64,000 nucleotides of DNA from NCBI RefSeq assembly GCF_003721565.1, contig NZ_RJJE01000001.1:248001-312000 (forward strand), written 5' to 3'. Position 1 is the first letter of the stretch. Every line of letters begins with the position of its first letter. Of this stretch, positions 1-64,000 are shown piece after piece. This DNA is from Rufibacter immobilis (lineage in GTDB: Bacteria; Bacteroidota; Bacteroidia; Cytophagales; Hymenobacteraceae). The notes below the pieces were generated by a model. It saw only the letters and a program-made list of their open reading frames with translations. It was not told the origin of the DNA and ran no database searches. The position numbers were made by a program, and so were the translations under genes.

Positions 1-364
1 CTTTGCGGCTCTTGCTGTACACCTCGCCCGTGGTTTCTTGCGCCAGGTCTTGCGCCATGACCTGGGCAAGGTTGGGCAGAACCGGCAGCTCTGGCAGGTC
101 CAGGTCTTGCATAGCGCGCGCGGGCGAAGCCAGGAGTTCGAGGTTTTCCACCACTTTCATCTCCCTGAGGTTCTCCAATACCTCCAAAGATTTGAGGGAA
201 GACAATGCCTGCTCCACGTGAGCGGCTACCTCAGCCTTGGTTACGTGGGTGATGGCGTCATGGCAGGAAGGCGTTGCCGGCACATGCACGGTCTGCGCCT
301 GGGCGGTACCTACGGCTGCGCAAAAGCAGAGGACCGGGAGTAGTTTAGATATTGGTAGTTTCAT
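1..364 (-). CDS. Exported protein of unknown function (partial, C-terminus outside window)
   Basis: This gene starts at 364 and runs off the left edge; 121 codons are visible. I read it directly from the reverse strand. Residues 1 to about 25 form a signal peptide ending in an AQA-like cleavage site, with no lipobox cysteine. The rest is rich in Leu, Glu and Pro, with short repeated units such as DLDLPELPVLP, and looks helical. Its start overlaps the end of the anti-sigma-like gene by 20 bases, so the two are probably translationally coupled and form a sigma / anti-sigma / exported-protein operon. I do not recognise the family; HEAT-like or adhesin-type proteins are possible, but the visible part does not decide. 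Confidence 0.6.
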   Translation of the reverse strand, partial: MKLPISKLLPVLCFCAAVGTAQAQTVHVPATPSCHDAITHVTKAEVAAHVEQALSSLKSLEVLENLREMKVVENLELLASPARAMQDLDLPELPVLPNLAQVMAQDLAQETTGEVYSKSRK

Positions 365-938
365 GACGAACGCGGGTTTGTTCTTTGCTTCTGTTTTCCA
401 GTACCTCCAGCTGTTGGTTCAGGAGCGCAATCCTCATTTTGAGGTTATCGCTCATGGCCTGCAGCAGTACTTCTTTGTTGGGGGTAGTGTACAGCTCTTT
501 TTTCAGTTCATTGTAAGCCGAGTCTAAATCTGCGAACCGGATGTCTCCGGCCCCCATGGCCTTCAACTCAGATTCTTTTTCCTGGATCACCTGCACGTAC
601 TGGGTTTCTATCTGGCGCAGCTCAGGGGCTATTTTATCTAAGGTTACCGGCTGGGTGGCAGCCACTGAACCCGTTTGGTCTGCTGAATTGGAGATAAAGT
701 ACTGCGCCGTAAAAGCCACCATCACCAGTACGGCCACGGCGGCGGCATACCGGAAGGCGGTGTTCCAGTTAAGGGAGAACACTTTGGCTTGGGCGGGCTC
801 TGGCGCAACGGCCAGCATGGGTTTGCTGTTCTCCTGCTGCAGTTCGGCGGCTATGTCTTGCCACAGGTCTGGGCGCGGGGCGAAGGAGTCAAACTCATCA
901 CGGTGGTCCTGTACAAAATCTTTTAATTTATCTTTCAT
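345..938 (-). CDS. Putative membrane anti-sigma factor
   Basis: The 197-residue protein has a cytoplasmic N-terminal segment (MKDKLKDFVQDHRDEFD), one membrane helix at about residues 61-82, and a C-terminal part rich in Gln, Glu and Leu that looks coiled-coil. This is the usual layout of small Bacteroidota proteins encoded directly after an ECF sigma gene, where the N-terminus binds sigma and the outer part senses the envelope. It lies 43 bases after the sigma gene at 982-1542, on the same strand, and overlaps the following exported gene. No zinc-binding anti-sigma motif (HxxxCxxC) is visible, so the call rests on position and topology. The C-terminal coiled coil could instead serve in assembly. 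Confidence 0.6.
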   Translation of the reverse strand: MKDKLKDFVQDHRDEFDSFAPRPDLWQDIAAELQQENSKPMLAVAPEPAQAKVFSLNWNTAFRYAAAVAVLVMVAFTAQYFISNSADQTGSVAATQPVTLDKIAPELRQIETQYVQVIQEKESELKAMGAGDIRFADLDSAYNELKKELYTTPNKEVLLQAMSDNLKMRIALLNQQLEVLENRSKEQTRVRHETTNI

Positions 939-957
939 GGCTATTGCTCTTTGTACT

Positions 958-988
958 CGTTTAGGGGGTCTTTTTCCAAAATCAGCTT
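958..988. repeat. Degenerate copy of the gtttag palindrome family
   Basis: One half of the palindrome (cgtttagggggtcttttt) is intact, while the other half is decayed. On the minus strand it begins right at the TGA stop codon of the sigma factor gene, a placement shared with several other copies. Confidence 0.55.
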
Positions 989-1542
989 AAAAACATCTGC
1001 TCCTGCATAAGACTCAACAATTTTTTGCGGGCCCGGCTGTACTGTGACTTAGACGTGGCCTCACTGATACTCAATATTTCGGCAATCTCGCCGTGGTCAT
1101 ATCCTTCCAGCAGGTACAGGGTGAGCACAACCCGGTATCCGTCTGGCAAAGACTGTATGGCCTTTTTGATGCTTTCCACTTTGTAGTCCATGTCTTCCTG
1201 GGCGGGGTCTGGGCCCTCGTCTGCGAAGTCCTGGTGGTCCTCCATAGGTTCTACCTGCAACCGCCGGCCCCGCACCTTGGTAATGGACTTGTTGATGACA
1301 ATGCGCTTCAGCCAGCTGCCAAAGGTGGAGTCGCCCTTGAAGGTGTGCAGCTCCCGGAACGCGCTCAGAAACGACTCCTGCAACACGTCCTCGGCCTCTG
1401 TGTAGTCATTGGTGATGCGCATGCTCACGTTGAACATAGATTTACTGTAGAGCTTGTAGAGCTCATATTGCGCCTTCCGGTCGCCCTCTTTGCAGCGGGC
1501 CACTATGTGCGCGTTTACGTCGGTGTATTCCAGCGTCTCCAA
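982..1542 (-). CDS. RNA polymerase ECF-type sigma factor
   Basis: The 186-residue protein has sigma region 2 at about residues 20-90 (ELYKLYSKSMFNVSMRITND, then AEDVLQESF) and region 4 at about 125-180, with a helix-turn-helix (GYDHGEIAEILSISEATSKS). An acidic linker lies between them. This is the family-typical size and order of an extracytoplasmic-function sigma-70 factor, which recruits core RNA polymerase to stress or envelope promoters. The start is a TTG codon at 1542: an in-frame TGA sits at 1561-1563 and no ATG or GTG lies between, while the next Met (inside KSMFN) would remove region 2. The downstream membrane protein is the probable anti-sigma factor. Confidence 0.88.
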   Translation of the reverse strand: METLEYTDVNAHIVARCKEGDRKAQYELYKLYSKSMFNVSMRITNDYTEAEDVLQESFLSAFRELHTFKGDSTFGSWLKRIVINKSITKVRGRRLQVEPMEDHQDFADEGPDPAQEDMDYKVESIKKAIQSLPDGYRVVLTLYLLEGYDHGEIAEILSISEATSKSQYSRARKKLLSLMQEQMFLS

Positions 1543-1931
1543 ATCGTTACCGGTTAAGGCTCATCATGATGGTAATCTAGTAACAGCATCTCACGGAACA
1601 ACACCAACGCCACTCAGAGCCTCCAGACTCTCCTTTGTTCCTATCTTCTATCCAAAAGACACGCAAAGTGGCTCAGGGTTGCACGGCGGTCCAAAAATTC
1701 GCCTTCTTTTTTATTCCCTTAATTTATTCATTTATTTCGCCAAGTTGCCACAAACTCCCGGCAAGCTGCTACTTACTGGCTCTCTGCTTCTTAGCAAGCG
1801 CAGAGAACTGCAGGCCACGGTGCCGCACGAGGCAGTGGAAGGTTGAAGACAGACGGCTATAAGTTACCTGCGGCAAAACAAACCGATGCCGAAAGAGAGA
1901 AAGCCAGCCCGAAGGATGATGGAAAAGGAAG
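1543..1931. other. Gene-free interval upstream of the sigma gene
   Basis: About 390 bases lie between the start of the sigma gene and the end of the DUF4442 gene. The small frames here have no family-like features. The interval must hold the sigma promoter on the minus strand, but I could not find a clean TTG / TAnnTTTG pair. No tRNA-like or hairpin structure stands out. Confidence 0.5.
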
Positions 1932-2429
1932 TTAAGCCCTGGGGGTCCTGGCTTTGAAGGACCAGGTAATCCGGAAGCGGGCTACTTCTTCGCCCTGCTC
2001 ATCACGGCCAATGCTCAGGGCCTGCACGCTGGTGCCCTGGCCGGTCTGTTGGGTTTGGTGCACGGCCTGGGCAATGGCGGCCCCGTCTGCGCAGGTGAAG
2101 GTGACAGTACCCACGGCTTTCTTGGTGAACTCCGCCTCCAGGCTCACCACCAGCATAGACACCGATGGCTGCGCCTTGTACAGGTACATCATGCTCAACA
2201 CCCCGGAGGCCATCTCGGCGGCCATGCTCAGGCAGGCGAAGTAGATGGATTTAAACGGGTTCTTGGTGAGGTAGCCGTACTCAATGGTCACCTGCGCCTC
2301 CTGCTCGGTCAGACTCTTGATCCTGACGCCTGCCAGGTACGCCATGGGCAGGTTCTTAAACAGAAACAGTTTTAGCTTTACGGGATTGGTGATGACCTTT
2401 TTGAACGCGGCTACGGAAGTGCTGGGCAT
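1932..2429 (-). CDS. DUF4442 (hotdog-fold, thioesterase-like) protein
   Basis: The 165-residue protein starts at ATG 2429 (MPSTSVAAFKKV). The open frame continues upstream to 2525, but that part runs through a palindrome copy and is unlikely to be translated. The sequence fits DUF4442 proteins of the hotdog superfamily: a basic N-terminus (NPVKLKLFLFKNLPMAYLAG), the conserved central stretch NPFKSIYFACLSMAAEMASG, and a C-terminal beta strand that includes FRITWSF. Members are related to PaaI-type acyl-CoA thioesterases, but substrates are unknown. It stands alone, downstream of the SMP-30-like gene and after a hairpin and two repeat copies, so it is probably transcribed on its own. Confidence 0.78.
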   Translation of the reverse strand: MPSTSVAAFKKVITNPVKLKLFLFKNLPMAYLAGVRIKSLTEQEAQVTIEYGYLTKNPFKSIYFACLSMAAEMASGVLSMMYLYKAQPSVSMLVVSLEAEFTKKAVGTVTFTCADGAAIAQAVHQTQQTGQGTSVQALSIGRDEQGEEVARFRITWSFKARTPRA

Positions 2430-2485
2430 ACGGCAGAGAATGGTTTGCCAGAAAAGATACGTAATCTGGCGTAGTTCTGCTTTCT

Positions 2486-2522
2486 GTTTAGGGGGTCTTT
2501 TTGAAAAAACGACCTCTAAACG
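2486..2522. repeat. Imperfect copy of the gtttag palindrome family
   Basis: The arms are gtttagggggtc and gacctctaaac around a T/A-rich centre, and most positions pair. It lies just upstream of the DUF4442 start and next to a hairpin. Confidence 0.7.
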
Positions 2523-2524
2523 CA

Positions 2525-2556
2525 AAAGCCCAAACCGTTGAAACAGCTTGGGCTTT
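2525..2556 (-). terminator. Hairpin after the SMP-30-like gene, possible terminator
   Basis: Nine-base arms (aaagcccaa / ttgggcttt) flank a 13-base loop. On the minus strand the hairpin is followed by a short T-rich stretch. It would end transcripts from the SMP-30-like gene, though the T-run is weak. Confidence 0.45.
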
Positions 2557-2597
2557 CAGTGAATTTCTACATCTAGATGCTGAGGATCACCTCCGTG

Positions 2598-2653
2598 GGG
2601 GCTTTGCGTTTAGGGGCTCTTTTTCAAAAAACAGCCCCTAAACGCAAAGCCCC
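2598..2653. repeat. Palindrome family copy with extended unique arms
   Basis: The core arms gtttaggggct and agcccctaaac are present. The pairing continues outward through copy-specific bases (gggctttgc on the left, gcaaagccc on the right). One core position is changed, so the palindrome is near perfect. It begins 17 bases after the stop codon of the SMP-30-like gene. Confidence 0.85.
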
Positions 2654-2669
2654 AGGCGAAGATGATGGG

Positions 2670-3599
2670 TTACAACACGCCTTTTACCGTCATTCTCAGC
2701 CCGTACACTGCGCCCATGGCCGTGATGAAAAGCGTTGACCGGTCTTTCCCCCCGAACACCACATTGGCGGTCCAGTCCTCCTGAATGGGAATATGCGCAA
2801 TCTGTTTCCCTTCTTTGTCAAATACCGTGACTCCTTTTCCGGTGAGGTAGACGTTGCCGTGGTTGTCTATCGTCATGCCGTCTGAGCCCATGTTCACGAA
2901 CAGCTTTTTATCCGTAAGGGAACCGTCTGCCTTGATGGTGTACACGTAGGTTTTTCCGGCTTCGGCGTCTGCCACATAGAGCTTCTTCCCATCGGGCGTG
3001 CCTACAATTCCGTTTGGTTTCACCAGGTCTTCGGCTACGCGGTAAAAATGGGAGCGGTCTGGGCTTAGGTAATACACGTGCTCGCCATCCTGCTGCCTTT
3101 CGGGGTTCCTGGTCCAGTACTCTCTCTTGTACAAGGGGTCAGTGACGTACATGGCACCCGTGGGGGCAATCCAGAGGTCATTGGGGCCGTTGAGCAGTTT
3201 GCCTTGGTAATCAGAAACAAGTACCGTGTGGTGCGCCGCCTGGTCAAAAGACCAAAGCTGGTTGTCCATGTCTGCGGCCGCGATGAGATAGCCCTTCCGG
3301 TCAAAATACAGCCCGTTGGAACGCCCCGCCTGATCTGTGAACAGTGTAATCTTCCCCGTGCCGGCAGACCATTTGAAGATCTTGTTATTGGGTTGATCTG
3401 TGAAGTACACGTTCCCTTCCCGGTCTACTGCCGGCCCCTCAGTGAAGGAATATCCGTCACCCAACTTCTCCACCTGGGCCCCTTTGGCTACAATAGCTTT
3501 CTGGTCTATACTCTGTGCCGAAAGCAATGTGGGCAGCAGCAGGACAAGAACAATGCCCGCTACTGCCAAAAAGCTGTTTTGCCTAGTCATGTCAGACAC
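2670..3599 (-). CDS. SMP-30 / gluconolactonase / LRE-like beta-propeller protein
   Basis: The 309-residue protein has a signal peptide (hydrophobic to about residue 28, ending LLSAQ), so it is exported to the periplasm or beyond. A six-bladed propeller of the SMP-30 type follows, with family metal-site regions visible: SFTEGP, LNGPNDLW, KPNGIV and GSDGMTID. Relatives hydrolyse sugar lactones such as gluconolactone; the substrate here cannot be inferred. Met1 and Met4 are both possible starts. It follows the aldehyde dehydrogenase gene by 12 bases on the same strand and may be co-transcribed. A hairpin and two palindrome copies follow it. Confidence 0.85.
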   Translation of the reverse strand: MSDMTRQNSFLAVAGIVLVLLLPTLLSAQSIDQKAIVAKGAQVEKLGDGYSFTEGPAVDREGNVYFTDQPNNKIFKWSAGTGKITLFTDQAGRSNGLYFDRKGYLIAAADMDNQLWSFDQAAHHTVLVSDYQGKLLNGPNDLWIAPTGAMYVTDPLYKREYWTRNPERQQDGEHVYYLSPDRSHFYRVAEDLVKPNGIVGTPDGKKLYVADAEAGKTYVYTIKADGSLTDKKLFVNMGSDGMTIDNHGNVYLTGKGVTVFDKEGKQIAHIPIQEDWTANVVFGGKDRSTLFITAMGAVYGLRMTVKGVL

Positions 3600-3611
3600 C
3601 TGAAAGCGGCC

Positions 3612-5156
3612 TTAGAAATCGAATTTAATTCCTTGGGCCAACGGCAACTCCCGCCCGAAGTTGATGGTGTTAGTCTGTCTTCTCATGTAGAAACGCCACG
3701 CATCTGACCCCGACTCGCGGCCGCCGCCGGTGTCTTTCTCGCCCCCAAAGGCCCCGCCAATCTCGGCGCCGGATGTTCCTATGTTCACGTTGGCAATGCC
3801 GCAGTCAGAACCCCAGTGGCTCAGGAAAGCTTCGGTTTCCAGCAGGTTGGAGGAGAAAATGGACGAAGACAAGCCCTGCCGCACGCCGTTCTGGATAGCA
3901 ATGGCGTCTTCCACGCCGCCACTGTATTTAATGAGATACAGAATAGGCGCGAACGTCTCTTCCTGCACGGTGTGATAGTGGTTTTCTGCTTCCACAATGG
4001 CCGGGGAAACGTAGGTGCCGGTGGCATATCCTTCGCCTTCCAACACGGTTCCGCCCGTCAGTAGCTTCCCGCCTTCCTGCTGCACTCTTTCCAGGGCGCT
4101 GAGGAAAGCGGCCGTGGCCTCTTTGTCAATGAGCGGACCCACCAGAATGCCGTCTTTCAACGGATCACCGATGGGTAGGTTGGGGTACACCTTGAGGAGG
4201 CGCTCTTTTACCTCGTCATAGATGCTGTCATGGATGATCAGACGGCGGGTAGACGTGCAGCGCTGTCCGCAGGTGCCCACCGCACCAAACACCACCGCCC
4301 TGATGGCCATTTCCAGGTCTGCGTTAGGGGTTAGGATGATAGCATTGTTTCCGCCCAGTTCCAGCAGAGACTTGCCCAGCCTAGCTCCCACGGCCTCGCC
4401 TACTTTCTTGCCCATGCGGGTAGAACCCGTAGCCGACACCAAGGGCACGCGCTCATCATGGGCCATTTTGCTGCCAATCACGGCATCACCCACAATCACG
4501 TTGAACACGCCTTCGGGCACCTGGTTTTCCTGCAACACGTCCTGGATGATCTGCTGACAGGCCACTGCCGTTAACGGGGTTTTCTCCGAAGGCTTCCAAA
4601 CTACCACATCGCCGCAGATGGCGGCCAGCATGGCATTCCAGCTCCAGACCGCTACCGGAAAATTGAACGCCGAGATCACACCCACAATGCCCAGCGGGTG
4701 GTACTGCTCATACATGCGGTGCGTGGGCCGCTCAGAGTGCATGGTGTAGCCGTGCAGCTGCCGCGACAAGCCCACCGCGAAATCGCAGATGTCAATCATT
4801 TCCTGCACTTCGCCCAGGCCTTCCTGCAAGATCTTACCCATTTCATAGCTCACCAACTTGCCCAGTGGCTCTTTGTACTCCCGTAGCTTCTGCCCTATCT
4901 GGCGCACCACCTCGCCCCGCTTGGGCGATGGCCACTTGCGCCACTCCAGAAACGCCTGCTGCGCCTGGGTGATCACCTGCTCATAGTCTTCTTCAGAGGC
5001 CATGTTCACGGTAGCGATGGATTTCCCGTTGGTGGGCGAATGGATGGTGCGGGTCTGCTGGCTCTGCTCACCGCCCCAGGTTAAACCGGTACTGTAGGCG
5101 GGGTTTACTTCTTTTATTCCTAATTGGGAGAGTATTTGGGAGATGTCTGTTTGCAT
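3612..5156 (-). CDS. Aldehyde dehydrogenase, ALDH7 type (aminoadipate semialdehyde / piperideine-6-carboxylate dehydrogenase-like)
   Basis: The 514-residue protein matches the ALDH7 subfamily from end to end. NAD(P)-dependent oxidation of a semialdehyde to an acid is expected, and the named ALDH7 substrate is alpha-aminoadipic semialdehyde in lysine breakdown. Visible residues are Lys188 (WKPSEK, cofactor site), general base Glu266 (LLELGGN) and catalytic Cys300 (GQRCTSTRR). No other lysine-catabolism gene is near, so the physiological substrate is an inference. No signal peptide is present, so it is cytoplasmic. It starts 137 bases after the htrA stop, beyond a terminator, and has its own promoter region there. 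Confidence 0.9.
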   Translation of the reverse strand: MQTDISQILSQLGIKEVNPAYSTGLTWGGEQSQQTRTIHSPTNGKSIATVNMASEEDYEQVITQAQQAFLEWRKWPSPKRGEVVRQIGQKLREYKEPLGKLVSYEMGKILQEGLGEVQEMIDICDFAVGLSRQLHGYTMHSERPTHRMYEQYHPLGIVGVISAFNFPVAVWSWNAMLAAICGDVVVWKPSEKTPLTAVACQQIIQDVLQENQVPEGVFNVIVGDAVIGSKMAHDERVPLVSATGSTRMGKKVGEAVGARLGKSLLELGGNNAIILTPNADLEMAIRAVVFGAVGTCGQRCTSTRRLIIHDSIYDEVKERLLKVYPNLPIGDPLKDGILVGPLIDKEATAAFLSALERVQQEGGKLLTGGTVLEGEGYATGTYVSPAIVEAENHYHTVQEETFAPILYLIKYSGGVEDAIAIQNGVRQGLSSSIFSSNLLETEAFLSHWGSDCGIANVNIGTSGAEIGGAFGGEKDTGGGRESGSDAWRFYMRRQTNTINFGRELPLAQGIKFDF

Positions 5157-5220
5157 ACAATATGGATTAAACTCACAAGAATTAGCCCTAGTATAGGCCT
5201 TTCTGCTAAGATATAAAACA

Positions 5221-5251
5221 AAAAAAGCTCCTGCCTACCGGCAGGAGCTTT
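5221..5251 (-). terminator. Rho-independent terminator of htrA
   Basis: Twelve-base perfect arms (aaagctcctgcc / ggcaggagcttt) flank a four-base loop. On the minus strand they are followed by a run of T, and the site lies about 40 bases beyond the htrA stop. Confidence 0.85.
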
Positions 5252-5257
5252 AAAAGG

Positions 5258-5293
5258 CGTTTAGCGCCTGTTTTTCTTAAATAGGGCCCAAAC
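5258..5293. repeat. Degenerate palindrome copy abutting the htrA stop
   Basis: The arms are gcgtttagcgcc and gggcccaaac, with the centre tgtttttcttaaata typical of the imperfect subfamily. The outer end of the repeat touches the TAG stop codon of htrA. Confidence 0.65.
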
Positions 5294-6783
5294 TAGCGAC
5301 CAATGGCGTAATACGCTCTGCGGCCATCTGGGTAAACCCCTTCAATGAGCAGACCGCCTCTGCGGGTACTCTTCAGGATTTTGTCTACGTCTTGCGGCGT
5401 AGCCGTAGGGTTGCGGTCAATGCTGGTGATGATGAAGCCGTCTTTCATGCCGGTCTCCGCGAAGTTGCTTTTCTCTACCCCACTGATCTTCACCCCGCCG
5501 GTAATCTCCAACTTATTCAACTCCTGCTTGCTGGCCGCCTCAAATCTAGCGCCGTCAATGGTCATGGATTTAGATGAGTTAGGATCACGCTTCACAATCT
5601 CGGTGCTGCCGTTGGCGTTGCGCAGGGTCACGTTGGCAGTTTTTGCGCTGCCGCCTCTCATGTACGTCACCTTGATCTTATCGCCGGGACGGTAACGGGT
5701 TACCTGCTCCTGCAACTGGGCACCGGTGTTCACTTTCACGCCGTTGATCTCCGTGATTACGTCGCCTTCTTGTAAACCGGCGGTTTTAGCGGCGCTGCTC
5801 TCAGAGAAACCGGCCACGTACACCCCGTTCAAGGTCTTCAGGCTTTTTTCTTTAGCCAGATCTGCGTCTACTTCCTGCATCTGCACCCCCAGGAGCGCGC
5901 GTTGCACCTCCCCGTATTTCAGGAGGTCATCTACCACTTTACTCACGATGGAAGAAGGTACCGCGAAGGAATAACCGGCAAAGGTTCCAGTCTGCGAAGC
6001 AATGGCGGTATTGATACCCACAAGGTCACCATTCAGGTTCACCAGGGCTCCCCCGCTGTTACCGGGGTTCACGGCAGCGTCTGTCTGGATGAAAGACTCT
6101 ACGCTCATGTTACCGGCCCCTTGCAGAATACCCACGTTACGGCCTTTGGCGCTCACAATACCGGCGGTTACGGTTGAGTTCAGGTTGAAGGGGTTACCCA
6201 CCGCCAACACCCACTCGCCTACTTTCACGTTGTCTGAGTTGCCGTAGCGCAGGGCCGGCAGGTTGTCTGCGTTGATCTTCAACAGCGCGATATCTGTATT
6301 TGGGTCTGTGCCCACCAAGGTGGCATCGAAAGTGCGCTTGTCGTCCAAGATCACCTGAATCTTGTCGGCGCGGTCAATCACGTGGTTATTAGTGACAATA
6401 TAGCCGTTGGAGGCAATGATCACCCCAGAACCAGAACCCATGGCCGGGCCTTGCTGGCGCTGATAGCCTTCAAAATCATCCCCGAAGAAATCGCGGAAAA
6501 AAGGGTGGATATCACTTGGGGCTCTACGCGCCTGTACTTTGTATTCTGTGGTTACGTGTACTACCGCCGGGGTTACCAACTCTGCTGAGGTCACGAAGTT
6601 CAACCCTTCGGGCACTACTACGTTTGAAGAGCGCATGGCGCTGGTGTACCGCACATTCGTATTTGGCAATTGCTGCCCAGGGGCGGGCGCATCATCTTCC
6701 AGCAGTTTATAACCACCAACAGCCACACCGCCGCCTACCATTGCAGAGAGCATAAGCCCCAACATAAACTGTTTCGTTTTCAT
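5293..6783 (-). CDS. Do-family serine endoprotease (DegP/HtrA-like)
   Basis: The 496-residue protein has an N-terminal signal or anchor segment (about residues 5-24), a trypsin-like domain and two PDZ domains (from about 285 and 400). The catalytic triad is His134 (TNNHVID), Asp164 (NTDIALL) and Ser243 (NPGNSGGAL). It degrades or refolds damaged envelope proteins in the periplasm. It sits just downstream of a small heat-shock gene on the same strand, separated by a terminator, which suggests a shared stress theme but separate transcripts. The paralogue type (DegP, DegQ or DegS) is not decided, though two PDZ domains exclude DegS. Confidence 0.93.
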   Translation of the reverse strand: MKTKQFMLGLMLSAMVGGGVAVGGYKLLEDDAPAPGQQLPNTNVRYTSAMRSSNVVVPEGLNFVTSAELVTPAVVHVTTEYKVQARRAPSDIHPFFRDFFGDDFEGYQRQQGPAMGSGSGVIIASNGYIVTNNHVIDRADKIQVILDDKRTFDATLVGTDPNTDIALLKINADNLPALRYGNSDNVKVGEWVLAVGNPFNLNSTVTAGIVSAKGRNVGILQGAGNMSVESFIQTDAAVNPGNSGGALVNLNGDLVGINTAIASQTGTFAGYSFAVPSSIVSKVVDDLLKYGEVQRALLGVQMQEVDADLAKEKSLKTLNGVYVAGFSESSAAKTAGLQEGDVITEINGVKVNTGAQLQEQVTRYRPGDKIKVTYMRGGSAKTANVTLRNANGSTEIVKRDPNSSKSMTIDGARFEAASKQELNKLEITGGVKISGVEKSNFAETGMKDGFIITSIDRNPTATPQDVDKILKSTRRGGLLIEGVYPDGRRAYYAIGR

Positions 6784-6918
6784 CTTATAGGTCAGCTTTA
6801 TAGTTAATAAATTGATCGTATCTCTTTGGCAAAAGGAATCAACAGTTGTTGTTTATTTCTTACGTGCCAAACGCTAAAATAGCAAAACTAGTATTCTTAT
6901 GTCAACAAAGACTACGCC

Positions 6919-6944
6919 AAAAAGGCGCCCAGGAGCGCCTTTTT
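6919..6944 (-). terminator. Rho-independent terminator of hsp20
   Basis: Ten-base arms (aaaaaggcgc / gcgccttttt) lie about 20 bases after the hsp20 stop on the minus strand, with T-rich sequence on exit. Confidence 0.85.
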
Positions 6945-6964
6945 AACATACTCTTAACGTTTTG

Positions 6965-7399
6965 TTATTTCACAGAGATCTGGTGTTTTACCACTTTCTC
7001 CTCCACTTTGGGCACTGAGATGTGCAGCACTCCATTCTCAAACTGAGCATCTATGGCGGTGGCATCTACATGTTCTGGAAGCTGGAAGGCGCGGCTGAAT
7101 TTACCGTACAGATTTTCCACTCTATGGAATTTCTGCTCCTTGCTCTCTTTGTTGAAGGTACGCTCACCGCTAATGCGCAGCACGTTTTCCTCAAACTCAA
7201 CCTGAATGTTTTCTTTCTTGAGACCAGGCAGAGCCATTTCCAGTTCATAGCTCTTATCTGTTTCCCAAAGATCTACCGCAGGGGTAAAGCCTTGTACGCG
7301 GCGGGTGCTTACGGCATCATTGAAGAAGCTGTCTAACAGACTGCTAAATGCCTGAGGAGCTCTGCTTTGCAATACCGGGTGTTGTTTTACAGTTGTCAT
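6965..7399 (-). CDS. Hsp20 / alpha-crystallin small heat-shock protein
   Basis: The 144-residue protein carries an alpha-crystallin domain from about residue 38 to the end, including the family signature AxFENGVLxIxxPK (DAQFENGVLHISVPK). The N-terminus is short (SSLLDSFFND). It acts as an ATP-independent holdase for unfolding cytoplasmic proteins and assembles into oligomers. The short C-terminal tail KVVKHQISVK contains an ISV motif like the IxI anchor used in oligomer contacts. A terminator follows it and a region of about 270 bases without genes precedes it, so it is a single-gene transcript. Confidence 0.93.
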   Translation of the reverse strand: MTTVKQHPVLQSRAPQAFSSLLDSFFNDAVSTRRVQGFTPAVDLWETDKSYELEMALPGLKKENIQVEFEENVLRISGERTFNKESKEQKFHRVENLYGKFSRAFQLPEHVDATAIDAQFENGVLHISVPKVEEKVVKHQISVK

Positions 7400-7672
7400 T
7401 GTCTTATTTCTTAGTTAGAAGTTTCACTTGGATATCTACCTATCTATAAATTCTGTACCAACCGCAAAAACCTTTCTAAATAAGACAAAAAGTCCTAAAA
7501 AATTCAATTAAGTCTACAAATTAAAAGACACAATGTCTGCTTTCACTTACCTATACCTCCTTCTTTGACGCAACAGCCACTGAAAAATTTGGCAATAAAA
7601 ATATGGATTCCAGATTCTTTCCGGTTTCAGGGCCTTGTTTGCCCTCATCCATTAAGCTTATCGCCACAAACT

Positions 7673-8881
7673 ATGAAGAAAAAGAAATACTATTGGCTCG
7701 CTCTCCTACTCCTGACGCTGCATTTGCCAGGCTTTACACAAGACTTAAAGACAGATAGAAAAACTGATGTGCTACTGGACCGGACCAAGGGAATCAGAAT
7801 TCTCACCCGCGACTCACTGGCGGGCATCAACCTCCGGTTCAGAATCCAGAGCCGTGCCGAGTTCACCACCCAAGACGGCAACTCCCTTTCGTTGGCCTCA
7901 AAAGGTGGTTACATCAAGCGGCTTCGGCTGCGCACTTCGGGCTTTCTCTACAACAAGAAGCTGACGTACTCTCTTCAACTGGGCTTCTCCCCCGGCGATA
8001 TGGATGTGGCCAACTCCGATCATCCCCAAATTATCAGAGACGCGGTGGTGTATTACCAGTTCACCCCTCGGCTCAAGCTAGGCTTTGGCCAAACCAAACT
8101 ACCCGGCAACCGACAGCGGGTCATCTCCTCCGGCGAACAGCAGTTTGTAGATCGCTCCATTGTGAACGCCACCTTTACCCTTGACCGCGACTTCGGGCTT
8201 TTCGCTTCTTACCGGCACCAGATTGGTGCTGTGCCGGTGCGCCTGCAAGCCGCCCTCTCTAACGGCGATGGCCGAAACACTTCTCCCCTTGCAGGTTCTG
8301 GATTGGCGTATACCGCCCGGGCCGAAGTCCTCCCATTAGGGGAGTTCACCATGGACGGAGATTATTTTGAGGGAGATTGGGTACGCGAACCTACTCCCAA
8401 GCTGTCTGTAGGGATTGGCTTCTCAGAAAATGACAATGCTTACCGCACCGGCGGACAGATTGGAGCAGAGGTCTCGGGGTTCACAGACCTACAATCGGCC
8501 ATGGCCGATCTGGTTTTCAAGTACAACGGTTGGGCTACATACCACGAGTGGATTCAGCGGGAAGGAAGTCATCTGGTGTTCCCGGCAGAAGCCGACGATC
8601 TGCAGTATGTGTACGCCGGCCAAGGCTACAATGGGCAGGTAAGCTATCAGTTTCCCAACCATTTTGAACTGGCGGGGCGTTATTCAGTCATCACTCCGGA
8701 ACGGGAGATTCAGCACCTGACCCTCCAGACGAAACAATACACGGTGGCAGCCAACTATTACGTAAACTGGCACCGCATCAAGCTGCAATCTGACCTCACC
8801 TACCAAACCCAGGAAGACTTAGCCGCCAACACTACCCAAGACAATTGGATTCTGCGCCTGCAACTGGAGCTGGGTATTTAA
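7673..8881 (+). CDS. Outer-membrane porin of the phosphate-selective (OprO/OprP) type
   Basis: The 402-residue protein starts at ATG 7673 (MKKKKYYWLAL) with a signal peptide ending near GFTQ. The longer open frame from 7565 lacks a signal peptide at its N-terminus and is rejected. The body is beta-rich with alternating aromatic and polar residues (RLRTSGFLYNKKLTYSLQLG, LKLGFGQTKLPGNRQR) and ends in a strand (WILRLQLELGI), as in outer-membrane barrels. It resembles the porin O/P family; in Bacteroidota many such proteins are general or phosphate-related channels, so specificity is open. It stands alone on the plus strand between minus-strand genes. Confidence 0.8.
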   Translation: MKKKKYYWLALLLLTLHLPGFTQDLKTDRKTDVLLDRTKGIRILTRDSLAGINLRFRIQSRAEFTTQDGNSLSLASKGGYIKRLRLRTSGFLYNKKLTYSLQLGFSPGDMDVANSDHPQIIRDAVVYYQFTPRLKLGFGQTKLPGNRQRVISSGEQQFVDRSIVNATFTLDRDFGLFASYRHQIGAVPVRLQAALSNGDGRNTSPLAGSGLAYTARAEVLPLGEFTMDGDYFEGDWVREPTPKLSVGIGFSENDNAYRTGGQIGAEVSGFTDLQSAMADLVFKYNGWATYHEWIQREGSHLVFPAEADDLQYVYAGQGYNGQVSYQFPNHFELAGRYSVITPEREIQHLTLQTKQYTVAANYYVNWHRIKLQSDLTYQTQEDLAANTTQDNWILRLQLELGI

Positions 8882-8925
8882 TTAACCCGATAACCCGAGT
8901 TGCGCGGTTTACCGCCCAACAGTGA

Positions 8926-9010
8926 TACCCACCCCTACCCCTCCAAAGAGGGGAATAATCTGCAAAGTTAGCAGGAGAAAGTCCCCTCCTTGGAGGGGTA
9001 GGGGTGGGTA
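8926..9010. repeat. Inverted repeat with 29-base arms
   Basis: The left arm (8926-8954, tacccacccctacccctcc...) and right arm (8982-9010, ...ggaggggtaggggtgggta) are inverted copies with few mismatches around a 27-base spacer. It lies between the convergent porin and M20 genes, so it could form a long terminator-like hairpin for both. The related C/G-rich unit ccccct...agggggt recurs at 25203-25231 and in the 34349-34546 element. Confidence 0.8.
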
Positions 9011-9039
9011 ATGTGGCAACTGCTTTGATAAAGCATTAA

Positions 9040-10245
9040 CTAGATTTTACCTCCCAGCGACTGAAGCTCCTGGATGGCCAACCAGGCCATGAGGCCGCTG
9101 CCCACCTCTAATGCGTCTTCGTCAATGTTGAAGGTAGGCGTATGCACCCCGGAGGTGATTCCCTGCGCTTCATTGCGGGTACCTAATCTATAGAAACACG
9201 CATCTGTTTGTTGGGAGTAGTAGGCGAAATCCTCAGCGGCCATCCACATATCCAGCTCCACCACATTTTCCGGCCCCAGATAGGCCTCAGCGGCGGCGCG
9301 GGCGCGGGCTACCAGCGCCGGATCATTTTTCAGGAACGGGTAGCCGTCCATGATGGTGATATCACAGGAGCCGCCCATGCTTTCGCAGAGGCCTTCGGCC
9401 AGTTGCTTTATTTTTTGTTTGGCTTCGGCGCGCCAGGCCTCATCCATGGTCCGGAAGGTGCCTTCTATCTTCACTTCACCCGGAATCACGTTGGTGGCAC
9501 CGTTGGCGATCACCTTCCCGAAGGACAGCACCGACGGTGTTTTGGGGTTAGCCCTGCGGCTCACAATCTGCTGAAGCGCCACCAACAGATGCGCTGAAAT
9601 CAAGACTGGATCCACCAGTTGCTCCGGCAAGCCGCCGTGGCCGCCTTTGCCTTTCACGGTGATGTAGATTTCATCGGCACTGGCCATATACATCCCAGAA
9701 CGGAACCCTACTTTCCCGGCCGGCAGAAACGGGAATACGTGCTGCCCCATAATGCTTTGGGGAACCGGGTTTTGGAGCACGCCTTCTTTGATCATTAGGG
9801 AGGCTCCGCCTGGGAACTTCTCCTCACCGGGCTGAAAGATCAGTTTTACCGTACCTTCAAATTCGTCTTTCAATTCCTGCAAAATGCGGGCGGTGGTTAA
9901 GAGGGAAGATGTATGCACATCATGCCCGCAGGCGTGCATCACCCCTTCATTTCTTGATTTATACGCGACCTCGTTGGTCTCCAGAATGGGCAGGGCATCT
10001 AAATCGGCCCGCAGGGCGGTGGTGGCTTTCTCTGGGTTTCTGCCTTTCACCAAGGCCACTATTCCCGTTTCGGTCATCCGCTCGGGCTTCAGGCCGTATT
10101 CCTGCAGTTTCCGGAACACGTACGCTGAGGTTTCATATTCCTGAAAGGATAGCTCCGGGTTCTGGTGCAGGTGGTGGCGGGTAGCCACGGTGTCTGCGGC
10201 ATAGGTATGGGCCAGGGTTTGAATGCGGGCTGCTAAATTTTCCAT
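9040..10245 (-). CDS. M20-family amidohydrolase (hippurate / N-acyl-amino-acid hydrolase-like)
   Basis: The 401-residue protein is a full-length M20D-type hydrolase. Visible metal-site residues are Cys106 and His108 (HACGHDVHTS) and the PGEE motif at about 139-142. A dimerisation domain sits in the middle (KGKGGHGGLPEQLVDP), and a late His-containing segment (TSGVHTPTFNID) closes the active site. These enzymes remove acyl groups from amino acids or related amides in the cytoplasm; the natural substrate cannot be read from sequence. A perfect palindrome copy separates it from the upstream lipoprotein gene. Confidence 0.9.
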   Translation of the reverse strand: MENLAARIQTLAHTYAADTVATRHHLHQNPELSFQEYETSAYVFRKLQEYGLKPERMTETGIVALVKGRNPEKATTALRADLDALPILETNEVAYKSRNEGVMHACGHDVHTSSLLTTARILQELKDEFEGTVKLIFQPGEEKFPGGASLMIKEGVLQNPVPQSIMGQHVFPFLPAGKVGFRSGMYMASADEIYITVKGKGGHGGLPEQLVDPVLISAHLLVALQQIVSRRANPKTPSVLSFGKVIANGATNVIPGEVKIEGTFRTMDEAWRAEAKQKIKQLAEGLCESMGGSCDITIMDGYPFLKNDPALVARARAAAEAYLGPENVVELDMWMAAEDFAYYSQQTDACFYRLGTRNEAQGITSGVHTPTFNIDEDALEVGSGLMAWLAIQELQSLGGKI

Positions 10246-10292
10246 AGGAAAAAGGCTAGTAAGTAAAAGCCAAAGGTACGGCTATAAAATGA

Positions 10293-10342
10293 TTCCGCCG
10301 TTTAGGGGCTGTTTTTGGAAAAACAGCCCCTAAACGGCGGAA
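10293..10342. repeat. Perfect palindrome family copy (50 bases)
   Basis: A perfect palindrome: core gtttaggggctgttttt plus outer copy-specific bases ttccgcc / ggcggaa. It begins 19 bases after the stop codon of the SPOR-like lipoprotein gene. Confidence 0.92.
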
Positions 10343-10361
10343 GATGATTTGAAGAATCTAA

Positions 10362-10913
10362 CTATTTGGGAATATTGATGGTTTCCTGCACCAGCAGGGC
10401 GTTGGGCAGCAAGTCCTGAATCTTGGTAAGAGCGACCTGAGCCTCTACTCTGCTCATGAAATCTCCAATCTTTAACTGATAGGTGGGTTGCTTAAACGTA
10501 AGGTAGTCTTTCTGCTCTGGCAGCCGCCTCACAATGTTGTTCCGCAGGTCCATAGCTGTTTTGCGCTCTACCCCTGTATAGGCAAGAATACGGTAACCCG
10601 CCGCATATTTGATGTTCCGGTTTACCTGCACCACACTGTCCATGAGCAGCGTCACCTGGTTGCGTACGTGGTTAGCGGGAGCCGCCGGCGCCATGGGCAC
10701 CGATGAACTGGCCGTGGCCGCAGGAATGGAAGGGCGGTACTTCTTGGTGTCTACCAGCGTAGAAGAACCACTGCCGTTTCTGTTGTCTGATGAACGGGCA
10801 GAACTGTTGGAAGCGGCACCGTTACCCGTTGAGCCACCGGTGGCCGCGCAACTCATCATGGCGCCCAAGCAAAGGAAGGCGAAAAATCTGGATGTCATGT
10901 TTCTCCAAGTCAT
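10362..10913 (-). CDS. Lipoprotein with SPOR-like C-terminal region
   Basis: The 183-residue protein has a lipoprotein signal with lipobox cysteine at residue 22 (GAMMSC), a Ser/Asn/Gly-rich linker (about 23-75), and a C-terminal region of about 80 residues (GYRILAYTGVERKTAMDLRN, then QLKIGDFMSRVEAQVALTKI). The latter has the spacing of SPOR domains, which bind denuded glycan strands of peptidoglycan. The SPOR assignment is by pattern only. The start overlaps the deoC stop by four bases (ATGA type), so translation is coupled to deoC. Met6 is an alternative start that keeps the lipobox. Confidence 0.7.
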   Translation of the reverse strand: MTWRNMTSRFFAFLCLGAMMSCAATGGSTGNGAASNSSARSSDNRNGSGSSTLVDTKKYRPSIPAATASSSVPMAPAAPANHVRNQVTLLMDSVVQVNRNIKYAAGYRILAYTGVERKTAMDLRNNIVRRLPEQKDYLTFKQPTYQLKIGDFMSRVEAQVALTKIQDLLPNALLVQETINIPK

Positions 10914-11581
10914 AGCAACGAAACGCCGGAGGATGTTCCAATCCGGTCTGCTCCTGCGTTTACCAACGCAAGGGCGGCTTCCTTGGTTTTGATGCCGCCC
11001 GAGGCTTTGATTTTAATATGTTGGGGTAAATTGGCACGCATGAGGAGCACATCTTCCATCTGGGCGCCAGTGGCCGCAAAACCGGTGGAGGTCTTCACGT
11101 AATCTGCCTCGGCTTCGGTACAGATTTCACAGGCTTTCATAATTTCCTCCTCAGAAAGCAACGCCGTCTCAATGATTACTTTCAGAATGGCGTTTTTAAA
11201 GTGGCACAGGGTACTGAGTTCATGCAATTCAGACACTACCTCCTCATACTTGCCAGATTTGAAGGCGGCTATGTTCATGACCACGTCAATCTCCGTGGCG
11301 CCCTCAGACAAAGCCTGGTGGGCCTCAAAGAATTTTACTTTGGCCAACTGGTAACCTAACGGAAAACCCACCACGGTAGCCACCTGTACACCGGAATCTT
11401 GCAGGGCGGCTACGGCCTGCTTTACAAAGCATGGTGGCACACACACTGCCGCAAACCTGTGTTGAAGGGCTTCCTGGCAGAGTTGTGCCACCATGGCATT
11501 GGTGGTATCAGGCCTGAGCACAGTATGGTCTATATACTGTGCCAGGCTCTGTTCCGGTGAAATTTTAATTTTCGTCTTCAA
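10910..11581 (-). CDS. deoC: Deoxyribose-phosphate aldolase
   Basis: The 223-residue protein is a class I aldolase that cleaves 2-deoxyribose-5-phosphate to acetaldehyde and glyceraldehyde-3-phosphate in deoxynucleoside salvage. Catalytic positions are visible: Asp99 (TEIDVVMN), Schiff-base Lys163 (DYVKTSTGF) and Lys192 (IKASGGIK). The phosphate-binding glycine loop [10 protein letters not shown] lies near the C-terminus. It overlaps the end of secA by 17 bases and the following lipoprotein gene by four, so it sits in a secA-deoC-lipoprotein transcript. No other deo gene is present. Confidence 0.96.
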
Positions 11582-14500
11582 GGAGTACGCAACGGTTGTT
11601 GAGCAAATCGTTCTCTACGTTCTTGAATTTTACGTCTTTCAGGACGCGCCCATCTGTGTACTGCACATTGACGCGGTCATTGCGGCCTGCCATTTTCTCT
11701 GCTCTCACGGGTACCTGCTTAGGGGCGGGCGCCTGCGGCATAGACGGCATGGAAGGCACAGACTCTTCTAAGGTAGAGTGTACTTCTTCTTTCTGCTCAT
11801 GCAATCTTGGCGGTCTTGGCGCCTGCGGCTGACGGGCCTCCTGCACAGGGGCAGGCTGCTCTTCCTGTACCGGCAGGTTGGCTTTGAACAGGAACGAAAT
11901 GGTTTCTTCGTTCACCTTGCTGATCATGCGCTTGAACAACTCAAACGATTCAAACTTATAAATCAACAACGGATCTTTCTGCTCATACACCGCATTCTGC
12001 ACGCTCTGCTTCAGGTCATCCATCTCGCGGAGGTGCTGGGTCCAGGCCTGGTCAATGGTAGCCAGCGTGATCACTTTCTCCACGGTCTTGATCAACTCAC
12101 GTCCGTGGCTGTTCACTACTTTCTCCAGGTTAGCTACTGCGGTGATCTGCTTGCGACCGTCTGAGAACGGAACAGCTATGTTCTCAATCATCGGCCCGCG
12201 GTTCTCATAGATGTCTGCCATGATAGGCGCAGACTGGTCCATGATCTGTTGGTTTTTGGCCAGGTAGAAGTCCAGCGCCTCATTGTACAGGCGGTTCATC
12301 AACGTATCTACCGACTGCGAGGCGAGCTCCTGCGCCGTGATGGCTGAGTTGAAACCATACACTCTAATGATGTGCAGCAGGAAGTCCTCATGGTTACCGG
12401 TGGCTTTGTACGTCTGTACAATGTCCTCGGTCACGTCATAGATCATGTTCCAGATGTCCAGCTCCAGGCGCTCTCCGTAGAGGGCGTTGCGGCGGCGTTT
12501 GTATACCACTTCGCGCTGGGCGTTCATCACGTCATCATATTCCAAGAGGCGCTTCCGGGTCCCGAAGTTGTTTTCCTCTACTTTCTTCTGCGCTCTTTCA
12601 ATGGAGTTGGTGATCATGGAGTGCTGAATCACTTCGCCTTCTTCCAGACCCATTCTGTCCATGAGACGCGCAATACGGTCAGAACCGAAGAGACGCATCA
12701 AACTGTCTTCCAAGGAAACGAAAAACTGGGACGATCCTGGGTCACCCTGACGGCCGGAACGACCTCTCAACTGACGGTCTACCCGGCGGGACTCGTGGCG
12801 TTCTGTACCAATAATGGCCAGACCACCGGCGGCTTTAGATTCTGGTGTCAATTTGATGTCTGTACCACGGCCCGCCATGTTAGTGGCAATGGTCACGGTA
12901 CCTGGTTTACCGGCTTCGGCTACAATCTCAGCCTCGCGCTGGTGGTGCTTGGCGTTGAGTACCTGATGCGGAATGCCGCGAAGTTTCAGCATGCGGCTTA
13001 CCAGCTCAGAAATTTCCACGGAAGTGGTACCCACCAGTACCGGACGTCCGGCTTTGGTCAGGTTCTGGATTTCCTCGGCCACGGCGTTGTACTTCTCACG
13101 CATGGTTTTGTACACCTTGTCGTGCTCGTCTTTACGCTGGGCTACGCGGTTGGTAGGAATCACTACCACGTCCAGTTTATAGATTTCCCAGAACTCACCG
13201 GCTTCCGTTTCAGCGGTACCGGTCATACCGGCCAGCTTGTGGTACATCCGGAAGTAGTTCTGCAAGGTAACGGTGGCGTACGTTTGGGTAGCGTCTTCTA
13301 CGCGCACGTTCTCTTTGGCTTCAATGGCCTGGTGCAAACCGTCTGAGTAACGACGGCCTTCCATGACACGGCCAGTCTGCTCGTCTACAATCTTCACCTT
13401 GCGGTCTTCGGTCACAATGTACTCTGTGTCCTTCTCAAACAGGGTGTAGGCTTTGAGCAACTGGTTAATGGTGTGCACCCGCTGCGATTTCTCCTGGTAC
13501 TCCTGGATGAGGCGCTCTTTCTGGTGCAACTTGTCATCTGCGGAAAGTTCCTGGTGGTTCTCAATGGCCGCCAGCTCAGTCCCAATGTCTGGCAAGATGA
13601 ACAGGTTTGGATCTTCGCCCTGGCCGGTGATCAAGTCAATCCCTTTTTCGGTTAACTCAATCTGGTTGTGCTTCTCGTCAATGGTGAAAAACAAAGGCTT
13701 GTCGGCCTCTGGCATTTGGCGGGAATGGTCTTGCAGATAGAAAGCCTCGGTCTTCAGCAAAATCTGGCGCACGCCGGTTTCACTCAGGAACTTGATCAAG
13801 GGCTTGTTTTTAGGCAAACCGCGGTAAGCCCGGAACAAGGCCAAACCTCCTTCTTTGTCGTTTCCTTCTTTGATCAGGCGTTTGGCTTCTACCAGGTAGT
13901 TGCTCACCAGTTTGCGTTGATTTTCTACCAGAGCGGCTACTCTTGGTTTTAGCAGGTAGAACTCATGCTCATCGCCGCGCGGTACGGGACCAGAGATGAT
14001 CAAAGGCGTACGGGCATCATCAATAAGAACGGAGTCCACCTCATCTACCATGGCGTAGTGGTGCTTGCGCTGCACCAGTTCACCTGTCTCACGGGCCATG
14101 TTGTCGCGCAGGTAGTCAAACCCGAACTCGTTGTTGGTACCGTAGGTGATGTCTGCCAGGTAAGCCTTGCGGCGGGCGTCTGTGTTAGGTTGGTGTTTGT
14201 CTATGCAGTCAATGGTGATACCGTGGAACTCAAACAACGGCGCCATCCACTCAGAGTCACGCTTGGCCAGGTAATCGTTCACGGTTACCACGTGCACACC
14301 GCGTTTGGCCAGGGCATTGAGGAAGGAAGGCAAGGTAGCCACCAGAGTTTTACCCTCACCGGTCGCCATCTCGGCAATTTTACCCTGGTGCAACACAATC
14401 CCCCCAATCAGCTGCACGTCATAGTGCATCATGTCCCAGACTACCTCAGTACCGGCGGCGTTCCAACGGTTAGCCCAAATAGCCTGGTCGCCGTTGATCT

Positions 14501-14951
14501 GTACGTTGGGTTTGCGGGCCGCAATTTCACGGTCAAAGTCGGTGGCGGTTACTACCAGTTGGCTGTTCTCTTTAAGGCGGCGGGCAGTTTCCTTCACAAT
14601 AGCGAATGCCTGTGGCAGCACTTCCATGAGCACCACTTCCAGATCTTTGTTGCGGTCTTTCTCCAGTTGGTCTATCTGGATGAAAACCTCCTCCTTCTGT
14701 GCAATATCCAGCTCCGGCTCATTCTCTATGCGTTGGTGCAGAGCCCCGATTTTATCATCAATGGGTTTCAGACGTTCGGCAATGGTGGCTTGCACCTCTT
14801 GCGTGCGGTTCCGCAATTGGTCATCAGACAGGGAGGCCAGACGGGCAAACTCCTGGTTGATGAGCGCCACATACGGCAACACGCCCTTGATATCCCGATC
14901 CGACTTGGTTCCGAATATCTTGGCGACCGTCTTCCCAAAAAAATCAAACAT
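11565..14951 (-). CDS. secA: Preprotein translocase ATPase SecA
   Basis: The 1128-residue protein drives post-translational export through SecYEG. It has Walker A GEGKT at residues 198-202, the [13 protein letters not shown] Walker B region, the second nucleotide-binding domain ([29 protein letters not shown]) and the helical scaffold. It is some 220 residues longer than E. coli SecA, mainly because of an insertion near residues 330-500, a known feature of Bacteroidota SecA. The C-terminus is a Pro/Gln-rich linker ending LLEDEN without the cysteine zinc motif for SecB, though a short basic domain precedes it. It heads an operon with deoC. Confidence 0.97.
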
Positions 14952-14984
14952 AAAATACTATTTAAGATGTACTTGATTCAATTT

Positions 14985-14992
14985 CAAAAATA
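14985..14992 (-). promoter_or_regulatory. Possible -7 element of secA
   Basis: TATTTTTG on the minus strand fits the Bacteroidota TAnnTTTG element and lies 33 bases upstream of the secA ATG. No TTG at ideal -33 spacing is present, so this is tentative. Confidence 0.4.
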
Positions 14993-15109
14993 AGCGGATT
15001 TTCCGACAAATTCCTATTAAGCCAAAACAATACCAGTTGCAGATCAGTTTCCTAAGCCTGACGGGATGGCAGAGAAAGTTTGAATTTCTCCGGTCACAAC
15101 CCATAAAAA

Positions 15110-15173
15110 GATGCACTATTCCCGTTTAGGGGCTCTTTTTGGAAAAAGAGCCCCTAAACGGGAATAGTGCATC
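15110..15173. repeat. Perfect 64-base palindrome of the gtttag family
   Basis: The core gtttaggggctcttttt is flanked by 14 copy-specific bases that pair perfectly (gatgcactattccc on the left, its exact complement on the right). It is the longest perfect palindrome in the window and is not next to a stop codon. Confidence 0.95.
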
Positions 15174-15380
15174 CCAGCCTCTAAGCAGGACAGTAATACC
15201 CAAGGGTAGACCATAGAGTATCCGGCTCTGACGCCTGATCCAAAAAGATTCTGGAGCCAAGAAAACAAAGGAAAAGCAATCGTTTACCAACTGTTTAAAA
15301 CCGCAATTTCTGCCAGTCATAATAGGTAAAAACGAACTGTTCAGGGCGTTAAGGAGGACAGGACTAGCCAGACACAAAAA

Positions 15381-15424
15381 TTCCGTTTAGGGGCTCTTTT
15401 TGGAAAAAGAGCCCCTAAACGGAA
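15381..15424. repeat. Perfect palindrome family copy (44 bases)
   Basis: The core is perfect and the outer bases ttcc / ggaa also pair. It begins 18 bases after the stop codon of the GH1-RmlD gene. Confidence 0.92.
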
Positions 15425-15442
15425 AGATATCTTCACCTAAGC

Positions 15443-17689
15443 CTAAGCCCCCGCCGACAGCAAAGATTGGTCTGCCACCTCCTCTTCTTGCGGGGGCAGC
15501 GAGGGCCGTACCGGGAACTGCGTCGCGTGCAGGAAACGCTGCAACGCATCTTCCACGGTGGGCAAAACGCCTCTCTTCACCGTGCCCAGCCCTGAAAACA
15601 TTGGTCTAGCCGCAGGCTGCCCTATCTTGGCCGAGGGCACCGCTTCCAGCCATGGTTTGGGATCTAGACCGGCCATATTGGCAGCCAAGGCGGCAAACTC
15701 GGCCCAACTGTAGGTTCCTCTGTTTGCCAAATGCCAAATGCCACTTTCTGCGTCTATAAGTAAATCTAAGGTAGTATTGACCAGATCAGGAACGTAGGTT
15801 GGGGTAATGAACTGGTCTGCCGCCGCCTCAAGCGGTTCCTGCCGCACCATCGCCTTCAGGGCATGATAAACGAAATTATGCTCGTCCCAGGGTCCGAAGA
15901 AAGCACTGGTCCTGATGACAAGGGCCGTGGGCATGGCCGCCAGCACCTGCGCTTCGGCTTCAGCTTTGCTGCGTCCGTACACATTCAGGGGCTGAGGGGT
16001 ATCTTGCTCAGTGTAAACAACCATTTTCTCGCCTCCAAAAACCAGATCTGAAGAGAAGGTCACCAGTTGCACTTGCTCCTCCTGACAGATTTTCGCCAGA
16101 ACCGCAGGCCCCAGGGTATTCTCCCGGAAACAGGCTTCCGGCTCCTGTTCGGCTTGGTCTACCCGCACGTAACCGGCAGTATTCACTACGGCCCAAGGTT
16201 TATATTGAGTTAAGGCTTTTCTAACAGAATCTTCATTGGTGATGTCCATCTGCTGGCGCGAGAGCAGCACATACGGAATACCCCGAATATCGCAGACACG
16301 GGCGAAGGCACGGCCCAGGGTTCCGGTGGCTCCCGTGATCAGGAGTGGCTGAAGCTTAGAGCCCTGTTTTGATTTGTTCAGGGAAATATCCCACACCTCC
16401 GGGCACTCCGCCGAGGGCGGATACACGCTGCGGCAGGCACGGTTCCACCAACCTGGCACCTGTAACAGAGGGTGCCGCTCCGCTCCTGAGGCTATACCCG
16501 TGAGCAATTCTGAAACAGCGGTACGGGCAGGTTCCCCGCCGCGCAGGTCATACACGCCCATTTCATAATGGCCTCTGTTCTGTGTGAGCAGGCTGTTCCA
16601 GTCATAGGCGCCCAACAAGGTCCAGGCAGTGACGCCTAATACGTTTTTGCCCTGTTCTTTTAGCAGCGAGGCGGCATCCCAGACCTCCGTGAACCAGCGC
16701 ATCTGTTCCTCGCGGGTACAGCATAGGTGCGCTTCCGTGATAGCGACGGGTAGATTATAGCGGTCACAAGCCTGTTCCAGTATCTTCTGTGCGCCCAAAG
16801 GGGAAGCCGCCTGTACGCGTACCGCCTCCACGTCCGCATAGCGGTGTTTCTGGTTGCTGCCGTGCGTGTGCCAAGGATAATCAGCGATGTGCTCATCTAA
16901 ATAACGCTCGCTGGTGACGTAGTAATTGACCCCAATCACGTTGGGCGGGCATGGGTTCTCTAGCAGTTCCAGCAAGAGCGTTTCCGGGGCCTTGGCTTTG
17001 AGCAGATAGTTCCAAAGGGGGTGCTGCTGGTTTACCTTTCCGCAGAGCAGATCCCAAGTGAGCCACCGGCGGTGGTTCTCAAAGTCTGCCTGGTATTGCA
17101 AGGCGGGGGTGCTGTGCGAGTATCCCAGGTCATCGGTCTGCACCAGCTGGGCGCTAGGGTTGATCTCCCTGATGGCCTCCATGGCTAGTTTGGTTCCCTG
17201 TATCTGGTTCAGCAAAGCTTTGACGAAGGACGCATCGTCTCTGGTATGCGGATACCACAGGCCGTACAAGGCGCTGAACCGGGCAGTGGTCAGGGGTTCA
17301 TTGATAGGGGTGTAATACGTAACCCAAGGGAATTGCCGGGCCACCGCACGTGCGTATTGCGCAAATTTATGGGGGAAGTCCTCGTCTATGAGGTGGGTGT
17401 ACCGGGGGCCGCTGCCATGATGCAGCAACCCCACGATAGGTTCAATAGTTAATTCACGGAGCCGATTCAGGCGCTCGGTAGCCCAGTCCCAGTTCTTTTG
17501 TTCTGGGTGGTCTGGCGCCACACTTTCCCATAGCACCGGATACCGTATTTTTTTGATGCCCAGCTCTGCGAACAGATCTAAATCTGACAGCCGCCGCGCA
17601 TGCCCGCTTTGGGCAAGCTGATCAAAGTACTGCTCTCCTACACGGTTTACGGTACACTCAACGCCGCCCCAAAGCTCAATGTTTGCCAT
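15443..17689 (-). CDS. Fusion of GH1-like glycoside hydrolase and RmlD-like sugar-nucleotide reductase
   Basis: The 748-residue protein has two parts. Residues 1 to about 395 resemble family 1 glycoside hydrolases: acid/base Glu131 in TPINEP, candidate nucleophile Glu319 in VAITEAH, and WTLLGAYDWNSLL near the end. Residues about 446-715 resemble dTDP-4-dehydrorhamnose reductases: nucleotide loop ITGATGTLG (451-459), Ser residues in TFSSDLVF, and Tyr571-x3-Lys575 (YGRSK). There is no signal peptide, so it is cytoplasmic. Its start overlaps the UDP-galactopyranose mutase gene by 14 bases, linking it to surface polysaccharide synthesis. A joint activity on a nucleotide or lipid-linked sugar is inference; the GH1 half may be a structural or degenerate module. 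Confidence 0.82.
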   Translation of the reverse strand: MANIELWGGVECTVNRVGEQYFDQLAQSGHARRLSDLDLFAELGIKKIRYPVLWESVAPDHPEQKNWDWATERLNRLRELTIEPIVGLLHHGSGPRYTHLIDEDFPHKFAQYARAVARQFPWVTYYTPINEPLTTARFSALYGLWYPHTRDDASFVKALLNQIQGTKLAMEAIREINPSAQLVQTDDLGYSHSTPALQYQADFENHRRWLTWDLLCGKVNQQHPLWNYLLKAKAPETLLLELLENPCPPNVIGVNYYVTSERYLDEHIADYPWHTHGSNQKHRYADVEAVRVQAASPLGAQKILEQACDRYNLPVAITEAHLCCTREEQMRWFTEVWDAASLLKEQGKNVLGVTAWTLLGAYDWNSLLTQNRGHYEMGVYDLRGGEPARTAVSELLTGIASGAERHPLLQVPGWWNRACRSVYPPSAECPEVWDISLNKSKQGSKLQPLLITGATGTLGRAFARVCDIRGIPYVLLSRQQMDITNEDSVRKALTQYKPWAVVNTAGYVRVDQAEQEPEACFRENTLGPAVLAKICQEEQVQLVTFSSDLVFGGEKMVVYTEQDTPQPLNVYGRSKAEAEAQVLAAMPTALVIRTSAFFGPWDEHNFVYHALKAMVRQEPLEAAADQFITPTYVPDLVNTTLDLLIDAESGIWHLANRGTYSWAEFAALAANMAGLDPKPWLEAVPSAKIGQPAARPMFSGLGTVKRGVLPTVEDALQRFLHATQFPVRPSLPPQEEEVADQSLLSAGA

Positions 17690-18893
17690 TCATACTCAGT
17701 TTGGTGGAACTTCCGTTTACGGTACTGCCGCTTCCGTTCAGGGCCTCGCGCACTACTTTGGGCAGCACATCTACGCCGTCTACCACTGGCACTGCAATCT
17801 TCTCTTTCTCGGTCAGTTTCTTGTGCAGCGTGAGCGCCTGCGCCACTACCTGGTCCATGTTGTAGTACTTGTAAGTAGCCAGCCGGCCCACAAAGTGCAC
17901 GTTGGGCGTGGCGTCGGCCAGCTTCTTGTACTGGTTGTAGAGCTCTGCGTTTTCTGGCTTTGGAACTGGGTAGTACGGATCTCCCTCGGCGCGCGGGAAC
18001 TCGTACACCAGGCTGGTTTTAGGGTGCTGCTGCCCGGTGAGGTACTTGAATTCTGTTACGCGGGTGTACAGCTGCTCATTGGGGTAATTCACCACGGCCA
18101 CCGGCTGGAATACTTCCTTGTTCACGGTCTCATGCTTGAACTCCAGGGAGCGGTACGGCAGTTTACCGTATTTGAAATCAAAGTACTCGTCTACCGGACC
18201 GGTGTAAATCATCTCTTTGAACGGAATCACGTCAATGATCTCGTGGTAGTCTGTATTGAGCATGATCTTGATGTTGGGGTGATCCAGCATCTTCTCAAAC
18301 ATCTTGGTAAAACCGTGCAGCGGCATGGCCTGGTACGTGTCTGTGAAGTAGCGGTCGTCACGGTTGGTGCGGGTGGGCACACGTGAGGTTACGGATTTAT
18401 CCAGCTCAGACGGGTCCATGCCCCACTGCTTGCGGGTGTAGTTCTTGAAGAACTTCTCATACAGTTCACGGCCCACTTTGCTCACCACCACATCCTCAGA
18501 GGTTTTGACCATAGGCACCTTCTCGGCCACCGACTCAAACCACTTGTCCAGCTCAAAGGACGTGAGGCTTAGCCCGTACAGTTTATTGATGGTGTCCAGG
18601 TTGATGGGCATGGGCACCTGTTGGCCGTCTACGCTGGCCAATACGCGGTGCTCATACGGCCGCCATTCAGTGAATTGCCCCAGGTACTCAAACACCTCTT
18701 TAGAGTTGGTATGGAAGATGTGCGGACCGTACTTGTGAACCAGAATCCCGTCTTCGTTATAATGGTCATAGGCATTGCCCGCTATGTGCGGACGCTTGTC
18801 TATGATTAATACTTTTTTGTTGGAGTACGTAGCTAAACGCTCGGCCAGTACACTCCCGGCAAATCCTGCACCTACAATCAGATAGTCGAACAT
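17676..18893 (-). CDS. glf: UDP-galactopyranose mutase
   Basis: The 405-residue flavoprotein converts UDP-galactopyranose to UDP-galactofuranose, the donor for galactofuranose in cell-surface glycans. The FAD-binding start is DYLIVGAGFAGSVLAERL, with the family segments GPHIFHTNSKEVFEYL, NYTRKQWGMDP, FEYPRAEGDPYYP-type (read as YEFPRAEGDPYYPVP) and FVGRLATYKYYNMDQV. Residues after about 375 form a short Ser/Asn-rich tail. It overlaps the GH1-RmlD gene by 14 bases and follows a glycosyltransferase gene, giving a three-gene surface-sugar cluster on one strand. Confidence 0.95.
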   Translation of the reverse strand: MFDYLIVGAGFAGSVLAERLATYSNKKVLIIDKRPHIAGNAYDHYNEDGILVHKYGPHIFHTNSKEVFEYLGQFTEWRPYEHRVLASVDGQQVPMPINLDTINKLYGLSLTSFELDKWFESVAEKVPMVKTSEDVVVSKVGRELYEKFFKNYTRKQWGMDPSELDKSVTSRVPTRTNRDDRYFTDTYQAMPLHGFTKMFEKMLDHPNIKIMLNTDYHEIIDVIPFKEMIYTGPVDEYFDFKYGKLPYRSLEFKHETVNKEVFQPVAVVNYPNEQLYTRVTEFKYLTGQQHPKTSLVYEFPRAEGDPYYPVPKPENAELYNQYKKLADATPNVHFVGRLATYKYYNMDQVVAQALTLHKKLTEKEKIAVPVVDGVDVLPKVVREALNGSGSTVNGSSTKLSMNGKH

Positions 18894-18983
18894 ATATGGG
18901 CTAATTTTAAATATTTCTTAGATAGCTGCTATGATTGAAACTACTGCGCTTTCGCTGCCTGCTGCTCTTTCAGGGGCAGGGCC

Positions 18984-19045
18984 GGCAGTGGTGTCCGTTT
19001 AGGGGCTGTTTTTGGAAAAACAGCCCCTAAACGGACACCACTGCC
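18984..19045. repeat. Perfect 62-base palindrome of the gtttag family
   Basis: The core gtttaggggctgttttt is flanked by 13 paired copy-specific bases (ggcagtggtgtcc and its complement). It lies 27 bases after the glycosyltransferase stop and upstream of glf. Confidence 0.95.
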
Positions 19046-19072
19046 AAAAGGGAAATGTCGCAGTAAATACTT

Positions 19073-20377
19073 TTACTTTATGGAGGCAGCTGGTTGCTGG
19101 GCGCGCTTCTCTTTGCTGATACACTGCATGAGGCGCACCATGTTCTGCCAGGTTTTATCCCAGGAAATACCAGTTAGGTAGTCATCTGTGCGGCGCAACC
19201 AGTTTTTGTCTTCTTTCTGCACCAGCGCCTTCTCCAGGGCGGCCTCAAACGCCTGGGCGCCGTCTGCTATCTGCACCAGGTTCTGCTCGCCGTACGGGCG
19301 CACCACGTCTCTGATGGAGGTAGACACCACGGGTTTACCGGCAGCCAGATACTCCGGCGTTTTAGTAGGGCTGATGTACTTGGTTGATTCATTATGGGCG
19401 AACAGCAGCATGGCCACATCCCAGCCTGCCAGGTAAGAAGGCAGTTCCTGATATGATTTGCCGCCTAGGTAATGGATGTTCTCGCTGCTAGGCAGAACGG
19501 CCGGGTCTATCTTCACCACCGGGCCAATGATCACAAATTGCCACTCTGGACGGGCCAAGGCTACCTCACGCAGCAATTCAATATCGAAACGCTCGTCTAC
19601 CACGCCAAAGAAGCCCATGCGCGGGTGCGGAATGTTGGCTTGGTCGGCGGGATCGGCCTGCGGCTGGCGGGCCTGAGCAAAATGGGCTTTGTCAATGCTG
19701 CTGGGAAACGCGTAGACTTCTTTGTGCCGGTCTTTTTTGGCTTCATACAGGCTCTGTCCGCCGGTGAACACCACATCGGCCTTGGCCATCAGCTCTGCCT
19801 CCAGCTCAACTAGGCGCGGCGGTGCGAATTTGAACGCCGAAAGCTCATCCATCACGTCAAACACCACCAGAGCAGGATTGAACTGACGCGAAATTTCCAG
19901 CGCCATAGGCGTATAATACCAGAAAACCGTTTTCTCCAGATCATGGTCGGCCATGAATTCATTGAGCATTTCTGCCTGCTTGGCATCTGACTCCTGTGGG
20001 GTTAAGCCGTTGGGCAAGTGGGCTACCACTACCGTAACTCTTCCGTTTTCCCGCTCCTGCATCTCCAGCCTAGGCTGGGCGTTGTCATAGAAATAAGGCT
20101 CCTCAAAGAAGAACAAACGGGTATGCTTGGCAAAACGCGACAACAAGTGCTGAGGCCGCTGGTACACGAAGTCCCACCGCAGGTGCGACAGACAGACAAT
20201 GGCCGACACAGAAGCCAGGTATTCTTCCAGGGAACTCTTGTCAGAGACTGACTTGGGAGAGACTTTGGGGGTATTGGAAACAGAAGATAAATACGTAGCG
20301 CTTGAAGTTACCTCTGGTTCAGACGAAAGGGAGCTAGTCCCCCCGCTGGGGATGAAATCTGAGTCTAGGTCAAACAT
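19073..20377 (-). CDS. Glycosyltransferase, GT-B fold (GT1/GT4 type)
   Basis: The 434-residue protein has a Ser-rich, low-complexity N-terminal tail (about residues 1-55) and then a two-domain GT-B transferase. The acceptor domain includes VCLSHLRWDFVYQRPQHLL. The donor-binding motif near the C-terminus is SPTKTPEYLAAGKPVVST, with the usual Glu in the TPEYLA stretch. It transfers a sugar from a nucleotide donor onto a surface glycan or lipid carrier; specificity is unknown. The RPQHL start is shared with transferases often found beside glf, and the gene lies directly upstream of glf on the same strand with a 179-base gap that holds a palindrome. Confidence 0.85.
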   Translation of the reverse strand: MFDLDSDFIPSGGTSSLSSEPEVTSSATYLSSVSNTPKVSPKSVSDKSSLEEYLASVSAIVCLSHLRWDFVYQRPQHLLSRFAKHTRLFFFEEPYFYDNAQPRLEMQERENGRVTVVVAHLPNGLTPQESDAKQAEMLNEFMADHDLEKTVFWYYTPMALEISRQFNPALVVFDVMDELSAFKFAPPRLVELEAELMAKADVVFTGGQSLYEAKKDRHKEVYAFPSSIDKAHFAQARQPQADPADQANIPHPRMGFFGVVDERFDIELLREVALARPEWQFVIIGPVVKIDPAVLPSSENIHYLGGKSYQELPSYLAGWDVAMLLFAHNESTKYISPTKTPEYLAAGKPVVSTSIRDVVRPYGEQNLVQIADGAQAFEAALEKALVQKEDKNWLRRTDDYLTGISWDKTWQNMVRLMQCISKEKRAQQPAASIK

Positions 20378-20605
20378 AATACGAAAGCTAGTTATGAAGT
20401 GTGGGTCCTTAAAGGGAAAGCAAGCGTATGTCTTTTCCTTTTTTTAAACTAGCATACGTGTACCAGGAAAAAAAGCTGCGTTTCAGAGGATTATCCCAGC
20501 AATCCACATTGAAACTCAGCTAAATACCGTATAAATCCAGAAAGAACTTATAGTATTTATGCTATACCCCTTCTTCCTACGGCAGAGGGGCACAATAGTT
20601 TTTTT

Positions 20606-21133
20606 TCAAGAAACAGATAGCAACTTCTGGAACTCCACCACATTTTGCCAGCCGCCGGGCGTACGGAGCCACTCTTGGCGCACCCCTATTTCCTGAAAGC
20701 CCGCCTGCCGGAAAAGCTTTAGACTGGCTGTGTTCTCCTGCCCCACTGAGCAGTACAATTGATGCAGTTGCAGCACCTGGGCGGCGTATGCTTCCAGCAG
20801 TTGCAGCACTTCCAACCCGTACCCCTTGCCCCGTTGGGCGGCGGCCAGGGCAATGCCCACCCCCGCCCGCTGGTGCAGGGGCTCAAAGTCAAAAAGGTCA
20901 ACGGTGCCAATGACGATGTTATCCGTTTCGCGCAGGCATACCATGAGCCTCAGTTGGCGGGCAGCGTAAATGTCTGCCGTGGCGTTCTCCAGATACTGCC
21001 GCAGCACCTCCCTTGAAAACGGCGTAAGGGACAAACTCACCGGCCACAGCGTAGTGTCATTCTCAAAGTCAAAGAGAAAGTCTAGGTCTGAAGGTTCTGG
21101 CGCGCGAAGGGCAATGCGGGAAGTTTGCAGCAT
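20606..21133 (-). CDS. GNAT-family N-acetyltransferase
   Basis: The 175-residue protein starts at ATG 21133 (MLQTSRIALRAPEPSDLDF). The open frame continues to a TTG at 21280, but that stretch is translated palindrome sequence (MEKQPLN...) and is rejected. The fold is that of the RimJ/RimL-type acetyltransferases, with the acetyl-CoA loop AAAQRGKGYGLEVL (the Q/RxxGxG/A signature) and the C-terminal segment NTASLKLFRQAGFQEIG. It would acetylate an amine on a protein, peptide or small molecule; the substrate is unknown. It follows dapF on the same strand with a palindrome in between. Confidence 0.85.
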   Translation of the reverse strand: MLQTSRIALRAPEPSDLDFLFDFENDTTLWPVSLSLTPFSREVLRQYLENATADIYAARQLRLMVCLRETDNIVIGTVDLFDFEPLHQRAGVGIALAAAQRGKGYGLEVLQLLEAYAAQVLQLHQLYCSVGQENTASLKLFRQAGFQEIGVRQEWLRTPGGWQNVVEFQKLLSVS

Positions 21134-21258
21134 GGCAAATGAGGCGAAGGTGGTTTCTGTTTTGGAGTTAATTCCTGAAAAACGGGCGCTAAACGCAAAC
21201 GGACCACAGCATCGGGCGCCGCCCGAATGACCACACAGCCAGCGTCCAGAGCTTTTTA

Positions 21259-21297
21259 CGTTTAGGGGCTGTTTTTCCAAAAACAGCCCCTAAACGC
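21259..21297. repeat. Perfect core palindrome copy after dapF
   Basis: The 39-base core is perfect (cgtttaggggctgtttttc outward) but the outer bases do not pair. It begins nine bases after the dapF stop codon. Confidence 0.92.
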
Positions 21298-21306
21298 AAG
21301 CGTTCT

Positions 21307-22077
21307 TTACAGGTTGATTTCCCCGTGGAATACCTGCACGGCCGGACCTATGAGGAAGACGTTCTTGAACTGTCCGTCTTCTTGCTCAAAACTTACCTGC
21401 AGTTCGCCGCCCAGCACCTCAATCTGCACGGGGCTGGTGTAACCGGCGCGGCTGGCGGCCAGGGCGGCGGCGGTCACACCCGTGCCGCAGGAGAAGGTCT
21501 CATCCTCTACGCCCCGCTCATAGGTACGCACGAAAAGCTTGTTCTCTGGCTGGTGCTCCACAAAGTTCACGTTGGTTCCTTCGGCCTTGAAACGGTCTGA
21601 GTAACGGACGGCACGGCCTTCGGCATACACGTCCAGTTCTTTCAGGGCGGGCACCTGCTTCACGTAATGCGGGGAGCCGGTGTTCAGGAAGCAGGCGTCT
21701 TCCAGGTCTTCTATGGTGTCTACGTCTCTCATCTGCAGGTGCACCAGCCCGTCTTTGAGGTAGGCCTGGTGCGGCCCGTCGGCGGCCAGGAAATAGGCCT
21801 GGTCTTCCACCACGCCCAGGAACTGCGCAAACGCCACCAGACAGCGTCCGCCGTTGCCGCACATGGAGCTGGGCCTGCCGTCTGCGTTGTAGTACACCAT
21901 CTCAAAGTCAAAGCCTTCTTTGGGTTGCAACAGCATGAGGCCATCGGCGCCCACGCCTTTGCGGCGGTCACAGAGAAAGGCCACCTGCTCCCGGCTCAGT
22001 TCAAGGTCCTGGTTGCGGTTGTCCAGCACCACAAAATCATTGCCGGTGCCCTGGTATTTATAGAAAGTCAAGTTCAT
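21307..22077 (-). CDS. dapF: Diaminopimelate epimerase
   Basis: The 256-residue protein starts at ATG 22077 (MNLTFYKYQGTGNDF); an in-frame extension to 22116 adds non-conserved residues. It converts LL- to meso-diaminopimelate for lysine and peptidoglycan synthesis. The two catalytic cysteines are Cys73 (MCGNGGRCL) and Cys197 (SCGTGVTAAAL), in the two mirror-like domains expected for the family. It is cytoplasmic. It is divergent from the methyltransferase at 22268; the region between them holds a nested inverted repeat that may carry both promoters. Confidence 0.96.
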   Translation of the reverse strand: MNLTFYKYQGTGNDFVVLDNRNQDLELSREQVAFLCDRRKGVGADGLMLLQPKEGFDFEMVYYNADGRPSSMCGNGGRCLVAFAQFLGVVEDQAYFLAADGPHQAYLKDGLVHLQMRDVDTIEDLEDACFLNTGSPHYVKQVPALKELDVYAEGRAVRYSDRFKAEGTNVNFVEHQPENKLFVRTYERGVEDETFSCGTGVTAAALAASRAGYTSPVQIEVLGGELQVSFEQEDGQFKNVFLIGPAVQVFHGEINL

Positions 22078-22091
22078 GTTCTTTTGGGGTA

Positions 22092-22229
22092 TCGTGTAGC
22101 ACGTAGTGCGTATCAAGAATCACGACAGGCGTTTAGAGGCCGTTTTTCAGAAATCGGGCCTAAAACAGAAGTAGGCTATCTATCACCCGTTTCTGTCTTG
22201 CTACATCATACGTACTACGTGATACGAAT
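22092..22229. repeat. Imperfect inverted repeat between divergent genes
   Basis: The left arm (22092-22127, cgtgtagcacgtagtgcgta...) and right arm (22192-22229, ...tacgtactacgtgatacg) are imperfect inverted copies that enclose a degenerate gtttag palindrome. It fills the space between dapF and the methyltransferase, so it may be a small nested mobile repeat or regulatory structure. Confidence 0.6.
22129..22167. repeat. Degenerate palindrome family copy
   Basis: Imperfect-subfamily copy: arms gtttagaggcc and gggcctaaaac with centre gtttttcagaaatc. It lies between two divergent starts rather than after a stop codon. Confidence 0.65.
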
Positions 22230-22235
22230 TAGGTG

Positions 22236-22243
22236 TACCTTTG
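22236..22243 (+). promoter_or_regulatory. -7 promoter element of the methyltransferase gene
   Basis: TACCTTTG matches the Bacteroidota TAnnTTTG element exactly and lies 24 bases upstream of the ATG at 22268. It overlaps the TTG at 22241, which argues against translation starting there. Confidence 0.6.
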
Positions 22244-22267
22244 CAGCATCACTACCTCTACAAAGAT

Positions 22268-23155
22268 ATGTATTCTTTCCTGACCACGAGCGCCTGGACC
22301 GATTATGAGCTGATTGACTGCGGCAACTTTGAGAAGCTGGAGCGCTTCGGCGACTACGTTCTGGCCCGCCCGGAGCCCCAGGCCGCCTGGGACAAACACC
22401 TCTCTGAGCGCGAGTGGGAACGGCTGGCCCAGGCCACGTTCAAGCGGGAGAAAGGCAACCAGGAGAAAGGCCAGTGGCAGCTCAAGAAAGGCATGGCCGA
22501 GCAGTGGTTCATCAACTACCGCTATCATGACTTAAAGCTGCGGTTCCGGCTAGGGCTGTCTTCGTTCAAGCACGTGGGGCTGTTTCCCGAGCAGGACCCT
22601 AACTGGCAGTTCATCTATGACCGCACCCGCGCCCTGCCCGGCAAGCCGAAGGTCCTGAACATGTTCGCCTACACCGGCGGCGCGTCTCTGGCGGCCAACG
22701 CCGGCGGCGCCGATGTCACCCACCTGGACTCTGTGAAGCAGGTCAATTTCTGGGCCCGCCAGAACATGGAAGCCAGCAACCTGGACAACATTAGGTGGTT
22801 GGTGGAAGACGCCATGAAATACGCTCGCCGCGAGGTGAAACGCGGAAACAAATACCAGGGCATCATCCTGGACCCACCCGCCTACGGCCGCGGCCCCGAC
22901 GGCGAGAAATGGCTCCTGGAAGAGCAGATCAACGAGCTCATCAAACTCTGCTCAGAACTGCTGGACCCGCAGGACAACTTCTTTGTGATCAACCTGTACT
23001 CGCTGGGCTTCTCCGCATTGATTCTGGACAACCTCATCAGAGCCTCCTTCGGGCAAACCGTGCGCAACGAGGAACTGGGCGAGTTGTACTTAGAGGATAA
23101 AGCCAAACGCAAACTGCCGCTGGGCACGTTCTTCCGGTTCAGCTCGGTGAAATAG
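22268..23155 (+). CDS. Class I SAM-dependent methyltransferase (RlmI-like, without PUA domain)
   Basis: The 295-residue protein starts at ATG 22268 (MYSFLTTSAWTDYEL). It resembles the catalytic part of the 23S rRNA 5-methylcytosine methyltransferase RlmI. The SAM-binding start is VLNMFAYTGGASLAANAGGA, followed by acidic THLDSVKQ, then the target-recognition motif ILDPPAYGRGPDG. Unlike E. coli RlmI (about 400 residues), it has no N-terminal PUA domain. rRNA as substrate is inferred from family. A consensus -7 element precedes it. The lipoprotein gene at 23166 follows by 10 bases and could be co-transcribed. Confidence 0.85.
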   Translation: MYSFLTTSAWTDYELIDCGNFEKLERFGDYVLARPEPQAAWDKHLSEREWERLAQATFKREKGNQEKGQWQLKKGMAEQWFINYRYHDLKLRFRLGLSSFKHVGLFPEQDPNWQFIYDRTRALPGKPKVLNMFAYTGGASLAANAGGADVTHLDSVKQVNFWARQNMEASNLDNIRWLVEDAMKYARREVKRGNKYQGIILDPPAYGRGPDGEKWLLEEQINELIKLCSELLDPQDNFFVINLYSLGFSALILDNLIRASFGQTVRNEELGELYLEDKAKRKLPLGTFFRFSSVK

Positions 23156-23165
23156 CCAGCACTCT

Positions 23166-23882
23166 ATGACACAGATCAAAATACAATACCTGTTATTCCT
23201 TGTCAGCCTCCTTCTTTATTCCTGTAACCAGAAGGAGGCATCAGCCTCTATTACTCCATCACCAAAACCGGGCAAGGAAACAAAAGCGAAAACAATTCAA
23301 AAAATCTACTCCGCTCAGGATCTTTTGGCTTTATACGATAGTGTTCCTGCGTTTCCCTTGGAAGTGAGTACCACCATTGGAGATGAAGATCCTGAGTCAG
23401 CTGCTTTTCTTTACAAAGGCAAAGAAATTCCCAGAGCCCTTAGTATTATGTTCGATTCGCTGTTGTATTCACGGGAAGATCGGCCTTATAAAGGTGAAGT
23501 CATAGAACACACTGAAATCTACGCCACAAAGAGATTTCATATCTCCCCCACCACCGTAGCACTTCTCACTAGAGTACCAGGTGATTACTGGTCAAGCAAA
23601 ATGATGCTTTTCCATTTTGATCTACCCACTGGTACTGTCACCCAGAAATACGAGATAGCAGAAACTTGGGGGGATGCAGGTGATTCTTACATTAAGAAAT
23701 CCATTATTTCTAAAACGAAGAACAACCAGCATCGCATTTCCATTGAGGTTAGCGAATGCCATCCACTGGATGAGAATCTAAAGAATTTCAGTTGTGTGGA
23801 TTCTTTATTAGAGGGTACTATCTCTGAGCAAAAAATTGCTTTCTACAAACGTAAAAGATTGAAAGTATCCAATGGTAAATAG
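23166..23882 (+). CDS. Lipoprotein of unknown function
   Basis: The 238-residue protein has a lipoprotein signal with lipobox LLYSC at about residues 16-20 and a Ser/Pro/Lys linker, then a globular domain that I do not recognise. The domain has mixed alpha/beta character (SAQDLLALYDSVPAFPLEV, then FHISPTTVALLTRVPGDYWSS). GC content is visibly lower than in the methyltransferase gene before it and the ppx gene after it. It starts 10 bases after the methyltransferase stop, so readthrough is likely, but no functional link is evident. It is probably anchored in the outer or inner membrane. Confidence 0.75.
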   Translation: MTQIKIQYLLFLVSLLLYSCNQKEASASITPSPKPGKETKAKTIQKIYSAQDLLALYDSVPAFPLEVSTTIGDEDPESAAFLYKGKEIPRALSIMFDSLLYSREDRPYKGEVIEHTEIYATKRFHISPTTVALLTRVPGDYWSSKMMLFHFDLPTGTVTQKYEIAETWGDAGDSYIKKSIISKTKNNQHRISIEVSECHPLDENLKNFSCVDSLLEGTISEQKIAFYKRKRLKVSNGK

Positions 23883-23964
23883 GGTTATTTACCCAACCTC
23901 AGCCAGACACTTAACCAACCAAACTTTTTTCCGTTTCTCCATTTCCCAATTCTTAAATTAAAAG

Positions 23965-24900
23965 ATGCGCCGTTTTGCCCTCATAGACCTTGGAACCAAC
24001 ACGTTCCACTTACTCATTGTTGAACTGGATGCCCAAGGTGGGCAGCAGACGCTGTATAAAACCAAGATACCCGTGAAGTTGGGCGAAGGCGGCATCAGCA
24101 AAGGCGAGATTACCTCTGAGGCCCGCGAGCGAGGCCTGAAAACCCTAGCGGAGTTCAGGGAGATCATGAATCAGCACCAGGTAACCGTGGTGAAAGCCAC
24201 CGCCACCAGCGCCCTCCGCAACGCCAGCAACGGCCCAGGGGTAGTGCGAGCCATCAAAGAACATACCGGTATTGAGGTGGAGATTGTCTCCGGTGCCCGG
24301 GAGGCCGAGCTCATCTTCAAAGGCGTGCAGCAGGCACTTCAGATAGGTCCCAAACCCGCGCTGGTTATGGACATTGGCGGCGGCAGCGTGGAGTTCATCA
24401 TTGGTACAGACAAAGGCATTCTCTGGAAGAAAAGCTTTGAGATTGGGGCGCAGCGCCTCCTGGACAAATTTTATCCAGATCAGGAACCGGCCATTCAGCC
24501 CGCGCAAGTGAAGGCCCTGCGCCATTACCTGCAAGACCAGCTCCAGAAACTGACCGCCGCCGTTCTACAGCACCAACCCGAGGTCCTGATTGGCTCCTCC
24601 GGTACCTTTGACACCTTGGTAGACATGGACCTGGCCCAACAGGGAATAGTGCGTGAGGCGGAAGGATCACCGGAGATGGAGTTACCCCTCACCACTTTCC
24701 AGCGCCAATACAAAGAACTCCTGCAAAAGAACCGGACCGAGCGTCTAGCTATTCCGGGTATGCTGGCCATGCGGGTAGACATGATTGTGGTAGCCTGCGT
24801 AGCCATTGACTGGGTGCTGGAGAAGTACAACCTGGATCAGATGAGAGTGTCTGCCTATGCCCTGAAAGAAGGGATGTTGGCGGAGCTGTTGCAGCAGTAG
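23965..24900 (+). CDS. Exopolyphosphatase / guanosine pentaphosphate phosphatase family protein
   Basis: The 311-residue protein is a single-module Ppx/GppA phosphatase of the ASKHA fold. Phosphate-loop motifs are visible: RFALIDLGTNTFHLLIVEL at the start, KATATSALRNASNG, and VMDIGGGSVEFIIG. The catalytic Glu region is VSGAREAELIFKGVQ. E. coli Ppx is about 510 residues with C-terminal domains that are missing here, so this is the short Bacteroidota form. It hydrolyses polyphosphate or pppGpp ends; which one is not decided. It is cytoplasmic and stands alone. Confidence 0.88.
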   Translation: MRRFALIDLGTNTFHLLIVELDAQGGQQTLYKTKIPVKLGEGGISKGEITSEARERGLKTLAEFREIMNQHQVTVVKATATSALRNASNGPGVVRAIKEHTGIEVEIVSGAREAELIFKGVQQALQIGPKPALVMDIGGGSVEFIIGTDKGILWKKSFEIGAQRLLDKFYPDQEPAIQPAQVKALRHYLQDQLQKLTAAVLQHQPEVLIGSSGTFDTLVDMDLAQQGIVREAEGSPEMELPLTTFQRQYKELLQKNRTERLAIPGMLAMRVDMIVVACVAIDWVLEKYNLDQMRVSAYALKEGMLAELLQQ

Positions 24901-25348
24901 GAAAGTTGTTTTTGCACGCATTTGGCTGATGCCACGGAGCAACTGCCTTTTTATGGCTTTAGGAGCTCTGTTGTTTCATTTCTTCTGATAAGCGCTCACG
25001 GCCGCGGGGCCCCGTCTTCCCCTCTCGCACTGCCCTTGTGGCCAAGTAGCTGTGGTTGGCGTTTAGTTTCTGCTTTTCTTTGGCCACAAGCGAGGCGCTC
25101 TAGGGAAAGACTGGAAATGGTGCGGGTAGTAGAGACAGTTGGTTCTTTAGGCTTTTGTTCGAAGCTGACCGCTGGTCAAGGCTCGGCTTTGCCACTATTG
25201 CTGACACTCCCCCTTTGAAGGGGGCGAAGGGGGATGTTTACACCCGCAGATCTCACACATTTGGCTAATTACGTTTTGGGCACGTTTTTCAGAAAACATG
25301 CCCAAAACGTAAATATGATCTAACTCCTATACCCCATTAAAAACAGGG
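24901..25348. other. Intergenic region of stacked small inverted repeats
   Basis: These 448 bases between convergent ppx and TPR genes carry no convincing gene. They hold an inverted repeat with 11-base arms (cttgtggccaa at 25035 and its complement ending 25090), a C/G-rich unit at 25203-25231 (ctccccctttgaaggggg...), and a palindrome variant at 25269-25312. The pattern suggests accumulated repeat insertions with a terminator role. Confidence 0.55.
25269..25312. repeat. Divergent palindrome variant (gttttgggcacg form)
   Basis: The arms are ttacgttttgggca and tgcccaaaacgtaa around cgtttttcagaaaaca. It shares layout and centre with the gtttag family but has a different arm sequence. It begins 37 bases after the stop codon of the TPR gene. 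Confidence 0.75.
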
Positions 25349-27706
25349 CTATGTCAATTTCTTGAACTGCTTCTGGTACGCCTTGTTCAGCTTCTTCAGG
25401 TCTTTGGAGCCGTTAGTGTAGGTGTTGGCCAGTTGCTTGTAGTCGGCTTTGGGGTTGGCCTGGGCATCACGGGTGGCCAGGTGCTGGCCTACCTGTTCCT
25501 GCAACTGGTTCAGGTTGTACTTGGTGTACTTGAGCGCCGCCAATTTCTTCACCAACTCAATGGCTCCGGCGGCATCGCCGTTGGCCGAGGAGAAACGAGC
25601 CACTTCGGCCATGAAAGCTTTGTTCTCCTGGCGCTGAGCATATGGCAGCAGCGCCTCATGCACCAGCCCGAATGCTCCTACCCTGTCTGTCTCAAACTGT
25701 CGGCCCGCCTCCTGATACACGGTTACGGCTTCTGCTACCTTGTTTTGGCTTATCAGCTGGCTTGCTTTCTGTAGTTGCTCCTGATAAAACGCGGGTGCAT
25801 CTATCCTGTCCAGTTCCGTCTGGGCGGTAGCCGATGAGATGGCACAACCGCCGTTCTGCTGGGCTGCGGCCACCGCTTTGTCCAGTTCGGCGGCAGCCAG
25901 CGCGAATTTCCGTTCCTGGCTGTACTGCATGGCCCGTTGCAAGTGCTGGTCATAGGTAGCCTGGGCGTTGGCACATTCCTGGGAGAAAATTCCCTGGCTG
26001 AGCGCCCTAAACTTGCCGTCCAGTTCTTTGTCGTTGACCAGCCCGTACCTGATCTGCAGATTGGTCACCTCAGAGGCAATGGTGCGGGCCTGGGGCAATT
26101 TGTTCGCGCTGGCCTGCAGTTGCCCCTGCGTTATCTTTTCCATGATGACCGGACGGGCAGCCTGGCGGATCAGTTTATCTGCATCGGGTTGCGGGGTGAG
26201 GCTGTAGTCGCTGGCCAAGGTTTTTCCTTTCTCAAACGCCTCTAGGGCAACGGCATATTGCTTGGTCTGCAAGGCTTGGCGGCCCTTGGTCATGTGCCCC
26301 AAATACATCTGCTGCTGTACATCACGGAGCAAGGCAGAAGCGGCGGCATCTGAATCTATGGCAGTCTTGTTGTTGCGCGCGTACTGCTGGGCTTCTTTGG
26401 CCAGTTTTTCGGCTTGCACCAGGTTCTTCTGGTTCAGGGCCTGCTTACCAGACTGCAGCAAATTGTCATAGAGACCGTTTTTGGCGAAGACAATTCCTTC
26501 TTCCCACAGCTCAGGGCGGCAGCGCAGGCTGGAGATGCCACGGCAGAAATCACGGGCTTCCTCAAACTGCTCCAGCGCCTGTTGGTACTTGCCTTGGTTG
26601 TTGAGCTGTTCGCCGTTGCGCACATACTCGTTCTGAATATCCAGCGCCAACTCCTGCCCAAACCGGTACGTCTCTGGGTCTACCTGCATGCGGTTGAGCA
26701 GCTCCCGGATACGTTGGCTGGCCTCTTTCAGATAACCGGCTTTGTAATCTAGGCGTGCCAGTTGCAGGTGCGCGGGCGCGAAGGCAGGGTTGGCTTGCAA
26801 TGCACGCTCAAAGAAGTCACGCCCAGCGCGGGAATTTCCGTTCAGGGCAAGTTCCAATCCTCGGTTGTAATATATCTCGGGCAGGCGGGCCCACATCTGG
26901 TCCAGCGCCGCGTGCCGCTCTCTGAAGGCATGGTCCAGCTCCTTCACCCGGCGGCGCAATTGCAGCGGGTCGCGGCGGTTGAGGCCCAGTTCACGCTCCA
27001 TGCGGCTGTCTACCAGTTGGTCCAGTTCGCGTTCCAGCTTCTGGAGCCGGTCTTTGTGGGCGGGCAGGTACTCCAGGTCGTTGGGGTTGATGGTCTGGAG
27101 GTCCCTGGTAAATTGGGCCAGGCGGATATCGGCTTCCTGGTACTGCTTCAGCAAAGCCAACCTATTCCGCAGGGCGCTGTAGTTCTCACCAGAATAACTG
27201 AGCTTCTTCTCCACCACCCGCAGCTTGTACCCTTGAAAAGCCGAAGTATCCTGCACCGAGGTCTGCACCAGCACCGTGGCACCGTCTTCGCGCAGAGTTT
27301 TACCAGTTACCTCAAAGGTTTGCAGCACCTTGTCTTCGCGGCCCAGCAACTGCACCTTGGCTTTGAGGGAAGAAGGCGTTAAGACATCGGCGAAATCAAA
27401 ATCGCGGTACAGGACCTGCTCCCGCACCCGCACGTTCTGGACGGCCGCGTACAGCACCAGTTGAGTCCCCTCCCGGGTGATTTTTTCCCGCTGCTCAAAC
27501 TCCACCGGCAGCACCAGCTTGCCAGATCTGTTGTGGTTGTCATAGCCCAGTTCGCGGGCCAAGTTTCCTAAATCTGTGTCTGTGAAACTGGAGATAGAGA
27601 CGCTTTCCAGCCGGGTTTGCTCATAGAGAACCTTAGACTGCGCGCCGGCCCGGCCACCCCAGAGGAGCAGCAAAACCAACAGGAGGGAGAGTAGGGGTGC
27701 TTTCAT
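25349..27706 (-). CDS. Exported TPR-containing protein
   Basis: The 785-residue protein has a signal peptide (MKAPLLSLLLVLLLLWGGRAGAQ with cleavage near residue 23). Residues 25 to about 180 are beta-rich. From about 250 to 720 there are helical repeats of TPR type; the clearest are IYYNRGLELALNGNSRAGRD, then ALQANPAFAPAHLQLARLDY, and NNQGKYQQALEQFEEARDFC. The C-terminus is lysine-rich (KKLNKAYQKQFKKLT). TPR regions bind partner proteins, so a periplasmic scaffold role is likely, but no specific family is recognised. The next gene upstream, muiA-like, is on the same strand with a palindrome in the 207-base gap. Confidence 0.78.
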   Translation of the reverse strand: MKAPLLSLLLVLLLLWGGRAGAQSKVLYEQTRLESVSISSFTDTDLGNLARELGYDNHNRSGKLVLPVEFEQREKITREGTQLVLYAAVQNVRVREQVLYRDFDFADVLTPSSLKAKVQLLGREDKVLQTFEVTGKTLREDGATVLVQTSVQDTSAFQGYKLRVVEKKLSYSGENYSALRNRLALLKQYQEADIRLAQFTRDLQTINPNDLEYLPAHKDRLQKLERELDQLVDSRMERELGLNRRDPLQLRRRVKELDHAFRERHAALDQMWARLPEIYYNRGLELALNGNSRAGRDFFERALQANPAFAPAHLQLARLDYKAGYLKEASQRIRELLNRMQVDPETYRFGQELALDIQNEYVRNGEQLNNQGKYQQALEQFEEARDFCRGISSLRCRPELWEEGIVFAKNGLYDNLLQSGKQALNQKNLVQAEKLAKEAQQYARNNKTAIDSDAAASALLRDVQQQMYLGHMTKGRQALQTKQYAVALEAFEKGKTLASDYSLTPQPDADKLIRQAARPVIMEKITQGQLQASANKLPQARTIASEVTNLQIRYGLVNDKELDGKFRALSQGIFSQECANAQATYDQHLQRAMQYSQERKFALAAAELDKAVAAAQQNGGCAISSATAQTELDRIDAPAFYQEQLQKASQLISQNKVAEAVTVYQEAGRQFETDRVGAFGLVHEALLPYAQRQENKAFMAEVARFSSANGDAAGAIELVKKLAALKYTKYNLNQLQEQVGQHLATRDAQANPKADYKQLANTYTNGSKDLKKLNKAYQKQFKKLT

Positions 27707-27840
27707 AATATTAGCGGTATCTGATATTCAGGGCAAGGCAAAATCCGTTCCATAAATAATCAGGATGCCTTTCTACAGAGAGGATGCCCCGGCAGGAGAT
27801 CTGGTTGCCTGGAGCGGGAGGAATTGCGTGCGAGAGCCAC

Positions 27841-27884
27841 CTGCGTTTAGGGGCTGTTTTTGGAAAAACAGCCCCTAAACGCAG
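27841..27884. repeat. Perfect palindrome family copy (44 bases)
   Basis: Core arms plus outer ctgc / gcag pair perfectly. It begins 29 bases after the stop codon of the MuiA-like gene. Confidence 0.92.
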
Positions 27885-27913
27885 CACTCCATTGCGTTGC
27901 CTGTTACAAAGTA

Positions 27914-29530
27914 TTACAAGCCGCTCACCTGCTTGTTTTTAGGGTACTTGACTACGTAGCGCAGAGACCGTTTCACTTCTTCATTTGGTTTGAGCACCAC
28001 TTGCCACGTGACTTTACCGGTTTCTTTGTTCCATTGGCCGCCGTTGGTGTCTACGTCTTCCACTTCAATCTCAGAGGTGGTGCTTAAGGGAATCTGGTCT
28101 TCTACCGTGATGGTGACCGGTTGGGCCTTGGTGTTGCGCAGGCTGATCTCATACCCAAACTGCTCTTTGACGTTGCTGCCCAAGGTGGTGCGCTTCTGGT
28201 AGTCTTTCATCCGTTCGCGCTGCACCACCACATTCTGATCGCGGCCCAGGGATAAAGTGAGCGTGTCGCGGGTTTGTTCGGGGTTCAGGAACGATTTCCC
28301 GGTGAAAGTGCCAGCCAGAAAAACATTAGCCTCGCCGGGCAACAGCTTCAGGTTCTCCCAGTTAGTAAGATGCGCCACCAGAAACGCTGTTTTATCCAGT
28401 TTAGGAACGGTAGTATGGGCGTAAGCGGTAGGGAGGCTGTGCTGCTGAATGTCTACGGTGTGGGGCTTTCCGTCTGAAGGCACGCTGAACGGAATCCCGA
28501 TCTTGAATTCGGCGGCTAAGGTGGTGGAAACAGCCTCGGTGAAGTCTGCGGTGCTGGTAGCAGGGGCGGCGGTGACAACTTCCTCTCGTAACTGCAGAAC
28601 CTCCTCGTCTTTCTTGATTACTGGAGGTGAAAATTTAACTTTTCTTCTAATTGGAGGATCTTGCAAAATCCCAACACGTTGCGGTTCCAACTCAGGCTTC
28701 TGGGCACCTTCAGCTGGGTTAGTGGTAGCTAGAGTTAATTGCACGTTGTCCCAGTTCACGCCGGTGTTCTGCCGCACGTTGGCTTTGTATTGCAGTTGCA
28801 CCGGCCCTTGGTTTCCGCTGGCGCGAAGGTCATAAATGGGTTCCCAGCCGGCGTTGTACACCAGGTACGTGGCCTCCAGTCCCACCGGGGTTCTTGCCGC
28901 AGCCTGCACGGCCACAATCACGCGGTTGTTGGCGTTCTGGTTGCTCCTGGCTTGGTTCACCTGGTTGTTGAATTGCCCCTGCCGTTCCTTCAGCACCGCA
29001 AGCCGGACGTCAACGGTATGGATTTCTTTCCTGATCGCCAGCAGGCGCGTGCGGTAGTAATCGGCTACTTCTTTGAGTCGGGCGGCGGTGAGGCCGGTTT
29101 GGGAACCACCTATATTCTGGTTCGCCTGCAGGAGCGCTTCCTCCTTCTGCAATACCTCCCGTTGGTCGGTTAAAGTTCTGATGCGGCCGTTGTAACTCTG
29201 CAGAGAATCTTCCAGCCGTTGCAGTTCTTTGGGCTTCCCGGTGTTCCGCAGGAAATTCTGCTCATACCGCACCGAAAGCAAAGTCACGTTGCCGGTGGGG
29301 TTTACCTGCACGCTGCGCTCATCTATCTGCGCCGGCAGGCCCTCCAGCACCAGTTCAGTAATGCCCGGCTCCACGGTGGTACGCCCAACGTTGGTGACCT
29401 GCGCCCGGTTCAGGAATACCGTAACGGCTTTCACCTGGGTAAGCATTGCTTCCTGTTTTTGGCCTAAAACCGGAAAAACGTGCCCTAAACAGACCATCAG
29501 ACAACAGAGGCAAACAACAATTTTTTTCAT
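27914..29530 (-). CDS. MuiA-family (DUF4140/DUF4139) protein
   Basis: The 538-residue protein matches the mucoidy inhibitor A family. It has a signal peptide (about residues 1-23), an N-terminal DUF4140 domain (AVTVFLNRAQVTNVGRTTVE), a central coiled coil at about 85-190, and a C-terminal DUF4139 domain beginning near TYLVYNAGWEPIYDLRASG and ending RYVVKYPKN. The biochemical role is unknown; the name comes from effects on capsule in other bacteria. It would act in the periplasm. A decayed copy of the palindrome family overlaps the signal-peptide codons. It is divergent from the LDH2-type gene at 29646. Confidence 0.85.
   Translation of the reverse strand: MKKIVVCLCCLMVCLGHVFPVLGQKQEAMLTQVKAVTVFLNRAQVTNVGRTTVEPGITELVLEGLPAQIDERSVQVNPTGNVTLLSVRYEQNFLRNTGKPKELQRLEDSLQSYNGRIRTLTDQREVLQKEEALLQANQNIGGSQTGLTAARLKEVADYYRTRLLAIRKEIHTVDVRLAVLKERQGQFNNQVNQARSNQNANNRVIVAVQAAARTPVGLEATYLVYNAGWEPIYDLRASGNQGPVQLQYKANVRQNTGVNWDNVQLTLATTNPAEGAQKPELEPQRVGILQDPPIRRKVKFSPPVIKKDEEVLQLREEVVTAAPATSTADFTEAVSTTLAAEFKIGIPFSVPSDGKPHTVDIQQHSLPTAYAHTTVPKLDKTAFLVAHLTNWENLKLLPGEANVFLAGTFTGKSFLNPEQTRDTLTLSLGRDQNVVVQRERMKDYQKRTTLGSNVKEQFGYEISLRNTKAQPVTITVEDQIPLSTTSEIEVEDVDTNGGQWNKETGKVTWQVVLKPNEEVKRSLRYVVKYPKNKQVSGL
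29452..29493. repeat. Palindrome remnant inside the MuiA signal-peptide coding region
   Basis: On the minus strand this reads ctgtttagggcacgttttt, then ccggttttaggcc, resembling the gttttgggcacg variant at 25269-25312. It encodes the end of the signal peptide and the first mature residues of the MuiA-like protein. Confidence 0.5.
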
Positions 29531-29614
29531 AAAGGGCAGACAACGAGAGAATGGGAAGAAAATAACAGGCTACAAAGAAAGCGTTTCTGCTGGAATGTTT
29601 CCTGCGGTTTCGCT

Positions 29615-29622
29615 TACCTTTG
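29615..29622 (+). promoter_or_regulatory. -7 promoter element of the LDH2-type gene
   Basis: TACCTTTG fits the TAnnTTTG consensus exactly and lies 23 bases upstream of the ATG at 29646. The -33 element is weak. Confidence 0.55.
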
Positions 29623-29645
29623 GGCATCACAAGTAGAATTTGCGC

Positions 29646-30704
29646 ATGTATTCTTACCAACGCCTTTTTGATTTCACCCAGAAGATTTTCCTGAGCATTG
29701 GCTGCCCTCCTGATGATGCTTTGCTAGCCACCGAAACCTTGCTTTCCGCCGACCTGCGCGGGATAGATTCACACGGCGTGGCCCGCCTCATTGGCTATGT
29801 GCGCCTGTGGGAAGCCGGCCGCATCAACGCCACCCCCACCGTGCGCGTGGTGCACGAAACGCTCAGCACCGCCACCGTGGACGGCGACGGCGGCCTTGGC
29901 CTGGTAGTAGCGCCCAAAGCCATGCAGATTGCGCTGGAGAAAGCCAAAAACGTGGGCAGCGGCTGGGTGAGCGTGAAGAACTCCAACCACTTCGGCATTG
30001 CCGGGTACCACGCCATGAAAGCGCTGGAACATGACATGATTGGCATGGCCATGACCAACGCCAGCCCACTGGTGGCTCCTACCTATTCCCTGGAAAGACT
30101 CTTAGGCACCAACCCCATCGCGGTAGCCATTCCGGCTAATGAGCAGCCGCCATTTGTAGCCGATTTGGCCACCACCACCGCTGCCAACGGCAAGCTGGAG
30201 ATTCTGCAACGCAAGAACCTGGAGGCACCCCACGGCTGGATTCAGTCCGCCGACGGTTCTTCCTCCACCAACCCCAACGAATTGAAAGATGGCGGAGCCC
30301 TGCTGCCTTTGGGCGGCGATACCGGCAGCCACAAAGGCTACGCGCTGGGCGCAGTGGTAGACATTTTCTCGGCTGTTTTATCTGGGGCCAATTATGGTCC
30401 GTGGGTACCGCCGTTCGTGAGCTTCCTGGCGCCGCCCGCCAACCCCGTGGGCGAGGGCATCGGGCATTTTTTCGGGGCGATGCGCGTAGATGCCTTCCGC
30501 CCCGCCGAGGACTTCAAACAGCACATGGACAACTGGATCACCACCTTCCGGAATTCCAAAGCAAAGGCCGGCCATCAAGTCTTAATTCCCGGTGACCCCG
30601 AGCGTGAGAGTGAAGCGGTCCGCTTGAAAGAAGGGATTCCGCTGCTCCCGCCGGTGGTGAAAGATCTGGAAGGTTTGGGTGAGAAGTTTGGGGTGACGCT
30701 GTAG
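29646..30704 (+). CDS. Malate / L-lactate dehydrogenase family (LDH2/MDH2) oxidoreductase
   Basis: The 352-residue protein starts at ATG 29646; a TTG six bases upstream is in frame but less likely. It is an NAD(P)-dependent 2-hydroxyacid dehydrogenase of the LDH2/MDH2 fold, unrelated to classical LDH. The family residues are visible: DSHGVAR (His43, Arg47), the catalytic-histidine segment VKNSNHFGIAGYH (His115), and the later segment GGDTGSHKGYALG. The substrate could be malate, lactate, ureidoglycolate or another hydroxyacid. No pathway partner is nearby. Its strongly GC-rich codons contrast with the AT-rich gene that follows 35 bases later. Confidence 0.9.
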   Translation: MYSYQRLFDFTQKIFLSIGCPPDDALLATETLLSADLRGIDSHGVARLIGYVRLWEAGRINATPTVRVVHETLSTATVDGDGGLGLVVAPKAMQIALEKAKNVGSGWVSVKNSNHFGIAGYHAMKALEHDMIGMAMTNASPLVAPTYSLERLLGTNPIAVAIPANEQPPFVADLATTTAANGKLEILQRKNLEAPHGWIQSADGSSSTNPNELKDGGALLPLGGDTGSHKGYALGAVVDIFSAVLSGANYGPWVPPFVSFLAPPANPVGEGIGHFFGAMRVDAFRPAEDFKQHMDNWITTFRNSKAKAGHQVLIPGDPERESEAVRLKEGIPLLPPVVKDLEGLGEKFGVTL

Positions 30705-30739
30705 TAAGAAATAGGAAAAGAAGATATACTTAAATAAAA

Positions 30740-31627
30740 ATGTTTAATAACACTACACAAGATGAATTAAGAACAACATGCAGAAATGCGTTAGAGTCTT
30801 TAGAACTATGGCTTAGAAGCCTAATTGACACTAAGTTATCTGAAAACTTCGGAAAAGATTATTTTCATTTTAAAGATAAAAACGGTAATAACTTAGTTAA
30901 ATCTGCTATTCTCAAGTCTTGTCAAGATAAGGTAACAAAAGAGCCTCAAAGGTTTAGCAGACTCATTGATGCAACGTTCATTGAAGAAATATTTGATATT
31001 ATATGCAATCCTAACCTTTATAACAAGTACTTCAATGATGCATTAAATGAAGCTTTCCCCGTTGGAAGGGAGCAAGCAAAACACACTTTTAGTAAAATAA
31101 TCACACCTAGAAACTACCTCTCTCATGCAAACCCGATAAGCTTTAGACAAGCAGAGCAAGTCATCTGCTACTCTCATGATATTATCGATTCTATTAAGTC
31201 ATATTTCATTAAAATGAATAAAGAAAAAGAGTTCAATGTTCCAACCTTTATCACCATCACTGATTCATTAGGTAATAAATTCCATTCATCAGAATTGCTA
31301 GTCGTAGGAAATAAAAGAGTTATTAATTCATTAAATACAAGAAACAACATTCTATTCCCTAGTGATGAACTTAAAATTGAAGTACAGGTTGACGAAAGCT
31401 TCTCCCCTACAACATACAGAATTTGGTGGGTATTCATAAATGGTGCATCAATATTCGAAATTAAGAATCAAGAAGGAAACCTTTTTCAATTATCTATTAA
31501 AGAAAAACATATATCTGAGTCATTCAAAATAGAATGTTATGTAGCTTCTAATAAACAATGGCATAAACATCAAAAATATGATGACATGTTTATTATTACT
31601 TATAAAATATTGCCTTTACCTAAATAG
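30740..31627 (+). CDS. HEPN-like domain protein, probable acquired toxin/defence gene
   Basis: The 295-residue protein has no close family that I can name with certainty. Residues 10-50 (LRTTCRNALESLELWLRSLI) and 110-155 are helical, and the motif R124-N-Y-L-S-H129 fits the R-x4-6-H signature of HEPN ribonucleases; the layout recalls Swt1-type HEPN domains. Residues about 170-295 are beta-rich with TYRIWWVFING and FKIECYVASNKQW, loosely like sensor domains of cyclic-nucleotide defence systems. Hand counts of two 60-base stretches gave 22 and 14 G+C, against 43 in one stretch of the upstream gene. No transposase or partner gene is adjacent. The HEPN call is moderate and the sensor call weak. 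Confidence 0.65.
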   Translation: MFNNTTQDELRTTCRNALESLELWLRSLIDTKLSENFGKDYFHFKDKNGNNLVKSAILKSCQDKVTKEPQRFSRLIDATFIEEIFDIICNPNLYNKYFNDALNEAFPVGREQAKHTFSKIITPRNYLSHANPISFRQAEQVICYSHDIIDSIKSYFIKMNKEKEFNVPTFITITDSLGNKFHSSELLVVGNKRVINSLNTRNNILFPSDELKIEVQVDESFSPTTYRIWWVFINGASIFEIKNQEGNLFQLSIKEKHISESFKIECYVASNKQWHKHQKYDDMFIITYKILPLPK

Positions 31628-31768
31628 AACGCGTTAATTATAACAAAATATAAGTACTGATAGTAATATGCCTATAACAACGTAATACAAATACTGTTTC
31701 CTTATTTCAATCCCCAAAAACATAGCCTTGTCCCTATGTTTGAAAATGCCTACCTTATTCGCTGATTC

Positions 31769-31797
31769 CGTTTAGAACCTCCTTTTCTGAAATCATG
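31769..31797. repeat. Palindrome remnant at the metalloprotease start
   Basis: Imperfect-subfamily half (cgtttagaacctccttttct, then gaaatcatg). The start codon of the downstream gene is the last part of the remnant. Confidence 0.5.
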
Positions 31798-34227
31798 CGA
31801 AAAACGCTTACGCTCCTTTGCCTGCTTTGGCTGGCGTTTACCTCTCTTCACGCACAGAACAAACCTGCCGGTTTTGCCGCCAAAACGGCGAGCCTACAGA
31901 AATTCGCGGGCTTCTTCCCTTTTTATTGGGACGAGGCCACGGGCAAAATCTTTCTGGAGATAGACAAGTTGGACACGCCCTTTCTATATGTCTCCTCGCT
32001 ACCGGCAGGGCTGGGCTCCAATGATATTGGGTTGGACAGAGGGCAGTTGGGCGGCACGCACGTGGTGTCTTTCCAGAAAGTAGGGCCCAAGGTGCTGCTC
32101 ATAGAACCTAACCAAAGCTACCGCGCCATGAACGGCAACCCCGCCGAGGAACAGGCCGTGGCCCAGTCGTTCGCGCAGTCCACGCTGTGGGGCTTTAAGG
32201 TAGAAGCCTCAGAAGGGAACCGAGTACTAGTGGATGCCACTGACTTTCTGCTACGGGATGCGCATGATGTAGTGGGCAGCATTCGGCGATCACGCCAGGG
32301 CTCTTATAGATTGGATGCCTCCCGCTCTGCCTTCTACCTGCCGCGCACCAAGAACTTTCCGCAGAACACCGAGTTTGAAGCCACCCTCACCTTTGTGGGC
32401 GGAGATGACGCCGGCAACTTCGTGCGGGAGGTGGCTCCTTCCACAGAAGCCCTGACGCTGCGCCAGCACCATTCTTTCATTCAACTGCCCGACCGCAACT
32501 ACACGCCCCGAGCCATGGACCCGCGGGCCGGGTATTTCGGGATTGAGTACATGGACTTCAGCACCCCCATTAACCAGTCTATAGTAAAGCGATTCATTGC
32601 GCGGCACCGCCTGCAGAAGAAGAACCCCGGTGCGGCTGTGTCTGAAGCCGTGGAGCCCATTGTCTATTACGTGGATCATGCCGCCCCAGAACCCATCAGA
32701 AGTGCTTTGCTGGACGGAGCCCGCTGGTGGGCACAGGCCTTTGAAGCCGCCGGGTACAAAGATGCGTTCAAAGTAGAAATCCTGCCCGTTGATGCTGACC
32801 CCATGGATGTGCGTTACAATGTCATTCAATGGGTGCACCGCAGCACCAGAGGCTGGTCTTACGGCGCCTCCGTGACAGACCCGCGCACCGGTGAAATCCT
32901 GAAAGGGCACGTAAGTCTGGGTTCCCTCAGGGTACGCCAGGATTATTTAATTGCCGAAGGTTTGTTAGCGCCCTATGAGGAAGGCAAACCCGCCAACCCC
33001 GAGATGATGCGGATGGCCTTGGCGCGTCTGCGACAACTGTCGGCGCACGAGCTGGGGCACACGCTGGGCATTATGCACAACTACGCCGCCAGCGTGAGCA
33101 ACCGCGCCTCGGTTATGGATTACCCCCACCCTACCGTAAGACTCACCCCAGACGGAAAGATTGATTTGGCTGATGCCTACGCCGTGGGCATGGGCGAGTG
33201 GGACAAACTGGCCGTAGCCTATGGGTACCAAGACTTCCCCAAGGGCACGGATGAAACACAGGCCCTGGACCAACTGCTCCGCGAAGGCCACAGAAGAGGC
33301 CTCCAATTCATCTCTGACCGTGACGCCCGCTCTCCCGGTGGAGCCCATCCGCAGGCCCACCTCTGGGACAACGGGGTCAACGCCGCCGATGAGTTGCGTC
33401 AGGTACTGGCGATCCGGGAAAAAGCACTAGCGCAATTTGGCGTGAACAACATTAAGCAAGGTACGCCCATGGCGATGTTGGAAGACGTGCTGGTGCCTAT
33501 CTATAACTACCACCGCTACCAGGTAGAAGCCACCGCCAAAGTGGTAGGCGGCCTGAACTACACTTACGCCTCGCGCGGAGATGGACAGCTAGTCACCGAA
33601 AAAGTCCCTGCCGCCGAACAACAGAAAGCTTTAGACGCTCTGCTTGCCACGTTGCAGCCAGAGGTGCTGGCGCTTCCTGAGAACATCATTGCGCTCATCC
33701 CGCCAAGGCCCGCCGGTTGGTCGCCTACGCGGGAATTGTTTGACAAACGCACCGGGCTCACCTTTGATCCGTTGGCCGCCGCCGAAGCCTCCGCAGATTT
33801 TACCTTGTCCTTCCTGTTCCACCCAGAACGCGCCGCCCGTTTGGTAGAATTGAAAGCCCGGGGCAGCAGATTAGGCTTAGAAGAAGTGCTGGACCAGATC
33901 CTGGAACAAACCTGGAAAGCAAAGACCCAGAACGGTCTGAAAGGACAAACGCAGCTCCTCACGCAGCAACTGGTGTTAACGCACCTTCTGGCTTTGTCTC
34001 AGAATGAAAACGCGGCATATTCCGTGCGTGGCATTGCCACCTTGAAACTGCAGGAACTGGAGAAGCAACTGAAAAAACTTTCCAAAGCTTCTGATGACGC
34101 CATGAAAGCCAACGCGTTACTCGCGCTGGAAAGATTAAAACAACCTGCCGCCGCCAAACCACAGTTGCACAAAGACCTGCCGCCGGGGGCACCCATCGGC
34201 TCAGTAGAGATACTGGGTTGCCAATAG
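31795..34227 (+). CDS. Zinc-dependent metalloprotease (DUF5117/DUF4953 type)
   Basis: The 810-residue protein has a signal peptide (to about residue 20, ending LHAQ). A beta-rich DUF5117-like domain follows, then a metzincin-like catalytic domain with HELGHTLGIMH at residues 418-428 (the HExxHxxGxxH zinc site) and the Met-turn ASVMDYPHP (Met441). The C-terminal third is helical and ends in a Lys/Ala-rich tail. These large exported proteases are common in Bacteroidota; targets are unknown. A repeat remnant and a terminator follow immediately. It is probably a single-gene unit. Confidence 0.9.
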   Translation: MRKTLTLLCLLWLAFTSLHAQNKPAGFAAKTASLQKFAGFFPFYWDEATGKIFLEIDKLDTPFLYVSSLPAGLGSNDIGLDRGQLGGTHVVSFQKVGPKVLLIEPNQSYRAMNGNPAEEQAVAQSFAQSTLWGFKVEASEGNRVLVDATDFLLRDAHDVVGSIRRSRQGSYRLDASRSAFYLPRTKNFPQNTEFEATLTFVGGDDAGNFVREVAPSTEALTLRQHHSFIQLPDRNYTPRAMDPRAGYFGIEYMDFSTPINQSIVKRFIARHRLQKKNPGAAVSEAVEPIVYYVDHAAPEPIRSALLDGARWWAQAFEAAGYKDAFKVEILPVDADPMDVRYNVIQWVHRSTRGWSYGASVTDPRTGEILKGHVSLGSLRVRQDYLIAEGLLAPYEEGKPANPEMMRMALARLRQLSAHELGHTLGIMHNYAASVSNRASVMDYPHPTVRLTPDGKIDLADAYAVGMGEWDKLAVAYGYQDFPKGTDETQALDQLLREGHRRGLQFISDRDARSPGGAHPQAHLWDNGVNAADELRQVLAIREKALAQFGVNNIKQGTPMAMLEDVLVPIYNYHRYQVEATAKVVGGLNYTYASRGDGQLVTEKVPAAEQQKALDALLATLQPEVLALPENIIALIPPRPAGWSPTRELFDKRTGLTFDPLAAAEASADFTLSFLFHPERAARLVELKARGSRLGLEEVLDQILEQTWKAKTQNGLKGQTQLLTQQLVLTHLLALSQNENAAYSVRGIATLKLQELEKQLKKLSKASDDAMKANALLALERLKQPAAAKPQLHKDLPPGAPIGSVEILGCQ

Positions 34228-34258
34228 CGTTTAGCGGCTCTTTTTCTGAAATCAGGCA
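34228..34258. repeat. Degenerate palindrome copy directly after the protease stop
   Basis: The sequence cgtttagcggctctttttctg starts at the base after the TAG stop codon; the second arm is decayed. It is followed by a terminator. Confidence 0.6.
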
Positions 34259-34289
34259 AAAACCCCACCTCCGGCAGAAGTGGGGTTTT
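34259..34289 (+). terminator. Rho-independent terminator of the metalloprotease gene
   Basis: Stem aaaaccccac / gtggggtttt with a short loop, followed by cttt. It lies about 30 bases after the stop codon. Confidence 0.8.
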
Positions 34290-34348
34290 CTTTATGGCTA
34301 CAGCTAACCGTCTCTCCACAAATAATTCTGCTTAAGATTTCCGTTTTG

Positions 34349-34546
34349 CACGCATTCCGTCCCCCTTTAAAGGGAGTAGGGGATGACAAAGCCGTTTGAA
34401 GAACTAAAAGCTTTTGCTACACAGCATTAGAAAGAAATGCCTATTAGGGCAACCACGAGGGATTGCCCTAACATTCTTCTCGGGAATGCCTTGGCCTGCC
34501 AGAGTAATCATCCCCCTACCCCCTTTGAAGGGGGACGGAATGCGTG
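34349..34546. repeat. Long inverted-repeat element, MITE-like
   Basis: The left arm (34349-34387, gcacgcattccgtccccc...) and right arm (34508-34546, ...gggggacggaatgcgtg) are inverted copies about 39 bases long with few mismatches. The 120-base interior holds another hairpin (ttagggcaa / ttgccctaa, near 34445-34471). No coding capacity is seen. It accounts for most of the 427-base gap upstream of the tldD-like gene. Confidence 0.65.
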
Positions 34547-34654
34547 ACATAACCTACCATTGAACCCCCATCAATATAGAAAAACCTTATACCCAATTTG
34601 GGAATGCAAGCCAAACCCTTATATTTAATAAACTAACTCTTAACCCTTTATACT

Positions 34655-36285
34655 TTGAAAAGACGTGACTTTCTCCATCTTTCCGGCTTAGGCTTAGGGG
34701 CGCTTATGCTTCCTATTCCCGTCTGGGGCCATGACATTGCTCCGGAGGCCGTTCTGGAACCCATTGACGTGGCTTTCAAAAAGCAGATAGCCGATGCCGC
34801 CCTCAACGCCGCCAAATCAAGAGGCGCCACCTACACCGATGTCCGCATTGGCCGCTACCTGAACCAGTACCTCATCACGCGGGAAGACAAAGTGGAGAAC
34901 ACGGTCAATACCGAGTCGTATGGGTTGGGCGTACGGGTGTTGGTGAACGGTATCTGGGGCTTTTCGGCTATTGATGAGGTCACGCCTGCCGGAGCCGCCA
35001 AAGCCGCCGAACTGGCGGTGGCCATTGCCAAAGCCAACTCTAAGTTGCAGTCTGAGCCGGTACAACTGGCTCCGCAACGGGGCTACGGCGAGGTAAATTG
35101 GAAAACACCTATTGAGCGCAACGCCTTTGAGGTGCCCTTGAAAGAGAAAGTAGACATCCTGCTGGGGCTAACGCCGCCGCCATGCAGAACGGGGCCAATT
35201 ACGTGAACTCCGCGCTGTTTCTGGTGAACGAGCAAAAATACTTCGCGTCTTCAGACGGTTCCTACATTGACCAAGACGTGCACCGCATCTGTCCAGTGCT
35301 GAACGCAACTGCCATTGACCAGAAAACCGGTAAGTTTGAGACCCGGCAATCCTTGAGTTCGCCGGTAGGCATGGGCTTTGAATACCTAAGCGCCCGCCCC
35401 GAGGGCAAGTACAAAGGCATTACCACCCGCTACGGCAAGTATTATGACATGGTGGAAGACGCCGCCGCCGCCGCCAAACAGGCCAAAGAGAAGCTCACGG
35501 CCAAGAGCGTGCTGGCGGGCAAGTATGATTTGGTGCTGGACCCTTCGCACCTCTGGCTCACCATCCATGAAAGCGTGGGGCACCCGCTGGAGCTGGACCG
35601 CGTGCTGGGCTATGAGGCCAACTTTGCCGGAACTTCCTTCGCCACCCTGGACAAATGGAAAACCAAGAACTTCAAATACGGCAGCGACAAAGTAACCCTG
35701 TTCGCCGACAAAACCCAGCCCGGTTCTCTGGGTGCGGTGGGGTATGACGATGAAGGCGTGAAAACCAAACAGTGGGACTTGGTGAAAGACGGAACGTTGG
35801 TAAACTACCAGGCCACCCGTGACCAAGCCCACATCATCGGGGAAAAAGAATCGCACGGGTGCTGCTACGCCGACAACTGGAGCTCAGTGCAGTTCCAGCG
35901 CATGGCCAATGTGTCTCTGGCACCGGGCAAACAGAAACTGAGCGTAGATGACATGATCAAAGACGTGGAGAAAGGTATCTATATCATAGGCGATGGTTCT
36001 TTCTCCATTGACCAGCAACGTTACAACTTCCAGTTTGGGGGGCAGCTGTACTATGAGATCAAAGACGGCAAGATAGTGGGGCCGCTCAAAGACGTAGCCT
36101 ACCAGAGCAATACCCAGGAATTCTGGAACTCCTGCGCCGCCGTCTGCGACGAGAGCGACTACCGCCTGGGCGGCTCCTTCTTCGACGGCAAAGGCCAGCC
36201 CACCCAGAGCAGCGCCGTCTCGCACGGCTCCGCCACCACCCGTTTCAACGGCGTGAACGTGATCAACACAGGCCGGAAAATCTAG
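34655..36285 (+). pseudogene. tldD: TldD-like metallopeptidase gene with single-base frameshift
   Basis: The gene would encode about 543 residues but is split by a one-base loss in the GGGG at 35164-35167. The first frame ends as a 183-residue product; the second frame restores the family sequence from ANAAAMQNGANY onward. The start is TTG at 34655, giving a twin-arginine signal (MKRRDFLHL). The zinc motif HESVGH (HExxxH, bases 35566-35583) and the end of the family are intact in the second frame. TldD/TldE pairs are proteases that trim modified peptides. A homopolymer sequencing error is possible, but the partner gene is also broken. Confidence 0.8.
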
Positions 36286-36288
36286 ATA

Positions 36289-36450
36289 TAGTTAAGAGTT
36301 AAAAGTTAGGAGTGAAGAGTTGGTGACACACCTGTTCTTCGCTCCGCGGAATTGGAAGGTGCGTTTAGAGCCTGTTTTTCTGAAATCAGACCCAAAACAG
36401 ATGTCAACTTTCTCCTCAACTTTTAACTCTTCACTCTCAACTCTTAACTA
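36289..36450. repeat. Inverted repeat of gttaagagtt units between tldD and tldE
   Basis: Left arm 36289-36326 (tagttaagagttaaaagtt...) and right arm 36405-36450 (...aactcttaacta) are imperfect inverted copies made of short gaagagtt / gttaagagtt units. They enclose a degenerate gtttag palindrome. The element occupies the whole intergenic space. Confidence 0.65.
36361..36400. repeat. Imperfect palindrome family copy
   Basis: Arms gcgtttagagcctg and cagacccaaaac around tttttctgaaat. It lies 75 bases after the tldD stop, inside the gttaagagtt inverted repeat. Confidence 0.65.
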
Positions 36451-36456
36451 ACAACA

Positions 36457-37791
36457 ATGGCAATATTAAGTAAAGACCAAGCCCAGGGCATCTTGAAGAA
36501 GGTGATGGCCCTGAGCAAAGCCGATGAGTGCGAGGCGAACCTAAACGGCGGCAAAGCGGGCAACGTGCGCTATGCGCGCAATTCAGTTTCCACGGCCGGT
36601 GAGTCGCATACCACCTCGCTGGTGGTGCAATCTTCCTTCGGGAAACGGGTGGGCACGGCTACCATTAATGAGTTTGACGATGCCTCTCTGGAGAAAGTGG
36701 TGCGTCGCTCAGAAGAATTGGCTAAACTAGCCCCATAGAACCCTGAATACATGGGCGTGCTGGGTCCGCAGAAATATATAACCACCAATCCTTACTCGGC
36801 TACTACGGCGGCCATCACGCCAGACAAACGCGCCGAAATGGTGGCCCAGAGTATTGCGGCTGCCAAAGCAAAAGGCATGACCGCAGCGGGCTATCTGCAA
36901 GACAACGTGGGGTTCCAATCCATGATGAACAGCAAAGGATTGTTCGCCTATAACACAGACACGGGCGTTGATTTCTCCTTGACGGTGCGCACCCCAGACG
37001 GTACCGGTTCTGGGTATGTCTCCAGAGGGTTCAATGACGTGAGCAAACTAGACACCGCCTCAGTCTCTAACATTGCGGTAAACAAAGCCACGGGCTCGGC
37101 CAACGCCAAAGCTCTGGAGCCGGGTAAATACACGGTTATTCTGGAGCCTGCCGCCGTGGCCGTGATGCTGGAGAATCTGTTCTACGGGATGGATGCGCGC
37201 TCCGCAGATGAAGGCCGCAGCTTCCTGAGCAAACCGGGCGGTGGCAACAAAATTGGGCAGAAATTGGTGGACGAGCGGGTGACCATCTACTCAGACCCGG
37301 CACACCCAGAGCTACCCACGTCACCCTGGGCGGGCGATGGTCAGGCCCTGAACAAAGTCACCTGGATAGACAAAGGCGTGGTGAAACAGATTCCGGTCTC
37401 CAGGTACTGGGCACAGCAGAAGAAGATAGCACCGGTTCCGTTCCCTAACACAGCCATTATGCAGGGCGGTACGCAGAGCCTGGAAGACCTGATCAAAGGC
37501 ACCCAGAAAGGCATCTTGGTCACGCGCCTGTGGTACATCCGGAGCGTAGACCCGCAGACGCTCCTGCTCACCGGCCTCACCCGCGATGGAACTTTCTACA
37601 TTGAGAACGGCAAGATCAAGCACGCGGTCAAGAACTTCCGGTTCAACGAGAGCCCCATCATCATGCTCAACAACCTGGAAGCCATTGGCAAAAGTGAACG
37701 CACCGTGAGCGGCGAATCCAGCAACAACTACCTGCTGCCACCGCTCAAAATCAGAGACTTCACCTTCAGCAGTTTGTCAGACGCGGTGTAA
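36457..37791 (+). pseudogene. tldE: TldE/PmbA-like gene with in-frame stop codon
   Basis: The gene would encode about 444 residues. An in-frame TAG at 36736-36738 (codon 94) interrupts it, and the same frame continues at once with NPEYMGVLGPQKY, which matches the expected LAPENPEYMGV of the family; a single G-to-T change of GAG would explain it. The second part contains the family segments DEGRSFLSKPGGGNKIGQKL and NYLLPPLKIRDFTFSSLSDAV. TldE lacks the zinc motif and partners TldD. TAG ends other genes here (htrA and the metalloprotease), so it is a true stop. Two different lesions in a functional pair suggest decay. Confidence 0.8.
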
Positions 37792-37808
37792 ATAAGCCTC
37801 TCTTTCCG

Positions 37809-37852
37809 TTGCGTTTAGGGGCTGTTTTTGGAAAAAGGGCCCCTAAACGCAA
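37809..37852. repeat. Palindrome family copy after tldE
   Basis: Near-perfect: core arms plus ttgc / gcaa pair, with one mismatch in the centre. It begins 17 bases after the tldE stop. Confidence 0.9.
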
Positions 37853-37922
37853 TTCATCTCTACAGAGGCTCTTCTCTCTGGCGTAAGCGGGCGCTTATGC
37901 CAAGGGGAAGAGTCAGCTTTTC

Positions 37923-37962
37923 CTGTTTAGGACCTCTTTTTCCAAAAACGGCCGCTAAACAG
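37923..37962. repeat. Imperfect palindrome family copy
   Basis: Arms ctgtttaggacc and gccgctaaacag around tctttttccaaaaac. It is the second copy in the 330-base gap between tldE and the Hsp70 gene. Confidence 0.75.
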
Positions 37963-37977
37963 AAACTTTCGTTTCAT

Positions 37978-38010
37978 AAAAAGCCCCGCTAGGTATAGCG
38001 GGGCTTTTTA
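37978..38010 (+). terminator. Rho-independent terminator downstream of tldE
   Basis: Stem aaaaagccccgct / agcggggcttttt with six-base loop. It lies 187 bases after the tldE stop and upstream of the Hsp70 promoter, so it insulates the two. Confidence 0.85.
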
Positions 38011-38074
38011 TATAGCGCCAAGTCAATCAGTTACTAAGAAGAAACCGTAAACCTGTTCACAGGCTATTTCTTTG

Positions 38075-38082
38075 TACTTTTG
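38075..38082 (+). promoter_or_regulatory. -7 promoter element of the Hsp70 gene
   Basis: TACTTTTG fits TAnnTTTG. A near-consensus TTC lies 17 bases upstream. It is 39 bases before the ATG chosen for the Hsp70 gene and overlaps an apparent TTG start, which is therefore unlikely to be used. Confidence 0.55.
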
Positions 38083-38121
38083 CGCCGAGAGGCTTTCATG
38101 CGTCTCCTAAAATTTGACCCC

Positions 38122-39981
38122 ATGGCTAAAATTGCGATAAACTTAACCACCGCCTCTATTCAACAGGAAGAGGTGATTGTGGGCATTGACTTAGGCACTA
38201 CCAATAGTTTGGTGGCGTACATGCACCCAGAAGACCGGGCCGCCATCGCCATCAACGACCAAGGTTTAGGGACCATAGTTCCGTCTGTGGTACACTTCGG
38301 AGAGAATGGCGAGGCCGTGGTAGGAAACGCCGCCAAAGACTACCTCATCACTGACCCTGCCAACACTATTTACTCCGTAAAGCGCCTCCTGGGCAAATCG
38401 TACCAAGACCTGGGCGCGCACAAAGATTTCTTCGGCTACAAGATCATTGACGACAACTCCGAAGGGCTGGTGAAGATACGGGTGCAGGACCGCTTCTACT
38501 CGCCTATTGAGCTCTCTGCCGAGATTTTGAAAGAGCTCCGCGCCCGCGCCGAGCACGCCCTCAAAACTCCGGTGAACCGCGCCGTCATCACCGTGCCCGC
38601 TTACTTCAATGACTCCCAGCGCCAGGCCACGCGCGATGCCGGCAAACTGGCCGGGCTGGAGGTACTGCGCATTGTGAACGAACCTACGGCGGCCTCTCTG
38701 GCCTACGGCATCGGGCTAGAACCCACCGAGGAGAAAACCATTGCCGTGTATGATCTGGGCGGCGGCACTTTTGATATTTCCATCCTGAAGATCCACCAGG
38801 GCATTTTTGAGGTGCTCTCCACCAACGGCGACACCTACCTGGGCGGCGATGACATGGATAGAGCCATCATTGAGCACTGGATCCTGGGCAACCGCCTGGT
38901 AGCTGATTTGGCCGCTCAGGATGCCAATACGGCCCAAGCCCTTCGGCTCAAGGCCGAGGAAGCCAAGAAAGCCCTGAGCAGCCAGGAGACCTTTACCGCA
39001 GAACTAAACGGCGTTACGTTAGAGTTAGACAAGCACACCTTTGAAACACTCATCACGCCCATTGTGGACCGCACCATGACCTCCTGCCGCATGGCCCTGC
39101 AAGACGCTGGTCTGGCTCCTGAGCAGATTGACACTGTGATTATGGTGGGCGGTTCTACCCGTGTGCCGCTGGTGTACCAAACCGTAAGCGACTTCTTCGG
39201 GAAACCTGCAAACAACTCTCTGAACCCCGATGAGGTGGTGGCCCTGGGTGCCGCCATCCAAGCCGATGTGCTGGCCGGGAACCGCAAAGACATTCTGTTG
39301 CTGGACGTAACGCCGCTCACGCTAGGCATTGAAACTATGGGCGGTTTGATGGATTCCATCATTCCGCGCAACTCCAAGATCCCGACCAAAGCCGGGCGGC
39401 AGTACACTACGTCGGTAGACGGGCAGGTGAACATGAAAATCTCAGTGTACCAAGGAGAGCGCGATCTGGTGAAAGAAAACCGAAAACTGGCTGAGTTTGA
39501 CCTGAAAGGCATTCCGGCCATGCCCGCTGGTTTTCCTAAGGTAGACGTGAACTTTATCCTGAACGCCGATGGTATCTTGAAAGTAGAAGCCATTGAACTA
39601 CGCTCAGGCGTGCGCCAGGAGGTAGAGGTGAAACCGCAGTACGGCCTCACCGATGAACAGGTAGAGCAGATGCTCATGGACTCCATCACCCACGCCCGCG
39701 AAGACGTTTCTACCCGCATGGTCATTGAGGCCCGCACCACCGCCGAGCAGATGATCTACCAGGTGGAGCGCTTCCTGGAGAAGAACGGCGAGCACCTTAC
39801 CTCAGAGGAAATTAACCTTACCCGGCAAAACGTGCAGCACCTGAAAGAGGTGTTACCTACCGGCGACAAAGACACTATTCTGAAAGCCGTGGATGTGCTG
39901 GAAGAACAGACCAGTCCTTTCGCGGAGCGCGTGATGCAAATTTCCATCAAGAAAGCCATGACCGGCAAGAAGATTGAGTAA
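38122..39981 (+). CDS. hscA: HscA-like Hsp70 chaperone
   Basis: The 619-residue protein has the Hsp70 ATPase domain (GIDLGTTNSLVAY, VYDLGGGTFDIS, MVGGSTRVPLV), the linker DVTPLTLGIET, and a peptide-binding domain, but no long acidic C-terminal tail of DnaK. Its length (E. coli HscA is 616) and sequence such as PSVVHFGENG and NTIYSVKRLLGKS favour HscA, which helps transfer Fe-S clusters from IscU. No isc genes are close by, so this partner is inferred. ATG 38122 (MAKIAINL) is preferred; ATG 38098 is possible, while the TTG at 38080 lies in the -7 element. Confidence 0.82.
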   Translation: MAKIAINLTTASIQQEEVIVGIDLGTTNSLVAYMHPEDRAAIAINDQGLGTIVPSVVHFGENGEAVVGNAAKDYLITDPANTIYSVKRLLGKSYQDLGAHKDFFGYKIIDDNSEGLVKIRVQDRFYSPIELSAEILKELRARAEHALKTPVNRAVITVPAYFNDSQRQATRDAGKLAGLEVLRIVNEPTAASLAYGIGLEPTEEKTIAVYDLGGGTFDISILKIHQGIFEVLSTNGDTYLGGDDMDRAIIEHWILGNRLVADLAAQDANTAQALRLKAEEAKKALSSQETFTAELNGVTLELDKHTFETLITPIVDRTMTSCRMALQDAGLAPEQIDTVIMVGGSTRVPLVYQTVSDFFGKPANNSLNPDEVVALGAAIQADVLAGNRKDILLLDVTPLTLGIETMGGLMDSIIPRNSKIPTKAGRQYTTSVDGQVNMKISVYQGERDLVKENRKLAEFDLKGIPAMPAGFPKVDVNFILNADGILKVEAIELRSGVRQEVEVKPQYGLTDEQVEQMLMDSITHAREDVSTRMVIEARTTAEQMIYQVERFLEKNGEHLTSEEINLTRQNVQHLKEVLPTGDKDTILKAVDVLEEQTSPFAERVMQISIKKAMTGKKIE

Positions 39982-39984
39982 AGC

Positions 39985-40021
39985 TGTTTAGGGGCTCTTT
40001 TTGGAAAAAGAGCCCCTAAAC
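39985..40021. repeat. Perfect core palindrome copy after the Hsp70 gene
   Basis: Core arms tgtttaggggct and agcccctaaacg are intact and almost fully paired. It begins four bases after the Hsp70 stop codon. Confidence 0.9.
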
Positions 40022-40030
40022 GCACATCCA

Positions 40031-40074
40031 TAAAAGCAGAAGGCGCTACTGTACAGTAGCGCCTTCTGCTTTTA
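40031..40074. terminator. Perfect bidirectional terminator between hscA and divIC
   Basis: A 44-base perfect palindrome (taaaagcagaaggcgctact...) with A-rich entry and T-rich exit on both strands. It ends the convergent Hsp70 and DivIC transcripts. Confidence 0.9.
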
Positions 40075-40089
40075 TGGTCTTTCTGTGAA

Positions 40090-40419
40090 CTATTGCTGCG
40101 GTGGCTGTTCGGCCTCCAGTTCTTCTTCGTCTTTCTCTACAATGATGTACAGGTCCTCAGTGGGTTTCTTCATGAGATACTTCTCCCGCGCAAACTTCTC
40201 CAGCAATTCTGGGTTACTCATCAGTTCCTTGCGGTCTTTCTGCACTTCCTCAATCTTCTCCAGATAGTAGTCACGCTCCTCTTCCAGCACGGCCAATTTT
40301 CGGCTGGTCTGGAACTGCGTCACGAAGTCATTGGAGTCAAAGAAGAACATCCATACCAGAAACAGCAGCGTGGTAAGGAAATAGAAGTTTCTGAAAAATT
40401 TAGGTACCCGAGCCAACAT
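40090..40419 (-). CDS. Septum-formation initiator, FtsB/DivIC family
   Basis: The 109-residue protein starts at ATG 40419 (MLARVPKFFRNFYF); the longer frame from 40455 runs through a hairpin. It has one membrane helix (about residues 9-25, FLTTLLFLVWMFF) followed by a coiled coil (ALEEERDYYLEKIEEVQKDR) and the family motif LEKFAREKYLMKKPTEDLYI. FtsB/DivIC proteins link early and late divisome parts at the septum. It is the last gene after carA-eno, with a hairpin in the 176-base gap before it. Confidence 0.9.
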   Translation of the reverse strand: MLARVPKFFRNFYFLTTLLFLVWMFFFDSNDFVTQFQTSRKLAVLEEERDYYLEKIEEVQKDRKELMSNPELLEKFAREKYLMKKPTEDLYIIVEKDEEELEAEQPPQQ

Positions 40420-40433
40420 ACACACCTCTACAT

Positions 40434-40465
40434 AAAAATGGCGGCAAGTCTGCACTTGCCGCCAT
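40434..40465 (-). terminator. Hairpin with T-run between eno and divIC, terminator or attenuator
   Basis: Twelve-base perfect arms (atggcggcaagt / acttgccgccat) around a four-base loop, followed on the minus strand by five T. It lies 15 bases upstream of the divIC ATG. It would stop most eno transcripts and let a fraction continue into divIC. Confidence 0.75.
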
Positions 40466-40524
40466 GAATTTACTAAGATTTTCAGCAGCTCCTGTATACC
40501 TGGGGCTACTTCTTTTCAATTATC

Positions 40525-40560
40525 CGTTTAGCGCCTCTTTTTCTCAAATAAAGCCTAAAC
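40525..40560. repeat. Degenerate palindrome copy after eno
   Basis: Arms cgtttagcgcctct and agcctaaac around ttttctcaaata. It begins 36 bases after the eno stop codon and is the last copy before the ribosomal region. Confidence 0.6.
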
Positions 40561-40595
40561 TGAAGGAATGAAAGATTCAAAAGAATCTGGTTCCA

Positions 40596-43006
<2,411 letters not shown>

Positions 43007-43024
43007 TCTAAATTGTTAATTAGG

Positions 43025-43032
43025 CAAAAATA
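43025..43032 (-). promoter_or_regulatory. Possible -7 element of carA-eno-divIC
   Basis: TATTTTTG on the minus strand fits TAnnTTTG and lies 18 bases upstream of the carA ATG. It overlaps the T-run of the rplQ terminator, so the two may share sequence. No good -33 TTG is present. Confidence 0.4.
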
Positions 43033-43064
43033 AAAAAGGGATACGATTAATATCGTATCCCTTT
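43032..43064 (-). terminator. Terminator of the ribosomal-protein operon after rplQ
   Basis: Thirteen-base arms (aaagggatacgat / atcgtatcccttt) with a short loop and a T-run on the minus strand, 22 bases after the rplQ stop. Confidence 0.88.
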
Positions 43065-43085
43065 AGAATTATTACTGCATAATGG

Positions 43086-43604
43086 TTATTCAGCAGTTGG
43101 AGTATCAGTTGCAGGAGCAGCATCATCAGTAGCAGGAGCTGCTGCTTCAGAAGTAGTATCTGCTGCATCTTTCTTCTTACCAGAAGCCCGACGTCTTGTT
43201 TTAGGCTTGGCAGCAGCGGCAGTACCGGTTGTGCTAAGCATATCCTCATTGTAGTCTACCAACTCAATGATACACATATCGGCGTTGTCGCCAAGACGAG
43301 TACCAGTTTTGATGATACGTGTATATCCACCTGGACGCGTAGCAATTTTAGAAGCTACACCATCAAAAAGCTCTTTAACAGACTCTTTGTTCTGCAGGTA
43401 AGAAAATACTGTACGACGTGAATGAGTAGTGTCGTTCTTTGATTTGGTTAACAAAGGCTCAACATATTTACGTAGCGCTTTTGCTTTGGCAACCGTAGTG
43501 GTTAAACGCTTGTGTAGAATAAGGGATGAAGCCATGTTAGAAAGTAAAGCCGCACGGTGCGAGGCCGTTCTTCCTAAGTGGTTAATTTTTTTACCGTGTC
43601 TCAT
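43086..43604 (-). CDS. rplQ: 50S ribosomal protein L17, extended
   Basis: The 172-residue protein has the L17 core in residues 1-115 ([20 protein letters not shown]) and a C-terminal extension of about 55 residues made of Ala, Thr, Asp and Lys. E. coli L17 is 127 residues. The protein sits near the exit tunnel of the large subunit. The tail is low-complexity and may be disordered. It is the last gene of the S10-spc-alpha block, 67 bases after rpoA, and is followed by a terminator. Confidence 0.95.
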
Positions 43605-43671
43605 TATTTTGAATTGTGCACGTGCATACCGTCGATCAACCTACCGGGATCGGGAATTATGCCGTAGATGA

Positions 43672-44661
43672 TTAATCTTCTTCTAATTTATACTTAGAGA
43701 TATCCATCCCAAAAGTAAGCCCTTTATCAGAAACAAGGTTCTCCAACTCTGTTAAAGATTTCTTACCGAAATTACGGAACTTCATCATGTCTGAAAGATC
43801 TAATTGCACCAGATCTCCGAGCGTTCTGATATCAGCTGCTTTCAAGCAGTTGTATGCGCGCACAGAAAGATCCATGTCATGCAATGGAGTCTTAAGCACT
43901 TTTCTCATATGGAGCATTTCTTCGTCTACAGCTTCTTCCTCTTCAGGCTTCACTGTCTCAAAAGTCATGGTATTGTCAGAGAAAAGCATGAAATGCTGGA
44001 TCAGAATATTGGCAGCACCTTTCAATGCATCTTCCGGATGGATGGAACCATCCGTAGTAATTTCAAGCAAAAGACGCTCATAGTCAGTTTTCTGCTCTAC
44101 CCGAGTATTCTCAACGCTATACTTAACGTTTTTAACTGGAGTGAAAATAGCATCAATTGCTATTTGACCAAAAACTTGATCTGCCGGTTTGTTCTCCTCT
44201 GCAGGAACATAACCTCTACCCTTCTGAATTGTTAATTCAATTTCAAAAGAAGCCTCAGGATCTACGTTGCAGATAACGAGGTCAGGGTTCAGAACTTGGA
44301 AAGAACCTGAGAATTTGTTGATGTCACCGGCAGTGAAGGTATCTTGCTTGCTGATGCTAACGGTGATTTTATCATCAACCAAGTCACCAATCTTCTTGAA
44401 ACGAACCATTTTCAGGTTCAGGATAATTTCAGAGACATCTTCAACCACACCTTCAATGGTAGAGAACTCATGGAGCACACTAGGAATACGGATGCTAGAG
44501 ATGGCATATCCCTCCAATGAGGAGAGAAGAATTCTTCTCAACGCATTCCCAATGGTAACACCATAGCCCTTTTCTAGCGGCTTAAATTCAAACTGCCCAT
44601 GAAAGTCGTCGGATTTCTCCATCACGACCTTCTCCGGCATTTGAAAGGCTAATATTGACAT
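43672..44661 (-). CDS. rpoA: RNA polymerase alpha subunit
   Basis: The 329-residue protein has the N-terminal dimerisation domain ([20 protein letters not shown]) and the C-terminal DNA-binding domain ([20 protein letters not shown], then [10 protein letters not shown]), joined by an acidic linker (EEEEAVDEE). It nucleates core polymerase assembly and contacts upstream promoter DNA and activators. It lies between rpsD and rplQ, the standard alpha-operon position. Confidence 0.97.
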
Positions 44662-44699
44662 GATTGCTGGTTTAAGGTTGAAACTTAAGTTAGAACTGA

Positions 44700-45305
44700 T
44701 TACTTAGAGTAAAGCTCGACAATCAGCTGCTCCTGGATCTTCTCAGGGATTTGGTCACGCTGTGGATTAGAGATGAATTTACCAGCCATTTGGCCGCCAT
44801 CCCATTCTAACCAAGTAAATTGACGAGCATTACGCGCAGACAAGCTGGTAGTAATAGCTTCTAATGATTTAGATTTCTCACGAACACTTACTACATCACC
44901 AGGACGCAAAGTGTAAGATGGAATGTTTACCACACCACCATTAACCAAAATGTGTTTGTGAAGAACTAACTGACGAGCAGCACGTCTTGTTGGGGCAATG
45001 CCTAAACGGAAAACGGTGTTATCCAATCTTGCTTCCAAAAGGGCAAGTAAATTTTCACCTGTGATACCAGTCTTACGGGCTGCTTTGTCAAACAAGTTAG
45101 CAAACTGACGCTCCAACACACCATAAATGTATTTAGCTTTCTGCTTCTCCATTAACTGGATTGCATATTCAGATTGCTTCTTTCTACGACCTCGGCCATG
45201 TTGACCAGGACCATACGCTTTTTTTGCTAAAGCTTTGCTTGGTCCAAAAATAGGTTCGTTATATCTTCTAGAGATTTTACTCTTAGGGCCTGTATATCTT
45301 GCCAT
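44700..45305 (-). CDS. rpsD: 30S ribosomal protein S4
   Basis: The 201-residue protein starts at ATG 45305 ([17 protein letters not shown]); the longer frame from 45356 is not conserved and overlaps rpsK. It is a primary 16S rRNA binder with an S4 RNA-binding domain ([20 protein letters not shown]). It has no zinc-binding cysteines. It lies between rpsK and rpoA and in many bacteria also represses the alpha operon. Confidence 0.96.
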
Positions 45306-45325
45306 GTCTAATACTAAATAATACC

Positions 45326-45718
45326 TTAAACTCTTCTGCGTTTGGGAGGACGGCAACCATTATGAGGAAGAGGAGTCACATCTTTGATAGAAGTGATTTC
45401 AATACCAACGTTTTGCATTGTCCGGATCGCTGACTCACGTCCAGCACCTGGGCCTTTCACAAACACTTCAGCCTTTCTTAAACCAGCTTCATAGGCTACT
45501 TTACCGCAATCTGCGGCGGCCATCTGAGCAGCATAAGGAGTATTTTTCTTAGACCCCTTGAACCCCATTTTACCAGCAGATGCCCAAGAGATAACTTGAC
45601 CATTGATGTTGGTAACGGAAATAATAATATTGTTGAAAGAAGCTTTGATGTGAACCTGACCAACAGGCTCCACAACAACCACGCGCTTCTTGGCTTTATC
45701 TTTTCTTTTCTGAGCCAT
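45326..45718 (-). CDS. rpsK: 30S ribosomal protein S11
   Basis: The 130-residue protein has the S11 features [33 protein letters not shown] and the C-terminal [15 protein letters not shown]. It forms part of the platform near the mRNA exit. It lies 10 bases after rpsM and 20 before rpsD on the same transcript. Confidence 0.97.
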
Positions 45719-45728
45719 TGTCGTTTAA

Positions 45729-46106
45729 TTATTTAGATGCCTTCTTCTTATTTGCAACAGTCTTACGCTTGCCTTTACGAGTTCTAGAGTTGTTTTTAGT
45801 TCTCTGACCTCTAACTGGTAGTCCTTTTCTGTGACGTAAACCACGGTAGCTACCAATGTCCATTAAACGTTTGATGTGTAACTGCACTTCAGAACGAAGA
45901 ACACCTTCTACTTTGTGCTCAGAAGCAATAACGTTACGGATTTCACCGGCTTCATCCTCGGTCCAATCCTTTACTTTCTTGTCAAGATCCACCCCAGCCT
46001 TCACCAAAATAGACTGTGACAACTTACGGCCAATACCGTAGATGTACGTCAAAGCGATTTCGCCTCTTTTGTTATCTGGAATATCAACTCCTGCTATTCT
46101 AGCCAT
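45729..46106 (-). CDS. rpsM: 30S ribosomal protein S13
   Basis: The 125-residue protein begins [19 protein letters not shown] and ends in a basic tail ([18 protein letters not shown]) after the conserved [20 protein letters not shown]. It contacts the P-site tRNA and bridges to the large subunit. It lies 10 bases after rpmJ. Confidence 0.97.
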
Positions 46107-46116
46107 GTTTTAAAAA

Positions 46117-46233
46117 TTAACCTTGTCTTTGTTTATAACGTGGATTCTTCTTGTTGATCACGTAAAGCTTGCCTTTACGTCTGATCACTTTGCAGTCTTC
46201 ACTGCGCTTCTTAACTGACGCTTTTACTTTCAT
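46117..46233 (-). CDS. rpmJ: 50S ribosomal protein L36
   Basis: I read this 38-residue protein directly from the reverse strand: it begins [20 protein letters not shown] and ends RYKQRQG. The zinc form of L36 has CxxC plus C/H ligands; here a single Cys is visible (SEDCKVI) and the second is absent, so this is the cysteine-poor (C-) form. It lies between infA (4 bases upstream) and rpsM. Confidence 0.93.
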
Positions 46234-46237
46234 CTGT

Positions 46238-46456
46238 TTATTTGTATCTGTAAACTATTCTGCCTTTACTAAGGTCGTAAGGAGACATTTCCAATTTTAC
46301 TCGGTCACCAGGAAGGATCTTGATGTAGTGCATCCGCATTTTCCCAGAGATATGAGCAATTACTTGATGGCCATTTTCTAACTCTACCCTAAACATTGCA
46401 TTGGATAGTGCCTCAATAATAGTACCGTCTTGTTCGATAGAAGACTGTTTAGCCAT
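46238..46456 (-). CDS. infA: Translation initiation factor IF-1
   Basis: The 72-residue OB-fold protein ([20 protein letters not shown], then [20 protein letters not shown]) is full length. It binds the 30S A site during initiation and assists IF-2 and IF-3. It lies 8 bases after map and 4 before rpmJ, the conserved spc-to-alpha junction order. Confidence 0.97.
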
Positions 46457-46464
46457 GTATCAGT

Positions 46465-47229
46465 TTAGTGCTTTTCTATGTAATCAAAAGTAGTTAAAAT
46501 CTCCGCTTGTCCCTTTCTAACAACAACAGTATGTTCAAAATGGGCAGATGGTTTCTTATCCCTTGTACGAATAGTCCAACCGTCCTCTTCCTGAACCACA
46601 TGTCTGGAGCCTAAGTTCACCATTGGTTCAATGGCTAAAACTAAACCATCCTGAAGCTTCATGCCCTGCCCACGCTTCCCATAATTGGGAACTTCTGGGC
46701 TTTCATGTAAACTTTTACCAAGACCGTGTCCAACTAACTCGCGAACAACACCATAACCATATTGTTCAACGTGAGATTGAATAGCATACCCTATGTCACC
46801 AATCCGAGAACCTACAACCGCTTGCTCTATACCTTTATATAAAGACTCCTTTGTATGGAGAAGTAGAGACGCAACCTCTGGAGAAACCTCACCAACACCA
46901 TGGGTATAAGCACTATCACTATGGTAACCTTTATAAAAGACACCACAGTCAATAGATACTACATCTCCAGGCTTTAGCTGATAAGCATTAGGAATACCAT
47001 GAACTACAGCAGAATTAAGACTTATACATAAGCTATTCTTAAACCCATTGTACCCTTTGAAAGAAGGAGTGGCACCGTGATCATTGATAAACTCTTCAGC
47101 AATAGCATCTAGTTCTAAAGTAGTAACACCCTCAGTTACATGCTTGGCAAGAACACCATGCACTTGACTGAGGATGTTAGCACTTAATCTAATAAGCTCG
47201 ATTTCTTCTTCGGTCTTATATACAATCAT
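46465..47229 (-). CDS. map: Methionine aminopeptidase, type I
   Basis: The 254-residue enzyme removes the initiator Met from nascent proteins. Metal-ligand regions are visible: VSIDCGVFYKGYHSDSAYTH (two Asp), LVGHGLGKSLHESPEVPNYG (His) and LAIEPMVNLGS / QEEDGWTIRTRDKKPSAHFE (Glu residues). There is no N-terminal zinc-finger extension. It lies two bases after secY, so coupled translation is likely. Confidence 0.96.
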   Translation of the reverse strand: MIVYKTEEEIELIRLSANILSQVHGVLAKHVTEGVTTLELDAIAEEFINDHGATPSFKGYNGFKNSLCISLNSAVVHGIPNAYQLKPGDVVSIDCGVFYKGYHSDSAYTHGVGEVSPEVASLLLHTKESLYKGIEQAVVGSRIGDIGYAIQSHVEQYGYGVVRELVGHGLGKSLHESPEVPNYGKRGQGMKLQDGLVLAIEPMVNLGSRHVVQEEDGWTIRTRDKKPSAHFEHTVVVRKGQAEILTTFDYIEKH

Positions 47230-47231
47230 TA

Positions 47232-48557
47232 TTAAGAAGCTACTGCTATACTTTTAGAACGACCACGAAGATTACCTGATTTCATCATGCCATCATAGTG
47301 ACGCATCAACAGATAACTTTCAACTTGGTTCAAAGTGTCCAATACTACACCAACTAAGATAATAAGAGACGTTCCTCCAAAAAATGCGGCAAATTCTCTT
47401 GTTATTCCAAACAGCATGGCAATAGATGGAAGAATAGCAATAATAGCTAGGAATAATGCTCCAGGTAGAGTAATTCTAGTTAGAACTTCATCAATATATT
47501 CTGAAGTGGCTAATCCAGGCTTCACTCCAGGAATAAATCCACCACTCCTCTTCAAATCATCAGAGATTTGATTCGGATTCACACTAATGGCAGTATAGAA
47601 GAAGGTGAAGATAATAATTAGGACAGCGAAGGACACATTGTATTGCCAAGAGGTATAGTCAGAGAAGACATTACCAATTTGATTTGCAATATCACTCTCA
47701 TTCCTCCAGAAAGATGCTATCATTCCAGGCAAGAACATAAGAGACTGAGCAAAGATAATAGGCATTACACCTGCCGCATTTACCTTAAGAGGAATAAATT
47801 GTCTTTGACCAGCTTGTAAAGAAGCACTACCACCTACTTGTTTAGCATACTGAACCGGTATTCTTCTGATTGCTTGAGTCAGCATTACCACACTCATGAC
47901 AACAAAGAAAAGAATAATCAATTCAATAATGAAAATTAACGCTCTACCAAGACCAAGGGCTAGAGCCTCACCAACTAAGGCACCTGGTAAACGTGAAACA
48001 ATACCAATCATGATCAGCATTGATATACCGTTTCCAATACCCTTGTCAGTAATTTTCTCTCCTAACCACATACAGAACATTGTCCCAGCAGTTAAAATGA
48101 TCATGGAAGAAATTGTGAAAAGAGGGCCAGCTACAGAAGGATCAATCGCCTCAGCATTGATTGTAGCTAAGAAACCAACAGATTGAGCAAGAGTAATGAC
48201 AATTGTTAAAACTCTAGTATACTGGTTAATTTTCTTCCGTCCAGACTCTCCCTCTTTTTGCAACTTCTGGAAGTAGGGAACTGCGATAGTTAGAAGCTGT
48301 AAAACGATAGAAGCAGAGATATAAGGCATTATACCTAATGCAAAAATGGAAGCATTGCTAAATGCTCCACCCAAAAAGGCATCTAATAAACCTAGTATCC
48401 CTTGAGAATCACCACCTAGTTGATTGGGATTGATACCAGGCAATACAACATAGGAGCCTAGTCTGAAGATAGCGATGAATCCTAAAGTATTTAGGATTCT
48501 AACTCGCAAATCTTCAATCGCAAAGATATTCTTGATCGTAGTTATCAGCTTCTTCAT
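47232..48557 (-). CDS. secY: Protein translocase channel SecY
   Basis: The 441-residue protein has ten expected membrane helices. Conserved segments include the plug and lateral gate region (GIMPYISASIVLQLL), loop C4 (RRIPVQYAKQV), PLKVNAAGVMPIIFAQSLM and loop C5 (SDDLKRSGGFIPGVKPG). It forms the export channel with SecE and SecG and is powered by SecA, encoded at 11565-14951. It lies three bases after rplO in the spc block. Confidence 0.97.
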   Translation of the reverse strand: MKKLITTIKNIFAIEDLRVRILNTLGFIAIFRLGSYVVLPGINPNQLGGDSQGILGLLDAFLGGAFSNASIFALGIMPYISASIVLQLLTIAVPYFQKLQKEGESGRKKINQYTRVLTIVITLAQSVGFLATINAEAIDPSVAGPLFTISSMIILTAGTMFCMWLGEKITDKGIGNGISMLIMIGIVSRLPGALVGEALALGLGRALIFIIELIILFFVVMSVVMLTQAIRRIPVQYAKQVGGSASLQAGQRQFIPLKVNAAGVMPIIFAQSLMFLPGMIASFWRNESDIANQIGNVFSDYTSWQYNVSFAVLIIIFTFFYTAISVNPNQISDDLKRSGGFIPGVKPGLATSEYIDEVLTRITLPGALFLAIIAILPSIAMLFGITREFAAFFGGTSLIILVGVVLDTLNQVESYLLMRHYDGMMKSGNLRGRSKSIAVAS

Positions 48558-48560
48558 CTA

Positions 48561-49007
48561 TTACAGAGTCACAACCTTGCCGCCTGCTTTTTCAATAGCT
48601 TCAACTGCAGTCTGAGAGAAGGCATGAGCATGCACTTCAATAGCAGCAGATACTTCACCTCTACCTAATATTTTGATGTTATCATTTTTTGAAGCTAATC
48701 CGTTTTCACGAAGAACTGCAAAATCAATAACAGTCAAACCAGACTTAGAAGCTAAATTTTGTAAAACATCAAGATTTACAGCTGTAAATTCAACTCTGTT
48801 GATGTTTTTGAAGCCAAACTTAGGTACACGACGCACTAAAGGCATCTGTCCACCTTCGAAACCAGCCTTAGATGAATAGCCAGAACGTGATTTAGCTCCT
48901 TTATGTCCACGGGTTGAGGTTCCACCTCTACCAGAACCGGTACCACGACCAATTCTCTTCCGGTTCTTGATAGAACCTTCAGCAGGTTTTAAATTACTTA
49001 AGTTCAT
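48561..49007 (-). CDS. rplO: 50S ribosomal protein L15
   Basis: The 148-residue protein begins MNLSNLKPAEGSIKNRKRIG and has the glycine-rich RGTGSGRGGTSTRGHKGAKS tail that enters the large-subunit rRNA, followed by the globular domain with PLVRRVPKFGFKN. It lies between rpmD and secY. Confidence 0.97.
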   Translation of the reverse strand: MNLSNLKPAEGSIKNRKRIGRGTGSGRGGTSTRGHKGAKSRSGYSSKAGFEGGQMPLVRRVPKFGFKNINRVEFTAVNLDVLQNLASKSGLTVIDFAVLRENGLASKNDNIKILGRGEVSAAIEVHAHAFSQTAVEAIEKAGGKVVTL

Positions 49008-49008
49008 T

Positions 49009-49188
49009 TTAGACCTCTTTAATCGTTACTAGATGCTGTACACGATTAACCATTCCTGCAATCTGAGGGGTTAACTCTTTAGTGACAGTTTTATTGATTT
49101 TACCCAAGCCAAGAGCTTTCATTGTCTGCTTTTGTCTTTCCGGCCGATCAATAATACTTTTTATTTGAGTGATTTCTACACTTGCCAT
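49009..49188 (-). CDS. rpmD: 50S ribosomal protein L30
   Basis: I read this 59-residue protein directly from the reverse strand: it begins MASVEITQIKSIIDRPERQK and continues TMKALGLGKINKTV. The start is ATG 49188. This is the full L30 length. It lies two bases after rpsE and one base before rplO, with the stop at 49009-49011. Confidence 0.94.
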   Translation of the reverse strand: MASVEITQIKSIIDRPERQKQTMKALGLGKINKTVTKELTPQIAGMVNRVQHLVTIKEV

Positions 49189-49190
49189 TT

Positions 49191-49709
49191 TTACCCGTTA
49201 AATACACGTTGTAAACTAATTCCACGTTGCTGAGCAACTACTAATGGATCACGCATTTTAGACAAGGCGTCAAAAGTAGCTTTAACCACGTTGTGTGGAT
49301 TAGAAGAGCCTTTAGACTTAGCTAATACATCTTTAATTCCAGCACTTTCAAACACTGCACGCATCGCACCACCTGCAATTACACCGGTACCGGCGGCAGC
49401 TGGCTTGATCAATACAAATCCACCAGAGAACTTACCTTCCATTGGATGAGGAACAGTATGCTTGAATAAAGGAACACGTACCAAGTTCTTTTTAGCATCA
49501 TCGATTCCCTTTGCAATAGCATCGGTTACTTCATTTGCTTTACCTAATCCGTAGCCAACAACACCGTTACCATCACCTACTACTACGATGGCAGAGAAAC
49601 TAAATCTTCTACCACCTTTAACTACTTTGGCTACGCGATTGATCGCTACTACGCGCTCCTTGAGTTCAATCTCGCTAGCTTTGATGCTTCTGATATTTAA
49701 TTTAGACAT
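49191..49709 (-). CDS. rpsE: 30S ribosomal protein S5
   Basis: The 172-residue protein starts at ATG 49709 ([20 protein letters not shown]); a longer frame from 49736 overlaps rplR and is rejected. It has the double-stranded-RNA-binding-like domain with [20 protein letters not shown] and the second domain with [19 protein letters not shown]. It supports decoding accuracy and mRNA unwinding. It lies four bases after the rplR stop. Confidence 0.96.
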
Positions 49710-49713
49710 GTTC

Positions 49714-50067
49714 TTAGAATTTAAGACCCGCTTCACGAGCCCCTTCTGCTAATGATTTAACTCGTCCATGGTAAAGATAACCACCTCTATCGAAAACAAC
49801 TTCAGTGATGCCTTTTTCCAAAGCCTTTGCTGCAATATCACGTCCTACGGAAGTAGAGGCATCACTCTTGTTTGAAGAGGCTCCTCCTTCAATAGTAGCA
49901 GATGAAGAACTTGCTAATGTAACACCTTGCACATCATCAATCAGCTGAGCATAAATAAATTTATTGCTTCTGAATACAGACAGACGTGGACGTTGAGCCG
50001 TTCCAGATACCTTATTACGGATACTGCGACGGATTCTCAATCTTCTTTTTGCTTTATCGAATGCCAT
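49714..50067 (-). CDS. rplR: 50S ribosomal protein L18
   Basis: The 117-residue 5S rRNA-binding protein begins [20 protein letters not shown] and contains [20 protein letters not shown] and the C-terminal [20 protein letters not shown]. It lies eight bases after rplF. Confidence 0.97.
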
Positions 50068-50075
50068 TTTCTTAC

Positions 50076-50630
50076 TTATTTAGAAGCAGTTTTACCAGCT
50101 TTTCTTCTAACAACTTCACCAACGAAGCGAATACCTTTACCTTTGTAAGGCTCAACTTTACGCAGTGATCTGATCTTAGCGGCTACTTGACCTATCAACT
50201 GCTTATCAATACCCTCAAGAGTGATCACTGGAGCTTTACCTTTTTCAGTTACGGCAACAGCAGAAATTTCTGGAGGTAATGAAACGAAGATATTGTGTGA
50301 GTAACCTAGAGCTAGTTCTAAATTCTGTCCTTGAGTAGTGGCTTTGAAACCAACACCAACTAATTCAAGAGACAATTTATAACCAGTACTCACACCAACA
50401 ACCATGTTATTTATCAGTGAACGATACAAACCATGAAGAGCTTTATGTCTCTTCTGCTCTGTAGGACGTGTTACTGTAAGAACACCATCTTCAACCGCCA
50501 CAATGATATCTGTATCAACTTGAGAAGTAAGGGTGCCTTTTGGTCCTTTCACTGTTACCAGATTATCCTGGCCTACCAACACCTCTACACCTTGTGGGAG
50601 TGTGATGGGTAGTTTTCCTATCCGTGACAT
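50076..50630 (-). CDS. rplF: 50S ribosomal protein L6
   Basis: The 184-residue protein has two repeated domains and begins [20 protein letters not shown]. The second domain includes the conserved [20 protein letters not shown]. It lies near the factor-binding site of the large subunit. It lies 10 bases after rpsH. Confidence 0.97.
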
Positions 50631-50640
50631 TTCTTCTTAA

Positions 50641-51039
50641 TTAATACACATAACATAATACTTCACCACCAACGTTAAGGCCTTTCGCCTCTTTATCAGT
50701 GATAACACCCTTGGAGGTTGAAAGAATGGCTACACCATATCCATTCAACACTCTTGGCATCTCATCAAGATGCACATATTTACGGAGCCCCGGCTTACTG
50801 ACTCTTTCAAGTTTCACGATAGCAGATTGCTTGGTAGCTGGATCATACTTCAAGGCGATTTTGATGGTGCCTTGAACTGAACTATCATCGAACTTGTAAC
50901 TCTGAATATAACCTTTCTCGTAAAGAACCTTAGTTAATTCTTTCTTTATTTTGCTAGCCGGAATTTCAACTACACGGTGATGTGCCTTGATGGCATTCCG
51001 TAGTCTAGTTAAATAATCTGCTATCGGATCTGAATGCAT
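50641..51039 (-). CDS. rpsH: 30S ribosomal protein S8
   Basis: The 132-residue protein begins MHSDPIADYLTRLRNAIKAH and ends with the S8 signature segment GVAILSTSKGVITDKEAKGL. It binds helix 21 of 16S rRNA and in E. coli represses the spc operon. The 87-base gap before it, larger than elsewhere in the block, carries a consensus -7 element. Confidence 0.97.
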   Translation of the reverse strand: MHSDPIADYLTRLRNAIKAHHRVVEIPASKIKKELTKVLYEKGYIQSYKFDDSSVQGTIKIALKYDPATKQSAIVKLERVSKPGLRKYVHLDEMPRVLNGYGVAILSTSKGVITDKEAKGLNVGGEVLCYVY

Positions 51040-51078
51040 TAGACTATAATTTTAGATTCCGCTCTTTTTAAGGAGCCG

Positions 51079-51086
51079 CAAAGATA
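51079..51086 (-). promoter_or_regulatory. Candidate internal promoter upstream of rpsH
   Basis: TATCTTTG on the minus strand matches TAnnTTTG and lies in the 87-base gap between rpsN and rpsH, 40 bases before the rpsH ATG. A TTA about 14 bases upstream is a poor -33. It could raise output of the distal spc genes. Confidence 0.45.
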
Positions 51087-51126
51087 CTAATTTTTCCCTA
51101 ACTATAAATAATGGTAGGAGTAATAT

Positions 51127-51396
51127 TTACCAACTAGCCTTCGTTACTCCAGGAATCTTGCCAGCTGAAGCCATTTCTCTGAAAGTCACACGAGAGATCC
51201 CAAACTTTCTCATGTAACCTCTTGGTCTTCCTGTCAATTTACATCTGTTATGTAAACGTACTGGAGAGGCATCTTTAGGCAATTTGTCTAGAGCTTCATA
51301 ATCGCCAGCAGCTTTTAGTTGAGCTCTTTTAGCTGCATATTTAGCAACCATCTTTTGTCTTTTGAGCTCTCTTGCTTTTGCTGATTCTTTAGCCAT
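51127..51396 (-). CDS. rpsN: 30S ribosomal protein S14 (zinc-free long form)
   Basis: The 89-residue protein is the long form of S14, with [20 protein letters not shown] and [21 protein letters not shown] at the end (read in two parts), and lacks the two CxxC pairs of the zinc form. It lies in the head of the small subunit. It follows rplE by four bases. Confidence 0.96.
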
Positions 51397-51400
51397 GTTT

Positions 51401-51952
51401 TTATTTCTTTAAGTTTGCAAAAGGTAACCCAAAAGCTTTCAATAACTCAAGACTTTCCTCGTCTGTTGTAGCTGTGGTTACAAAAGTGATGTCCATACCA
51501 GCAATTGCTTTGATTTTATCAATGCTGATCTCAGGGAATATGATCTGCTCTTTTACACCTAAGGTATAGTTGCCACGACCATCAAAACCCTTATCGTTAA
51601 TTCCTTTGAAGTCACGTACGCGAGGAAGTGCAACAGTAACTAGACGATCTAAGAATTCATACATTCTTTCACCACGTAAAGTAACTCTTGCGCCAATTGG
51701 CATTCCTTCTCTCAACTTGAAGTTAGAGATAGAGTTTTTAGCTTTAGTCTGAACAGCCTTTTGACCAGCAATGATTGTGAGTTCGTCTACTCCTATGTCC
51801 ACCAGTTTCTTATCAGCAACAGCATTACCAATACCTCTGTTAATGCTGATCTTGGTAATCTTTGGCACTTGCATTATGCTCTTGTACTGAAACTTTTCTT
51901 TCAGAGCAGGCACAATCTCTTTTGTATACTTGTCTTTTAGTCTAGCAGCCAT
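51401..51952 (-). CDS. rplE: 50S ribosomal protein L5
   Basis: The 183-residue protein has the L5 features [40 protein letters not shown] and [20 protein letters not shown]. It binds 5S rRNA and contacts P-site tRNA. It lies one base after rplX. Confidence 0.97.
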
Positions 51953-51953
51953 G

Positions 51954-52277
51954 TTAGATTAAGTTTCCAGATTTTTTGGAATAACGTTGTAGCTTACCAT
52001 CGTTGTTAAGCTTCTTACCTGTTCTAGTAGGTGCATTGGTTGAAGGCTCAACAAGCATAACATTACTAGCATGGATAGGAGCTTCTTGCTTAACAATACC
52101 TCCATTAGGATTCTTAGCGGTTGGCTTCTGATGTTTTGAAACCAAATTCAATCCCTCTACAACTACTTTTTGTTTATCTGTGATAACTGAGGTAATAACA
52201 CCTGTTTTACCTTTATCATCACCAGTGATCACTTTCACAGTGTCACCTTTCTTTACATGAAGTTTATTTCTTGACAT
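51954..52277 (-). CDS. rplX: 50S ribosomal protein L24
   Basis: The 107-residue protein carries the KOW motif near the start ([20 protein letters not shown]) and [20 protein letters not shown]. It is an assembly initiator of the large subunit near the tunnel exit. It lies 12 bases after rplN. Confidence 0.97.
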
Positions 52278-52289
52278 CTTGATCTCTAA

Positions 52290-52658
52290 TTATAATACCT
52301 CAGGAGCCAGAGAAACAATTTTCATAAATTGTCTTTCACGTAATTCACGGGCAACTGGACCAAAAATACGTGTGCCACGAGGCTCATCGTTGTTGTTTAA
52401 TAATACAGCAGCATTATCATCGAAACGGATATAAGATCCATCCTTACGACGAACCTCTTTTTTAGTGCGAACAATTACAGCTTTGGTAACAGTTCCTTTT
52501 TTTACGTTTCCTGAAGAAAGAGCAGATTTTACGGTAACAACAATTTTATCACCCACAGAGGCATATTTTTTTCCTGTACCACCCAATACTCGGATGCACA
52601 GAACCTCTTTTGCTCCGCTGTTATCAGCAACAGTAAGTCTTGATTCTTGTTGTATCAT
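52290..52658 (-). CDS. rplN: 50S ribosomal protein L14
   Basis: The 122-residue protein begins [20 protein letters not shown] and ends [18 protein letters not shown], with [20 protein letters not shown] in the middle. It forms inter-subunit bridges. It lies one base after rpsQ. Confidence 0.97.
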
Positions 52659-52659
52659 C

Positions 52660-52917
52660 TTATTTAGCTCTTTCTACAATTTCAACTAAGCGCCAGCATT
52701 TATTTTTACTCAAAGGCCTGGTTTCCATGATGCGCACAGTATCTCCAATACCGCACTCATTATTTTCATCATGTGCCATGAACTTTTTGGACTTGGAAAC
52801 AAATTTCCCATAAATAGGGTGTTTTACTTTGCTTTCCACAATAACAGTGATGGATTTATCCATCTTGTTACTTACCACACGTCCAGTTTTTTCTTTTCTT
52901 AGATTTCTAGTCTCCAT
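52660..52917 (-). CDS. rpsQ: 30S ribosomal protein S17
   Basis: The 85-residue OB-fold protein contains [20 protein letters not shown] and [20 protein letters not shown]. It binds 16S rRNA early in assembly. It lies 11 bases after rpmC. Confidence 0.97.
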
Positions 52918-52928
52918 GGTTGTGCAAT

Positions 52929-53123
52929 TTAGCCATTGAGCTCTAAAGAACGCAGTTGCGTCTCTAGTCTGGCGATGGTCTTTCTTGTATGCTTAATTCT
53001 GATTGGGTTCTCAAGAGGCGAAATAGCATGAGCAAACTTTAAGTTCTGCAAGTTATTTCTCTCAGCGATAAGTTGCTCTTTCACTTCATTGAGTGAAAGA
53101 GCTTTAATTTCAGATTGTTTCAT
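52929..53123 (-). CDS. rpmC: 50S ribosomal protein L29
   Basis: The 64-residue two-helix protein begins [20 protein letters not shown] and ends [18 protein letters not shown]. It lies by the nascent-chain exit site. It follows rplP by two bases. Confidence 0.96.
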
Positions 53124-53125
53124 GA

Positions 53126-53548
53126 CTATTTCTCAACGTAATCTCTACGTACTACAAATTTAGTTCTAACTGGGAGCTTTTGAGCAGCCAGTCGTAAAGA
53201 CTCTTGAGCTACTTCTAAAGATACTCCATCAGACTCAAACATAATAGTACCAGGTTTAACCACTGCTACCCAGTATTCAGGAGATCCTTTACCTTTACCC
53301 ATCCGTACCTCAGCAGGTTTTTTTGTGATAGGCTTATCAGGGAAAATACGAATCCAAACTTGGCCTTCACGTTTCATGGCACGAGTCATAGCGATACGGG
53401 CAGCTTCAATCTGCCGACTTGTGATCCAAGAGGCTTCTAATGATTTAATAGCGAAAGATCCGAAGGAGATTGTGCTTCCTCTATGTGCAAGACCATGTAC
53501 ACGGCCTTTCTGCATCTTTCTATATTTGGTCCTTTTTGGTTGTAACAT
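53126..53548 (-). CDS. rplP: 50S ribosomal protein L16
   Basis: The 140-residue protein begins [20 protein letters not shown] and has [20 protein letters not shown] and [20 protein letters not shown]. It organises the A-site and elongation-factor region of the large subunit. It lies 26 bases after rpsC. Confidence 0.97.
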
Positions 53549-53574
53549 TTCTAATTATCCTAAAAGTTGAACAA

Positions 53575-54357
53575 CTACTTGCGCTTAGCACCGCGCTTTT
53601 GGTTGGCATCAGCAGGACGCTTGCGGCCGTCACGACGGTCGCCACGCTCACCACCTCTTTCACCTCTCTCATTACGAGGGGCAGCAGATGATCCACCACT
53701 TTGTTGGCCAGCATTAGGAGACAAGTCACGTTTACCAAAAACTTCTCCTTTGAAGATCCACACCTTAATACCTAATTTACCATATACAGTCTGAGCTTCT
53801 GATAAAGCATAATCAATATCAGCTCTAAGTGTATGTAAAGGGGTACGGCCTTCTTTATAGTGTTCTGTACGGGCCATTTCAGCGCCACCTAAACGGCCTG
53901 AAACTTGTATTTTTATACCTTCTGCACCAACTCTGATAGCTGAAGCAATTGCTTGTTTCATAGCTCTTCTGAAAGAGATACGAGCCTGTAACTGCTGAGC
54001 TACTGACTCACCAACTAATTTAGCATCAAGTTCTGGACGCTTAATTTCAAAGATGTTGATCTGAACATCTTTGCTGGTGATTTTCTTTAATTCCTCTTTA
54101 ATCTTATCAACCTCTTGTCCACCTTTACCAATTACAACACCTGGACGGGCAGTATTGATAGTAATTGTGATTCTTTTTAAGGTTCTTTCGATTATGATTT
54201 TAGAGATACCTCCCTTTGGTATACGTGCAAGGATGTATTTACGAATCTTCTCATCTTCGATGAGTTTGTCAGCGAAATCTTTTCCTCCGAACCAATTAGA
54301 GTCCCAGCCTTTAACAATACCAAGTCTTAGGCCTACTGGATTTACTTTTTGTCCCAT
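53575..54357 (-). CDS. rpsC: 30S ribosomal protein S3, extended
   Basis: The 260-residue protein has the KH domain ([20 protein letters not shown]) and the C-terminal S3 domain ([20 protein letters not shown]), then a basic, disordered-looking tail of about 40 residues built from Arg, Gly, Glu and Asp ([18 protein letters not shown]). E. coli S3 is 233 residues. It forms the mRNA entry site. It lies five bases after rplV. Confidence 0.96.
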
Positions 54358-54362
54358 TTTAA

Positions 54363-54743
54363 CTATTTGGCTTCGTTAGAGGTAGATGTTTCAACTGAAT
54401 CCACTTTTGAATCAATCACAAGTGTAACATGGTTAGATCTTTTTCTGATTCTGTGACCACGGCCCTGTGGAGCAGGACGCAGGCGCTTCAGCATCTTTCC
54501 TTCATCTACTCTAATCTCTTTGATATATAGATTAGCATCTTCAATGCGAGCATCTTCATTTGCTGCCTGCCAATTTGATAAAGCAGATAAAAGAAGTTTC
54601 TCCAATTTAGGAGCGCCGGCATTCGCTTCAAATTTTAATAAACCTAATGCGCGGGTAACACTTTTACCACGAATCAAGTTCGCTACCAATCTCATCTTAC
54701 GAGGTGAGCTTGGTACATTTTTTAATTTAGCAACCGCTTCCAT
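54363..54743 (-). CDS. rplV: 50S ribosomal protein L22
   Basis: The 126-residue protein includes [20 protein letters not shown] and the beta-hairpin arm residues [20 protein letters not shown], which line the exit tunnel and are a known site of macrolide-resistance changes. Its first base overlaps the last base of rpsS. Confidence 0.97.
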
Positions 54744-55021
54744 TATCTTTTACCTTTATCTTTCTTAGCAATGTGGCCTCTAAAGTTCCTTGTTGGAGCA
54801 AATTCGCCTAGTTTATGGCCTACCATATTTTCAGTCACATATACAGGAATGAATTTATTCCCATTATGTACAGCGAAAGTATGACCAACAAAATCAGGAG
54901 AAATCATGGAGCGACGTGACCATGTTTTAATCACTGATTTTTTTCCAGACTCATCCATTGTCTGCACTTTTCTGTCGAGCCTGTAGTCAATATAAGGCCC
55001 TTTCTTTAATGATCTTGCCAT
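54743..55021 (-). CDS. rpsS: 30S ribosomal protein S19
   Basis: The 92-residue protein begins [20 protein letters not shown] and has the conserved [20 protein letters not shown] and [17 protein letters not shown]. It lies in the head and contacts the large subunit. It overlaps rplV by one base. Confidence 0.97.
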
Positions 55022-55024
55022 TAG

Positions 55025-55849
55025 TTATTTTTTCCTTCTATTAACAATCAGGTTCTCAGAATATTTATTTTTGTTTCTGGTCTTTTGACCTTTTGCGTAA
55101 AGACCTTTACGTGATCTCGGGTGACCTCCTGAAGATTTACCTTCACCACCACCCATTGGGTGATCAACAGGGTTCATTGCCACACCTCTTACTCTTGGTC
55201 TGATACCCATCCATCTGCTACGTCCAGCTTTACCCAGCTTAACGTTCATATGATCAGCATTAGAAACTGTACCAACAGTAGCCATACAGTTTACTAATAT
55301 CATTCTCATCTCACCAGAAGGTAATTTTAGAGTAGCATACCGTCCTTCACGGGCAACAAGCTGAGCATAAGAACCTGCACTTCTGGCAAGCACCGCACCC
55401 TGACCTGGAGCCAGTTCAATATTATGAATGATCGTACCTAAAGGAATATCAGAAAGAGGCAATGCATTACCTACTTCCGGCGCTACTCCTGGACCTGATA
55501 CAACTGTTGCATCTACAGCCAAGCCTGCTGGTGCAATGATATAAGCTTTCTCTCCATCCGCATAGTACAGCAGGGCTATTCTCGCTGTTCTGTTAGGATC
55601 GTATTCAATTGCTTTTACTGTTGCAGGCACACCGTATTTATCTCTTTTGAAATCAATAATACGGAATCTCTTTTTATGACCGCCACCAATGTAGCGCATG
55701 GTCATTCTTCCTGCATTGTTGCGTCCACCAGATTTTTTCTTGGATGCCAACAAAGATTTTTCAGGCTCAGTCTTCGTTATTTCAGTGAAGGCTGGCGCTA
55801 TTCTAAATCTTTGACCTGGTGTTGTTGGTCTTAGTTTTTTTAATGCCAT
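55025..55849 (-). CDS. rplB: 50S ribosomal protein L2
   Basis: The 274-residue protein has [40 protein letters not shown] and the conserved C-terminal [20 protein letters not shown], whose His is linked to peptidyl-transferase function. It lies 11 bases after rplW. Confidence 0.97.
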
Positions 55850-55860
55850 TATGCTTTAAC

Positions 55861-56148
55861 TTAAATACCGCTATAGAAATCGATTACTTCACCAGCTTTC
55901 AAGGTTACAATCGCCTTCTTAGAGGATGCTGTACGTCCAGTAACAACACCAGATTTGGTGTTGCGTGACTTAACTTTTCCTTGAGTTCTCATTGTAGAAA
56001 TCTTTTCTACAGTAACTCCATAACGTGATTGAATCGCTTTTTTGATTTCAATCTTATTGGCTTTTCTATCAACCTCAAAAGCATATTTCCCTGCTTCATT
56101 CAAAGCTGTAAGCTTTTCGGTCAATAATGGTCTTTTCAGGATACTCAT
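55861..56148 (-). CDS. rplW: 50S ribosomal protein L23
   Basis: The 95-residue protein begins MSILKRPLLTEKLTALNEAG and contains KIEIKKAIQSRYGVTVEKIS. It is the docking site for trigger factor and SRP at the tunnel exit. Its first base overlaps the last base of rplD. Confidence 0.97.
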   Translation of the reverse strand: MSILKRPLLTEKLTALNEAGKYAFEVDRKANKIEIKKAIQSRYGVTVEKISTMRTQGKVKSRNTKSGVVTGRTASSKKAIVTLKAGEVIDFYSGI

Positions 56149-56780
56149 TATTTCTTAGCGTAAATTTCCTCAAAAACAGAAAGAGACTCTTCTAAACAAA
56201 CTACTTTATCAGCATTCAAAAGATCATAAGTTGTTAACGCTCCAGGGGTAGCCACCTTCACTTTAGGGAGGTTTCTGCTTGATAGGATAACGTTCTTATC
56301 AATCTCTTTTGTAATGATCAAAGTTTTTCTTGCCCCTACTTTCAGACTTTGTAAAATAGCAGCGAAGGTCTTTGTTTTTGGAGTATCAATGGTTATGTTA
56401 TCAACAAGAACCAGACGCTCATCTTTTGCTAAAGTTGAAAGAGCAGACATTCTTGCCACCTCTTTCAACTTCTTATTCAATTTGAAGCTATAGTTTCTCG
56501 GTCTTGGTCCAAATACGCGACCACCTCCAACAAAAACTGGAGCTTTTAAAGAACCAGCTCTTGCGCCACCAGTTCCCTTTTGACGCTTAATTTTTTTAGT
56601 TGAACCAGCTACCTCATTCCGCTCTTTCGCTTTGTGAGTACCTTGACGTTGATTAGCCAAATATTGCTTCACATCAAGATACATTGCATGTTCATTTGGC
56701 TCAACACCGAACACAGACTCTGGAAGGTTTACTTTCCTTCCAGTATCTTCTCCTTTAATATTGAAAACTGATAGCTCCAT
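56148..56780 (-). CDS. rplD: 50S ribosomal protein L4
   Basis: The 210-residue protein starts at ATG 56780 (MELSVFNIKGEDTGRKVNLP); the four-residue extension to 56792 overlaps rplC. The tunnel loop KIKRQKGTGGARAGSLKAPV is intact. In E. coli L4 also represses its own operon; whether it does so here is unknown. It lies one base after rplC. Confidence 0.96.
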   Translation of the reverse strand: MELSVFNIKGEDTGRKVNLPESVFGVEPNEHAMYLDVKQYLANQRQGTHKAKERNEVAGSTKKIKRQKGTGGARAGSLKAPVFVGGGRVFGPRPRNYSFKLNKKLKEVARMSALSTLAKDERLVLVDNITIDTPKTKTFAAILQSLKVGARKTLIITKEIDKNVILSSRNLPKVKVATPGALTTYDLLNADKVVCLEESLSVFEEIYAKK

Positions 56781-56781
56781 C

Positions 56782-57402
56782 TTATTTCTCAACTACAATA
56801 AATGAATTTTTAGCACCAGGGATAGAACCGCTTACAACTAGTACATTCTGGTCTGCCATTACGCGTAATACACGCAGGTTTTGCACCTTAACACGCGCAC
56901 CACCCATTCTACCAGCCATGCGCATTCCTTTGAATACACGTGATGGCCAAGAGCAAGCACCAATTGAACCCGGGTGACGTGCTCTATTGTGCTGACCGTG
57001 GGTTTGCCCACCAACACCACCAAAGTTGTAGCGTTTCACTACCCCTTGAAAGCCTTTACCTTTCGAAGTTCCAACTACATCCACAAATTCACCTTCTTCG
57101 AACAGGTTAACATTCACTTCATCTCCCAGTGAGAAGGAAGCTGCATCATCCAACTTAAACTCTACTAATTTCTTCTTAGCAGTAGTATTTGCTTTGGCAA
57201 AGTGACCAGCAAGCGCCTTGCTTACTCTTTTCACTTTTTTCTCTCCGTACCCAAGCTGGACAGCTGTATAGCCATCTGTTTCTTGCGTCTTAACCTGAGT
57301 TACTACGCATGGACCTGCTTGAATCAAAGTACAGGCCACGCTCTTCCCTTCAGGAGTGAAGAGGCTTGTCATTCCGATTTTCTTACCGATAATTCCAGGC
57401 AT
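56782..57402 (-). CDS. rplC: 50S ribosomal protein L3
   Basis: The 206-residue protein begins [20 protein letters not shown] and has the conserved loop [20 protein letters not shown] near the peptidyl-transferase centre. It is the first gene of the S10-like operon here, because rpsJ is in the preceding unit. A promoter and leader hairpin lie upstream in the 329-base gap. Confidence 0.97.
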
Positions 57403-57432
57403 TCTACTTTTTATTTAAACATTTAATACTAG

Positions 57433-57446
57433 ACCCTACATAGGGT
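57433..57446 (-). promoter_or_regulatory. Leader hairpin in the rplC 5' region
   Basis: The short palindrome accctacatagggt lies in the rplC leader, about 30 bases before the start codon. It could be a site for ribosomal-protein feedback control, though it is small. Confidence 0.3.
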
Positions 57447-57460
57447 TCATTTAGGGAGTG

Positions 57461-57491
57461 CAAAGTTCTATATTTAATTCTTAATTTACAA
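57461..57491 (-). promoter_or_regulatory. Promoter of the rplC (S10-spc-alpha) operon
   Basis: TTG (57491-57489) followed after 20 bases by GAACTTTG (57468-57461), one mismatch from TAnnTTTG. Spacing fits the Bacteroidota -33/-7 rule. The distance to the rplC ATG is about 58 bases. Confidence 0.6.
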
Positions 57492-57685
57492 GCTTAGCTA
57501 AATTATTTGTTTTCAGCTACTAATGATTTTCTTTATCTCCTATTCCATTCTAGATCATTAGTCATACCCACTAGTCTTTTTATGCTATTTCCTTTAGTAA
57601 TCTTATTCTGCTAATTTATTAACCAGCCTTTTCAGTATTCCTACTCGTTTTTTGTTACTCAAAAGAAAGCTTGTGCTTCACGCAT

Positions 57686-57718
57686 AAAAAAAGGAGAGGT
57701 CTCCCTCTCCTTTTTTTT
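57686..57718 (-). terminator. Strong terminator after rpsJ
   Basis: Fourteen-base arms (aaaaaaaggagagg / cctctccttttttt) with a four-base loop and a T-run, 14 bases after the rpsJ stop. Confidence 0.92.
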
Positions 57719-57731
57719 AAATACTTGTTTA

Positions 57732-58037
57732 TCAAACTTTGATTTCAACATCAACTCCGCTAGGTAGTTCTAACTTCATTAACGCATCTACAGTTTTAGA
57801 AGAAGTAGAATAAATATCTACTAATCTTTTGTAGGTACAAAGCTGGAATTGCTCTCTTGCTTTCTTGTTCACGTGTGGTGAACGAAGAACAGTAAAGATA
57901 TCTTTTTCAGTTGGCAAAGGAATGGGACCACTTACGATCGCACCAGTCGCTTTTACCGCTTTCACGATTTTCTCTGAAGATTTATCTACCAGATTGTGAT
58001 CGTAAGATTTCAGTTTGATTCTGATCTTTTGATTCAT
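57732..58037 (-). CDS. rpsJ: 30S ribosomal protein S10
   Basis: The 101-residue protein has [20 protein letters not shown], the loop [20 protein letters not shown] and [11 protein letters not shown]. Besides its ribosomal role, S10 (NusE) takes part in antitermination. Here it is the last gene of the rpsL-rpsG-fusA unit, followed by a terminator, not the first gene of the S10 operon. Confidence 0.97.
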
Positions 58038-58047
58038 TCTATTTCAA

Positions 58048-60147
58048 CTATTTCGCTGTTCCTTTAATTTTTGCCACAATGCCATCTGCCAAGTTCTGAG
58101 GTACTTGCTCATAATGTGAGAAAGTAAGAGAAGCCGTTGCTCTACCAGAGGTGATGGTACGTAGGTCTGTCACATATCCGAATAACTCTGAAAGAGGAAC
58201 ATCTGCCTTCACTACTGTGGAAGTACCTTTTGTATCCATACCTTTCATGATACCTCTTCTTCTGTTCAAGTCGCCTGTAACTGGACCAGTATATTCATCT
58301 GGTGTAACTACGTCTACTGCCATAATTGGCTCAAGAAGCTTTGGAGCACATTGTTTACCTGCTTCTTTGAAACCTTGACGAGCGGCCAATTCAAATGAAA
58401 GCGAATCTGAGTCAACATCGTGGAAAGAACCGTGGAATAACCGAACTTTCATTGAGTCAACAGGGAAGCCTGCCAAAATACCATTCTTCATGGCCTCTTC
58501 AAATCCTTTCTGAATTGCAGGAATGAATTCTTTAGGAATCACACCACCTACAATAGCATTCTCGAATAGAAGACCTTGCTTATCGTCATCACGTGGACCT
58601 ATGTTGAACACGATGTCGGCAAACTTACCACGACCACCCGACTGCTTCTTGTACACTTCTCTGTGCTCAATTGTCTTCGTGATTGTCTCTTTGTAAGCTA
58701 CCTGTGGTGCGCCTTGGTTCAACTCTACTTTGAACTCACGCTTCATCCGGTCAATGATAATCTCCAAGTGAAGTTCACCCATTCCTCTTAAGATAGTCTG
58801 ACCAGTTTCTTCATCAGTGTTAACTTGCAGAGTTGGATCTTCTTCCACCAGTTTCGCGATTGCCATACCCATCTTATCAGAGTCAGCCTGCGTTTTAGGC
58901 TCAATGGCATATCCGATTACTGGCTCTGGGAACTCCATTGATTCCAGCACAATTTTCGCGCTTTGGTCGCAAAGAGTATCGCCTGTTTTGATGTCTTTGA
59001 AACCTACAACCGCAGCAATGTCACCAGCTTCCAATCTTTCGATTTGGTTCTGCTTGTTGGCATGCATTTGGAAGATTCTAGAGATCCGCTCTTTGTTGTT
59101 AGACCGTGTGTTGAACACGTAAGAACCAGATTCTAAAACGCCTGAATACGCACGAACGAAGCAAAGTCTACCCACATAAGGGTCAGTTGCAATTTTAAAA
59201 GCTAGACCAGCAAAAGGATCATTTGCAGATGGCTTTCTTGCTACTTCTTCCCCAGTATCTGGGTTTGTACCAATGATGCTTTCTTTATCAACTGGTGAAG
59301 GAAGCAATGCCATCACGTAGTCAAGCATTGTCTGCACCCCTTTGTTTTTGAATGAAGATCCGCAAAGCATTGGCACAATAGCCATATCAATAGTTGCGGC
59401 TCTAAGAGCAGCCAGAATTTCATCTTCAGTAATTGAATTAGGATCTTCGAAGTATTTTTCCATCAAAGACTCATCGTATTCAGCTACTGCCTCAAGAAGC
59501 TTCTCTCTGTACTCCTCAGCTTCCTCCAGCATGTCATCTGGAATAGGAACTTCAGTAAAGGTCATCCCTTTATCTGACTCATTCCAGATGATTCCTCTGA
59601 AGTTAACTAAGTCAACTACCCCTTTGAAGTTATCTTCAGCACCTATTGGCAACTGCAAAGCCACAGCATTGCTGCCCAGCATTTCCTTCACTTGCTTACA
59701 TACAGCTAGGAAGTCAGCACCTGAACGGTCCATTTTATTAACGAAACCGATACGAGCTACTTTATAGTTATCCGCAAGTCTCCAGTTAGTCTCTGATTGT
59801 GGTTCAACACCATCAACTGCGCTAAACAAGAATACAAGTCCATCTAATACACGTAAGGAACGGTTTACTTCTACTGTGAAGTCAACGTGACCTGGTGTAT
59901 CAATGATATTGATATGGTATGGTTCGTTTCTATAGTTCCAGTTTACCGTCACCGCAGCAGAAGTGATAGTGATTCCACGCTCCTGCTCCTGCTCCATCCA
60001 GTCTGTGGTAGCACCACCTTCGTGAACTTCGCCTAGTTTATGTGATTTCCCGGTATAATAAAGAATACGCTCAGTAGTAGTGGTTTTACCAGCATCAATA
60101 TGTGCTGCAATACCAATATTTCTGGTATATTTTAAGTCTCTAGCCAT
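58048..60147 (-). CDS. fusA: Elongation factor G
   Basis: The 699-residue GTPase catalyses translocation and ribosome recycling. G motifs are visible: [19 protein letters not shown] (G1), [13 protein letters not shown] (G2/switch I), DTPGHVDFT (G3) and NKMDRSGAD (G4). Domain IV has [14 protein letters not shown] and domain V ends near [11 protein letters not shown]. The length matches other EF-G proteins. It lies between rpsG (two bases) and rpsJ (10 bases). Confidence 0.97.
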
Positions 60148-60149
60148 TA

Positions 60150-60617
60150 TTAAAATCTAAAATGTGAGAATGCCTTGTTGGCTTCAGCCATTCTGTGAGT
60201 ATCATCTTTTTTCTTCACAGCTGCACCTTCTCCTTTGGCTGCGGCAATGATCTCACCAGCCAACTTATCCATCATGGTTTTCTCACCTCTCTTACGAGCA
60301 TAAGAAATCATCCATTTGATTCCTAGAGAGATCTTTCTGTCAGGACGAACTTCAGTAGGTACCTGAAAAGTAGCTCCACCTACACGGCGGCTTTTTACCT
60401 CTACACCTGGCATGATATTGTTCAATGCTTTTTTCCAGGTTTCTAACCCATTTTCTTTAGTTCTTTTCTCAACTAAATCACAAGCATCGTAAAAAATCTT
60501 GTATGCCAAACTCTTCTTACCGTCTACCATTAGGTAGTTTACAAACCGTGTAACTAGAGTTTCTTTGTATTTTGGATCAGGAAGAAGAATTCTCTTCTTT
60601 GGTTTCGCTTTTCTCAT
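60150..60617 (-). CDS. rpsG: 30S ribosomal protein S7
   Basis: The 155-residue protein has [40 protein letters not shown] and a C-terminal NKAFSHFRF. It nucleates assembly of the 30S head and lines the E site. It lies 13 bases after rpsL. Confidence 0.97.
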
Positions 60618-60630
60618 TGTCTTTACTCAA

Positions 60631-61047
60631 TTATTTTTTCTTACCGCCTTTACCTGCAGCTGCTGCTGGTTGACCTGGTTTTGGACGTTTTGCTCCGTAT
60701 TTAGAACGGGATTGCAGACGACCGTTTACACCAGCTGTATCCAAAGCACCACGGATGATGTGGTATCTTACACCTGGTAAGTCTTTCACACGACCACCTC
60801 TAATCAACACGATAGAGTGCTCCTGTAAATTGTGACCTTCACCTGGAATATAGGCATTGACTTCTTTACCGTTTGTTAAACGCACACGAGCCACTTTACG
60901 CATTGCGGAGTTAGGCTTCTTAGGTGTGGTTGTGTAAACGCGGGTACATACTCCACGTCTTTGTGGGCATGAGTCAAGTGCAGGAGACTTTGACTTTGAT
61001 GTTAGCGCTTCTCTTCCCTTTCTTACTAATTGTTGTATAGTAGGCAT
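60631..61047 (-). CDS. rpsL: 30S ribosomal protein S12
   Basis: The 138-residue protein has [20 protein letters not shown] and [20 protein letters not shown]. Lys43 and Lys88, the classic streptomycin-resistance positions, are unchanged, which predicts a sensitive ribosome at this site. The C-terminal tail is about 12 residues longer than in E. coli and rich in Ala, Gly and Lys. A consensus promoter lies upstream. Confidence 0.97.
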
Positions 61048-61091
61048 TTACTAACTTTTTAAATAGATTCTTCTCTTCAAAAAATGGTTTG

Positions 61092-61122
61092 CAAAGGTAT
61101 ATAATTCGCTTTGCAAATTCAA
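61092..61122 (-). promoter_or_regulatory. Promoter of the rpsL-rpsG-fusA-rpsJ unit
   Basis: TTG (61122-61120), 20-base spacer, then TACCTTTG (61099-61092): a full match to the Bacteroidota consensus. It lies 45 bases upstream of the rpsL ATG, between DUF3467 and rpsL. Confidence 0.75.
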
Positions 61123-61149
61123 AGTTTTAATTCATTAATTCTTAACGGC

Positions 61150-61464
61150 TTATGCTTCACCGATAGTTCCACCGAAATTCAGAGGAAAGCTTGGGGCTTC
61201 CGGCGTCTGCTTTATCACCCCAAAACTTTGCTCATACTTCAAGATGTTTTCCTCCAGAGCAGCCAAAAAACGCTTGGCATGCTCTGGAGTAATTACAACT
61301 CTTGACTTTACCTTAGCCTTAGGTATACCGGGCATAAGGCGGATAAAATCAATCACAAATTCACTATGGGAGTGTGCAATCATAGCAAGGTTTGCATATT
61401 CACCTTCTGCAATCTCCTCTGTCAATTCAATGTTGATTTGACCTTGTTGCTCTGTAGCAGCCAT
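61150..61464 (-). CDS. DUF3467 protein
   Basis: The 104-residue protein matches DUF3467: QINIELTEEIAEGEYANLAM, then FVIDFIRLMPGIPKAKVKSR and ITPEHAKRFLAALEENI. No biochemical role is established. It lies one base after rpoC and before rpsL, a position I recall as conserved in Bacteroidota, which hints at a link to transcription or translation. It has no signal peptide or membrane helix. Confidence 0.85.
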   Translation of the reverse strand: MAATEQQGQINIELTEEIAEGEYANLAMIAHSHSEFVIDFIRLMPGIPKAKVKSRVVITPEHAKRFLAALEENILKYEQSFGVIKQTPEAPSFPLNFGGTIGEA

Positions 61465-61465
61465 C

Positions 61466-64000
61466 TTATTTCTCTTGCAGTTCGCTTTGTCTTGCTTTCA
61501 CTCCTGCTTGTTTGCTCGCTGAAAGAGCTTCATACTCTTCTTTTGAACCAACAATGATTTTAGAGTATTCACGCAAGCCTGTTCCTGCTGGAATTAAGTG
61601 ACCTACAATCACATTCTCCTTCAAGCCTAACAATTCGTCAGCCTTACCTTTGATGGCAGCCTCGCTTAATACCTTAGTCGTTTCCTGGAAGGAAGCGGCT
61701 GAGATAAAGCTTTGCGTACCCAATGAGGCTTGAGTAATACCTTGTAAGGTTGGTCTTGATACCGCCGGCTGCGCATCACGTACAGTCACTAGTCGAAGGT
61801 CACGGCGCTTCAAGCTCGAATTTTCATCCCGCAGACGACGAGCTGTTACAATCATACCAGGTTTCATGGCAGTTGAGTCACCTGCATCTTCCACTACTTT
61901 CATGTCAATGATCATGTCATTTTCCTCCATGAAGGTAACTTTATCAACCGTCTGGTTCTCCAGGAAGCTGGTATCACCGGGGTCAATTACATTCACTTTC
62001 TGCATCATCTGACGAACCACAACTTCAATGTGTTTATCATTGATCTTTACCCCTTGCAAGCGATATACTTCCTGAATCTCATTCACTAAGTATTCTTGCA
62101 CGGCGCCAGGTCCTTGGATGTTCAGGATGTCATTAGGCGTGATGGCTCCATCTGACAATGGAACACCTGCCCGGACAAAGTCATTGTCCTGTACCAAGAT
62201 GTGCTTAGAGAGAGGCACCATGTACTTCTTCTTCACACCATCTTTAGATTCAATGTATATCTCACGGTTACCGCGTTTTACGCCACCGTAAGTCACTACA
62301 CCATCAATCTCACTCACTACAGCTGGGTTTGATGGATTACGGGCTTCAAAAAGCTCTGTAACACGTGGCAAACCACCTGTAATATCACGAGTTTTACCTA
62401 TAGCACGAGGAATTTTAGAGATAATCTGACCCGCTTTGATTCTTTGTCCATCTTCTACTGCCAAGTGAGCTCCTACTGGTATGTTGTAGGTTTTAGGCTC
62501 TCCATTTACAGGATTGATAACAATGGCAGGGTTTTTAGTTTTATCCTTCGTTTCGATGATCACTTTCTCACGGTGACCAGTTTGCTCATCAGATTCTTCA
62601 CGGAATGTAATTCCTTCCACGATAGACTCATAGGCAATAGTACCATCAAATTCTGAAAGGATAACTGCGTTATATGGATCCCAGTTACACATTTCATCAC
62701 CTTTGGCAACAGTGTCTCCCTCATTCACTAGCAAGAATGAACCATAAGGCACGTGGTTACTAATCAATAGCTTGCCTGTAACAGGTTCAACTATTTTCAC
62801 CTCACCAGAGCGTCCCATCACTACTTTAACCGGTTCACCTTCTGCATTGGTCGTTTCAATGGTACGAACATCTTCGAACTCAATTACCCCTGCAAACTTG
62901 GCTCTGATAGCTGCATCTACCGCAATATTGGACGCAGTACCACCCACGTGGAAAGTACGTAGTGTTAACTGAGTACCAGGCTCACCAATTGATTGTGCCG
63001 CGATAACACCAACAGCTTCACCTTTTTGCACCATACGCCCTGTAGACAGGTTACGTCCGTAGCATTTGGCACAGATTCCACGCTTGGTTTCGCAAGTCAA
63101 TACTGAGCGAATCTCCACACTTTCAATAGCAGTATTCTCAATGATACGGGCTACTTCCTCAGTGATTTCATTTCCTGATTCATGGATTAGTTCTCCGGTG
63201 ATCGGATCAATGATATCATGCACGTTTACACGACCCAAAATACGCTCAGATAAGGATTCAACGATATCCTCATTGTCTTTCAATGCGCTCACTTCCAGAC
63301 CACGTAATGTACCGCAGTCTTCTTCGTTCACAATTACATCCTGAGAAACGTCTACCAGACGGCGTGTCAGATAACCCGCATCGGCTGTTTTCAAGGCTGT
63401 ATCTGCCAGACCTTTACGGGCACCGTGGGTAGAGATGAAGTACTCAATTACATCCAAACCTTCTTTGAAGTTGGAGAGAATTGGGTTTTCGATGATCTCC
63501 CCTACTGAACCTTGTAATGACTTCTGCGGCTTCGCCATCAGACCTCTCATACCACCTAACTGACGAATCTGCTCTCTTGAACCACGGGCTCCTGAGTGCA
63601 TCATCATGAAGATAGAGTTAAAGCCCTGATCGTCTTTTTCCAGACGGTTCATCAAGGTTTCAGTGATCTGGTTGTTAATACGTGTCCAGATATCAATTAC
63701 CTGGTTGTAACGCTCATTATCTGTGATAAGACCCATTGAGTAGTTAGCCCATACAGCGTCTACATCTTTTTGAGCCTGCTCAACCAATATGTCCTTTTCT
63801 TTCGGGATCACGATATCACCTAAGCCCATGGACAATCCTCCTTTATAGGCTGATTGGAAACCAAGGGTTTTGATATCATCCAAGAACTGAGCAGTTCTTG
63901 CCATGCCTGTTACTTTGAACACGCGTGAAATGATCTGCTGCAATTTCTTTTTAGAAAGAAGTTCGTCTACATAACCCACTTCTTCTGGCACAAACTGGTT
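61466..64000 (-). CDS. rpoC: RNA polymerase beta' subunit (partial, N-terminus outside window)
   Basis: The last 844 codons are present; the frame stays open to the window edge, so a GTG at 63991 is not the start. Visible are the bridge-helix region ([20 protein letters not shown] then RGLMAKP), the trigger-loop segment ([20 protein letters not shown], then [20 protein letters not shown]), the zinc-binding segment [19 protein letters not shown], and the C-terminal catalytic-core helices. These form the active-site cleft of core polymerase. The stop is one base before DUF3467. Confidence 0.97.

Follow-up and report, generated by a model that had tools for sequence, protein, structure and literature searches.

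The palindromes in the stretch of 64,000 nucleotides of Rufibacter immobilis DNA that was analysed (the window) belong to a genus-specific, REP-like family of intergenic hairpins, which reside at sites that predate the species. Because the unshared DNA on both sides of the core is often mirrored, the flanks point to a DNA copying process rather than to ordinary repeat insertion. We consider it somewhat probable that template switching extends perfect hairpins outward and that half-arms spread between loci, with some of the hairpins being kept as terminators. A wider proposition, which we put forward tentatively, is that two DNA copying processes shape many hundreds of hairpins per genome, namely the spread of independent half-arms (over 80% of the sites sampled in one species) and outward mirroring, which in one case crossed a stop codon; perfect hairpins, terminators included, would therefore be made by mutation itself and not by stepwise selection. 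The origin and upkeep of long perfect hairpins is an old question to which two answers have been given, compensatory substitution and template switching. The present family offers hundreds of copies in each genome, half-converted intermediates and sites comparable over at least 16 species, and these properties make the two answers separable by counting. The family would also illustrate how a repeat can take over a genome via the arm-by-arm replacement of its own older copies.

The family core spans around 36 bases (GTTT-5 variable-CTn-TTT... plus its mirror). With up to three mismatches allowed, 869 copies were recovered from the genome of 4.77 Mb and none with a reversed-pattern control, which makes the shared core noticed in the preliminary description a general feature; the coordinates and sequences given there were reproduced on re-check. 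The hairpins are found chiefly 3' of gene ends, within tens of bases of the stop codons. Using script-derived, length-ranked ORFs that are not curated as gene calls, we found that 5 of 118 copies (464 kb) lie over 60 nt within a predicted ORF and that another 6 are at ORF ends, and 59 of the 74 copies in tandem contexts of the genome under study (G000) were nearer to the stop than to the next start. The hairpin model had matches in every one of the 16 genomes of the genus and few beyond it, and Rfam gave no match in the window at the gathering score. The closest known kind are the REP elements. Like REP/BIME elements and REPINs, which excerpts of PMC3733652, PMC12306157 and PMC8266576 describe as short intergenic palindromes with hundreds of copies, often 3' of genes, the family consists of high-copy extragenic palindromes in the 20-40 bp class. 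Unlike in these elements, the stems are longer and often perfect, the unique flanks are paired, orthologous sites are retained across the genus, the link to a transposase is unproven, and the terminal GTAG or CGTC tag, which according to an excerpt of PMC3733652 defines the REP elements associated with TnpA-REP, is not enriched in the 614 flanks inspected.

Nine copies are present in the window, apart from a divergent member at 25267..25318 (GTTTTGGGCA...TGCCCAAAAC) and weak members at 36353..36412 and 37915..37970. The two longest stems are as first described. The copy at 15110..15173 has perfect arms of 31 bases (17 of the core and 14 of the flank) around a 2-base loop and is followed on the minus strand by TTTTTATGGG; it lies 269 nt past the stop at 15443, and 172 nt separate its core from the start of secA (14951). 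The copy at 18984..19045 has arms of 30 bases (17 plus 13) and is without a T-run. The shorter extensions reported before were likewise recovered, with 10 paired flank bases at 2598..2653 (16 nt past the stop, at 2670, of the minus-strand ORF 2670-3599), 7 at 10293..10342 (TTCCGCC/GGCGGAA; 19 nt past the stop of ORF 10362-10913, minus strand), 4 at 15381..15424 (18 nt past the stop of ORF 15443-17689, minus strand, and followed on that strand by TTTTTGTG) and 4 at 27841..27884 (29 nt past the stop of ORF 27914-29530, minus strand). One flank base is paired at 21259..21296, 10 nt past the stop of ORF 21307-22116 (minus strand), and none at 39986..40021, 4 nt past the stop of an HSP70 (dnaK-like) ORF. 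The ninth copy, at 37809..37852, is mismatched at two core positions, has 4 paired flank bases and lies 17 nt past the stop of ORF 36751-37791 (plus strand). In the mechanical ORF list the copy at 21259..21296 is overlapped by a TTG-started ORF (20606-21280). The view of 43-64 kb of the window as a mobile element proved wrong, as testing six proteins from this part identified EF-G, S7, S12, SecY, RpoA and RpoC.

Genome-wide, the outer arms pair far more often than chance would allow. At least 5 flank bases were paired in 45 of the 118 strictly scored copies (464 kb) and at least 8 in 21, compared to 2.6% and 0.1%, respectively, when flanks were exchanged between copies (20,000 swaps), and each of the five genomes tested showed a large excess over this control. 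A common consensus (TTTGC/GCAAA), which the swap control retains, accounts for part of the 3-5 flank bases nearest the core. The pairing is not universal, being absent in 23 of the 118 copies, and it varies with the state of the core: at least 5 flank bases were paired in 58 of 101 copies with a perfect core, in 18 of 71 with an intermediate core and in 1 of 135 with an imperfect core. The stems end abruptly, pairing past the first outer mismatch being close to the background level or lower (0.11-0.33, n=83; in the relatives 0.19-0.41, n=37); pairing that resumed past a short gap was seen in 0 of 75 cases versus 23 of 3000 random ones, a test without power. Both sides had the same flank-end class in 97 of the 137 hairpins with two new arms, where independence of the sides predicts 40.9. 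Core mismatches in the sense orientation comprised 242 G.U and 227 A.C, a count dominated by imperfect copies, and the flank stems had 7 and 2, respectively, which is too few to judge.

The arms themselves behave as separate units. The new half-arm, GTTTAGSGGCT[C/G]TTTTT, was present in 259 of 307 hairpins of G000, and 122 of the 307 were half-new. Linkage was strong within an arm (A5-G9, p=1e-39) and slight from one arm to the other (p=0.19 and 0.017). In intergenic regions that G000 has in common with one or more of five relatives, 39 of its hairpins carry an AGGGG arm; 30 of these were opposite a family hairpin, and in none of the 30 did the relatives carry the AGGGG arm. The flank type of the half-new hairpins follows the arm only weakly, with GC-ended flanks on the new side in 55 and on the old side in 39 of the 122, which weighs against the mechanism proposed below. 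The pattern is that of a half-arm that replaced older arms in the G000 species, each arm largely independently, and judged from the sequences it may have spread by copying. Gene conversion was reportedly proposed for the evolution of REP elements in a study of 1988.

Considering the relatives, the closest pair of which is 88% identical in the secA region, family hairpins are found at the same intergenic places, with differing cores and stems. At the 15110 site, a family hairpin stands 163-176 nt from the secA start in 14 of 15 relatives, where 0-4 flank bases are paired, compared to 14 in G000. At 18984 a hairpin was scored in 5 of 15 relatives and looked degenerate by eye in others, and none had a comparable paired flank. 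The stop of the HSP70 (dnaK-like) ORF is adjoined by hairpins with different cores in G014, G005 and G001. The relatives' hairpins, of the same architecture, thus already occupy the sites, which does not support the picture, implied in the preliminary description, of a core that entered an unoccupied target and duplicated it in inverted form; in the comparison for empty sites among the relatives, an alignable coreless site was not found. Nor is such a duplication supported at 10293, where the outer stem is largely common to several relatives around a different core. Here as well as at C8:126342 the pairing predates the present core, which weighs against the mechanism proposed below. The 10293 alignment left out 3 of the 14 resolved genomes (G004, G007 and G015), in which the best hairpin of the script was not of the family type; in G007 and G015 a family hairpin is visible by eye. 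The direction of copying can be read at a single site, C8:217902 in G000, where the distal flank is a mirror image of the proximal one, stop codon included (TAAcctgc-core-gcaggTTA); apart from the shared TGC, 5 bases are informative. A hairpin with 0-3 paired flank bases was scored within 30 nt of this stop in 8 of 15 relatives, and none of the eight had a stem that reached the stop codon.

In the mechanism that we propose, the half-arm would overwrite older arms between loci, one arm at a time. Where the core arms match, the replicating strand would fold back onto itself, copy the stem outward into the adjacent unique DNA and then rejoin its template, i.e. template switching of the quasipalindrome type. 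The product would have a unique flank on one side, the reverse complement of that flank opposite, and an abrupt end; a reverse-complement block beside its source with sharp ends, the hallmark of template switching, is indeed what the flanks display, with the direction apparent at the one site. A precedent for the mechanism is given in an excerpt of PMC8794818; template-switch mutation associated with quasipalindromes and the creation of RNA hairpins by template switching figure in this and in excerpts of PMC7202029 and PMC8604942. In these cases, too, multi-base reverse-complement copying makes or perfects the arms, whereas here we infer it for hundreds of hairpins in one genome that grow into unique flanks, the events themselves not having been observed.

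The preliminary description had offered two origins for the paired flanks, and each drew support: copying from the sharp ends, the coupling to perfect cores, the mirrored stop codon and the lack of a G.U excess over A.C, and selection from the conserved position, the stems that covary in 15 species and the enrichment of T in the sense orientation. That selection alone accounts for the flanks, as the base of long-stem intrinsic terminators that is kept paired by compensatory substitutions, we regard as unlikely, though deserving of serious weight. The location just past stop codons fits this account, as do the TTTTT that follows the 15110 and 15381 copies in the reading direction and the number of T in the 8 bases after paired-flank stems, which was higher in sense than in antisense in G000 (3.04 vs 2.18, p=0.006) and in the relatives (4.60 vs 2.40, p=0.0009). 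Selection as terminators could therefore explain part of the pattern, and those with a T-run after the stem are, judging from sequence, probably intrinsic terminators that selection may have retained. At least 5 T of 8 were found in 11 of 50 paired-flank copies in G000 and 15 of 25 in the relatives (antisense 3 and 4), and the enrichment was absent in copies with at most 2 paired flank bases. However, at most 2 T of 8 followed the stem in 20 of the 50 G000 copies that have paired flanks and a tandem context, the 18984 copy being devoid of a T-run altogether, and distinct terminator-like hairpins adjoin some copies (37976, 40028). Together with the very long perfect stems and the shared core, this sets the family apart from ordinary rho-independent terminators, which it resembles in the position past the stop codon and in the T-run of some copies. 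The 15381 hairpin, orthologous in all 15 resolved genomes, bears on both sides of the matter: its stem covaries (45 double-change cells vs 12.1 when shuffled), but one-sided changes are few (5 cells, plus 20 unpaired). The abrupt stem ends and the lack of a preference for G.U among mismatches also argue against selection as the sole cause.

The other explanations fare worse than outward copying combined with half-arm spread. A REP-type transposase (RAYT/TnpA-REP) that moves the hairpins as single strands, with inverted target duplication at insertion, is improbable. Y1_Tnp proteins occur in 15 of the 16 genomes, and the single Y1_Tnp ORF of G000 has one family hairpin ~265 nt before it, another ~260 nt after it and a third ~0.8 kb after, but these three lie within 3.2 kb, where the background is ~1.1, and so do not clearly exceed it, 12 Y1_Tnp loci (~39 kb) held 15 hairpins where density predicts ~11, and G006 has the hairpins without a Y1_Tnp match. 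Moreover, the tags are not enriched (GTAG, CTAC, CGTC and GACG in 22, 14, 6 and 8 of the 614 flanks vs backgrounds of 3.3, 3.0, 2.0 and 2.0%), and the independence of the arms, unexpected under whole-element insertion, argues against it. We give still less credence to the view that the core entered the loops of pre-existing terminator hairpins, whose stems would now be the flanks. Flanks such as AAAAAAGC...GCTTTT are common to G000, G004 and G014 around differing cores, and the outer stem at 10293 is shared between species, but many flanks do not resemble terminators (GGCAGTGGTGTCC), relatives are without long paired flanks at 15110 and 18984, and no coreless terminator was seen among the compared relatives, since these already have the same core architecture. 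DNA uptake sequences (DUS/USS) occur in inverted pairs and have dialects (PMC3630211). They would be expected to be abundant as single copies, also within genes. A half-arm acting as uptake signal, with inverted pairs forming hairpins and a switch of dialect in the species, would share with them the half-site as unit, the species-specific versions and the terminator-like pairs, the latter described for other bacteria in an excerpt of PMC2267715. We reject this kind of drive as scarcely credible, as 230 of the 242 exact half-arms in 864 kb were in detected hairpins and, of the 12 others, 11 were intergenic and 1 coding.

Further ideas were set aside. One was a core that evolves much faster than its flanks: 23 aligned pairs of G004 and G014 showed differences of 0.26 for the variable core positions and of 0.20 for the 12 closest flank bases, but since these pairs were chosen for similar flanks the difference is not counted as evidence. 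Hairpin-bearing duplicated segments, represented by diverged repeats only among the matches listed (up to 25 per genome), are not counted either. The survival of long palindromes is not explained by absence of SbcCD either, as the SbcD model matched all 16 genomes.

The coordinates and self-complementary pairings of the preliminary description proved exact when the sequence was rechecked. The window holds nine copies of the core, following the pattern GTTTAGGGGCT-N-TTTTT-NN-AAAAA-N-AGCCCCTAAAC, at 2598, 10293, 15110, 15381, 18984, 21259, 27841, 37809 (mismatched at two core positions) and 39986; a doubtful ORF with a TTG start overlaps the copy at 21259. According to a mechanical list of ORFs, eight of the nine lie 4-29 nt 3' of a stop codon, the exception being copy 15110, which is located 269 nt past the stop at 15443 with copy 15381 intervening. 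No core copy occurs between 43 and 64 kb, where genes are closely packed and where the six proteins tested were EF-G, S7, S12, SecY, RpoA and RpoC. Genome-wide (17 contigs), 869 core copies were recovered at three mismatches or fewer, as against none for the reversed pattern at that threshold. The 118 strictly scored copies (464 kb) were mostly found in tandem arrangements (74, 59 of them nearer the stop), the others being convergent (25), divergent (8), at ORF ends (6) or inside ORFs (5), and because of this placement the genomic distribution agrees with a 3' element. At C8:198969 (locus L051, ~10969) a minus-strand ORF seemingly enters the hairpin and ends at a TAG within GTTTAGGGG, so that the repeat may supply its stop codon.

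The claim that flanks unrelated between copies nevertheless pair within each copy holds well beyond chance. The perfect stem extended at least 5 bases past the core in 45 and at least 8 in 21 of these 118 copies, versus 2.6% and 0.1%, respectively, when left and right flanks were swapped between copies. Four relatives also had hairpins with at least 5 paired flank bases (G005 8/48, G010 6/25, G004 10/34 and G014 8/34; swapped controls 0.2-1.7%). The pairing is therefore real.

The relatives were sampled with one genome per species, the closest pair being 88% identical in the secA region. The strict core was present in 12 of the 16 genus genomes (869 copies in R. immobilis, 108 in G001 and at most 45 in the others) and in none of 82 genomes outside the genus. 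When the 15 orthologous hairpins at 15381 were used to build a covariance model, it gave at least 53-59 matches in each of the 16 genomes (58 candidates scored per genome), and 0-4 per genome outside the genus, with any match in 19 of the 82. Motif scanning yielded 25-118 strict hairpins per genome in five genomes (140-464 kb each), 14 in 46 kb of G001 and none in simulated sequence with matched dinucleotide steps. The family is thus old and genus-wide. The genus itself, we infer, probably belongs to the Hymenobacteraceae. Among the matches listed, where closer records are possibly absent, the nearest named SecA relative was Pontibacter fetidus (79%). Literature searches under the genus names Hymenobacter and Rufibacter, judged by title, yielded no publication on such intergenic palindromic repeats.

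Insertion of the core into an empty site is contradicted by the relatives, which already hold family hairpins with different cores at the same places. When intergenic regions were matched by their neighbouring genes, both species carried a hairpin more often than expected by chance in nine of nine genome pairs (Fisher p 4e-10 to 0.03), for instance in 29 regions versus 12.8 expected for G004/G014 and in 13 versus 6.8 for R. immobilis/G010. Thirty of the 39 R. immobilis hairpins with an AGGGG arm in such regions corresponded to a family hairpin in one or more of five relatives, and the AGGGG arm was absent from the counterparts of those 30; G010 has one such arm at 10293, in a region outside this count. 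Site 15381 carries a hairpin in all 15 resolved genomes, with stems that vary by species and near-matches in, e.g., G004/G014. Its alignment had 93.6% of cells paired, with 45 double-change, 5 one-sided and 20 unpaired cells, versus 12.1 double-change cells when shuffled and 32-59% pairing when slid. Several species share the outer stem TCCGCC/GGCGGA at 10293 around differing cores. The core therefore did not enter vacant sites; the R. immobilis version seems to have replaced older ones at existing sites.

Under relaxed scoring, 307 hairpins were found in 864 kb of R. immobilis, of which 137 had two new-type arms (no more than one mismatch to AGGGGCT), 122 exactly one and 48 none. New-type arms made up 396 of 614 in R. 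immobilis, and 22/196, 11/210, 6/124, 12/88 and 2/30 in five relatives. The arm behaves as the unit: diagnostic bases showed strong linkage inside an arm (p=1e-39) and next to none between the two arms of one hairpin (p=0.19 and 0.017). Insertion of whole hairpins would not produce such arms; the pattern fits half-arm replacement from other loci, of which it would be the expected trace. In half-new hairpins the flank type tracked the arm weakly (GC-ended in 55/122 on the new side versus 39/122 on the old side). The new arm was more often the 5' arm relative to neighbouring genes (45 versus 27).

Flank pairing was coupled to a well-matched core: at least 5 paired flank bases occurred in 58/101 R. 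immobilis hairpins with a perfect or near-perfect core, 18/71 with an intermediate and 1/135 with an imperfect one, and the small numbers in relatives followed the same trend (3/5 versus 8/171; 9/15 versus 1/70). The flank-end class was equal on both sides in 97 of the 137 copies with two new arms, versus 40.9 if independent. The stems terminate abruptly, since pairing over the eight bases beyond the first outer mismatch was 0.11, 0.14, 0.20, 0.29, 0.29, 0.29, 0.33 and 0.20 (n=83 paired-flank hairpins). The first two values lie under the 0.25 background. Pairing resumed after a short gap in 0/75, a comparison that is uninformative as random flanks did so in merely 23/3000. In 14 of 15 relatives (all but G011) the scan scored a family hairpin at the 15110 site, 163-176 nt away from the secA start; it has 9-17 core pairs and 0-4 flank bases paired, versus 17 and 14 in R. 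immobilis. In G006 and G013 this hairpin is the region's sole one and is the very hairpin aligned at 15381. At 18984 a hairpin was scored in 5 of 15 relatives, others having a degenerate one by eye, and a flank comparable to that of R. immobilis was seen in none of the 15. Given these relatives, the long pairing at both sites looks newly gained in R. immobilis.

Two mechanisms had been offered for the paired flanks, inverted copying of one flank and selection on hairpin length with compensatory change, and both found support, the former for instance at C8:217902 and the latter for instance in an excess of T in the sense direction; empty-site insertion did not. At C8:217902 of R. immobilis the core is preceded by TAAcctgc and followed by gcaggTTA. 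Because the stop codon sets the direction, the far flank appears to be a copy of the stop-side flank, a direction resting on this one site. The stop-side flank resembles that of G005 (TAAcct) and G004 (taaccgcct). A hairpin was scored within 30 nt of the stop in 8 of 15 relatives (none in 7), with 0-3 paired flank bases, and its stem reached the stop codon in none of the eight. At C10:368452 and C1:443771 (16 genomes each) the stop-side flank was too variable to assign a direction, and several species had paired flanks of their own. Selection probably acts on the hairpins as well: after paired-flank stems, T accounted for 3.04 of 8 bases in sense versus 2.18 in antisense in R. immobilis (n=50, p=0.006), and in relatives the values were 4.60 versus 2.40 (n=25, p=0.0009). 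Twenty of the 50 R. immobilis copies had at most two T; TTTTT follows both 15110 and 15381 when these are read in the same sense as the gene ending at 15443, and is not found after the stem of 18984. Sense-oriented core mismatches were balanced (242 G.U versus 227 A.C, p=0.52), for which reason the core is unlike an RNA stem selected in one direction; the scored flank stems had 7 G.U and 2 A.C.

DNA-level copying is the simplest account that covers most observations. Half-arms at one locus would be replaced by half-arms from other loci, fold-back template switching would lengthen matched hairpins into their own unique flanks, and a subset would act as terminators and hence be retained. Template switching that creates and perfects hairpins has already been described (PMC8794818). 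The family is REP-like, but the REP tag test was negative and it was therefore not filed as REP. The evolution of REPs by gene conversion is said to have been raised as a question in 1988, and other papers deal with quasipalindromes. Genes with a Y1_Tnp (RAYT-like) domain, possible partners of the family, occur in 15 of the 16 genomes. The sole match in R. immobilis (C1:452724-452942, locus L174) has a family hairpin on either side of the ORF, at distances of ~265 nt (before it; L174:1131-1166) and ~260 nt (after it; 2238-2273), and a third one 0.8 kb past it (2779-2814), abutting a terminator-like hairpin. Judged from hairpin densities, these 3 hairpins in 3.2 kb compare with ~1.1 expected, and 15 at 12 Y1_Tnp loci with ~11.

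Other palindromic elements accompany the family. A separate perfect palindrome (40028-40077; 25-base arms, no loop), probably a two-way terminator, directly follows the hairpin at 39986-40021 and stands between two convergent ORFs, one HSP70 and the other DivIC-like. A terminator-like hairpin, AAAAAGCCCCGCTA...TAGCGGGGCTTTTT, at 37976-38011 shares its intergenic region with the family hairpins at 37809 and 37915. A second intergenic repeat of ~160 bases, with its own inverted ends CTCGCTCGCGTCCCGCGAG, occurs near family hairpins at L063 ~11719-11884 and L247 ~12639-12800, the two copies being 87% identical.
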